IMG/VR virus record: IMGVR_UViG_3300025425_000093
Location: 1 to 32,036 of that record
Direction: 5' to 3' (one strand)
Length of the DNA stretch: 32,036 bases
DNA from: a virus
The notes below the pieces were generated by a model. That model did not search any database and was not told the origin of the DNA. It saw only the letters and a program-made list of their open reading frames with translations. Position numbers and translations under genes: made by a program. Below, one piece after another: positions 1-32,036 of this stretch; the first letter of the stretch is position 1; each line of letters begins with the position of its first letter.

Positions 1-272
1 CTAACCCCACCAAGAGAAAGACCAAGGGCGGGATTAGCAAGTTCTGCAATAGTTGGTTATCACGTTGTCAGGATCAAGGCGGGAGTTCACCTAGCAGCTT
101 TCAATCAAGACCTGCTAACAAAGAAATGCGCTTGAGAGACATTCCGCTGGATGCTTCTTTAACCGATGTATCTTGGATCGATGATCCTTCAGAGAGAAAG
201 ATGGCTATTGATTACTATCTCGCTACACGCGGTTTCTATTTCGATGGAAAGGAGATGCAAAATGCCTGCTAG
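1..272 (+). CDS. Replication-initiator C-terminal-like protein, 3' part
   Basis: This is the last 90 codons of the gene that is complete at the other end of the contig (31400-31792); base 1 is the second base of a codon. Compared with the complete copy it has two amino acid changes (His to Pro from base 112, Leu to Ser from base 190) and three silent changes. The stop TAG at 270-272 overlaps the next start by 11 bases. See the entry at 31400 for the functional reading. It is a truncation by the contig end, not a broken gene. Confidence 0.8.
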   Translation, partial: NPTKRKTKGGISKFCNSWLSRCQDQGGSSPSSFQSRPANKEMRLRDIPLDASLTDVSWIDDPSERKMAIDYYLATRGFYFDGKEMQNAC

Positions 273-516
273 TAACGACCCAAGATATGTAATGTTTAAA
301 GGCGATCACCCTTATTTTGAAGACGGGGAGAGATATACTTATTCTCAATATTCTAATTGGACTGAGCAGAACTGCGAAGACGGTGGGGTTAAATTATCCA
401 CAATAAAAGGCAGACTGGCTAAATCACATTACTGCGAGAATCACCATTTGTTAAGCCCTAAGAAGTTTATGCTGCGGCAAGACAGAGTGGTTAATGCCAA
501 AGGTTTCCACCACGCG
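1..516. repeat. Terminal repeat, left copy (contig circularity)
   Basis: Bases 1-516 align without gaps to 31521-32036. By eye I count 12 differences, at 101, 112, 146, 190, 236, 312, 315, 330, 333, 336, 339 and 394. The repeat lies inside two ordinary genes, so it is most simply an assembly overlap of a circular or circularly permuted genome of about 31520 bp, not a designed terminal repeat. Confidence 0.9.
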
Positions 517-597
517 GCTAGGCAAAACGTATTAACCCAATCAAGACTATCTTCTGAGGAAGCTTTTAGTCAAAAGTGGTTGAGCAAAAAATGGTGA
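262..597 (+). CDS. Conserved small phage protein, possible DNA-binding
   Basis: The product is 111 residues and unrecognised. I chose ATG 262 because GGAAAGGAG lies just upstream and because the longer frame from 166 only shadows the preceding gene. The middle holds a YTYSQYSNWTEQ stretch followed by KLSTIKGRL, which resembles the short helix-turn-helix-like pattern of many phage proteins (read-in, 'gv...ti..Rl'), but the match is weak. It is rich in His, Lys and aromatic residues with no membrane segment. It overlaps the gene before by 11 bases and precedes the NinB-like gene, so it belongs to the replication/recombination operon. The copy at the right end of the contig differs only by silent changes, which indicates purifying selection on the protein. 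Confidence 0.7.
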   Translation: MPASNDPRYVMFKGDHPYFEDGERYTYSQYSNWTEQNCEDGGVKLSTIKGRLAKSHYCENHHLLSPKKFMLRQDRVVNAKGFHHAARQNVLTQSRLSSEEAFSQKWLSKKW

Positions 598-604
598 GTA
601 AATA

Positions 605-1039
605 ATGAAAGCCGATACGACTACAGTTGAAAATGAGTTTCAGCTAAATGCTTATATTGATCTGGTGAAAAATAACCTCAAAGCTCATGGAGCCGTCACT
701 TACAGTTACAAAAAAGGCCGAAGGCGCAGTGGTGTTCAGAATAACAGCCTTCAGCTTTATTGTCAGAGAATGGCTGATGCTTTAAATGATGCTGGATTTG
801 ATATGAAATATATCATGAAAGATGATGCAGACATTCCTTGGTCAAAAGATAGCGTCAGGGAGCATTTATGGATGGGCATCCAGAAGGCGGTGACTGGGAA
901 ATCTAGCACTACAGAGCCATCCACTACCGAATATGTCAGCATTTATGATATATTGAATCGCCACATGATTAACAAACATGGTATAGCGGTGGAGTGGCCG
1001 TCGAATCCAGCGCATGAAATGATCAAAAGGAAAAAGTAG
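605..1039 (+). CDS. NinB/Orf-like recombination mediator (tentative)
   Basis: The 144-residue product carries the pattern common in this group of phage proteins: a basic RRRSGVQNNSLQLYC segment, then ADALNDAGFDMK, then DIPWSKDSVREHLW and a C-terminal NRHMINKHGIAVEWPS. I recall this family beside recombination genes, where its members resemble lambda NinB (Orf), a protein that helps load recombinases at SSB-coated DNA. That functional link is from family memory, not from a motif that proves it. The presence of a NinG-like gene 1.6 kb downstream supports a 'nin' type module. The gene ends in KRKK and its last bases are part of a 33-bp tandem duplication (1025-1090). Confidence 0.55.
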   Translation: MKADTTTVENEFQLNAYIDLVKNNLKAHGAVTYSYKKGRRRSGVQNNSLQLYCQRMADALNDAGFDMKYIMKDDADIPWSKDSVREHLWMGIQKAVTGKSSTTEPSTTEYVSIYDILNRHMINKHGIAVEWPSNPAHEMIKRKK

Positions 1040-1090
1040 GGGCTAAAATCGACCCGCAAAAGGAAAAAGTAATGGCTAAAATTGACCCGC
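1025..1090. repeat. 33-bp tandem duplication across a gene junction
   Basis: Unit 1 (1025-1057) and unit 2 (1058-1090) match at 30 of 33 bases. Each contains the AAAAGGAAAAAGTA end of the upstream gene and the GGCTAAAAT.GACCCGC beginning of the next one. Two of the three differences turn the ATG of unit 2 into GGG in unit 1, so only the second copy can start the metallophosphoesterase gene; the third is a C/T change. Confidence 0.9.
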
Positions 1091-2250
1091 GAATTCTTCA
1101 AGAGTATGCCCAGTCTTCGAGACAGACAGAAGTTATAGAAGCTGTCATCAAACACGGCTCGGCAAATAAAGCATCAAAAGCGTTAGGGTGTAATAGAAAA
1201 AATGTTGACCGAATCCTTAAAGCCGTAGAAGGCTATGCTGCTAAAGCAGGCGTTGCTCCGCACAGGGATTTAACGCACCAGACGGCAGAAGGTTTTGAAG
1301 CTAAACGAATCTCAACAGCATACAAGGAAGACGGCTCAGTAGCCCTCCAATGGGTCATTCAAGAGCCTGAGAAGGTTAGCCTTAAAGAACGCCTTGCCTT
1401 AATGATAGATGGCGTTAAAGACGATTTAAAAGGGTTTAAGAAGCCAGCCAAGGAACCTGCGAAGGTAAACGCTGATTATCTAGCGATGACAATAATTGGT
1501 GATCACCACTTCGGGATGCTGGCTGATTCAGAAACTAAATTAGACAATGACGACTGGGACGTTAAGATCGCAACCAAGGTTCTAATTGACGCAACCGATA
1601 GGCTGGCGAACAGGGTAGGCGATGCCGAGGTCGGTGTTCTTCTTAATGTAGGTGATTTTTTCCACGCAGATAGCAGCTTCAACACCACGACCAAGGGTAC
1701 GCCAGTAGATGTAGATACCCGAATAGGAAAGACGTTTAAGCTGGCTGGCAGGTTGTTCCAGATACTTATCGATAAAATGCTATTAACCCACAAAGAAGTT
1801 GTGGTTATTAATGTGCGCGGCAACCATGATTCTGATATGGCCTGCCACCTGTCAAGCTGTTTAGAGCTTTTATACGCTGAAGAGCCACGGGTAAAAGTGT
1901 TGCCAAACTACTCAAAGTTTATTCATTTCCAATGGCATAACAACCTGTTTGTCTTTCATCATGGGGATCGGATGAAGCATGAGCAGATTTTACAAACGGT
2001 GATTAAGAACTTAGACGATGAGTGGAGCCAGTCGAAAAATCGTTACTGTCATTTAGGGCATATTCACCACCATACATCCAGAGAAATCGGCTCTATGCAC
2101 TTTGAACACTGGGGCAGCCTGACCTCCACGGATCAATGGCATTCAGATTCTGGCTACGGAGCAGAGAGATCAATGACCGCAGTCGTTTACCATAAAGATC
2201 ATGGGGAAGATTCTAGGGTTAAAATCACAATAGGTGGGCTGGATGGATAA
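1072..2250 (+). CDS. HTH-metallophosphoesterase (calcineurin-like)
   Basis: The 392-residue protein has an N-terminal helix-turn-helix-like region (about residues 18-55, with NKASKALGCNRKNVDRILKA) and a C-terminal calcineurin-like phosphoesterase domain. The metal ligands are visible in order: D144-x-H146 in IGDHHFG, GD195-xx-H198, GN251-H252-D253, HH297GD and GH330IH332HH. Phage proteins of this build are usually annotated as phosphoesterases or SbcD/Mre11-like nucleases; the substrate here is unknown, though the HTH and the recombination neighbours favour DNA. The start ATG is in the second unit of the 33-bp duplication with an AAAAGGA ribosome binding site. The stop overlaps the next ORF start by 8 bases (ATGGATAA). 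Confidence 0.85.
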   Translation: MAKIDPRILQEYAQSSRQTEVIEAVIKHGSANKASKALGCNRKNVDRILKAVEGYAAKAGVAPHRDLTHQTAEGFEAKRISTAYKEDGSVALQWVIQEPEKVSLKERLALMIDGVKDDLKGFKKPAKEPAKVNADYLAMTIIGDHHFGMLADSETKLDNDDWDVKIATKVLIDATDRLANRVGDAEVGVLLNVGDFFHADSSFNTTTKGTPVDVDTRIGKTFKLAGRLFQILIDKMLLTHKEVVVINVRGNHDSDMACHLSSCLELLYAEEPRVKVLPNYSKFIHFQWHNNLFVFHHGDRMKHEQILQTVIKNLDDEWSQSKNRYCHLGHIHHHTSREIGSMHFEHWGSLTSTDQWHSDSGYGAERSMTAVVYHKDHGEDSRVKITIGGLDG

Positions 2251-2431
2251 TGTTATCAAATTTACACTTGGCGGGATTAAGGTTACTAAGATGGATTGCG
2301 AATGCGGTTATCCTCTTGAGTTTTGGATGGGCGATGATGACTGTGCTTACGGCATGTGCAGTCGCTGCAATCTTGAGCACGCTGATGAAGTTACTGTACC
2401 CAGAGGAGATATCGAAGAATGGCAGCATTAG
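2243..2431 (+). CDS. Small zinc-ribbon-like protein
   Basis: The 62-residue product has CEC and, 15 residues on, C-x4-C-x2-C, a spacing suited to binding one zinc ion. I chose ATG 2243 because AGGTGG lies five bases upstream; a GTG at 2234 would add three residues. An alternative frame from ATG 2250 (to 2435) would encode a hydrophobic 61-residue protein, which I judge less likely because its start lies 12 bases from the same ribosome binding site. The start overlaps the previous stop in the 8-base ATGGATAA arrangement. No function can be assigned. Confidence 0.55.
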   Translation: MDNVIKFTLGGIKVTKMDCECGYPLEFWMGDDDCAYGMCSRCNLEHADEVTVPRGDIEEWQH

Positions 2432-2658
2432 ATAAGCAGGTAGGCGGTCATCATTATGCAAGCATGAAGATTCAGCCAATTGATTACATTTTAAAAAATG
2501 AGCTTGGTTACTGTGAAGCCAATGTCATTAAGTACATTTCTCGGCACAAAACAAAGAATAAGAAACAAGATATTCTAAAAGCCATCCATTACTGTGAAAT
2601 TATCCTGAGAACTCAATATGCGGAAGAAGCCAGCGAAGAAGAAATCTACAACAGCTAA
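2419..2658 (+). CDS. DUF3310-like protein
   Basis: The 79-residue product starts with DKQVGGHHYASMKIQPIDYI and continues with ANVIKYISRHKTKN...DILKAIHY, the hallmark sequence of DUF3310 proteins, found widely in tailed phages, where they are sometimes labelled nucleotide kinase-like. Their biochemical role is not established. The length is normal for the minimal domain. The start lies inside the end of the zinc-ribbon gene (13-base overlap) with AGGAG upstream, and its own end overlaps the NinG-like gene by 41 bases, so translation of the three is probably coupled. Confidence 0.8.
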   Translation: MAALDKQVGGHHYASMKIQPIDYILKNELGYCEANVIKYISRHKTKNKKQDILKAIHYCEIILRTQYAEEASEEEIYNS

Positions 2659-3058
2659 AGAGGTTGATAATGCGGCAAAGCTTCTGCAAAGACTTGTAAG
2701 ATTAAAGGCTTCAGATGATAACGGGTACTGCCAGTGCGTAACCTGCGGGAAGATAGACAACTACAAAAATATGCAGGGAGGGCATTTTTACAGCAGGCGG
2801 CATACAGTGTTTAAACTTTTTGAAGAAAACATCAACCCTCAATGTGCTGGGTGCAATATGTTTGGCATGAAAACTACTAAAATTCAGGAGGCGTACAGGA
2901 TATACATGGAGGATATGTATGGGGCCAGAAGAATTAGGGCAATGCAAAGATTATCTTGGAGGGCTTCGCCTAAGTTTAACAGGGACGAGGTTATTCAGTT
3001 CGCCAGAGACTTAAAGGAGCAGATCAAGGATCAAGAGTGGAGAATCGGGGAAATGTAA
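2618..3058 (+). CDS. NinG/Rap-like HNH-type recombination protein
   Basis: The 146-residue product matches the NinG pattern: a lysine-rich N-terminus, then C40VTC43 with QGGH56F, a basic SRRH, and NINPQC76AGC79N. Two CxxC pairs form the zinc site and the histidine and asparagine region gives a beta-beta-alpha metal nuclease fold. Lambda NinG (Rap) is a Holliday-junction endonuclease that acts in Red recombination, and the annealing protein and exonuclease at 28535-29712 supply the partners here. A noncoding gap and a new promoter follow, so this is the last gene of its operon. Confidence 0.8.
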   Translation: MRKKPAKKKSTTAKEVDNAAKLLQRLVRLKASDDNGYCQCVTCGKIDNYKNMQGGHFYSRRHTVFKLFEENINPQCAGCNMFGMKTTKIQEAYRIYMEDMYGARRIRAMQRLSWRASPKFNRDEVIQFARDLKEQIKDQEWRIGEM

Positions 3059-3097
3059 TCTTTTTTAACTTATTTTGTTATTTAGTGAACAAAAAAG

Positions 3098-3154
3098 TTT
3101 ACTTTAGGAAAGAAAGGGCGCATAGTTACACCTCAATCAACGAAACAAGGTTTA
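3098..3154 (+). promoter_or_regulatory. Promoter and conserved 5' leader, copy A
   Basis: TTTACT (3098-3103), a 17-base spacer and CATAGT (3121-3126) form a sigma70-like promoter in an AT-rich gap. The downstream stretch ACCTCAAT.AA..AAACAAGGT closely matches the leader before 28112; from the -10 onward 25 of 31 bases agree. The start point should be near 3133, giving a leader of about 25 bases that ends in AAGG, a plausible ribosome binding site for the 3159 gene. Confidence 0.7.
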
Positions 3155-3158
3155 CCCC

Positions 3159-3449
3159 ATGAACATTATCCAATCAGTTACTAGCCGCATCGAGTCTTAC
3201 CGCAAAGAAAACAAAAGCCCTTGCAAGAATTACGCTACCGAAGCGGCAGCGGAAAAAGCAGTTGCTAAGATCGCTAAGATGGTAGGTGAGCATCACATGC
3301 TTGACCAGCCTGCAAATTATGTTGTATTTTTTAACGAGGCATGGGGCAGATGGAATGCAGCAATTGATCTTAATGGGGTTGTTTCTAACCCTAAATCTTG
3401 TGGCGGCTATATTGGACTAGCTTGTGATAAGGGTTTTTACACTTACTAA
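3159..3449 (+). CDS. Small conserved phage protein, unknown function
   Basis: The 96-residue product is the first gene after the copy A promoter, so it should be strongly and early expressed. It has an alanine/lysine-rich N-terminal helix (AAAEKAVAKIAKMVGEHH) followed by a compact aromatic C-terminal half (YVVFFNEAWGRWNAAIDLNG) that looks like a beta-strand core. No catalytic motif or membrane segment is visible. It resembles host-takeover-type small proteins only by position and size. A GC-rich hairpin follows its stop. Confidence 0.7.
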   Translation: MNIIQSVTSRIESYRKENKSPCKNYATEAAAEKAVAKIAKMVGEHHMLDQPANYVVFFNEAWGRWNAAIDLNGVVSNPKSCGGYIGLACDKGFYTY

Positions 3450-3456
3450 TTAAACC

Positions 3457-3472
3457 GCCCCCTACGGGGGGC
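3457..3472 (+). terminator. GC-rich hairpin, class shared with 13762 and 29980
   Basis: GCCCCC, loop TAC, then GGGGGGC form a six-pair stem. No T-run follows, so it is a poor intrinsic terminator; it is better read as a partial terminator or an RNA processing or 3'-end stabilising element. Very similar hairpins sit at 13762-13779 and 29980-29995. Confidence 0.5.
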
Positions 3473-3496
3473 AATCAAAAAACAAAGGGGAATAAA

Positions 3497-3703
3497 ATGA
3501 AAATTAAAGTCGAATGTACGCTTGAGGTTGATACAACAGTAATCAAGCAATTAATGCAGGAAAGGTGTCTAGCTGATAGTGAAGAGACTATTCAGTTCTT
3601 TATTAGGTCTCACGTTATATCTGCTGGCGTAGGGGTTTTGAGTGACGCACTTTACGATTGTAATCTTCCGGATGCTATTGATGTAATCAAAACAAACATA
3701 TAA
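3497..3703 (+). CDS. Small hypothetical protein
   Basis: The 68-residue product (MKIKVECTLEV...) is unrecognised. It has an N-terminal beta-strand pattern and a helical middle with a possible short amphipathic C-terminus; no Cys motif or membrane segment is clear. Its start has a 16-base ribosome-binding module (AAGGGGAATAAAATGA) that recurs exactly before the next gene at 3714, so the two are probably translated at similar levels. Confidence 0.6.
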   Translation: MKIKVECTLEVDTTVIKQLMQERCLADSEETIQFFIRSHVISAGVGVLSDALYDCNLPDAIDVIKTNI

Positions 3704-3713
3704 GGGGAATAAA

Positions 3714-3878
3714 ATGATTAACTATCCATATAAAATCGACCAAGTCAAAAACGAGATAGCCCGTAAAAAGCATCAAGAAAACCGCGCAGGGTTTATTGGC
3801 GCAATAGTATTACTGGCTCTGTACTGCTTCGTCTCGACGATGGAATACAACGACTGCATCAATATGGGAATTTGCTAA
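3714..3878 (+). CDS. 54-residue single-pass membrane protein
   Basis: This short gene encodes a basic N-terminal half (KKHQENRAG) and one membrane segment, GFIGAIVLLALYCFVS, then a short tail ending MGIC. It uses the same AAGGGGAATAAAATGA start module as the gene before and its TAA stop overlaps the next ATG (TAATG), which together support it as real in spite of its size. It could be an early inner-membrane protein; function unknown. Confidence 0.65.
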   Translation: MINYPYKIDQVKNEIARKKHQENRAGFIGAIVLLALYCFVSTMEYNDCINMGIC

Positions 3879-4240
3879 TGACTATTCAAAGCGTACAACA
3901 AAACCTTGAGCTAATGGTTAGCAACATCCAATCATCTTATAAAAACTGGGATGGCGATTTAATTGACCTGACTGATTACGACAAGGATTCGGCTTGTTAT
4001 TCGTTTTTGTTGCAAATGGATAGCTGGCTTGATGATGTCTTGCCTCCTTGTATTATTGATCAGAAATCGTTTTTGGATAAGCTATACCATGACCTTGAAT
4101 CTGATGCGTGTTCCATCCTGCTTAAAAATGCTATCTATTTACACCTTGAAACTACCTTGCGCGATTTGGTTCAAGAGGCGTATTATTCGGTTAATAACAT
4201 CCAGCAGGAAGCTTTTGCTGGTTACGCAAGAGGTGCGTGA
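3878..4240 (+). CDS. Hypothetical acidic helical protein
   Basis: The 120-residue product begins at ATG 3878, on the stop of the membrane protein gene; a TTG six bases upstream is a weaker alternative. It is acidic and apparently all-helical (SFLLQMDSWLDDVL..., HLETTLRDLVQEAYYSV) with no recognised domain. Its TGA overlaps the next ATG. It sits in the accessory gene block and I cannot assign a role. Confidence 0.6.
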   Translation: MTIQSVQQNLELMVSNIQSSYKNWDGDLIDLTDYDKDSACYSFLLQMDSWLDDVLPPCIIDQKSFLDKLYHDLESDACSILLKNAIYLHLETTLRDLVQEAYYSVNNIQQEAFAGYARGA

Positions 4241-4449
4241 TGCAATTTTTAATTGGTATATTAGTTTGTTCGGCAGTATTAATAATGCTCCAAGGTTCAT
4301 GGTTAATGGTCATGGACGCTGAAGAACGATACAAAAAGCGTCAAGAAGAAAAGAGCATTGAAGCTGATGACGGTGAACCAGAAAATCACTGGGCAAGGTT
4401 AAGAAAAGCCTACCCAGCAATAGAAAAAGAGGATATCCACAATGGATAA
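4240..4449 (+). CDS. Small N-terminally anchored membrane protein
   Basis: The 69-residue product starts with a hydrophobic segment (FLIGILVCSAVLIMLQGSWLMV) followed by a charged cytoplasmic or periplasmic tail. The start is the TGATG overlap with the previous stop. Its last nine codons (IEKEDIHNG) lie in the 28-bp sequence that is repeated at 4967-4994, so the same bases serve as the end of this gene and as the ribosome binding site and start of the HNH gene. That overlap suggests its original neighbour was the 4987 gene. Confidence 0.6.
   Translation: MQFLIGILVCSAVLIMLQGSWLMVMDAEERYKKRQEEKSIEADDGEPENHWARLRKAYPAIEKEDIHNG
4422..4449 (+). repeat. 28-bp direct repeat, left copy, flanking the HNH gene
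   Basis: This stretch is identical to 4967-4994. It starts AGAAAAAGAGGATATCCACA and ends in ATGGATAA, so it contains a ribosome binding site and a start codon. Repeat-to-repeat distance is 545 bp and the space is filled by the HNH endonuclease gene. Confidence 0.95.
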
Positions 4450-4918
4450 ATGCGAATATTGCGAAGGGGTGGTGAAAACCAAAAAAGCACAAATTTATTG
4501 TAAAAATGACGCACGATGCCCTTACTGCTACGGCTCTGGTGACTTTTATTTAAGCAGTGGTGTCTACGGTTCTTGCAGTTGCGCCTACAGCTTTGGCCCT
4601 TGGTTCATGTGCGATGTTTGTGACGATTGCGGAACAACAGAAATAAACCAAAGCAGGAAAAGATCATCAAGAAGAGTTCGCGCTCATTTGCGGTTAATGC
4701 TCATAAAAAAAGACACGAAAATCATGAACAGGATAGAGTCTTTATTTTCTAGCGGTATGGCTTGGAGTAATAGAAAAGAATGGCACATAGATCACATCAG
4801 GCCAATAAAGTCATTTTTAGACAGCGGTATAACTGATTGCGATATTATAAATAAGCCCTCAAATTTACAACCTTTGTGGGCTAAAGATAACTTGGAGAAG
4901 GCGGCAAGGTACGAATAG
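4442..4918 (+). CDS. HNH endonuclease with N-terminal zinc domain
   Basis: The 158-residue protein has a cysteine-rich N-terminus (C4-xx-C7, C20, C26-xx-C29, C45/C47, C57-xx-C60, C63) resembling a DnaJ-type zinc finger, and a C-terminal HNH nuclease core: H115-I-D117-H118-I-R-P, N141-L-Q-P-L and N150-xx-K. The family cuts DNA with a single metal ion. The gene is bracketed by 28-bp direct repeats and its start codon lies in the left one, so it looks like an inserted, free-standing homing-type endonuclease. A host-DNA degradation or packaging-associated role is possible but packaging HNH genes normally sit beside the terminase. Confidence 0.8.
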   Translation: MDKCEYCEGVVKTKKAQIYCKNDARCPYCYGSGDFYLSSGVYGSCSCAYSFGPWFMCDVCDDCGTTEINQSRKRSSRRVRAHLRLMLIKKDTKIMNRIESLFSSGMAWSNRKEWHIDHIRPIKSFLDSGITDCDIINKPSNLQPLWAKDNLEKAARYE

Positions 4919-4966
4919 TGTTGCATACTATGTTAGTTCGGCACTAGAAGGCTTAAATATAACCTA

Positions 4967-4994
4967 AGAAAAAGAGGATATCCACAATGGATAA
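4967..4994 (+). repeat. 28-bp direct repeat, right copy
   Basis: Identical to 4422-4449; supplies the ribosome binding site and start codon of the 4987 gene. Matching stops at the bases immediately outside on both sides. Confidence 0.95.
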
Positions 4995-5190
4995 TGTTAA
5001 AGAGTTTATAGCCAAAGCGCATAAAAGTGCTGACAAATCCATTTTGAACGCGCAGAAAAGTGTTTCTATGGTTGATGTAGAAAAGGTTAAGGAGTGGTTG
5101 AGCAAGCCGATGGTGGTTAAAACAGGGCATTTTGCAGGGGTTTATTTTGCCCTATTTGCAATACTGATGTATCAGGTTATCATGTTCTAG
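4987..5190 (+). CDS. Small C-terminally anchored membrane protein
   Basis: The 67-residue product has a charged, helical N-terminal part (MDNVKEFIAKAHKSADKSIL...) and a C-terminal hydrophobic segment (FAGVYFALFAILMYQVIMF), a tail-anchor layout. Its start is in the right 28-bp repeat. If the HNH insert is removed, this gene would start eight bases before the stop of the 4240 gene, so two small membrane proteins were probably neighbours and coupled. Function unknown. Its TAG stop is the first part of the 62-bp tandem leader. Confidence 0.65.
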   Translation: MDNVKEFIAKAHKSADKSILNAQKSVSMVDVEKVKEWLSKPMVVKTGHFAGVYFALFAILMYQVIMF

Positions 5191-5311
5191 CCAGAGGTTG
5201 CATAACCCTCCTCCTGCCAGCCTGATCCACTGGCGGCAAAGACGGATCACTAGCCAAGGTTCCTATTGACCTTTTGAGCCAGCTTAGTCCACTGGTGGTG
5301 CAGACGGACTA
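5187..5311 (+). ncRNA. Tandem structured RNA leader (hairpin plus pseudoknot, twice)
   Basis: Two units, 5187-5249 and 5250-5311, are similar along their whole length with a one-base length difference. Each has a hairpin (unit 2: AAGGT 5256-5260 with ACCTT 5269-5273) followed by CCAG pairing with CTGG (5217-5220/5230-5233; 5279-5282/5292-5295). A second helix starts in that loop and closes downstream: TGATCC 5223-5228 with GGATCA 5244-5249 in unit 1, and TAGTCC 5285-5290 with GGACTA 5306-5311 in unit 2. Together they form an H-type pseudoknot. Two base pairs of that helix differ between units and stay paired. CCTTTT (5270-5275) is complementary to the AAAAGG ribosome binding site at 5318-5323 of the next gene. 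I read it as a candidate tandem cis-regulatory RNA; a DNA-level iteron or protein site is the alternative. Confidence 0.6.
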
Positions 5312-5330
5312 CTTATTAAAAGGAAAAGAT

Positions 5331-5780
5331 ATGTTTTTAACAGAAAAATGGAAAGAAAAGACAGCTCAAGAATTAAAGTTTTACAGTGAACCGACAATGG
5401 TTAGCAATTGTATGCGGACACCTGATGGAACTGTCCTAACTTCGCATCATCGGCATGATTATGTCACTCACATTGATAAGAACGGCAAAGAGTACATACT
5501 TGATGGCGGCATAGACTACATTATATGTTCAGATAATGGTGATGAGGAAATGCTTACTGTGTTTGATGATGCGCCTCATGAAGTGCTAAGAGATTGCGTT
5601 GCATGGGGGACATACGGTAAAGAAGGCGATCAACCTTTGTCATTTGTTTGTATTGCTGAAATGGAAACGGAGCATTTGCAAAGCTGCGTATTTGCTAAAG
5701 GGAGGAGAATGAAGGCGGTTATCAAGAAAACAATGAAAAATGAGCTGGAATATCGCATAAAGACTCAAACTCCCGCATAG
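5331..5780 (+). CDS. Conserved phage protein of unknown function
   Basis: The 149-residue product begins at ATG 5331 behind AAAAGGAAAAG; a longer frame from TTG 5274 would run through the structured leader and is unlikely. It contains the stretch RTPDGTVLTSHHRHDYVTHID, then YILDGGIDYI and WGTYGKEGDQPLSFV, a pattern I recall from many unrelated tailed phages with no known function. It is soluble, with mixed strand and helix character. It is alone between a tandem structured leader and a noncoding gap, so it may be controlled individually. Confidence 0.7.
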   Translation: MFLTEKWKEKTAQELKFYSEPTMVSNCMRTPDGTVLTSHHRHDYVTHIDKNGKEYILDGGIDYIICSDNGDEEMLTVFDDAPHEVLRDCVAWGTYGKEGDQPLSFVCIAEMETEHLQSCVFAKGRRMKAVIKKTMKNELEYRIKTQTPA

Positions 5781-5941
5781 CCTAAATGGTATAGCCTGCA
5801 TCGACAACAATCATTTCAAAACAACTTTCTGAACACCTATAATTGCGGTCCATTAACGAACTGGATACTACCGTGATTATTTATATGATTATCTTCATCC
5901 TTGCCTCCCTGTCAGCCGTTGCCGTTGACGACCTAAGTTAA

Positions 5942-5971
5942 TTTACATTTCTGATTAAAAACCGTTACAAT
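5942..5971 (+). promoter_or_regulatory. Sigma70-like promoter of the modification operon
   Basis: TTTACA (5942-5947), an 18-base spacer and TACAAT (5966-5971) lie 31 bases before the 6002 start. TTGAC (5983-5987) and GTCAA (5997-6001) form an inverted repeat between the promoter and the ATG, a possible operator. TTATAGGTGT (5989-5998) is also the exact reverse complement of 5833-5842. Confidence 0.6.
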
Positions 5972-6001
5972 ACGCAAACTAATTGACGTTATAGGTGTCA
6001 A

Positions 6002-6262
6002 ATGGATTCGTTAAGCGTATCCTCGAAGATAAACGATTGCACATTCTTTGATCTTGATGACTTGCTGGCTGAGTTTGACGGTATTATTGACTCGATCATG
6101 CAAACAGACATACAACGCCATCAAGTACGCTTGGCTGTTGCTGATTGGTGCGAGACCGTTGACGCAGTGATCGGGGAACTAGAAAGCCTTGACTACCTGC
6201 ATAATGATTACCAAGACACATCACTGCTAATGGCTGATGTCACATTCGGCACGGAGACATAA
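6002..6262 (+). CDS. Small acidic protein, unknown function
   Basis: The 86-residue product is strongly acidic and helical (FFDLDDLLAEFDGIIDSIMQ...). It is the first gene after the 5942 promoter and its TAA overlaps the ParB-fold gene start (TAATG), so it is part of the modification operon. Its negative charge could suit a DNA mimic or a partner subunit, but no family signature supports either reading. Confidence 0.55.
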   Translation: MDSLSVSSKINDCTFFDLDDLLAEFDGIIDSIMQTDIQRHQVRLAVADWCETVDAVIGELESLDYLHNDYQDTSLLMADVTFGTET

Positions 6263-6858
6263 TGCTATCAATTGAATATAAGGCTACTGGGGAGATTATC
6301 CCTTATATTAACAACTCAAGAACACACAGCGAACAGCAAATCCAGCAAGTAGCGGCAAGCATTAAAGAGTTTGGCTTCACTAACCCTATCTTGATAGATC
6401 ATGACGGAGGAATTATAGCGGGTCACGGACGCTTACAGGCCGCTCAATTGTTAAAGATGGATGATGTTCCCACTATCACGCTAAAAGGGCTTACAGAGGC
6501 GCAGAAGAAGGCATACGTTATAGCGGATAACAAGCTTGCGCTTAATTCAAGTTGGGATGATGAACTGTTAAAGATAGAGTTAGAATCTTTATCTGACAGC
6601 GGCTTTGATCTTGACCTTCTTGGTTGGGAAGTGTTACCTGATTTCAAAGACGATATTGATTACTCTATATTAGATGATGATGATCTTGAAGGTGAACTAG
6701 GAGTAATGACCGATGACGTAAAAAAGGCTATTCAGATTGAATTTGAATCGCAAGATTACGCTGAAGCTACGGAGCTTGTCAAGTTCTGGAGAGGTCAGGA
6801 TGCTTATGTTGGCGGGTTAATCCTTGATTATCTTAGAAAAGAAAAAAGCAAACTATGA
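6262..6858 (+). CDS. ParB/sulfiredoxin-fold nuclease-like protein
   Basis: The 198-residue product begins with the ParB N-terminal domain: IPYINNSRTHSEQQIQQVAASIKEFGFTNPIL... is the fold's first half and IIAGHGRLQAAQLL (51-64) is the nucleotide-binding box, followed by VPTITLKGLTEAQKKAYVIADNKL. In phages this domain is often fused to or next to DNA methyltransferases and in modification islands; some members hydrolyse CTP or ATP or nick DNA. Here the C-terminal 90 residues hold no methyltransferase motif (no DPPY or FGG). It is the first recognisable gene of the glycosyltransferase/TET cassette and is coupled to it by an ATGA overlap. Confidence 0.85.
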   Translation: MLSIEYKATGEIIPYINNSRTHSEQQIQQVAASIKEFGFTNPILIDHDGGIIAGHGRLQAAQLLKMDDVPTITLKGLTEAQKKAYVIADNKLALNSSWDDELLKIELESLSDSGFDLDLLGWEVLPDFKDDIDYSILDDDDLEGELGVMTDDVKKAIQIEFESQDYAEATELVKFWRGQDAYVGGLILDYLRKEKSKL

Positions 6859-7580
6859 TAGTCTGCATCCCAAGTAAAGGGAGGCCAGATACTCAGACGT
6901 ACAAGTTATTTGAAGAGTCTGGTTATGAGGTTTATCATTTTATTGAGCCTCAGGAAATGAGTTCTTACGAAGTACCTAATAAAATAAGCATAGCCGAAAA
7001 CGACAAAGGAGTCACATACGTCAGGAATTTTATGCTCGACTGGTGTAAACAGAAAAACATTGATTGGGCTTGGTTTTCAGATGATGATGTTAATGGGTTC
7101 GGGATATATAACGGGAAGACAGTTAGGTCTGGCGCCCAAGTGCTTAAAAAAGCTGAAGATAAGGCAAAAAGCTTGCCTTTTGAGATAATCGGTTTAAGTT
7201 ATGTGCAATATGCTTGGACTGAAAAGAAAAGCTATAGCATAAATAGTAAATTTGCTGAAGTCTGCACCCTAATGCACATCTCTAAAATCAATTGGAAATA
7301 CAATGAAAATACAAAAGAAGACAGGGATTTTGCCATGCAAACTATCCAGAATGGACACGGCATACTCAGGTTCAATCACATTTGGTTTAGCTGCCCAAAC
7401 GTAGGCAGTAATGCTGGAGGGCTATATGAGTGGTACGCTAGCAAGAAAGACCATCAGGCTGCAAAAAAAATGGCATTGTCTTGGAGTCCTTGGGTGACAT
7501 TGAAGCAAAAGTCTGACAGATTAGACATAAAGACAGATATTAAAGGCTTTGCGAAACATTGCATGAGGAAAGTTATATGA
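6855..7580 (+). CDS. TET-associated-type DNA glycosyltransferase
   Basis: The 241-residue product starts IVCIPSKGRPDTQTYKLFEESG and has WFSDDDVNGFGIY, with the DDD at 76-78 as the metal/nucleotide-sugar motif of a GT-A fold, then a conserved NEDRDF-like acidic segment (KEDRDFAMQ). This is the build of the glycosyltransferases found with phage TET enzymes, which add a sugar to hydroxymethylated bases. The sugar and acceptor cannot be read from sequence. It lies between the ParB-fold gene and the dioxygenase with ATGA overlaps on both sides, which strongly suggests a shared pathway. Confidence 0.8.
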   Translation: MIVCIPSKGRPDTQTYKLFEESGYEVYHFIEPQEMSSYEVPNKISIAENDKGVTYVRNFMLDWCKQKNIDWAWFSDDDVNGFGIYNGKTVRSGAQVLKKAEDKAKSLPFEIIGLSYVQYAWTEKKSYSINSKFAEVCTLMHISKINWKYNENTKEDRDFAMQTIQNGHGILRFNHIWFSCPNVGSNAGGLYEWYASKKDHQAAKKMALSWSPWVTLKQKSDRLDIKTDIKGFAKHCMRKVI

Positions 7581-8380
7581 TTAAAGTGCAAATGAAGCCT
7601 AATAAGCATTCTAGAAAAATTGGCTCAAGGTGCGAATTTATAGAGCCAAATATTACGGAATCATGTTATTTGTATGACGGTGAAGAATTGGTGGGCGTTT
7701 ACTTACAAAATGTAGCCGCAGAACACCCAAAGCTCGCCAAGGTTATGGCAATCGCTAATGCTGAGTTTCTTTCTAGCAATGTGCCAAAGACATTGCTTGA
7801 GAGGGCTGACGTCATGGCAAAAGTCAAAGCTGGAATGACCAGAGCGGAAGCGAAGAAAGCGGGAACAGTTCAGTACAGTACAATTATCGGAAGTATTCCT
7901 CCCAAACCTTTAATGAAAAGAGCCTACCCTAACAGGAGTAGCGTTCATGCTGTTCAGTCCGCTAAAACCTTTATTAAAGCCATGCTAATGGCTTCTAGGC
8001 AGATTACTCTAGTAATGGGTCAGTTGCTGCCATGTCACCTTAGAAGTCAATTAGAAGCCGTTTCTGGTGTAGATGACAAATGGAAATTCGGCGATTTATT
8101 TACAAGCAGCATCAGCAACTTTAACATTGCCGCTCCTTTTCATAGGGATACCGCAAACATTAAAAACACTTTAAATGCCATTTACACGCATAGGCACAAT
8201 GCTAATGGCGGTTGTTTGTATGTTCCTGACTATGACGCGTGTTTTGAGATGCCTACAGACAGTCTTTTGCTGTACCCCGCTTGGAGGAATGTTCACGCAG
8301 TAACACCAATCGAGCCAATCCACGAAGGCGGTTACCGCAACAGCTTGGTTTTTTATGCGCTTTCAGGGTTCTTAAAATGA
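7577..8380 (+). CDS. TET/JBP-family 2-oxoglutarate/Fe(II) dioxygenase
   Basis: The 267-residue product carries the full dioxygenase set near its C-terminus: H189-R-D191 (PFHRDTANI) and distal H240 (NVHAVTPI) as iron ligands, and R254 (YRNSLVFY) for 2-oxoglutarate. The surrounding NNTxNA-type segment and GGCLYVPDY match TET/JBP enzymes, which oxidise the 5-methyl group of cytosine or thymine in DNA. I chose ATG 7577 (ATGA overlap, GAGGAAAG upstream) over ATG 7559. The expected product with the preceding glycosyltransferase is a glycosylated hydroxymethyl base. No methyltransferase to make the substrate is seen in the window. Confidence 0.8.
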   Translation: MIKVQMKPNKHSRKIGSRCEFIEPNITESCYLYDGEELVGVYLQNVAAEHPKLAKVMAIANAEFLSSNVPKTLLERADVMAKVKAGMTRAEAKKAGTVQYSTIIGSIPPKPLMKRAYPNRSSVHAVQSAKTFIKAMLMASRQITLVMGQLLPCHLRSQLEAVSGVDDKWKFGDLFTSSISNFNIAAPFHRDTANIKNTLNAIYTHRHNANGGCLYVPDYDACFEMPTDSLLLYPAWRNVHAVTPIEPIHEGGYRNSLVFYALSGFLK

Positions 8381-8757
8381 AGAAAGGCAATCAAGGCGAT
8401 GGAGGCGGTAGACCTATAATAGAGTTAACGTCAGAAGAAATAACCCAACTTGAAGCATTAGCGGCTGTTCTTACTAAAGGGCAAATAGCTGATTACTTTA
8501 GCATTTCGGAAACCACATTAAGGGCTATTGAAGAACGACAACCAGAAGTTTCTGACGCTTATAAAAAAGGCAGGGTAAAACAATGCGCTAGCATGGGTTC
8601 TAACCTTATACAATTAGCCAAGAAAGGTAACGTAGCGGCCAACATTTTCTATCTTAAAACTCAGGCAGGCTGGCGAGAAGCTGAACCGCCACCGCAAGAG
8701 ATACCTGCTTTTAACATCATAGTGGACGGTCGTGCAACTAACGCTCCCACAGAGTGA
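8377..8757 (+). CDS. terS: Terminase small subunit (HTH)
   Basis: The 126-residue product has a helix-turn-helix in the N-terminal half (LAAVLTKGQIADYFSISETTLRAIEE), then YKKGRVKQCASMGSNLIQLAKKGNVAANIFYLKTQAGWRE, the usual layout of small terminase proteins that recognise the packaging site and recruit the large subunit. ATG 8377 lies on the stop of the dioxygenase gene (ATGA); the frame open upstream to 8281 is only a shadow. Its end overlaps the large-subunit start by 26 bases. Confidence 0.85.
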   Translation: MKKGNQGDGGGRPIIELTSEEITQLEALAAVLTKGQIADYFSISETTLRAIEERQPEVSDAYKKGRVKQCASMGSNLIQLAKKGNVAANIFYLKTQAGWREAEPPPQEIPAFNIIVDGRATNAPTE

Positions 8758-9946
8758 AATACTCTTAAACCATTCGCGCTTTAAAACCGTAGTTGCTGGG
8801 CGCAGGTTCGGCAAGACTTTCCTATCCGTTAATATGATCCTAAAAGAAGCCGTTACAGGGGTAAACAAGAACTGTTGGTATGTTGCTCCTACTTACGGCT
8901 CTGCCAAAGAGATTGCTTGGGATATGCTAATACACACTATCCCGCCTGAATACGTTTCTAAGACCAATGAAAGCAGCCTAACGTTACGCCTTATCAATGG
9001 GTCTGTTATATCCTTAAAGGGCGCGGAGAAGCCGAATAACCTTAGAGGCAGAGCGTTAGACTTCTGCGTACTAGATGAATTTGCAGATATGAGGCCAGAG
9101 GCTTGGTACGAGGTAATCAGGCCAAGTTTGAGTGATCGTCAGGGCCATGCCGTCTTTATTGGGACACCAAAAGGAAGGAATCACTTTTACGATTTGTGGG
9201 CAAAAGGAATTGATGGGGCTAATAATTGGTCTAGCTTTCAATACACGACCATTCAAGGCGAGAACGTACCCGCAGAAGAAATAGAGGCTGCAAGGGCTGA
9301 CTTAGATGAGCGCACATTTAAGCAAGAATATGAAGCTCAATTCGTTACTTATCAGGGGCTGATCTATTACGGGTTTAGCCGTGAAGACTCTGTATTGGAT
9401 ATAGGGGATGATAATGGTACACTCAACGTGGGTATGGATTTTAACCTAGATCCCATGTCAGCCGTTATATGCTTACGAAAAGGCGGGAAGCTGTACGCTA
9501 TAGACGAGATTGTCATGTATGGATCGAATACTGATGAGATGGTTGCGGAAATAAAAAACCGTTATCCAAATCGGAATATTATTATTTATCCAGACCCAGC
9601 ATCAAGACAGCGGAAAACCTCTGCTGGTGGTCGAACAGATTTGTCGATCTTACAGAACGCAGGATTTAGCGTTAAGGCGAAGAACTCACACGCATTGGTC
9701 AGGGATAGAATCAACGCTGTGAATAGTCGTTTATTGTCGGTTGACGGTAAGCGTCATTTGTATATCTCCCCGAAATGCAAGCAGACCATTAAGTCTCTTG
9801 AACGGCAGACATACAAAGAAGGTACGAGTATTCCTAATAAAGACGATGGGTTTGACCACATGAATGATGCCCTTGGTTACTTAATAGAATACCTGTTCCC
9901 TGTTCGGACTGAATACGCTACCCCCCAACCTACTAGGTGGACTTGA
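8732..9946 (+). CDS. terL: Terminase large subunit
   Basis: The 404-residue protein is the packaging ATPase-nuclease. Walker A is A22GRRFGKT29, Walker B is FCVLD115E116F, the coupling motif is FIGTPKG, and the RNase H-like nuclease starts at VGMDFNLDP and ends with DHMNDALGYLIEYL. The length is at the short end of the family but both domains are complete. The start is a GTG inside the small-subunit gene; no in-frame ATG lies before Walker A. It is followed immediately by the portal gene with a TGATG overlap. Confidence 0.93.
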   Translation: MQLTLPQSEILLNHSRFKTVVAGRRFGKTFLSVNMILKEAVTGVNKNCWYVAPTYGSAKEIAWDMLIHTIPPEYVSKTNESSLTLRLINGSVISLKGAEKPNNLRGRALDFCVLDEFADMRPEAWYEVIRPSLSDRQGHAVFIGTPKGRNHFYDLWAKGIDGANNWSSFQYTTIQGENVPAEEIEAARADLDERTFKQEYEAQFVTYQGLIYYGFSREDSVLDIGDDNGTLNVGMDFNLDPMSAVICLRKGGKLYAIDEIVMYGSNTDEMVAEIKNRYPNRNIIIYPDPASRQRKTSAGGRTDLSILQNAGFSVKAKNSHALVRDRINAVNSRLLSVDGKRHLYISPKCKQTIKSLERQTYKEGTSIPNKDDGFDHMNDALGYLIEYLFPVRTEYATPQPTRWT

Positions 9947-11334
9947 TGAGATTGAACGCAGATACAACACACCCTGATTATGATAAATACGAAGCACGCT
10001 GGGAATTTTATGTTCGCAGCTATTTGGGTGGGCAAGATTATTTTAATGGCGCATACCTAACGCGCTACATTTCGGAAACGACTGATGACTATGACCGCAG
10101 GCTTGATCTGACTCCGTTGGACAATCACTGTAAAAATATAGTACATATTTACTCTAGCTTTCTTTGGCGAGTCCCACCGACCAGATCGTACAACAGCGCA
10201 GCTAACAATGTAGCACTTGATCCATTCTTGGAAGACTGCGACCTAGAAGGCCGTAGTTTTAATGCGTTTATGCGTGAGTGCCAAATATGGGCGAGCGTTT
10301 ACGGTCATGTATGGGTGATGATGGATAAGCCTAAGTCTACTGCTGGCACTAAGGCAGAAGAGTTAGCCCAAGACATTAGACCTTATGTCACTATGTTCAC
10401 CCCTGAGAATGTTTTAGATTGGAACTGGGTCAGAACCCCTAGTGGTCGATTTGAGCTTGATTACTTAAAGGTCAGGGAAAGCGTCATCCGTGTTGACGAA
10501 ACAACCACAGAGACGTATTACAGAGTCTGGTACAAGGATCGAGTTGAGCTATGGCATTCGGTTAATGACCTAGACAAGCAAATAGAAGTCGATGACAACG
10601 TGCTAGGCCGTATCCCTGCCGTCTTCCTGCCTGCTAACCGCAGCGTTACCAGAGGCATAGGACTGAGCGATATATCAGACGCTTCTTACATGCAACGAGC
10701 TATCTATCAGGAGCTGTCAGAGATCGAGCAGCTTATACGAATATCAAACCATCCCACACTGGTTAAGTCATTTGGGACTGATGCTAGTGCAGGCGCAGGC
10801 GCAATCATTAATATGCCTGATGATATGGATGCCAGTTTAAAGCCTTTTCAGCTACAGCCTAGCGGCCAGAACTTAGATGCTGTTCGCGCATCGATAAGCG
10901 ATAAGATTCAAGCTATTAACCGAATGAGTCACATGGGCGCAGTTCGTGGCACTGAGGCAATAACCATGAGTGGCGTGGCTATGCAGACTGAATTCCAGAT
11001 GTTAAATGCCAAGCTATCTGAGAAGGCTGATCTGCTAGAGTTAGCCGAAGAGCAATTGTGGATATTGTTTTGTGATTGGCAAGACATTACTCCAGATATA
11101 GAAATATTCTACCCTGACGCATTTGACCTTCGTGATTACGATAAAGAACTGATGTTCCTACAGCAAATGAAAGCAGCAGGTGTGAAGTCTGTTACTTTAT
11201 CTCAAGAGATAGATAAGAAAATCAGTGACCTTGTACTAGATGATGAAAATCTAGCTAAAGCGCATGCTGAGATAGAATCAGGAACTCAAGTGCTTGGGCA
11301 GTTTAACGAGCAGGTTGTTGAGACTGAATTGTAA
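9946..11334 (+). CDS. Portal protein
   Basis: The 462-residue product is placed directly after the terminase and has the portal pattern of a long N-terminal alpha/beta region (YEARWEFYVRSYLGGQDYFNG) and a hinge with YMQRAIYQELSEIEQLIRISNHPTLV, followed by MSGVAMQTEFQMLNAKLSEKADLLELAEEQLW. It resembles DUF4055-type portals. It forms the dodecameric ring through which DNA enters. ATG 9946 is preferred to GTG 9937 because AGGTGG sits five bases upstream of the ATG. Confidence 0.85.
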   Translation: MRLNADTTHPDYDKYEARWEFYVRSYLGGQDYFNGAYLTRYISETTDDYDRRLDLTPLDNHCKNIVHIYSSFLWRVPPTRSYNSAANNVALDPFLEDCDLEGRSFNAFMRECQIWASVYGHVWVMMDKPKSTAGTKAEELAQDIRPYVTMFTPENVLDWNWVRTPSGRFELDYLKVRESVIRVDETTTETYYRVWYKDRVELWHSVNDLDKQIEVDDNVLGRIPAVFLPANRSVTRGIGLSDISDASYMQRAIYQELSEIEQLIRISNHPTLVKSFGTDASAGAGAIINMPDDMDASLKPFQLQPSGQNLDAVRASISDKIQAINRMSHMGAVRGTEAITMSGVAMQTEFQMLNAKLSEKADLLELAEEQLWILFCDWQDITPDIEIFYPDAFDLRDYDKELMFLQQMKAAGVKSVTLSQEIDKKISDLVLDDENLAKAHAEIESGTQVLGQFNEQVVETEL

Positions 11335-12089
11335 TGGCAGAAGACGTTGATCACGTTGAAGAACTTGCAAGGATAGCTGCGCTAAATCAGCAACGTTTAG
11401 CCGCTGCCTTAGTCACGCTAGAAGACCGCATAACTAGCTTACTTGCAGAAGCCCCGTTGCGGAACGGTGATTTATTTGACTTGGAGTGGGCTATACAAGC
11501 GCGGTCAGAGATACGCAAAATAGTGGAAGAAGAATACCTTACCGCTGTTGATAGGATAATTCGGGAATATCAAGGTGTTGCATTAAGTGCCACCGAAATG
11601 CTTGCCAGTTATGGAGCCTTTACTAAATTAGACCCTAGAATAATCAATCAATTGCAGTCTTTACAGTTTCAAGGATTCCAAGATATAGGAGCTGAATACT
11701 TAGATGCAATAGCGAAAGAGGTGTATCAAAACACCTTAACAGGCAGAGCCTTTGCAGAAAGCGTTAAAACAATTAAAGCAGTATCAGGCGGCAGGCTTGC
11801 CAAATATGCCAATCAGCAAGTGCATGATTCACTAATGCAGTTTGATGCGTCAATAAATACCGCTATTGGTAAAGAATCTGGTGCGACTAAGTGGAAATAT
11901 GTTGGCAGGATTATTGAAACTACAAGACCATTTTGCAGAAGGCATGAAGGCAACACGTTTACTAACGATGAAATTGAAGAACTGTGGGCGGGTGATTGGG
12001 CGGGTAAAGCGTCTGGTGATCCGTTTATCGTGAGGGGTGGCTATAACTGCGGCCATCAATTTAGACCTGTTTTTGATGAGGAATCATAA
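11334..12089 (+). CDS. MuF-like minor head protein
   Basis: The 251-residue product ends with the Mu gpF C-terminal signature: W-KYVGRIIETTRPFCRRHEGNTFTNDEIEELW, GDPF and RGGYNCGHQFRPV. The N-terminal half is helical. Such proteins sit inside the head near the portal and may be ejected with DNA. The start is the TAATG overlap with the portal gene. The C-terminal Cys and His residues of the motif are intact and no toxin domain is appended. Confidence 0.8.
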   Translation: MAEDVDHVEELARIAALNQQRLAAALVTLEDRITSLLAEAPLRNGDLFDLEWAIQARSEIRKIVEEEYLTAVDRIIREYQGVALSATEMLASYGAFTKLDPRIINQLQSLQFQGFQDIGAEYLDAIAKEVYQNTLTGRAFAESVKTIKAVSGGRLAKYANQQVHDSLMQFDASINTAIGKESGATKWKYVGRIIETTRPFCRRHEGNTFTNDEIEELWAGDWAGKASGDPFIVRGGYNCGHQFRPVFDEES

Positions 12090-12163
12090 TGCCAAAAGGT
12101 ACAGGAACATACGGCTCAAAAGTAGGCCGTCCTAAGAAAAAGAAGAAGTTGATTAAAAAGTAA
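12089..12163 (+). CDS. 24-residue basic microprotein
   Basis: This very short gene encodes MPKGTGTYGSKVGRPKKKKK followed by LIKK. It starts on the stop of the minor head gene (TAATG) and is followed by a promoter-like gap before the scaffold gene. Tiny proteins of this style (glycine-rich, then GRPKKKKK) recur at this position in head gene clusters of aquatic phages as I recall. A role in DNA condensation or head assembly is conceivable but unproven. Confidence 0.65.
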   Translation: MPKGTGTYGSKVGRPKKKKKLIKK

Positions 12164-12179
12164 TCACTTATGCTACAAT
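12149..12179 (+). promoter_or_regulatory. Extended -10 promoter before scaffold and capsid
   Basis: TACAAT (12174-12179) is preceded by TGC, giving an extended -10; TTGATT at 12149-12154 is a possible -35 with a long 19-base spacer. It lies in the 52-base gap before the scaffold gene and could boost late expression of scaffold and capsid. Confidence 0.5.
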
Positions 12180-12215
12180 CCAGATTCACCAATACTCTTT
12201 TAGAGGCTACGTCAC

Positions 12216-12875
12216 ATGAGCGATGAAATCATGGCAACAGAAGCAGAGACTGAAACTGCGGCAGTACAAAGTCAGGAAACCAAGACCTTTACTCAGGATG
12301 AACTAGACCGCATTGTTGCGGATCGTGTTGCAAGAGAGCAACGTAAGTTTGACAAGAAGATATCTGGCATTGATCTGGATGACGCGAAAGACTTAATGGC
12401 GCAGCGAGAAGCTGCCGAGTTGGAGCGTAAGAAAGAACGTGGCGAGTTTGACTCTATCCTGAAACAAACGGTCGAGAAAAAAGATATGGAGATTCAGAGT
12501 TATAAAAGCAAGTTGCAACAGACGCTAGTAGATGGAGCGATCTTAGGTGCTGCTGGTAATAATAACGCTGTTAATCCGACTCAAGTTTCTCAGTTGCTGA
12601 AAGACCAAACCAGACTGTCAGATGACGGAACAGTTGAGGTGCTGGACGCAAACGGAACACCGCGATACAATGACAGCGGTGATTTGTTATCAGTCAATGA
12701 GATGGTAGCTGAATTCTTGACAGTAAACCCGCACATGGTCAAAGCCTCTCAAGGTGGCACAGGATCGCAGGGTAACGCTGGTGGCTCTACGCAGAAGCCT
12801 ACATCTGTGGCAGATATGGTTGCAAACTGGGGAAATGGCGGCAAAGAAGCATTTGCTGCTATGAAGAAAAAGTAA
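12216..12875 (+). CDS. Capsid scaffold protein
   Basis: The 219-residue product is acidic at the N-terminus, has a central coiled-coil region (DRIVADRVAREQRKFDKK... AELERKKERGEFDSILKQTVEKKDMEIQSYKSKLQQ) and a flexible Gly/Ser/Gln-rich stretch before a basic, helical C-terminus (GNGGKEAFAAMKKK). This is the classical scaffold layout of DUF4355-like proteins, with the C-terminal helix contacting the shell. It immediately precedes the major capsid gene. No protease gene is visible, so scaffold exit is probably not by a dedicated phage protease. Confidence 0.8.
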   Translation: MSDEIMATEAETETAAVQSQETKTFTQDELDRIVADRVAREQRKFDKKISGIDLDDAKDLMAQREAAELERKKERGEFDSILKQTVEKKDMEIQSYKSKLQQTLVDGAILGAAGNNNAVNPTQVSQLLKDQTRLSDDGTVEVLDANGTPRYNDSGDLLSVNEMVAEFLTVNPHMVKASQGGTGSQGNAGGSTQKPTSVADMVANWGNGGKEAFAAMKKK

Positions 12876-12915
12876 CCACAAACCACAAACTCATTTTATT
12901 GTAAGGTAATTTATC

Positions 12916-13749
12916 ATGGCTGCAACTACTTCCACAACTCTCGACGATCTATTTGTAAATATCGTAGCTCAAGCACGTTTCACTGCTGAAGAGCAATCAC
13001 TCATGCTTGGCCTAGTTACTATGTACAACATTCAGGCTCAAGCGGGCAAGACAATTCAGGTTCCTAAGTACCCTGCTATTTCAGCGGCTAACTTGACTGA
13101 AGGCACTGACATGTCTAGCACCACCGTTTCTACTTCTTCAGTTTCTGTAACTGTTGGCGAAGTAGGCGCACAGGTTCTATTAACTGACATGGCTACTTAC
13201 GGTGACGGCAACCCTGCTGTTGAGTTAGGTACTGTTCTTGGTAACGCTATCGCTACTAAGATTGATACTGACCTGATCGCTTTGTTTGACGGTTTCTCTG
13301 GTTCTATCGGCACTGCTGGTGCAGAGATCACTGTTGCTGACTTGTTCAAGGCTGCTGCAACTCTACGCGCTAACAAGGTTACTGGCGTTATTAATGCTGT
13401 TGTACACCCTTTCCAAGCGTACCAGTTGAAAGCTAACCTAACTAACACCTTCGCTAACCCGAACGGTGGCGATTCGCAGAACGAAGCGATGCGTACTGGT
13501 TATGTTGGAACTATCGCTGGAATCAATGTTTACGAGTCAGCTAACGTAGCTATTGACGGTGATGGCGACGCTAAAGGTGCTGTATTTGCTCCTGAAGCTC
13601 TGATGATCGCTATGAAGCGTGATTTCAACATTGCTCCACAGCGTGACGAGTCTCTTCGAGCATTCGAGCTTAACGCTACTGCTGTATATGGTGTTGCCGA
13701 GCTTGATGATTCGTTCGGAATTGAGCTTCTTTCTGACGCGGTACTGTAA
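12916..13749 (+). CDS. Major capsid protein (HK97 fold expected)
   Basis: The 277-residue product has the features of a compact major capsid protein: a hydrophobic helical N-terminal arm, a QVLLTDMATYGDGNPAVELGTVLGNAIATKIDTDLI spine-helix segment, and late AAPEALMIAMKRDF-type and LNATAVYGVAELDDSFGIELLSD strands. The fold is inferred from order and neighbours. All six arginines use CGN codons and none uses AGA or AGG, unlike flanking genes, as expected for the most abundant protein. The start context AAGGTAATTTATCATGGC resembles that of the tail tube gene. A GC-rich hairpin follows. Confidence 0.85.
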   Translation: MAATTSTTLDDLFVNIVAQARFTAEEQSLMLGLVTMYNIQAQAGKTIQVPKYPAISAANLTEGTDMSSTTVSTSSVSVTVGEVGAQVLLTDMATYGDGNPAVELGTVLGNAIATKIDTDLIALFDGFSGSIGTAGAEITVADLFKAAATLRANKVTGVINAVVHPFQAYQLKANLTNTFANPNGGDSQNEAMRTGYVGTIAGINVYESANVAIDGDGDAKGAVFAPEALMIAMKRDFNIAPQRDESLRAFELNATAVYGVAELDDSFGIELLSDAVL

Positions 13750-13761
13750 GACTAACGACTT

Positions 13762-13779
13762 GCCCTCCTTCGGGGGGGC
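13762..13779 (+). terminator. Hairpin after the capsid gene
   Basis: GCCCTCC, loop TTC, then GGGGGGGC, followed by ATTTCTATT. It could be a partial terminator or an mRNA 3'-end stabiliser that raises capsid message over downstream genes. Same class as 3457 and 29980. Confidence 0.55.
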
Positions 13780-13797
13780 ATTTCTATTGAGGTATTT

Positions 13798-14085
13798 ATG
13801 GCTATAACTTATCGCGGTGAAAGGTTTGACGGTTTTAACAAGCCCAAGCGTACACCTAAGCACGACAACAAGAGTCATGCTGTACTAGCGAAAGAAGGTG
13901 ATAAGGTAAAGCTAATTCGTTTTGGTCAACAGGGCGCAGATAATAAACCGCCCCGCAAAAACGAGAGCGAAGCAGACAAAGCTAAAAGACGTTCATTCAA
14001 AGCTAGGTTTGCCAAAGACATAGAAAGAGGCCGCAAAGATAAAACAGCATCAGCGGCATACTGGGCTGACAAGGTAAAGTGGTAA
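13798..14085 (+). CDS. Small conserved basic structural-cluster protein
   Basis: The 95-residue product is highly basic (YRGERFDGFNKPKRTPKH..., SFKARFAKDIERGRKDK) and ends SAAYWADKVKW. This sequence type recurs between capsid and connector genes of many tailed phages, but I know of no assigned function. Its charge suggests contact with DNA or RNA inside the head. The TAA overlaps the next gene's ATG. Confidence 0.7.
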   Translation: MAITYRGERFDGFNKPKRTPKHDNKSHAVLAKEGDKVKLIRFGQQGADNKPPRKNESEADKAKRRSFKARFAKDIERGRKDKTASAAYWADKVKW

Positions 14086-14495
14086 TGGCATATTCAAGTG
14101 ATGCAGATTTATTAAAATTGATTCCTGATATTCTCGATCTTGGAATCGAGTCTTTTGTGTTGGAGCATCCTAAAGCTCAAGCAGATATTCAACGTGAGTT
14201 ACGCATTAAGTGGTGGCCGCGAAAGAATATTGCTGGGGAGATGGATACCACTAAATTAACGGACAGCCAGTTTGTTACAGCATCAGCTTACTTGGTGTTG
14301 TGGCGTTACGCATTGCCTCAACTTACTAACTGGGTAGACGGTGATAGATTCGGTAATATGATCGACTTCTACAAGGCTCGTTATAACGAAGAACTTGAAG
14401 CCGTATTAAGTGATGGCGTTGATTATGATGAAGATGGCGATGGCACTGTAAAGTATGACGAAAAGCAGCCTGTCGGCCAGTGGCTAAATAGATAA
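14085..14495 (+). CDS. Head-tail connector (adaptor) protein
   Basis: The 136-residue product is helical with an acidic C-terminal region (DYDEDGDGTVKYDE). Its position right after the capsid block and before the neck and terminator proteins matches the first connector (gp6/gp15-like adaptor), as do its size and WRYALPQLTNWVDGDRFGNMIDFYKARY helices. Assignment is mainly by gene order. ATG 14085 is on the stop of the previous gene. Confidence 0.6.
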   Translation: MAYSSDADLLKLIPDILDLGIESFVLEHPKAQADIQRELRIKWWPRKNIAGEMDTTKLTDSQFVTASAYLVLWRYALPQLTNWVDGDRFGNMIDFYKARYNEELEAVLSDGVDYDEDGDGTVKYDEKQPVGQWLNR

Positions 14496-14914
14496 TGGAA
14501 GTACAAATTAATACCAACCTTCAAGATATTAGAAGGCGTGTAGGAAAGAAAGGTGAGGAGCTTTCAGCAAGCATCAAGAAAGCACTATCGATCACTGCTC
14601 AGGCTGGCATCAATATCATTGAGGCTAGAACGAGTAAAGGTGTTGGCTTTAAAGGAAAGTTTAAAGCTTATACACCAATATATGCTGCTTTTAGGCAAAG
14701 TCGAGGCAGAAGCGCAAAGCCTGATTTGCAGTTTACAGGCCAGATGTTAGGTTCCATGACCTCAAGAACGACAAGCAAACAAGCTGAGATATTCTTTAGT
14801 AGGGCTACTGAATCTAAAAAGGCCGCGATGAATAACATCAAACGCCCTTTCTTTGGCTTTAATAAAAAAGAACAAGAAAAGTTAGGTGAAGTATTCTTTA
14901 AGGCATTAAAATGA
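14495..14914 (+). CDS. HK97 gp10-like neck/tail completion protein
   Basis: The 139-residue product contains TSKGVGFKGKFKAYTPIYAAFRQ and PDLQFTGQMLGSMTSRTTSKQAEIFF, the paired signatures of gp10-type head-tail joining proteins (a turn around 'G.d..G..F..Y...Y' and then 'DL..TG.ML'). It seals the neck between connector and tail. It overlaps the gene before (TAATG) and after (ATGA). Confidence 0.75.
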   Translation: MEVQINTNLQDIRRRVGKKGEELSASIKKALSITAQAGINIIEARTSKGVGFKGKFKAYTPIYAAFRQSRGRSAKPDLQFTGQMLGSMTSRTTSKQAEIFFSRATESKKAAMNNIKRPFFGFNKKEQEKLGEVFFKALK

Positions 14915-15345
14915 GTATAAGAGAAAACATTGCTAACAATTTGGTGGCTACTCTACAGGTGGTGACTGCACCAATAGGAATTAAGTACGTTACGAGAGAG
15001 CCTTTTGATTTTACTAAACTCTCAAGCGCACAGTTTCCAGCTATATTAGTTCGCAGTGCTGGAGAAGACAGGGAAGATAGTACACTGGGCGGTTCAATTA
15101 GTCAGCGCATGGCTACTATCAATTATGAACTCATTTGCTACGTTAAAGGCACAGTCATTGACTCAGCCCGAAATAACATAATCGAAGCAGTTGAAGAGGC
15201 TCTTGATGTTGATCGTCTACGCGGGGGGTATGCCCTTAATACGCAGATAACTAATATTGAGATTGATGAAGGTTCTATTGATCCCATTGGTGGGGTTATT
15301 ATTACAGTTCGCGTGTTGTACCAATACACTCGCGGCACAACTTAA
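14911..15345 (+). CDS. Tail terminator protein (gpU-like)
   Basis: The 144-residue product precedes the tail tube gene and follows the neck protein, the standard slot for the tail terminator. It shows the alternating pattern of the alpha/beta fold: N-terminal helix, FPAILVRSAGEDRE, RMATINYELICYVKG, DSARNNIIEAVEEALD and a final IDPIGGVIITVRVLYQY strand. It would cap the tube at the tape-measure-defined length. Confidence 0.7.
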   Translation: MSIRENIANNLVATLQVVTAPIGIKYVTREPFDFTKLSSAQFPAILVRSAGEDREDSTLGGSISQRMATINYELICYVKGTVIDSARNNIIEAVEEALDVDRLRGGYALNTQITNIEIDEGSIDPIGGVIITVRVLYQYTRGTT

Positions 15346-15369
15346 ACTTAAATTAAAAGGTAATTAATC

Positions 15370-15771
15370 ATGGCGACTAAAACAGGCGCATCAGGTGTAG
15401 TAAAGTTACAAGTATCGGGTACGACTGTAGCCGTTGTGGGAGAGGTACGGTCATTCACGTTTGATGGATCAGCCGATACTATCGAAGATTCAGTAATGGG
15501 TGATGTCTCGCGTTCTTATAAAGCAGGTCTGAAGACTAACACAGTATCTATCGAATGCTATTGGGATGAAGCAGATGCCCAGCAGTTAGTTATAGATGAA
15601 CGTGCAAGTTTGGACTTTGAAGTCTATCCAACAGGCACTGGTAGCGGAGAGACTTTCTACTCTGGTACTGGCATTGTAACTTCACGCTCAATTACTGGTT
15701 CTTTTGACGGAATGGTTGAGGCCAGCTTTAGCATACAGTGCAGCGGAGATGTAACCGAAGCGCAGGTATAA
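15370..15771 (+). CDS. Major tail (tube) protein
   Basis: The 133-residue product is beta-rich (VVKLQVSGTTVAVVGEVRSFTFDGSADTIEDSVMGD, YPTGTGSGETFYSGTGIVTS) and fits the TP901-1/phi13-type tube proteins with an ATKTGASG N-terminus. Hexameric rings of it build the tail tube. The start context AAGGTAATTAATCATGGC mirrors the capsid gene and implies strong translation. It lies between terminator and tail chaperone, as expected. Confidence 0.8.
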   Translation: MATKTGASGVVKLQVSGTTVAVVGEVRSFTFDGSADTIEDSVMGDVSRSYKAGLKTNTVSIECYWDEADAQQLVIDERASLDFEVYPTGTGSGETFYSGTGIVTSRSITGSFDGMVEASFSIQCSGDVTEAQV

Positions 15772-15794
15772 TCTAAACAACTAGGAGAATAGTT

Positions 15795-16142
15795 ATGGGT
15801 TTAGCGAAAGAGTTAAGAAGCAGAAGAAAGGTTAACGCTAGAGAAGTTTTAGTGCCTGAATGGGGTGACGAATCTGGGGCGTTTAAGTTGTATTGCAGGA
15901 GCATTACTTGCTATGACTTAGATCAGTTACAGAAGAAGCACCCCAACTTTCTTCAAAACACCACTATCGGTGCAATGGTAGATTTGATCTGTATGAAGGC
16001 AGAAGACGAAGGCGGCAGTAAGCTGTTTAATTCTTCTGAAGATCGACTTGACCTGATGGGTGAAGAAACAAATGTTATATCTGAGATTGCTAACCAGATG
16101 TTTGCTGATATAGAGACGGTAGAGGCACTTGAGGGAAACTAA
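15795..16142 (+). CDS. Tail assembly chaperone, short form (gpG-like)
   Basis: The 115-residue product is the unshifted form of the tail assembly chaperone. It is mainly helical with a DLICMKAEDEGGSKLF central segment. Its end, GAG GGA AAC TAA, contains the heptamer GGGAAAC in the phase needed for -1 slippage. The family binds the tape measure protein during tail tube assembly and is not part of the virion. Confidence 0.85.
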   Translation: MGLAKELRSRRKVNAREVLVPEWGDESGAFKLYCRSITCYDLDQLQKKHPNFLQNTTIGAMVDLICMKAEDEGGSKLFNSSEDRLDLMGEETNVISEIANQMFADIETVEALEGN

Positions 16143-16282
16143 AAAGCGATCAGTCAAGGATGAACCTGCTTTCCTTGGCTGACCGCCTACACATTACAAT
16201 AGAACAAGCAGAATATATGCCCCTCAACCATTTTCACGAATGGATGGCCTATTTCAAAATACAGAGCGAATCTAATGGCTGA
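15795..16282 (+). CDS. Tail assembly chaperone, frameshifted form (gpGT-like)
   Basis: A -1 slip at GGGAAAC (16133-16139) joins the 115-residue short form to 47 further residues read to TGA 16280-16282. The extension begins LKSDQSRMNLLSLADRLH and contains ITIEQAEYMPLNHFHEWMAY, which resembles lambda T-type extensions. The extension has no start codon of its own close to its beginning and overlaps the tape measure start by eight bases. The result is a 162-residue protein; lambda needs both forms in a set ratio. Confidence 0.85.
16133..16139 (+). promoter_or_regulatory. Programmed -1 frameshift site GGGAAAC
   Basis: The X-XXY-YYZ heptamer is in the correct reading phase (gaG GGA AAC) and is directly followed by the zero-frame stop TAA. 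The -1 frame stays open for 47 codons until just inside the tape measure gene. Lambda uses the closely related GGGAAAG in the same place. Confidence 0.9.
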
Positions 16283-18074
16283 AAATGTAAATATTGTAAT
16301 TAAGGCTTTTGATAAGACAGAGGCAGCATTTGCAGGCATTCGCAATGGTTTTGCAAAGATAGGCAAAGCCGCAGATAAAGTTAAAAAGCGATTCCCCGCC
16401 CTTACTAAAGTTGTAGGCGCATTTGCCACTGTAGCTAAAGCTGCAATAAAAGCTGTGGTGGTGGCATTTACTGCTGCTGCTGCTGCGATGACTGCCCTTA
16501 CCATTTCTTCTTTCAAATCTGGAGATCAATTAGCAAAGACAGCAGATAAGATAGGCGTAACAACTGAGGCGTTGGCTGGCTTGCGTCATGCAGCAGAGCT
16601 TACAGGCGTTTCTGCTGGCACTATGGATATGGCTATGCAAAGGCTTACCCGCAGAGTTAGTGAAGCTGCTAACGGCACAGGCGAGGCTGTAGGTGCATTA
16701 CATGAGCTGGGTATCAACGCGGCAGAACTGGAGCAATTACCTTTAGATCAGCAGATGAGTGTTATCGCTGATTCTATGGCTAAAGTTAAAAACCAGTCTG
16801 ACAAAGTTCGTTTAGCAATGAAACTGTTTGACTCTGAAGGTGTCGCTCTTGTTAATACGTTAGCGGGTGGCTCTGAAGGGTTAGCTAAGATGGCAGAAGA
16901 AGCCAATATTCTTGGCCTAGCAATGAGCAGAACCGACACAGCTCAGATTGAAGCTGCTAATGATTCTATTCTTAGGGCTAAAAGCGTATTTACTGGTCTG
17001 GGTAATCAACTTGCTGTAGCTTTTGCTCCTATTATTGAGATGGTGGCAAACCTGTTTAGGCAATCTGCTGTAGACAGTGCTGAGTTTGGAAATGTTGGAC
17101 AGCGCGTAGCTGATGCTTTAGTTACTGCATTTGCTAAAGTGCAGGGTGCTTTACACTCAATGTCTATTTTTGCCAAGCAAACCAAGTTGGTTTTTTATCA
17201 GCTTGCTGTCTTTATTGGTAAAGAGTTAGTCGATTCGATTCGCCCCTTCATAGGTCTTTACGATGCTATCGCTGACAAGTTAGGCAAGCCAATAATCGGT
17301 GATGGAATTACTGCATTTTTTAATGAAGCCAGTGCTGGCGTACAAGAGTTAAAGAACGAAATACAGTTAATGCAAGAAATGAATCCAGCGGAAGGTATTC
17401 TTGCGGCATACGAAGAAATTAAAATAGCCAGTCGTGAAACAGCAGCAGTCGTTGCTGCAAACTCACCAGCAGCAATATTAGCCGCTGAAGGTGATAAGGT
17501 TGCTAAGAAAGAAACATTCCAAGAAAAAGTTAGAAGAAAAGCCGCAATAGACTTAGCTAAATTCAACGCTTTAACAGAAACAGAAAAAACTCAACAGGTA
17601 GTCGGGGAACTTGGAAAACAGTTTGCCGCATCTGCATCACACAGTAAAAAACTATTCGCTGTAAATAAAGCCTTTCAGATTGGGCAAGCAATAATGAATA
17701 CTTATGCTGGAGCATCAAAAGCACTAGCAGCATACCCGCCCCCTCTTAACTTTCTGATGGCTGCGGGTGTTGTAACTGCAGGTCTTGCTCAAGTTGCACA
17801 GATTAGATCGCAATCATTTGAGGGCGGTGGTTTTACTGGGGGTGGGGCAAGGTCAGGAGGCGTTGATGGCAAAGGTGGATTTCCTGCAATTCTTCACCCT
17901 AACGAGACTGTTGTTGACCACACTAAAGGGCAAGGAATGTCGCCTTCTGTTAATATAGTTATTCAAGCTAATGACACTAGAGGATTTGACCAACTGTTGC
18001 AATCTCGCAGAGGCCAGATCATTGGTATAATTAATCAGGCTATGAATAATAAAGGAGCGTCGAGTATAGTATGA
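16275..18074 (+). CDS. Tape measure protein
   Basis: The 599-residue product has an N-terminal helical region, an AVVVAFTAAAAAMTALTISS hydrophobic stretch (about 55-75), long helices throughout, and a glycine-rich GGGFTGGGARSGG near the C-terminus followed by LHPNETVVDHTKGQ, typical of this family. With about 0.15 nm per residue it predicts a tail near 90 nm. It follows the frameshifted chaperone with an eight-base overlap. It is short for the family, in line with a small phage. Confidence 0.9.
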   Translation: MAENVNIVIKAFDKTEAAFAGIRNGFAKIGKAADKVKKRFPALTKVVGAFATVAKAAIKAVVVAFTAAAAAMTALTISSFKSGDQLAKTADKIGVTTEALAGLRHAAELTGVSAGTMDMAMQRLTRRVSEAANGTGEAVGALHELGINAAELEQLPLDQQMSVIADSMAKVKNQSDKVRLAMKLFDSEGVALVNTLAGGSEGLAKMAEEANILGLAMSRTDTAQIEAANDSILRAKSVFTGLGNQLAVAFAPIIEMVANLFRQSAVDSAEFGNVGQRVADALVTAFAKVQGALHSMSIFAKQTKLVFYQLAVFIGKELVDSIRPFIGLYDAIADKLGKPIIGDGITAFFNEASAGVQELKNEIQLMQEMNPAEGILAAYEEIKIASRETAAVVAANSPAAILAAEGDKVAKKETFQEKVRRKAAIDLAKFNALTETEKTQQVVGELGKQFAASASHSKKLFAVNKAFQIGQAIMNTYAGASKALAAYPPPLNFLMAAGVVTAGLAQVAQIRSQSFEGGGFTGGGARSGGVDGKGGFPAILHPNETVVDHTKGQGMSPSVNIVIQANDTRGFDQLLQSRRGQIIGIINQAMNNKGASSIV

Positions 18075-18649
18075 GTGGAACATATCCCAACACCCCCGTA
18101 TTTAACTCTGTAGGATTTATATCTAAATCTTACAACCTTATGAGTGAAAGCCTTTCGGGGAGGACTCAGGTCAGGAATATTGGAGGTCAAAGATTTGAGT
18201 TTAAAGCTACTTACCCGCCTCTCACCGCTACAGAGTTTGCGCCAGTTAATGCTTTTGTGATGGCTCAGAATGGTATGGCTGAAACCTTTCAAATTGTATT
18301 GCCTGAGATCAGTTCAAAGTCAGGCAACGCTACAGGAACTGTGCAGACCGTTGGCGCAGATAGCATAGGCGAAACGTCTATTGTGATAGATGGATTGTCT
18401 GGGACTATAAAGGCAGGCGATGTTATAAAGTTTGCTAATCATAACAAAGTCTATATGGTCGTTTCTGATTTAACAGGCTCTGGCACTTTGACTATTCAGC
18501 CTGCCCTGCGTGAAGCAACCGCAAACGACACTGCGATTACTTACGATAACGTACCGTTTACTGTACGTCTTAACAATGACGTTCAAGAATATTCTTTGGG
18601 ACTTGCTTCTCTGGTAAAGTATGAAGTTGATTTTATTGAGGCAATCTAA
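18071..18649 (+). CDS. Minor tail protein, distal region
   Basis: The 192-residue product is beta-rich, opening with SGTYPNTPVFNSVGFISKS and running through GRTQVRNIGGQRFEFKATYPPLTATEF, then GDVIKFANHNKVYMVVSDL, a strand-rich insert. In this position, just after the tape measure, such proteins form the distal tail ring or tip adaptor. Family assignment is by gene order and texture only. Confidence 0.65.
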   Translation: MSGTYPNTPVFNSVGFISKSYNLMSESLSGRTQVRNIGGQRFEFKATYPPLTATEFAPVNAFVMAQNGMAETFQIVLPEISSKSGNATGTVQTVGADSIGETSIVIDGLSGTIKAGDVIKFANHNKVYMVVSDLTGSGTLTIQPALREATANDTAITYDNVPFTVRLNNDVQEYSLGLASLVKYEVDFIEAI

Positions 18650-19203
18650 TGACCAGAGTAATCAACCCTACTACAGTAGCGGCTTTACAGAATGACTCGT
18701 TCAACTTTGCGACTTTAGTTTATTTTGGGTTCTCAACTGCTATTAGAATTACAGATTGGGATAGGAACATATCTGCATTATCTAGCACTTGGTCTAGTAG
18801 TGGCAATTTTCTACAGTTCAGCTCTTCATCTGAATCCGCAGAACTAGCCGTTAATGGCATAGACATTACCCTAAGTGCTGTTGAGCAAAGCTATGTCAGT
18901 ATTTTCCTTACCCAAAACTATGTGGATGTTCCTGTTCAGTTATACAGAGCAGTGCTTGATAACAGCGATTCTATTGTGGGGGCACCTATACTGGTCTTTG
19001 ATGGCTTTATCACTGGCTTTTCTATAGAAGATAGCGAAACCTCTAGTGAGATTAACGTCACTACAGCCTCACATTGGGCTGACTTTGAAAAGTTAAATGG
19101 CAGAAAAACAAACCACAACTCTCAAATATTGCACTTTCCAAATGACGAAGGTTTTGAGTTTGCCGCAAAAACAATTAAAGATTTAAAGTGGGGGAAAGAA
19201 TAA
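18649..19203 (+). CDS. Tail tip/baseplate protein (DUF2163-like)
   Basis: The 184-residue product contains ITDWDRNIS..., an ELAVNGIDITLSAVEQSYVSIFLTQNYVDVPVQLYRAVLD segment, LVFDGFITGFSIED and a C-terminal FEFAAKTIKDLKWGKE, which resemble DUF2163/gene-transfer-agent hub-associated proteins. It lies between the distal tail protein and the central tip protein, where such hub components occur. It starts on the previous stop. Confidence 0.65.
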   Translation: MTRVINPTTVAALQNDSFNFATLVYFGFSTAIRITDWDRNISALSSTWSSSGNFLQFSSSSESAELAVNGIDITLSAVEQSYVSIFLTQNYVDVPVQLYRAVLDNSDSIVGAPILVFDGFITGFSIEDSETSSEINVTTASHWADFEKLNGRKTNHNSQILHFPNDEGFEFAAKTIKDLKWGKE

Positions 19204-22092
19204 ATGGCATTTTGGGCTGTTGCAGCATTATTTGTAGTATCTGCTGGAGTTACTTATGCCAGCATTCAAAAAGCCAAAAAGCAAGCTAAAAAGCAAGCTG
19301 ATGCAATGGCTGGCGTCCTTGTTAATAAGGAATCTAACATTGAGCCTCTTCCTGTTATTTATGGCACAAGACGCGTAGGGGGTGTGCGGGTTTTCGTAAG
19401 CACTAGGGATGCTTCTGGTGGCGACCCAAACGAATTTTTATACATTGCTTTGGTGTTATGTGAGGGTGAAGTGGATGCTATCACTGATATATTTATTGAC
19501 GACAAGCCTATTACTGATAGTCAATACTCAGGGCTTTACAGCTTCAATGTGCATCTTGGCGCAGACAATCAAGGGTACGACAGTTTATTAACGCAAGCTA
19601 ATTCTGGATGGACTACAGCGCACAAATTAAGCGGAGTTGCCTATATAGCAATTAGATTGAAATGGGATCAAGACGCTTTTGGCGGCATTCCTGATATTAC
19701 CGCATTAGTTAGAGGCAAGAAATTATATGACCCTAGAAGCCCTAGTGCTGCTGCCGCATATAGCGATAATCCTGCTTTATGTATTCGTGATTATCTAACT
19801 AATAGCAGATACGGTAAAGGTCTTGCTGCGTCTGCCATTGACGATACCGCATTTTCAACAGCAGCTACGGATTGCGATGAATCAGTAACATTTTATTCAG
19901 GCGGGGCTACTGGGCAGAAGTTATTTCAATCTCATGCGGTTTTGCAAACTGATGAAACCTTATTTTCAAACATTAAAACACTGCTTCAAGGCTGTCGTGG
20001 ATTCCTTCCCTACACGCAGGGAACTTATGGGCTAAAGATAGATAAGTCAGGTTCAGTCGTTTATGCCTTTGATACCGAGACAATAGTTGGCGGCATTTCA
20101 ATCAAGGGTGAGGAAAAGAAAGACAAATTTAACAGGATGATTGTGAAGTTCCCTAACGCTGAACTTGATTATCAGCCAGATCAAGCAGTGTGGCCTGACG
20201 CTGGGTCTAGCGAAGAAACAACTTTCCTTGCTGAAGATGGCGGGACTTCTCTTATTGAGAATATAGATTTGGAAACGGTTACCAATTTTTATGTTGCCCG
20301 TGACTTAGCTAGGGTTATGCTCAGAAGGTCGCGTAGTGCTTTGAGGGCTTCTTTTACTGCAACCAGTGAGTCAATACAATTAAGCGTTGGGGATATTGTT
20401 ACTGTTACACATCCTACTCCAGCTTGGAGTGTAAAGCCATTTCAGATTGAAGAGATAACTTTAAATTACAACGGAACGTGTACTGTTAATGTTTTGGAGT
20501 ACGACAGTTCAATTTATACTTACGATACCTCTGCTGAAGAAATTGTTTATCCAGCACCAAATTTGCCTAACCCATTTAGTGTCATAGCCCCAACAAATCT
20601 GCAAACATCCGCAGCAACAAGCGTTGCCTTAGATGGAACAATCGTGACCTCTGTTGAGGTGTCATGGACTGCAAGCACCGATTCATTTGTTAGCCAATAC
20701 GATGTTCAGTGGTCAACAGATAACACTAACTTTCAATCTGTAGTCACAGATGACACTCGCTTTACAATATCGCCTGTCATTGCTGGTACGACCTATTACA
20801 CGAAGGTTAGATCAATCAATAGCTTGGGTGTTAAAAGCTCTTTTGTATCTGCTAACCAAGGGTCTGTTGGCGACACTACGGCTCCTGCTTTGCCGACATC
20901 TCTGTCAGCTACGGCTGGTTATAAGTCAATTAGCCTAAAGTGGACTAACCCTGCTGACAAGGACTTTTCTAACGTAGAAGTCTATCGAGCAACTTCTTCA
21001 GGCGGAACTTATGTCGAAGTAGCGACTGTCGGTGGAGGATTTAGCGCAGTAACGGAATTCTTAAACGGTGGCCTTGCTGATGCTACTGCTTTCTACTACA
21101 AGTTTAAGTCAGTGGACTACAGCGGAAATAAGTCAGCATTTACAGGCGTGGTTTCAGCCACTACTAATGCCGCAGCAATTAACGGCACAGATGGAACAGA
21201 CGGCACAGACGGCACAGACGGCACAGACGGCACAGACGGAAGTAATGGCGCGGCTGGCCCTAGAAATGCGGCAGGATATGTTTATTATTCTTTGACATCA
21301 GCTAGCGCACCCTCAAGCCCGTCTGCAACATCTTATAACTTTGGTACAGGATCATTTGGCGGCCTTACTACTAATTGGTCACGAACGCCCCCAACCAATA
21401 CTGGTGGTGACGCTAAATACTGGGCTACAAGCTACTATGTTACTGAGGCTACATTAGGCGGCACTCAGACACTAGTATTTGCAACTCCGTTTTCATCGTT
21501 TAACTTTGATGGGCTTGTTACGTTTACCAATTTAAACTCTGAGCTAGCCGATGCCTCAAGCACTGAAATTACTACCATTAATGGCGGTCTAATAAAGACT
21601 GGGCTAATTAATGCTAATAGAGTACAAATTGACGATGCTACCATCGACACAGATGGAAGCGGCAATCTTATAATTAAAGCAGGAGGAGTAGGCACAACTC
21701 AAATAGGCGACTTGCAAGTAAGCACTCTAAAGATTGCAGATCAAGCTGTGACAATCCCAACGTCTACGTCATTAGCCAGCTCATATACTTTTAATAGTAC
21801 AACAGCGTCTTTGTTTATGACTTTAACCTTTACAGGGAGCGGGGCTGCGGCAGAGGTTCTTGGTAACTTCGCTGCTGGCGGGAGTGGCGCGCCTTATTTG
21901 CAATTAATTTATCACCTTAATGACGTAGAAGTGAGGTCTAGGAATTACGCCTATGGAGGAACTGAAGTTTTCCCTATTACTACTCTTAGCGGCACTAACA
22001 CGATAAAGGTATACGCGAGAAAATATAGTGCTTCAGGTGGAACAGTTATTATTGCAGAAGGCTATGTGCGAACTCTGGAAACCAAAAAATGA
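19204..22092 (+). CDS. Central tail tip/host specificity protein (J-like)
   Basis: The 962-residue protein begins with a hydrophobic helix (FWAVAALFVVSAGVTYA), then the hub part VLVNKESNIEPLPVIYGTRR...FLYIALVLCEGEVDAITDIFIDD, as in lambda J-type proteins. Two fibronectin type III-like domains follow (about 462-560 and 563-655). Residues 661-678 are six Gly-Thr-Asp repeats, a collagen-like trimer linker, after which beta-rich receptor-binding sequence runs to the C-terminus. It probably contacts the host receptor and triggers DNA release. It starts one base after the preceding stop and ends in an ATGA overlap. Confidence 0.85.
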   Translation: MAFWAVAALFVVSAGVTYASIQKAKKQAKKQADAMAGVLVNKESNIEPLPVIYGTRRVGGVRVFVSTRDASGGDPNEFLYIALVLCEGEVDAITDIFIDDKPITDSQYSGLYSFNVHLGADNQGYDSLLTQANSGWTTAHKLSGVAYIAIRLKWDQDAFGGIPDITALVRGKKLYDPRSPSAAAAYSDNPALCIRDYLTNSRYGKGLAASAIDDTAFSTAATDCDESVTFYSGGATGQKLFQSHAVLQTDETLFSNIKTLLQGCRGFLPYTQGTYGLKIDKSGSVVYAFDTETIVGGISIKGEEKKDKFNRMIVKFPNAELDYQPDQAVWPDAGSSEETTFLAEDGGTSLIENIDLETVTNFYVARDLARVMLRRSRSALRASFTATSESIQLSVGDIVTVTHPTPAWSVKPFQIEEITLNYNGTCTVNVLEYDSSIYTYDTSAEEIVYPAPNLPNPFSVIAPTNLQTSAATSVALDGTIVTSVEVSWTASTDSFVSQYDVQWSTDNTNFQSVVTDDTRFTISPVIAGTTYYTKVRSINSLGVKSSFVSANQGSVGDTTAPALPTSLSATAGYKSISLKWTNPADKDFSNVEVYRATSSGGTYVEVATVGGGFSAVTEFLNGGLADATAFYYKFKSVDYSGNKSAFTGVVSATTNAAAINGTDGTDGTDGTDGTDGTDGSNGAAGPRNAAGYVYYSLTSASAPSSPSATSYNFGTGSFGGLTTNWSRTPPTNTGGDAKYWATSYYVTEATLGGTQTLVFATPFSSFNFDGLVTFTNLNSELADASSTEITTINGGLIKTGLINANRVQIDDATIDTDGSGNLIIKAGGVGTTQIGDLQVSTLKIADQAVTIPTSTSLASSYTFNSTTASLFMTLTFTGSGAAAEVLGNFAAGGSGAPYLQLIYHLNDVEVRSRNYAYGGTEVFPITTLSGTNTIKVYARKYSASGGTVIIAEGYVRTLETKK
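21184..21237 (+). repeat. 9-bp tandem repeat encoding Gly-Thr-Asp
   Basis: Six 9-bp units, consensus GGCACAGAC, with two variant units at the 5' end (GGCACAGAT, GGAACAGAC) and four identical units after them. Copy-number change would keep the reading frame and alter linker length. Confidence 0.9.
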
Positions 22093-22430
22093 TTAAACTT
22101 TATTCTGTTATTAATACTGAAACAGGCAAAGTATTGCGGCATCTTCAATGCTTAGAAGCTGATTCTGCACTAAATGTATATGATGGCGAGTCCTTAGTGG
22201 AAGGTATAATTTCTGCTGAAATTGAAGAGTCAACTTTTCAGACATTGCGAACGATACGCGGTATCTTATTATCTACTTCAGACTGGACGCAATTCCCTGA
22301 CAGCCCTTTAACAACCGAACAGAAAGCAGAGTGGGCAACCTACAGGCAAGCATTAAGAGACATTCCTGCAACCTATTCTGATGCTGACTCACTTGATGCT
22401 ATAATATGGCCGATACAGCCAGAGGTTTAA
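22089..22430 (+). CDS. Small tail fibre-associated protein
   Basis: The 113-residue product contains RTIRGILLSTSDWTQFPDSPLTTEQKAEWATYRQALRDIP, the widespread 'RD.LL..SDWTQ.PD.PLT.EQK..W..YRQALRD' motif of small proteins coded beside tail fibres. They are often annotated as tail fibre assembly proteins; the role is not well established. It lies between the tip protein and the adhesion genes, consistent with that. Confidence 0.75.
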   Translation: MIKLYSVINTETGKVLRHLQCLEADSALNVYDGESLVEGIISAEIEESTFQTLRTIRGILLSTSDWTQFPDSPLTTEQKAEWATYRQALRDIPATYSDADSLDAIIWPIQPEV

Positions 22431-22431
22431 T

Positions 22432-22758
22432 ATGATTTACCAATTAGTACAAAGCGACCAAGCCCCGCAAGTACAAGCAGTGCTTACAAGGCAAGACGAT
22501 AGCTCAGTGATTGACTTCTCTGGCGGCAGTTGTGCGTTAAAGTTTAGAGCTAAAGGTACAACAACTATCCTGTTTACTCTAGCGGCAGCAGATGTGGGCG
22601 GTAACTTCGCGGCTGGTATTGCTGTATTCTCTTTCTCAGGCACTCAGCTTGACTTGAGTGAGGGCTATTACGAAGGTGAGATTGAAATCACCTACGATGG
22701 AGGAACTGTCGAGACGGTCTTTCAGGTATTAGACTTCTACGTTAGGGCTGATTTCTAA
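22432..22758 (+). CDS. Small Ig/BppU-like baseplate domain protein
   Basis: The 108-residue product is a single beta-sandwich-like domain: APQVQAVLTRQDDSSVIDFSGGSCALKFRAKG, then DLSEGYYEGEIEITYDGGTVETVFQVLDFYVR. The pattern is that of the N-terminal domain of upper baseplate (BppU-type) and related virion decoration proteins, where it anchors adhesion proteins. TAATG couples it to the repeat protein gene that follows. Confidence 0.65.
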   Translation: MIYQLVQSDQAPQVQAVLTRQDDSSVIDFSGGSCALKFRAKGTTTILFTLAAADVGGNFAAGIAVFSFSGTQLDLSEGYYEGEIEITYDGGTVETVFQVLDFYVRADF

Positions 22759-23600
22759 TGATTAAAGCGGTTATTGCTTTTAAGAAAGCGGTTGCTACTA
22801 TTGGCTTCAAGAAGGCCGTTGCTGATATTAACTTCGGTGATTTCCTGATCTTCAGGTTTTTCTTTGATGCGCTGGGAATTACTGACATCCCCGCAAAAAG
22901 CGTAGGTAAAACGGTAACTGATTCACAGTCACTTTCTGATGATAGCTTTGTTGGGGTAGGCAAGACAGCCTCTGACACTTCATCTACTACAGACGTTGTA
23001 GCTTTAGGCGTTACGACTGCTCATAGTGATTCTGCTAACTTCTCAGATGCAATAGATACATTTGCGATAGGCAAGATAATACAAGACTCTCCCAGCGTGG
23101 GTGAGAGCATCTTTATAGAAACTGCTTTCAACAGGGAACACTCCGACACTTTCTCTGCCGCTGAGTCGATTAGCTTGGGCGCAGCAAAGGTCTTTACAGA
23201 CACTTATGGGGCTGCTGATAGCTCGTCAGTGCAATTTAGCAAGGCTCTAGTTGATTCATCCGCAATGACAGATGCCGCAGCATTAGGCCAGAACAAGACT
23301 TTGGCCGACTCTTTAGGCGCAAGCGAAAATCAGAATATGGACTTTCACAAGTTCATTAACGAGATAACTGGAGTAACTGACGATCTTGATGGGGAGGCTA
23401 CGGCTAACGATGATCAGGAAATGACGTATACAAAAGTTAGGTCAGACTTGGCAACCATTGTCGATCTGTTCGCCCATTCCACTGGAAGGGGTTTAAGTGA
23501 TACAATCGGGTCATCCGATGCTGGTTCTTTGCGCGGTCAAGGCTATTGTGCGTTTGACTACTTTGAAGCCGATTATGTCGGCTACTCTCAATCTTTTTAA
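22758..23600 (+). CDS. Repeat-rich virion protein
   Basis: The 280-residue product has a short hydrophobic N-terminus with an internal duplication (AVIAFKKAVATIGFKKAVADI), then about eight degenerate repeats of 18-20 residues of the form K..xDsxsxxdxxxxg, for example KTVTDSQSLSDDSFVGVG, KTASDTSSTTDVVALGV, KVFTDTYGAADSSSVQFS and KALVDSSAMTDAAALGQN. The tail of the protein is aromatic (YFEADYVGY). The Asp/Ser-rich register suggests a repetitive beta fibre, possibly calcium-binding. It lies among tail adhesion genes. I do not recognise the family. Confidence 0.65.
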   Translation: MIKAVIAFKKAVATIGFKKAVADINFGDFLIFRFFFDALGITDIPAKSVGKTVTDSQSLSDDSFVGVGKTASDTSSTTDVVALGVTTAHSDSANFSDAIDTFAIGKIIQDSPSVGESIFIETAFNREHSDTFSAAESISLGAAKVFTDTYGAADSSSVQFSKALVDSSAMTDAAALGQNKTLADSLGASENQNMDFHKFINEITGVTDDLDGEATANDDQEMTYTKVRSDLATIVDLFAHSTGRGLSDTIGSSDAGSLRGQGYCAFDYFEADYVGYSQSF

Positions 23601-23611
23601 ACAGGTGATTT

Positions 23612-24061
23612 ATGATTAATGATAACTTAAAGCTTCGCGGTGATGTTGCGATAGTATTGAAAGACAAGAACGGCAACGTAAAAGAAAGCCGTGAAATAAA
23701 CAACTTAGTGGTTAGTGCAGGATTGACCTTTATTTGTTCAAGAATGGCTGGCGCAACTGCTGATGTTATGTCTCACATGGCACTCGGTAGCGGTACTACT
23801 GCTGCGGCTACTGGTGATACTGATTTAGAGTCGATTCTAGGCTCTAGGGAAGCGTTAGACAGCTCTACTGCATCAAGTAATACCATTGCATACGTTTCTT
23901 CTTTTGAAGCGGGAGAAGGCACAGGCGCGGTTACAGAGGCAGGCGTATTTAATGCTGCAACTTCTGGCACTATGCTTTGCCATGTTATTTTCCCAGTCGT
24001 CAATAAGCAAGCTGACGATACGATGTCAGTGACTTGGACTATTACTCTAACCGCATCTTAA
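23612..24061 (+). CDS. Tail fibre-associated structural protein
   Basis: The 149-residue product shows the pattern 'NNLVVSAGLTFICSRMAG...VMSHMALGSGTTAA...DTDLESILGSREAL', known from phage tail fibre or baseplate-proximal proteins, and ends in beta strands (DDTMSVTWTITLTAS). I read it as a structural adaptor for the fibre encoded next. Start ATG 23612 follows AGGTGA. Confidence 0.7.
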   Translation: MINDNLKLRGDVAIVLKDKNGNVKESREINNLVVSAGLTFICSRMAGATADVMSHMALGSGTTAAATGDTDLESILGSREALDSSTASSNTIAYVSSFEAGEGTGAVTEAGVFNAATSGTMLCHVIFPVVNKQADDTMSVTWTITLTAS

Positions 24062-24077
24062 TTATCAGGGGCTACCT

Positions 24078-26318
24078 ATGTCTACAATAGTAACAAGGGC
24101 AGGCAAAGGCTCGCCCCTTACAAATACTGAAGTTGATAGTAACTTCACGAACCTGAACACCGATAAGGCCGAGCTATCTGGTGCGGCCTTTACGGGTGCT
24201 ATCACTACCAATTCTACGGTTGATGGTGTAGATATTGCGACAAGAGATGCTATTCTAACCAGTACAACGACCACTGCTAATGCCGCGCTTCCTAAGGCTG
24301 GCGGTGCGATGTCTGGTGCAATTACAACCAGTTCTACTTTCGATGGTCGCAACGTGTCTGTTGACGGCACCAAGTTAGACGGAATAGAGGCGAGCGCAAC
24401 AGCAGATCAAACTGGCGCACAAATCAAGACAGCCTATGAAGCTGAGACTAATGCTTTCACAGATGCTCAGTTTACCAAGTTAGGTGGCATAGAAGCATCC
24501 GCAGATGTAACCGATGCTACCAATGTCACAGCGGCAGGCGCTCTAATGGATAGCGAATTGACATCCATAGCGTCTGTGAAGGCTTTAAATCAAGGTGTGG
24601 CAAGTACAGATAGTCCTACTTTTGCGGCTCTTACGAGTACTGGTGAGATAGCGGCCAACGGTGGTATAGCTCTGGGTGATAACGTCAAGGCTAAATTTGG
24701 TGCTGGGGGTGACTTAGAAATCTACCACGATGGTACAGACAGTTTCATTAGCGACCAAGGAACAGGAAACATAAAGATACTTGCTAATGACTTTAGGTTA
24801 GCAAATGCGGCTAATAACCAGCTACTTATTGCTGCTGATCAAGGTGGTTCTGCTACGCTATATAACGCAGGAGGAGCCAAACTAGCCACCACCTCCACAG
24901 GCATAGATGTCACTGGTACTGTGGTAGCTGATGGTTTGACTGTTGATAGCGGAAGCGGGAACTCGCAATTATACATTTTAGCCCCTGATACAACTTCACG
25001 CTCTCAACTTATATTTGGTGATAGTGCTGACACCAATGTAGGCAGTGTTCAATACGACCACTCTGATGACTCTATGCAGTTTCATGGCAATAATACTGGC
25101 GAACGTATGCGTATAGATAGCTCAGGTAACGTAGGTATAGGTACGAGTTCATTGACATCTTTAGCTAGTGGTAGAACAGTACTGGAAGTTAATGGTTCTT
25201 CAGCTTCAGCTTTGATTAATATGAGTGTTAATGGCACTAGGCAAGGCTATATATTCACTGATACTACTGATATGAATATATACAATGTTGATAATGGTTC
25301 ACAGGTTTTTGGTACAAACAACACAGAACGCATGCGCATAGACTCAGCAGGCAACCTGTTGGTGGGTACTACTGCTACAGACACAGCCGCAGTTGGTTTT
25401 AGGTACAGGTCATCTTTAAATGCTATTTCATCGGTAGCTGACGGAGGGGTAGCCGCTTATTTTGGCAGACGTAGTTCTGATGGAGACATTGTAACCTTCC
25501 GTAAAGACGACGCAACTGTTGGGTCTATTGGTGTCGTGGGTGGTTCAATTATATTAGGTAGAGGAGACACCGCATTAGCTCTTAATGATGTTTTAGACGC
25601 TGTATATCCCATAGAAGCAGATGGTACTCCGAGAGACGCGGCTATTGATTTAGGACGTTCTGGAACATCTGGTCGCTTCAAAAACCTATACCTATCAGGC
25701 AACGCAAACTGCGAAAGAGTCATCACTACCCATAATGGTGATTGGGGTATTGAAATGTATGGAACTGGTGGCTATAGGCTTCGATTCCATACATCAGCAG
25801 GCGGTAGCGGTCAGGTTGGCAGTGTTACTGCTGGAACATCCTCAACAAATTATAACACATCCTCAGACTACCGCCTAAAGACTGACGTTCAACCAATGAC
25901 AGGCGCTACAGCTACCTTTAAGCAGCTAAAGCCTGTTAACTTTGAGTGGATTGCAGATGGTACTCGCGTAGATGGTTTCTTAGCCCATGAGCTACAGGAA
26001 GTTATTCCAGCAGCAGTCACAGGCTCTAAAGACGCAATGCGTGATGAAGAGTATGAAGTCACTGCGGCTGTCTATGAAGACGTTACTACTCCTGCGGTTG
26101 ATGCTGTAGACGCTGTGCTTGATGAAGATGGCACTATCGTTACTGAAGCAGTAGAAGCTGTAGAGGCGACCACTGAGTCCGTGTTAGTCTCAGAAGCTGT
26201 CACAGATACTCGTAGCGTCCCAGACTACCAAGGCATAGACCAATCTAAACTTGTACCTCTATTGGTATCGGCTTTACAGGAAGCTATTGCTCGTATTGAA
26301 GCACTGGAGGCTGTGTAA
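24078..26318 (+). CDS. Tail fibre with S74 self-cleaving chaperone
   Basis: The 746-residue protein starts with the fibre N-terminus TRAGKGSPLTNTEVDSNFTNLNTDKAELSG, continues with a beta-helical shaft that includes two copies of the NNT-ERMRIDSsGN motif, and ends in a peptidase S74 intramolecular chaperone from about residue 595: S596-DYR-L-K601 carries the serine-lysine dyad, followed by VNFEWIADGTRVDGFLAHELQEVIP. The chaperone trimerises the fibre and cuts itself off. The C-terminus is a coiled coil (LVSALQEAIARIEALEA). A receptor-binding role is likely. Confidence 0.88.
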   Translation: MSTIVTRAGKGSPLTNTEVDSNFTNLNTDKAELSGAAFTGAITTNSTVDGVDIATRDAILTSTTTTANAALPKAGGAMSGAITTSSTFDGRNVSVDGTKLDGIEASATADQTGAQIKTAYEAETNAFTDAQFTKLGGIEASADVTDATNVTAAGALMDSELTSIASVKALNQGVASTDSPTFAALTSTGEIAANGGIALGDNVKAKFGAGGDLEIYHDGTDSFISDQGTGNIKILANDFRLANAANNQLLIAADQGGSATLYNAGGAKLATTSTGIDVTGTVVADGLTVDSGSGNSQLYILAPDTTSRSQLIFGDSADTNVGSVQYDHSDDSMQFHGNNTGERMRIDSSGNVGIGTSSLTSLASGRTVLEVNGSSASALINMSVNGTRQGYIFTDTTDMNIYNVDNGSQVFGTNNTERMRIDSAGNLLVGTTATDTAAVGFRYRSSLNAISSVADGGVAAYFGRRSSDGDIVTFRKDDATVGSIGVVGGSIILGRGDTALALNDVLDAVYPIEADGTPRDAAIDLGRSGTSGRFKNLYLSGNANCERVITTHNGDWGIEMYGTGGYRLRFHTSAGGSGQVGSVTAGTSSTNYNTSSDYRLKTDVQPMTGATATFKQLKPVNFEWIADGTRVDGFLAHELQEVIPAAVTGSKDAMRDEEYEVTAAVYEDVTTPAVDAVDAVLDEDGTIVTEAVEAVEATTESVLVSEAVTDTRSVPDYQGIDQSKLVPLLVSALQEAIARIEALEAV

Positions 26319-26512
26319 TGGAACTAATACTAAAGAGCCTCAAGTCTAAGACTGTACAGTTCTCCATAGCCCTCGCAGTCCTGAGTATCCTTCAGGGCTA
26401 CGTAGGCTTCTTGCCTGTTAGCCCCGCAGGACAGGCTACGGTGGGATGTATAATCGCAAGCTGCGTCACTGTGCTTAGATTTGTAACCACTACTGGCATA
26501 GCTGACAAGTAA
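26318..26512 (+). CDS. Small membrane protein, holin candidate
   Basis: The 64-residue product has two hydrophobic stretches (FSIALAVLSILQGYVGFLPV and TVGCIIASCVTVLRFVTT) and a charged N-terminus. It starts the lysis cluster on the fibre gene's stop (TAATG). It could be a class II holin or an antiholin to the three-helix protein at 27148. Which one forms the lesion cannot be told from sequence. Confidence 0.65.
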   Translation: MELILKSLKSKTVQFSIALAVLSILQGYVGFLPVSPAGQATVGCIIASCVTVLRFVTTTGIADK

Positions 26513-26523
26513 AGGAGACTACC

Positions 26524-26964
26524 ATGCTTGCAGAGATTGCAATTGCTAATGCAGCATTTGGTGTAATAAAGAACGCTATTAGTAATGGTCAAGAACTGCA
26601 CAGCGTGGCTACTCAGGTAACAAGCTACTTTGACTCCAAAAGCTCCATTGCTAAGAAGGCTAAGAACGGTGGTAGCAAGTCCGACATGGAAGCATTCATG
26701 GCTCTGGAGTCTCTAAAGGATCAAGAGACTCAGCTACGGGAGATTATGATCTATGCAGGTCGAGCCAATATGTATGACGATTGGCTAAGGTTTCAAGCTG
26801 ATGCTAAAAGAGCTAGGGCGCAGGAAGAGAAAGAGACTCAATACGCTAGTGCTAAACACAAGCAACAAATACTAGAGTTCTTTACTATAATTTGTACAGC
26901 AGTTGTTGCCATACCTGTAGTGGGTGGAGCGGTGTACATCATTCTTATGATTTTAGGAAACTAA
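26524..26964 (+). CDS. Conserved phage protein with C-terminal membrane anchor
   Basis: The 146-residue product opens AEIAIANAAFGVIKNAISNGQELHSVATQV and ends with a hydrophobic segment (FFTIICTAVVAIPVVGGAVYIILMIL), with a coiled-coil middle (RAQEEKETQYASAKHKQQ). Close relatives occur in marine cyanophages as I recall, with no known function. Position in the lysis cluster hints at a spanin- or holin-linked role but no such motif is visible. Confidence 0.7.
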   Translation: MLAEIAIANAAFGVIKNAISNGQELHSVATQVTSYFDSKSSIAKKAKNGGSKSDMEAFMALESLKDQETQLREIMIYAGRANMYDDWLRFQADAKRARAQEEKETQYASAKHKQQILEFFTIICTAVVAIPVVGGAVYIILMILGN

Positions 26965-26965
26965 C

Positions 26966-27148
26966 ATGGCAACAGTATCTGAAGCACTATTAAAACTTGA
27001 AGCGCATGAACGAGAATGTGCTGTTCGCATGATCAGCATTGAACGCAGGTTAGACGCTGGGGCGCAAAGGTTTAAGAAATCTGAAGCCATGTTAATTAGT
27101 ATGTATCCTTTAATCATTGGTCTTTTCATCTTAGAAAAGGTGTTCTAA
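26966..27148 (+). CDS. Small coiled-coil membrane protein
   Basis: The 60-residue product has an N-terminal helix with heptad character (ALLKLEAHERECAVRMISIERRLDAG) and a C-terminal hydrophobic segment (MLISMYPLIIGLFILEKVF). This layout resembles XhlA-type holin partners. Both ends are in coupled positions in the lysis cluster (TAATG with the next gene). The assignment is by architecture only. Confidence 0.6.
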   Translation: MATVSEALLKLEAHERECAVRMISIERRLDAGAQRFKKSEAMLISMYPLIIGLFILEKVF

Positions 27149-27528
27149 TGAGCATTCTTAATTCTTTAATTGGTCCCGTAACGGGACTCTTAGATAAATG
27201 GATACCCGATGCGACGATCAAGGCAGAACTTGCGGCAGAAATCAATTCACTTGCAGAACGCAACGCGCAGGAGATTGCACTGGCGCAAATTGAGCTTAAC
27301 GCATCAGAAGCAAAGGGAAGCGGATTCCAAAGAAACTGGCGACCAGCTACAGGCTGGGTCTGCGTCCTTGGCTTTGCAGTCAACTTCTTAATCTCACCTT
27401 TGGCCGCAGGGTTTGGTGTAGATATCCCTCAAGCTGATACTGGTACAATGATGCCTATTCTTATGGGGCTATTAGGTCTTGGCTCTATGAGGTCGTTTGA
27501 GAAGACTAAAAAAATAGAAGGTAAATAA
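27148..27528 (+). CDS. Three-helix holin (GTA holin 3TM-like)
   Basis: The 126-residue product has a helical start (LLDKWIPDATIKAELAAEINSLAERNAQEIALAQIELNASEAKGSGFQRNWRPATGW) and then two or three hydrophobic segments (VCVLGFAVNFLISPLAAGFG, MMPILMGLLGLGSMRSFEK). The RNWRPATGW motif and the terminal GSMRSFEKTKK are hallmarks of the gene-transfer-agent type three-TM holin family. It would permeabilise the inner membrane and let the peptidase next door reach the cell wall. Confidence 0.85.
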   Translation: MSILNSLIGPVTGLLDKWIPDATIKAELAAEINSLAERNAQEIALAQIELNASEAKGSGFQRNWRPATGWVCVLGFAVNFLISPLAAGFGVDIPQADTGTMMPILMGLLGLGSMRSFEKTKKIEGK

Positions 27529-27529
27529 C

Positions 27530-27922
27530 ATGGCTAAATCACCTAAGAAAGAAAGTGGCTTCTTTAAGGCCAAAGAGCTGACCTGCAAATGCGGATGTAA
27601 TACCACAGAATTTGATCTAGGGTTTCTTGCTACCCTAAATGCTATTCGCGAAGAGTGCGGATTTAGCTTTGCCCTATCATCTGCGTACAGGTGTCCGCAA
27701 CACCCCATAGAAGCGCGTAAAGAGGTCACAGGAGCGCATTGCACAGGAAAGGCAGTAGATATACTAGCCAACGGAGAAAACGCCTTAGAGATCATTAGAG
27801 TGGCACAGAAGCACGGTATACAAAGAATAGGCATACAGCAGAAAGGTGGCGGCAGATTCATACATTTAGATGGCTGTACCGAAGATGATGGCTTTCCTTG
27901 CCCTGCCCTATGGTCATATTAA
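27530..27922 (+). CDS. Peptidase M15 endolysin
   Basis: The 130-residue product is an M15A-type D,D- or L,D-carboxy/endopeptidase: SSAYRCPQHPIEARKEVTGAHCTGKAVDI gives zinc ligands H70 and D77, and RFIHLDG gives H112. The N-terminus has no signal peptide, so export depends on the holin. It also has an unusual cysteine cluster near the start (C19, C21, C23). It closes the lysis cassette and is followed by a strong terminator. Confidence 0.85.
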   Translation: MAKSPKKESGFFKAKELTCKCGCNTTEFDLGFLATLNAIREECGFSFALSSAYRCPQHPIEARKEVTGAHCTGKAVDILANGENALEIIRVAQKHGIQRIGIQQKGGGRFIHLDGCTEDDGFPCPALWSY

Positions 27923-28019
27923 TTTGATGTGATATACTTATTTCGTGTCTTGAAGGCACACGGGAGTATATTTCGACCCCTTGTAATCCCCCCTTCGCCC
28001 CTTCATTGGGGCTTTTTTT
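27911..28019 (+). ncRNA. Candidate short transcript ending at the terminator
   Basis: An extended -10 (TGATATACT, TATACT 27933-27938) with a weak -35 (TGGTCA 27911-27916) could start a transcript near 27945 that ends at the 28013-28019 T-run, about 75 nt. The start region also forms an imperfect hairpin: ATATACT (27932-27938) with AGTATAT (27965-27971) and CGTGT (27944-27948) with ACACG (27958-27962). If the hairpin belongs to the lysis mRNA it is simply part of its 3' end. Confidence 0.35.
27997..28019 (+). terminator. Intrinsic terminator after the lysis cluster
   Basis: GCCCC, six-base loop, GGGGC, then seven T. It is the cleanest intrinsic terminator in the window and separates the late genes from the second early operon. 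Confidence 0.9.
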
Positions 28020-28049
28020 CGCATTCTACAAATATAATTAACTAAAAGG

Positions 28050-28107
28050 TTTACATTAAGGCAAATAGAGCGTATCGTTATACCTCAATTAATAAAACAA
28101 GGTAATA
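28050..28107 (+). promoter_or_regulatory. Promoter and conserved 5' leader, copy B
   Basis: TTTACA (28050-28055), 17-base spacer, TATCGT (28073-28078), then TTATACCTCAAT.AA. and AAACAAGGT. It agrees with copy A (3098-3154) through the -10 and the transcribed leader and starts the recombination operon. The predicted start point is near 28085. Confidence 0.75.
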
Positions 28108-28111
28108 AATT

Positions 28112-28375
28112 ATGCAAAATTACAACGGCTGGACTAACCGCAACACTTGGCTAATCAATCTTTGGTTCGGTGACATTATCCGCGAACAGCTAGAAGAAGA
28201 TGCCGCGACTTCTGCAGAAATGGTAGAAGGTATGGTAATGGACTGTATTTATGAGGAAATTAGTCTTTACTCATTAATGCTCAGAGATTTTTGCGATTTT
28301 GACGGCATTAACTGGAATGAGATATGGGAGCATCATTGCATGGAAATGGTTTATGGGTTGGAGGAGTCAGCATGA
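28112..28375 (+). CDS. DUF7249-like small phage protein
   Basis: The 87-residue product begins with YNGWTNRNTWLINLWFGD, the typical YNGW-N--TW---LW signature of a small family found in many phages (DUF7249 by recall). The rest is acidic and helical. Its function is unknown. It is the first gene after the copy B promoter and its TGA overlaps the next ATG. Confidence 0.75.
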   Translation: MQNYNGWTNRNTWLINLWFGDIIREQLEEDAATSAEMVEGMVMDCIYEEISLYSLMLRDFCDFDGINWNEIWEHHCMEMVYGLEESA

Positions 28376-28548
28376 ATATTAACGATTTAAGTTATTACGA
28401 GCAGGGCGAATATGACGCCTTGCACGGGCATCCTGTAAGGGATGTAGAAAATCCAGAGTATTACTGGGGCTATGCTGACCAGTACGCTCAGGAACAATGC
28501 GATACCGCTAACACAAATGCCGAAGGAGGCAATTATGAGCTTATCTAA
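28372..28548 (+). CDS. Small acidic protein
   Basis: The 58-residue product (MNINDLSYYEQGEYDALHGH...) has many Asp, Glu and Tyr residues and includes the pattern YYEQGEYDALHG and PEYYWGYADQYAQEQ, common in small phage proteins of unknown role. ATG 28372 is on the previous stop; a longer frame from 28324 is a shadow. It precedes the annealing protein gene with a 14-base overlap. Confidence 0.65.
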   Translation: MNINDLSYYEQGEYDALHGHPVRDVENPEYYWGYADQYAQEQCDTANTNAEGGNYELI

Positions 28549-29104
28549 AGAAGTCTGGCAGACCCTATCTGCCGTTGATGTATCTAAGCATATTGAGAAG
28601 AAAGGCAACCTGTCTTATTTATCATGGGCGTGGGCATACGGAATTATGATGGAGAATTATCCTGACCTCCATTATTCTTTTGAAGAGGACAAGTGCGAAA
28701 CTACAGGCACTGTTGAGATTAGATGCAGCGTTCTTATTACTGAAAACGACCAGTCAATGATGCGATCAATGTGGCTTCCTGTTATGGATCACAGAAACAA
28801 AGCGATTACTGGCCCTGACAAGTTTGCTGTTAACTCTAGCAAGATGAGATGTCTAGTTAAGTGTTTTGCCATGTTTGGATTAGGTCACTACATCTACGCA
28901 GGGGAAGATATTAACCCTGTAATTGCTAATGCGGTTATTAGTGATCATCAAGCAGCCGAGTTAATCATGCTCATGGATGAACGTGACGCTGATACTATCG
29001 CGTTCTGTAAGCACTTTAAGTGTGAAAATCCCTACAAATTGCTTGCTTCTCAATATGACAGGGCTATGCATGCTTTGCGTAACAAGAAGGCTCCTCAAGG
29101 ATGA
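28535..29104 (+). CDS. DUF1071/Sak3-like single-strand annealing protein
   Basis: The 189-residue product carries KHIEKKGNLSYLSWAWAYGIMMENYPDLHY and FAVNSSKMRCLVKCFAMFGLGHYIYAGEDI, the core signatures of DUF1071, members of which are Sak3-type single-strand annealing proteins. They anneal complementary single strands after an exonuclease resects ends. AGGAGG directly precedes the ATG at 28535; an earlier ATG at 28472 is inside the previous gene. The exonuclease partner is the next gene, overlapping by ATGA. Confidence 0.85.
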   Translation: MSLSKEVWQTLSAVDVSKHIEKKGNLSYLSWAWAYGIMMENYPDLHYSFEEDKCETTGTVEIRCSVLITENDQSMMRSMWLPVMDHRNKAITGPDKFAVNSSKMRCLVKCFAMFGLGHYIYAGEDINPVIANAVISDHQAAELIMLMDERDADTIAFCKHFKCENPYKLLASQYDRAMHALRNKKAPQG

Positions 29105-29712
29105 TTATCTTAGATCATGAGCAAGGTACTGAAGAATGGTTTGCTGCGAGACTGGGCAAACCTTCTGCAAGTAACTTTGGAAACCTCTTAACCACTACGG
29201 GCAAACCTTCTACATCTGCAGACGGGTATATCAATCAGCTTATTGCAGAACGTCTTACAGGCAAATCTGAACCGTTTTACGTCAATGAACACATGACAAG
29301 AGGGACTGAACTTGAGCCTGAAGCGCGAGAAGCCTACGAATATATCACAGGATATAAAGTAACAGAGCATGGATTTATTCTTGATGATAGCGAAGAGTTT
29401 GGCTGTTCACCTGACGGCATTATTTATCACAATCCCAAGTACATGACTGGGCTAGAAATAAAATGCCCAGCGGCTAAGACTATGGTCAAGTATAGTCGCG
29501 ACCCTCAATCTCTAGGGAAAGCTTATTACCAGCAGATACAAGGCTGTATGTTGGTTACAGGTGCCGCATCTTGGGATGCTTTTGCGTTTCACCCAGAAAT
29601 ACCCCCCGTTATGGTTACTTTTTGTCGTGATGAGGGTTATATATTAAAATTGGCCGAAGAAGTAAATAAGGCTGTAACTGTAATACTAAACCAAGTGGAG
29701 AAAATTAAATGA
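29101..29712 (+). CDS. YqaJ-type recombinase exonuclease
   Basis: The 203-residue product is a lambda-exonuclease-like YqaJ nuclease: EQGTEEWFAARLGKPSASNFG, then RGTELEPEAREAYE, GCSPD105GI and LE119-I-K121CPAA form the PD-(D/E)xK active site. It digests one strand of duplex ends and hands single strands to the annealing protein encoded upstream. The order annealing protein, exonuclease, SSB-like is a typical phage recombination cassette. Confidence 0.9.
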   Translation: MIILDHEQGTEEWFAARLGKPSASNFGNLLTTTGKPSTSADGYINQLIAERLTGKSEPFYVNEHMTRGTELEPEAREAYEYITGYKVTEHGFILDDSEEFGCSPDGIIYHNPKYMTGLEIKCPAAKTMVKYSRDPQSLGKAYYQQIQGCMLVTGAASWDAFAFHPEIPPVMVTFCRDEGYILKLAEEVNKAVTVILNQVEKIK

Positions 29713-29972
29713 GCGATTACGAAATGAAAGATAACGCAGGCACTTTATTTGTGAATGATAAAGGCGATAACGACAAACGCCCTGACAGGACGGGAGATGC
29801 CATGATTGATGGCGTTGTTTACAAAATGTCTGGCTGGATTAATACCAGCAAATCAGGAAACCCATATTTGTCTGTTAAGTTTAGCCGCAAAGACGAGGTT
29901 GTTTCTGCACCGCCTGCGAAAGCCCCTGAAGATATGTCTATTGCAGAATTAGAAGATGACATACCTTTTTAA
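29709..29972 (+). CDS. SSB-like protein with acidic tail
   Basis: The 87-residue product has a short beta-rich part (GTLFVNDKG... AMIDGVVYKMSGWINTSKSGNPYLSVKFSRK), a Pro/Ala linker and a C-terminal DDIPF ending, the same tip used by bacterial SSB to recruit partners. The core pattern 'SGWINTSKSGNpYLSvKF' is that of a small family seen beside phage recombination genes. It may be a single-strand binding protein or a DUF736-like relative; binding is inferred. A GC-rich hairpin follows. Confidence 0.7.
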   Translation: MSDYEMKDNAGTLFVNDKGDNDKRPDRTGDAMIDGVVYKMSGWINTSKSGNPYLSVKFSRKDEVVSAPPAKAPEDMSIAELEDDIPF

Positions 29973-29979
29973 ATCTACC

Positions 29980-29995
29980 GCCCTCTTCGGGGGGC
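29980..29995 (+). terminator. GC-rich hairpin after the recombination cassette
   Basis: GCCCTC, loop TTC, GGGGGGC. No T-run follows. Nearly the same as 3457-3472. Likely separates expression of the recombination genes and the regulator. Confidence 0.5.
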
Positions 29996-30011
29996 AAACC
30001 AAGGAATTACC

Positions 30012-30230
30012 ATGACATTGATAGACGCAGGCAAATGCCTCAAAGCAGCCCAGAAAGATCAGGGAATGAATAGTCGAGAACTTGCTAAAATAACCTGTAC
30101 ATCGCCACAGCAGGTATTAAGATGGCGGTCTAATAAAAATATGAAGTTGCACACTATGCAACTATTGATCGAAGCTTTAGATATAACGATTGATGATTTC
30201 ATAGAATTTGGCTTAAATAAGCAAAAATGA
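30012..30230 (+). CDS. Small Cro/CI-type HTH regulator
   Basis: The 72-residue product has a five-helix lambda-repressor-like domain: MNSRELAKITCTSPQQVLRWRSNKNMKLHTMQLLIEALDITIDDFI contains the recognition helix QQVLRWR. There is no second regulator and no integrase, so it is not part of an evident lysogeny switch. The palindromes beside the 30240 promoter and at 30442-30460 are candidate operators. It probably times expression of the region downstream. Confidence 0.75.
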   Translation: MTLIDAGKCLKAAQKDQGMNSRELAKITCTSPQQVLRWRSNKNMKLHTMQLLIEALDITIDDFIEFGLNKQK

Positions 30231-30239
30231 TGGTTTTGG

Positions 30240-30268
30240 TTTACTTTAGTGTAAATAGCAGGCATCAT
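30240..30268 (+). promoter_or_regulatory. Promoter with overlapping palindrome
   Basis: TTTACT (30240-30245), 17-base spacer, CATCAT (30263-30268), the same -35 and spacing as the promoters at 3098 and 28050. TTTAC (30240-30244) and GTAAA (30251-30255) form a palindrome over the -35, a possible operator. The start point should be near 30275, one base before the folded RNA. Confidence 0.6.
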
Positions 30269-30275
30269 TTAAAAA

Positions 30276-30400
30276 GTGATCGGGCTAGAGGCTGACGGAC
30301 TCCTTAGATTAAACGTCAGAGCGTGGTTGACCCTCCAGACATAGCCCCTGCGATAACTCGGTAGTTATCAAAGGATAGGTTGGATATCCGATACGGTCAC
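30276..30400 (+). ncRNA. Candidate structured RNA
   Basis: Five helices fit without conflict: an outer helix GTGATCG (30276-30282) with CGGTCAC (30394-30400, one U-G pair); GGCTA (30283-30287) with TAGCC (30342-30346); CTGACG (30292-30297) with CGTCAG (30314-30319); GATAACT (30352-30358) with AGTTATC (30363-30369) around loop CGGT; and GGATA (30373-30377) with TATCC (30385-30389) around a seven-base loop. It begins one base after the predicted transcription start. I do not recognise the class; it is not a tRNA because there is no anticodon arm in place. Confidence 0.55.
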
Positions 30401-30441
30401 GAATTATTACCGCAGAGTTGCTTTAGCCCTTTGATCGTAAA

Positions 30442-30460
30442 TTTACTTTTTTAAAGTAAA
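30442..30460. promoter_or_regulatory. TTTACTTT palindrome, candidate operator or hairpin
   Basis: TTTACTTT (30442-30449), three-base spacer, AAAGTAAA (30453-30460). CCCTT just upstream (30427-30431) could pair with AAGGG (30460-30464) to enlarge it. It may be an operator for the 30012 protein or the 3' hairpin of the structured RNA, but only a weak T-rich stretch follows. Confidence 0.5.
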
Positions 30461-30562
30461 AGGGTTTATATCATCTTGAATATATTGTTTTTAAAAGAAA
30501 GTAATCAAAAAACCTTTATTAATAACACTTGGTGAGGCTTGCCGAACCATTAGGAGAATAAA

Positions 30563-30847
30563 ATGGATATGCACATTGAGAAAGCATGTCAGTTTTTAAA
30601 AATGTCTGAAGAACAAGTTTTGAGCTGGATTACATCAATGGAACATTGCTACTTTACTTATATATCTGATGAAGGTGTAGGCGCGTTTTACACTGATGGC
30701 GATGATGGTTTGATTTGGTTTGATCCTGATTGCGAAACATTTGAAGAAGAAGGCATCAAGGTTTCAGTAATGGGTAATTACTGCGATATTGATTTTGAGT
30801 CAATGCACAAAATACATTCACTGCTATCGGGGTATGATGACTTATGA
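30563..30847 (+). CDS. Small acidic hypothetical protein
   Basis: The 94-residue product is acidic with an N-terminal helix (HIEKACQFLKMSEEQVLSWITSM) and a beta-rich aromatic middle (CYFTYISDEGVGAFYTDGDDGLIWFDPDCETF). No family was recognised. The start uses the AGGAGAATAAAATGG context, close to the starts at 3497 and 3714. It is the first gene after the structured region and its TGA overlaps the nuclease start. Confidence 0.6.
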   Translation: MDMHIEKACQFLKMSEEQVLSWITSMEHCYFTYISDEGVGAFYTDGDDGLIWFDPDCETFEEEGIKVSVMGNYCDIDFESMHKIHSLLSGYDDL

Positions 30848-31398
30848 TTATCATTCCTAGCGTTAAGAACCATCAAGAAGCCAATCAAATGGCTACCAAT
30901 AAAGCGTTCAATGGCAAGACAATGCTTCAAAAGGGTTCGGGTCAATACGCTGGCAATCTGGCTGAGTTAGTATTTAAAGACATTCTCGAAATCAAACGTC
31001 TTGAACATAAATACACCGCAGCGACTAGCTATCATTTTGATTTTAAAATAGGCAAAGCAACTATTGACCTGAAGGCAAAGCAAAGAACGGTTAAGTGTTT
31101 GCCCAGTTATGACACTCACGTTAATCTGTACCAAAAGGATTACCCCTGTCATTATTACATCTTTGCAAGTGTTCTCATCCCGAAAGGAGAAAAGCTGGCT
31201 TCTAATGTCAATTTTATGGGATGGGCCAGAAAAGACGATTATTGGAAAACCTGCGAAATTAAGAGAAAAGGGCAAAACTCAGACGGGCTAATTGAGCGCG
31301 AAGACGGAGGGAAGAAGAAATACCATGATCTTCAACCAATGGACTCTTTCTTAAATCAGATCGAAATTCATTTATATCAACAAGCATTTGGAGAATGA
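30844..31398 (+). CDS. PD-(D/E)xK nuclease-like protein
   Basis: The 184-residue product has GNLAE41LVFKDILE, then HFD66FKIGKATID75LK77AKQ, a PD-(D/E)xK-type arrangement with the acidic residue and lysine in IDLK, followed by a DTHVNLYQ strand and a WKTCEIKRKG C-terminal region. Phage proteins of this layout are often restriction-like or junction nucleases. Substrate unknown; the gene lies next to recombination and replication genes, so a branched-DNA or single-strand nuclease role is plausible. Confidence 0.7.
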   Translation: MIIIPSVKNHQEANQMATNKAFNGKTMLQKGSGQYAGNLAELVFKDILEIKRLEHKYTAATSYHFDFKIGKATIDLKAKQRTVKCLPSYDTHVNLYQKDYPCHYYIFASVLIPKGEKLASNVNFMGWARKDDYWKTCEIKRKGQNSDGLIEREDGGKKKYHDLQPMDSFLNQIEIHLYQQAFGE

Positions 31399-31399
31399 A

Positions 31400-31792
31400 A
31401 TGATATTAAATACTAAAGAAGACTGGCAACCGCCAGAGAAGCTATACGCCAAATGGATCATTGCTTACCCAAAAGTCGATGTGCAGCAAGAACTCAACAA
31501 GATGGAAGTATGGTGTGATTCTAACCCCACCAAGAGAAAGACCAAGGGCGGGATTAGCAAGTTCTGCAATAGTTGGTTATCACGTTGTCAGGATCAAGGC
31601 GGGAGTTCACCTAGCAGCTTCCAATCAAGACATGCTAACAAAGAAATGCGCTTGAGAGACATTCCTCTGGATGCTTCTTTAACCGATGTATCTTGGATCG
31701 ATGATCCTTTAGAGAGAAAGATGGCTATTGATTACTATCTCGCTACACGCGGTTTTTATTTCGATGGAAAGGAGATGCAAAATGCCTGCTAG
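31400..31792 (+). CDS. Replication-initiator C-terminal-like protein
   Basis: The 130-residue product contains WQPPEKLYAKWIIAYPKVDVQQELNKMEVWCDSNPTKRKTKGGISKFCNSWLSRCQDQ. The pattern 'YP.vDv..EL.kM..W...NP.kRKT..gi..F...WL.R.Q' is normally found at the C-terminus of phage replication initiator or helicase-loader proteins after an HTH domain, where it likely binds the host or phage helicase. Here it stands alone. ATG 31400 behind GGAG is chosen over the TTG at 31388. It is the only candidate for a replication recruiter in the window and it overlaps the previous gene's stop region closely. Confidence 0.65.
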   Translation: MILNTKEDWQPPEKLYAKWIIAYPKVDVQQELNKMEVWCDSNPTKRKTKGGISKFCNSWLSRCQDQGGSSPSSFQSRHANKEMRLRDIPLDASLTDVSWIDDPLERKMAIDYYLATRGFYFDGKEMQNAC

Positions 31793-32036
31793 TAACGACC
31801 CAAGATATGTAATGTTTAAAGGCGATCACCCCTACTTTGAAGACGGGGAAAGGTACACCTATTCTCAATATTCTAATTGGACTGAGCAGAACTGCGAAGA
31901 CGGTGGGGTTAAACTATCCACAATAAAAGGCAGACTGGCTAAATCACATTACTGCGAGAATCACCATTTGTTAAGCCCTAAGAAGTTTATGCTGCGGCAA
32001 GACAGAGTGGTTAATGCCAAAGGTTTCCACCACGCG
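31521..32036. repeat. Terminal repeat, right copy
   Basis: Aligns gap-free to 1-516 with 12 single-base differences, of which 10 are silent in the two genes spanned. Confidence 0.9.
31782..32036 (+). CDS. Conserved small phage protein, 5' part
   Basis: First 85 codons of the gene complete at 262-597, cut by the contig end. The encoded residues are identical to the left copy although seven bases differ. Confidence 0.75.
   Translation, partial: MPASNDPRYVMFKGDHPYFEDGERYTYSQYSNWTEQNCEDGGVKLSTIKGRLAKSHYCENHHLLSPKKFMLRQDRVVNAKGFHHA

Follow-up and report, generated by a model that had tools for sequence, protein, structure and literature searches.

The mRNA of phage T4 gene 32 carries a pseudoknot that is bound by the gene's own protein; more generally, RNA-binding proteins of phages recognize pseudoknots within the mRNAs that encode them. 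The put antitermination RNAs of phage HK022 consist of two stem-loops. To our knowledge, riboswitches, ribozymes, and large ornate RNAs aside, few structured phage RNAs have been described. The class 1 exoribonuclease-resistant RNAs (xrRNAs) of the Flaviviridae form a three-way junction with short P1 and P3 helices and a variable P2, together with a pseudoknot, Pk2 (PMC7527734). Pk2 pairs the P3 loop with a strand located 3′ of P1, and these RNAs occur in the 3′ UTR of the virus, frequently with two or more copies (PMC7527734). Here, we examined two adjacent units in a 32,036-nt stretch of viral DNA (IMG/VR record IMGVR_UViG_3300025425_000093, positions 1–32,036), hereafter called the window.

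The two units, at positions 5189–5249 and 5251–5311 of the plus strand, are members of one structured-RNA family. In unit 1, P1 pairs AGCC (5189–5192) with GGC (5235–5237), P2 pairs GAGG (5194–5197) with CCTC (5207–5210), P3 pairs GCCAG (5216–5220) with CTGGC (5230–5234), and the pseudoknot pairs TGATCC (5223–5228) with GGATCA (5244–5249). The corresponding helices of unit 2 are AGCC (5252–5255) with GGT (5297–5299), AAGGTT (5256–5261) with GACCTT (5268–5273), after which a TTGA linker follows, GCCAG (5278–5282) with CTGGT (5292–5296), and TAGTCC (5285–5290) with GGACTA (5306–5311). P3 and the pseudoknot together span exactly 5216–5249 in unit 1 and 5278–5311 in unit 2. An earlier note on this DNA had reported CCAG/CTGG in both units and a second helix that changes from TGATCC/GGATCA to TAGTCC/GGACTA, and all of these pairings were found as claimed. 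Its helices and pseudoknot in each unit therefore stand, but it overlooked a third helix, P1, in which AGCC, immediately upstream of each hairpin, pairs with GGC or GGT at the beginning of pseudoknot loop 3. In the window, P1 has only 3 bp, and that of unit 2 includes one G-U pair. Because P1 joins the hairpin to the pseudoknot, the predicted fold of each unit is a three-way junction of P1, the P2 hairpin, and the P3 hairpin, in which the P3 loop also pairs with the 3′ tail as a 6-bp pseudoknot.

The pseudoknot motif pattern matched twice in the window and not once in 100 dinucleotide-preserving shuffles. With a covariance model (R1) built mainly from relatives, but with both window units included, unit 2 scored 65.8 bits and unit 1 scored 49.9 bits, and the next best match reached 8.7 bits. 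When single units were folded with nested pairs only, they were no better than shuffled sequences (z about −0.1), and the structural support therefore comes from covariation and not from free energy.

Among 49 distinct units, 94.5% of the cells were paired and both sides had changed in 13 of the 20 pairs. The covariation score of this set was 0.346, compared with 0.160 ± 0.009 for shuffled controls and a maximum of 0.095 for slid controls, both of which remove phylogenetic relatedness only in part. Its P1 cells were 93.7% paired, and P1 had played no part in choosing the sequences. A merged alignment of 64 distinct rows scored 0.355 (0.166 ± 0.009 when shuffled); P1 was paired in only 65% of cells there because an optional bulge partly misaligns its columns. 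The pseudoknot, which R1 does not demand, contained covarying pairs at five of six positions in the 49-unit set and at four of six in the 64-row set. Side-by-side reading of P1 yielded the variants GACC:GGTC, GATC:GATC, AACC:GGTT, GGTC:GACC, and AGCC:GGCT, as well as GGCC:G(a)GCC and GACC:G(a)GTC, which have one bulged base. All four P1 pairs form in 46 of 58 units, compared with 26.8 ± 2.3 for shuffled partners (maximum 36 in 5000 shuffles); when the units were collapsed to 28 distinct combinations, all four formed in 17, compared with 8.3 (maximum 14).

Because the pseudoknot and CCAG/CTGG had been partly used to select the 49-unit sequences, an independent set was needed. This set consisted of loci anchored on TerL rather than on the motif and was searched with R1, which has no pseudoknot pairs but does hold those of P1 and P3, so that these two helices are less independent in it. 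In the TerL-anchored set, 59 of 66 pseudoknot positions were paired (48.1 ± 2.2 when shuffled), and the new pseudoknots TGGTTC:GAACCA, TGGCGC:GCGCCA, and TGATGC:GCATCA were observed. The P3 stems GCTGG:CCAGT, GCAAG:CTTGT, GCAGG:CCTGT, CTCAG:CTGAG, and CCTAG:CTAGG were also new, and they were beyond the reach of the original search pattern. The wobble pairs were strongly asymmetric, with 84 G-U and 15 A-C cells, indicating that the folded molecule is the coding strand. Unpaired sequence was conserved at an A between the pseudoknot strand and P3 and at an AAC that precedes the 3′ strand. The earlier note had proposed that selection acts on RNA structure and that a covariance model of relatives could check this; compensatory changes across relatives in all helices, P1 included, bear out the proposal.

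More than 100 IMG/VR contigs, from uncultured phages of mostly marine lineages, contain relatives of the element, with a unit size of about 60 nt (about 62 nt) and one or two copies per locus. The tandem arrangement is not required, as many relatives have a single copy. Near-identical tandems were retrieved by scanning viral contigs with an exact pattern, and looser patterns, which left three positions per pseudoknot strand free, returned 30 and then at least 119 stretches. The three free positions all pair in 35 of 40 distinct viral strings but in none of 20 strings from bacterial genomes, indicating that the viral matches represent the family and the bacterial ones chance. Within the TerL clade at 76–93% identity to the query, the element was present in 53 of the 57 TerL-anchored loci that had at least 2 kb upstream: 47 with a model match and six with divergent, unmistakable copies recovered by a generic scan (L224, L227, L229, L230, L233, and L236). 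The element is nearly universal within its phage clade.

Meanwhile, a strict generic pseudoknot scan found nothing beyond the family in 2.8 Mb of strand-summed sequence, blastn did not find the element in any isolate phage of the collection searched, and four Pelagibacter phages and DSL-LC06, which have a related TerL, gave no match by pseudoknot scan or R1. In Rfam 15, no family exceeded the gathering threshold and the best sub-threshold match was chance-like, which agrees with the earlier reader's remark that the class was unfamiliar. A literature search found no description of the element, which is weak evidence of absence because most subscription papers and preprints were outside its reach. 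Sequence comparison thus indicates a previously undescribed family of folded RNA, the fold of which is clearly kept by selection. Some copies have additional features in their surroundings. In L111 (5650–6400), a long hairpin follows a tRNA-like sequence that lacks a normal anticodon arm; next come one element copy (5902–5970) and a repeated noncoding block, AAGASTCCGGCCCRCTGCACCTA, at 6129 and 6376. A minus-strand copy in L016 (790–859) is set apart from the rest of the family by its context, about 140 nt ahead of a tyrosine-recombinase-like (integrase) gene.

In the window, the last early gene (4987–5190, plus strand; 67 aa, no family match) ends in a TAG stop codon at 5188–5190 that overlaps P1 of unit 1. 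The identity of this gene varies by lineage, and homologous or different genes end at the same place in relatives. The distance between their stop codon and the start of the element is no more than about 14 nt. In most TerL-anchored loci in which the stop codon was found, it was located −14 to +5 nt from the first unit; the outliers were three loci at −55 to −59, in which a first unit that is degenerate or escaped detection may lie in between, and one at −76. Read-through of the stop codon was rejected, given that the next in-frame stop lies inside the element (TAG CCA GAG GTT GCA TAA in the window). Upstream, an exact 28-nt repeat, AGAAAAAGAGGATATCCACAATGGATAA, at 4422–4449 and 4967–4994, covers the ribosome binding site and the start of two different small genes.

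The conserved gene order is the last early gene, the element, a spacer, an 83-aa gene, often TerS, and then TerL and portal. In the window, an 86-aa gene (6002–6262, plus strand), the counterpart of which is the first sizeable gene past the element in nearly all relatives, is followed by ParB-like, TerS, and TerL genes. Positions 6262–8380 encode, one after another, a ParB-like protein, a TET-associated glycosyltransferase, and a TET/JBP-like oxygenase; this is probably a cassette for DNA hypermodification that was inserted ahead of the terminase genes. In L005–L007, L009, L014, and L015, the late module lies on the opposite strand and is convergent, and the element still closes the early genes; it also stays with the early genes in L031 and L061, where TerL is non-orthologous. 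L139, which is unrelated, has a hairpin plus T-run after the element, and the genes that come next are convergent. This constant position at the early-operon stop codon, even with the late genes inverted or replaced, identifies a 3′-UTR element, and a late-operon leader or a packaging site was set aside because the element follows the early operon in these cases. Terminase genes are nearby in most genomes and the L016 copy precedes a tyrosine-recombinase-like gene, as might be expected of a DNA-level site for packaging, replication, or recombination, with the fold being that of one DNA strand; however, the strong strand asymmetry of the wobble pairs, and the fact that the element tracks the early operon and not the terminase when the order changes, make such a site extremely unlikely.

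Between the element and the late genes, the plus strand of the window contains two sigma-70-like promoters: TTCAAA-17-TATAAT (5815–5843), a candidate late promoter with a similar sequence at the same place in relatives, and TTTACA-18-TACAAT (5942–5971), which precedes the 86-aa gene and the late genes and is the same in L077. Promoter-like sites were located in the window and L077, and a similar sequence was seen by eye in other loci. Between the two promoter-like sites, upstream of the 86-aa gene, lies a short ORF (about 23 aa, MIIYMI...VAVDDL; about 5874–5942) that is conserved in most relatives. The location of the element between early and late genes would suit an antitermination RNA that lets RNA polymerase run into the late genes. 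This is quite improbable, because the late genes have their own promoter-like sites past the element, the element keeps to the early genes in genomes with an inverted or replaced late module, and only convergent genes follow it in L139.

A 149-aa gene (5331–5780, plus strand) follows the element in the window, and the ribosome-binding-site-like AAAAGG before it (5318–5323, plus strand) can pair with CCTTTT (5270–5275) in an alternative fold. On this basis, the earlier note had read the element as a translational switch, in which an arm of the unit 2 hairpin would mask the ribosome binding site of the 149-aa gene. The alternative pairing, CCTTTTGA / TTAAAAGG, is indeed present in the minimum-energy fold of 5250–5335, and a weaker version of it is possible in L005–L007. 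However, the gene is a guest, found only in the small subclade of the window (six records, window included), and in L009, L014, and L015 it is cut to its first few codons, with the element intact and the pseudoknot identical. Elsewhere there is no sizeable gene start for about 45–500 nt past the element, and the next ORF of at least 70 aa is well downstream in nearly all other loci; a riboswitch-like placement, consistently just upstream of a coding start, was not found across the loci. Moreover, the masking arm CCTTTTGA is kept in dozens of loci without any gene to mask. The absence and loss of the gene in relatives contradict the switch as a conserved function, which we regard as very unlikely, and the element does not exist for that gene. 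The gene was inserted downstream of the element, and a single transcript probably carries both. Its protein has remote homologues in Vibrio and Aeromonas phages and matched no entry in PADLOC, Pfam, PHROG, NCBIfam, or PDB.

Judging from its position at the end of the early operon, the element may set the 3′ end of early mRNA or shield it from ribonucleases, or it may leave a stable 3′ RNA, a reading that we favor tentatively. The element in the 3′ UTR would form a compact obstacle to ribonucleases, and this obstacle would protect or define the early-mRNA 3′ end; alternatively, a stable 3′ RNA would remain after decay. As P1 overlaps the stop codon, folding should wait for the terminating ribosome to leave, and a second copy would act as a backup barrier. 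The covariation, the coding-strand wobble asymmetry, the placement at the stop codon, and the attachment to early genes all argue for a 3′-end role. Against it, the 149-aa gene past the element has no close promoter, so that its transcripts must pass through the element, and a consensus terminator scan (loops of at most 8 nt) called none downstream of the element in the window, L070, or L077. Long-loop hairpins followed by T-runs were seen by eye after the element in L070, L077, L089, and L139. Just past the element, L070, L152, and L168 have an extra hairpin, AAGGCTCG..CGAGCCTT / AAGACTCG..CGAGTCTT, with compensatory change, and in L070 this is followed by a hairpin and T-run. P2 itself was rejected as an intrinsic terminator because divergent members have no T-run (GCCTGATTA), and a hammerhead ribozyme was rejected because the CUGANGA/GAAA core is missing.

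A trans-acting RNA would yield the same conservation, and the main rival is a small RNA, stable in itself or by processing, with a target in trans such as a protein or RNA of host or phage. Of the distinct upstream contexts, a minority have a TATAAT-like box whose end is 5–9 nt ahead of the element, so that the RNA would start at P1; TTGYCA-N16 accompanies this box in L224, L227, L230, and L236, and TTGCAA-16-TATCAT ends at 5183 in the window. The conserved unpaired A and AAC described above would suit a binding surface. Nevertheless, the box is missing in most lineages and coincides with hydrophobic codons that end the upstream gene, and no terminator is common to all members, so that we consider the small RNA possible but doubtful. 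The compact conserved fold, its conserved unpaired positions, and its fixed relation to the operon end are also consistent with a binding site through which a protein of phage or host would exert feedback on the early operon. Such sites are usually upstream of the gene they control, whereas here the last gene varies by lineage, and with no candidate partner protein found, this is unlikely. Whichever reading holds, the element is small enough for chemistry and crystallography and obeys a sharp positional rule, beginning at the stop codon that closes the early operon. It raises a testable question: are phage mRNA 3′ ends folded to control decay or to make stable RNA during infection?

When compared with the known systems, the element resembles T4 gene 32 in having an H-type pseudoknot in a phage mRNA, but it lies at an operon 3′ end and its pseudoknot is inside a three-way junction. 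Like the HK022 put RNAs, it is a short structured phage RNA with two elements in a row, but its position and structure differ. With ToxI, CptI, and phage pseudo-ToxI it shares tandem pseudoknotted RNA repeats, which are typical of type III antitoxins (PMC5086642), and phages can carry mimics of these (PMC3475682). An RNA resembling type III antitoxins, or a phage-borne decoy of such an RNA comparable to the pseudo-ToxI of phage PhiTE, is nevertheless highly improbable. The element is a three-way junction of about 62 nt, whereas ToxIN repeats are simple H-type pseudoknots of 34–36 nt; it often occurs as a single copy, and it matched no antitoxin RNA family in Rfam. No toxin gene with ToxN, CptN, or TenpN homology was found next to the repeats, and the downstream 149-aa protein, unmatched in the databases searched, is absent in most relatives. 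The antitoxin reading was therefore rejected for its lack of a toxin and its different fold.

The class 1 xrRNAs share with the element the P1/P2/P3 three-way junction with its short P1 and P3 and variable P2, the Pk2-type pairing of the P3 loop with a strand 3′ of P1, and the location in the 3′ UTR of a virus, commonly in multiple copies. In contrast, Pk1, in which 5′ nucleotides pair with those between P3′ and P1′ and close the ring, is missing in the element, because P3′ and P1′ are contiguous, with zero nucleotides between them in the alignments. A substitute pairing between the 5′ flank and the P2–P3 linker exceeded shuffles only slightly (p about 0.01, without correction for relatedness). 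Furthermore, P2 and P3 are separated by 3–8 nt in the element, compared with 0 or 1 in xrRNA, the pseudoknot has 6 bp instead of about 3, and the element belongs to a DNA phage of bacteria. Because Pk1 is absent, we do not file the element as an xrRNA. We think it improbable that tandem, ring-forming three-way-junction pseudoknots would here stop a host ribonuclease and accumulate stable RNA as an independent bacterial-phage counterpart of flavivirus xrRNA; the resemblance in topology is a lead and not membership.
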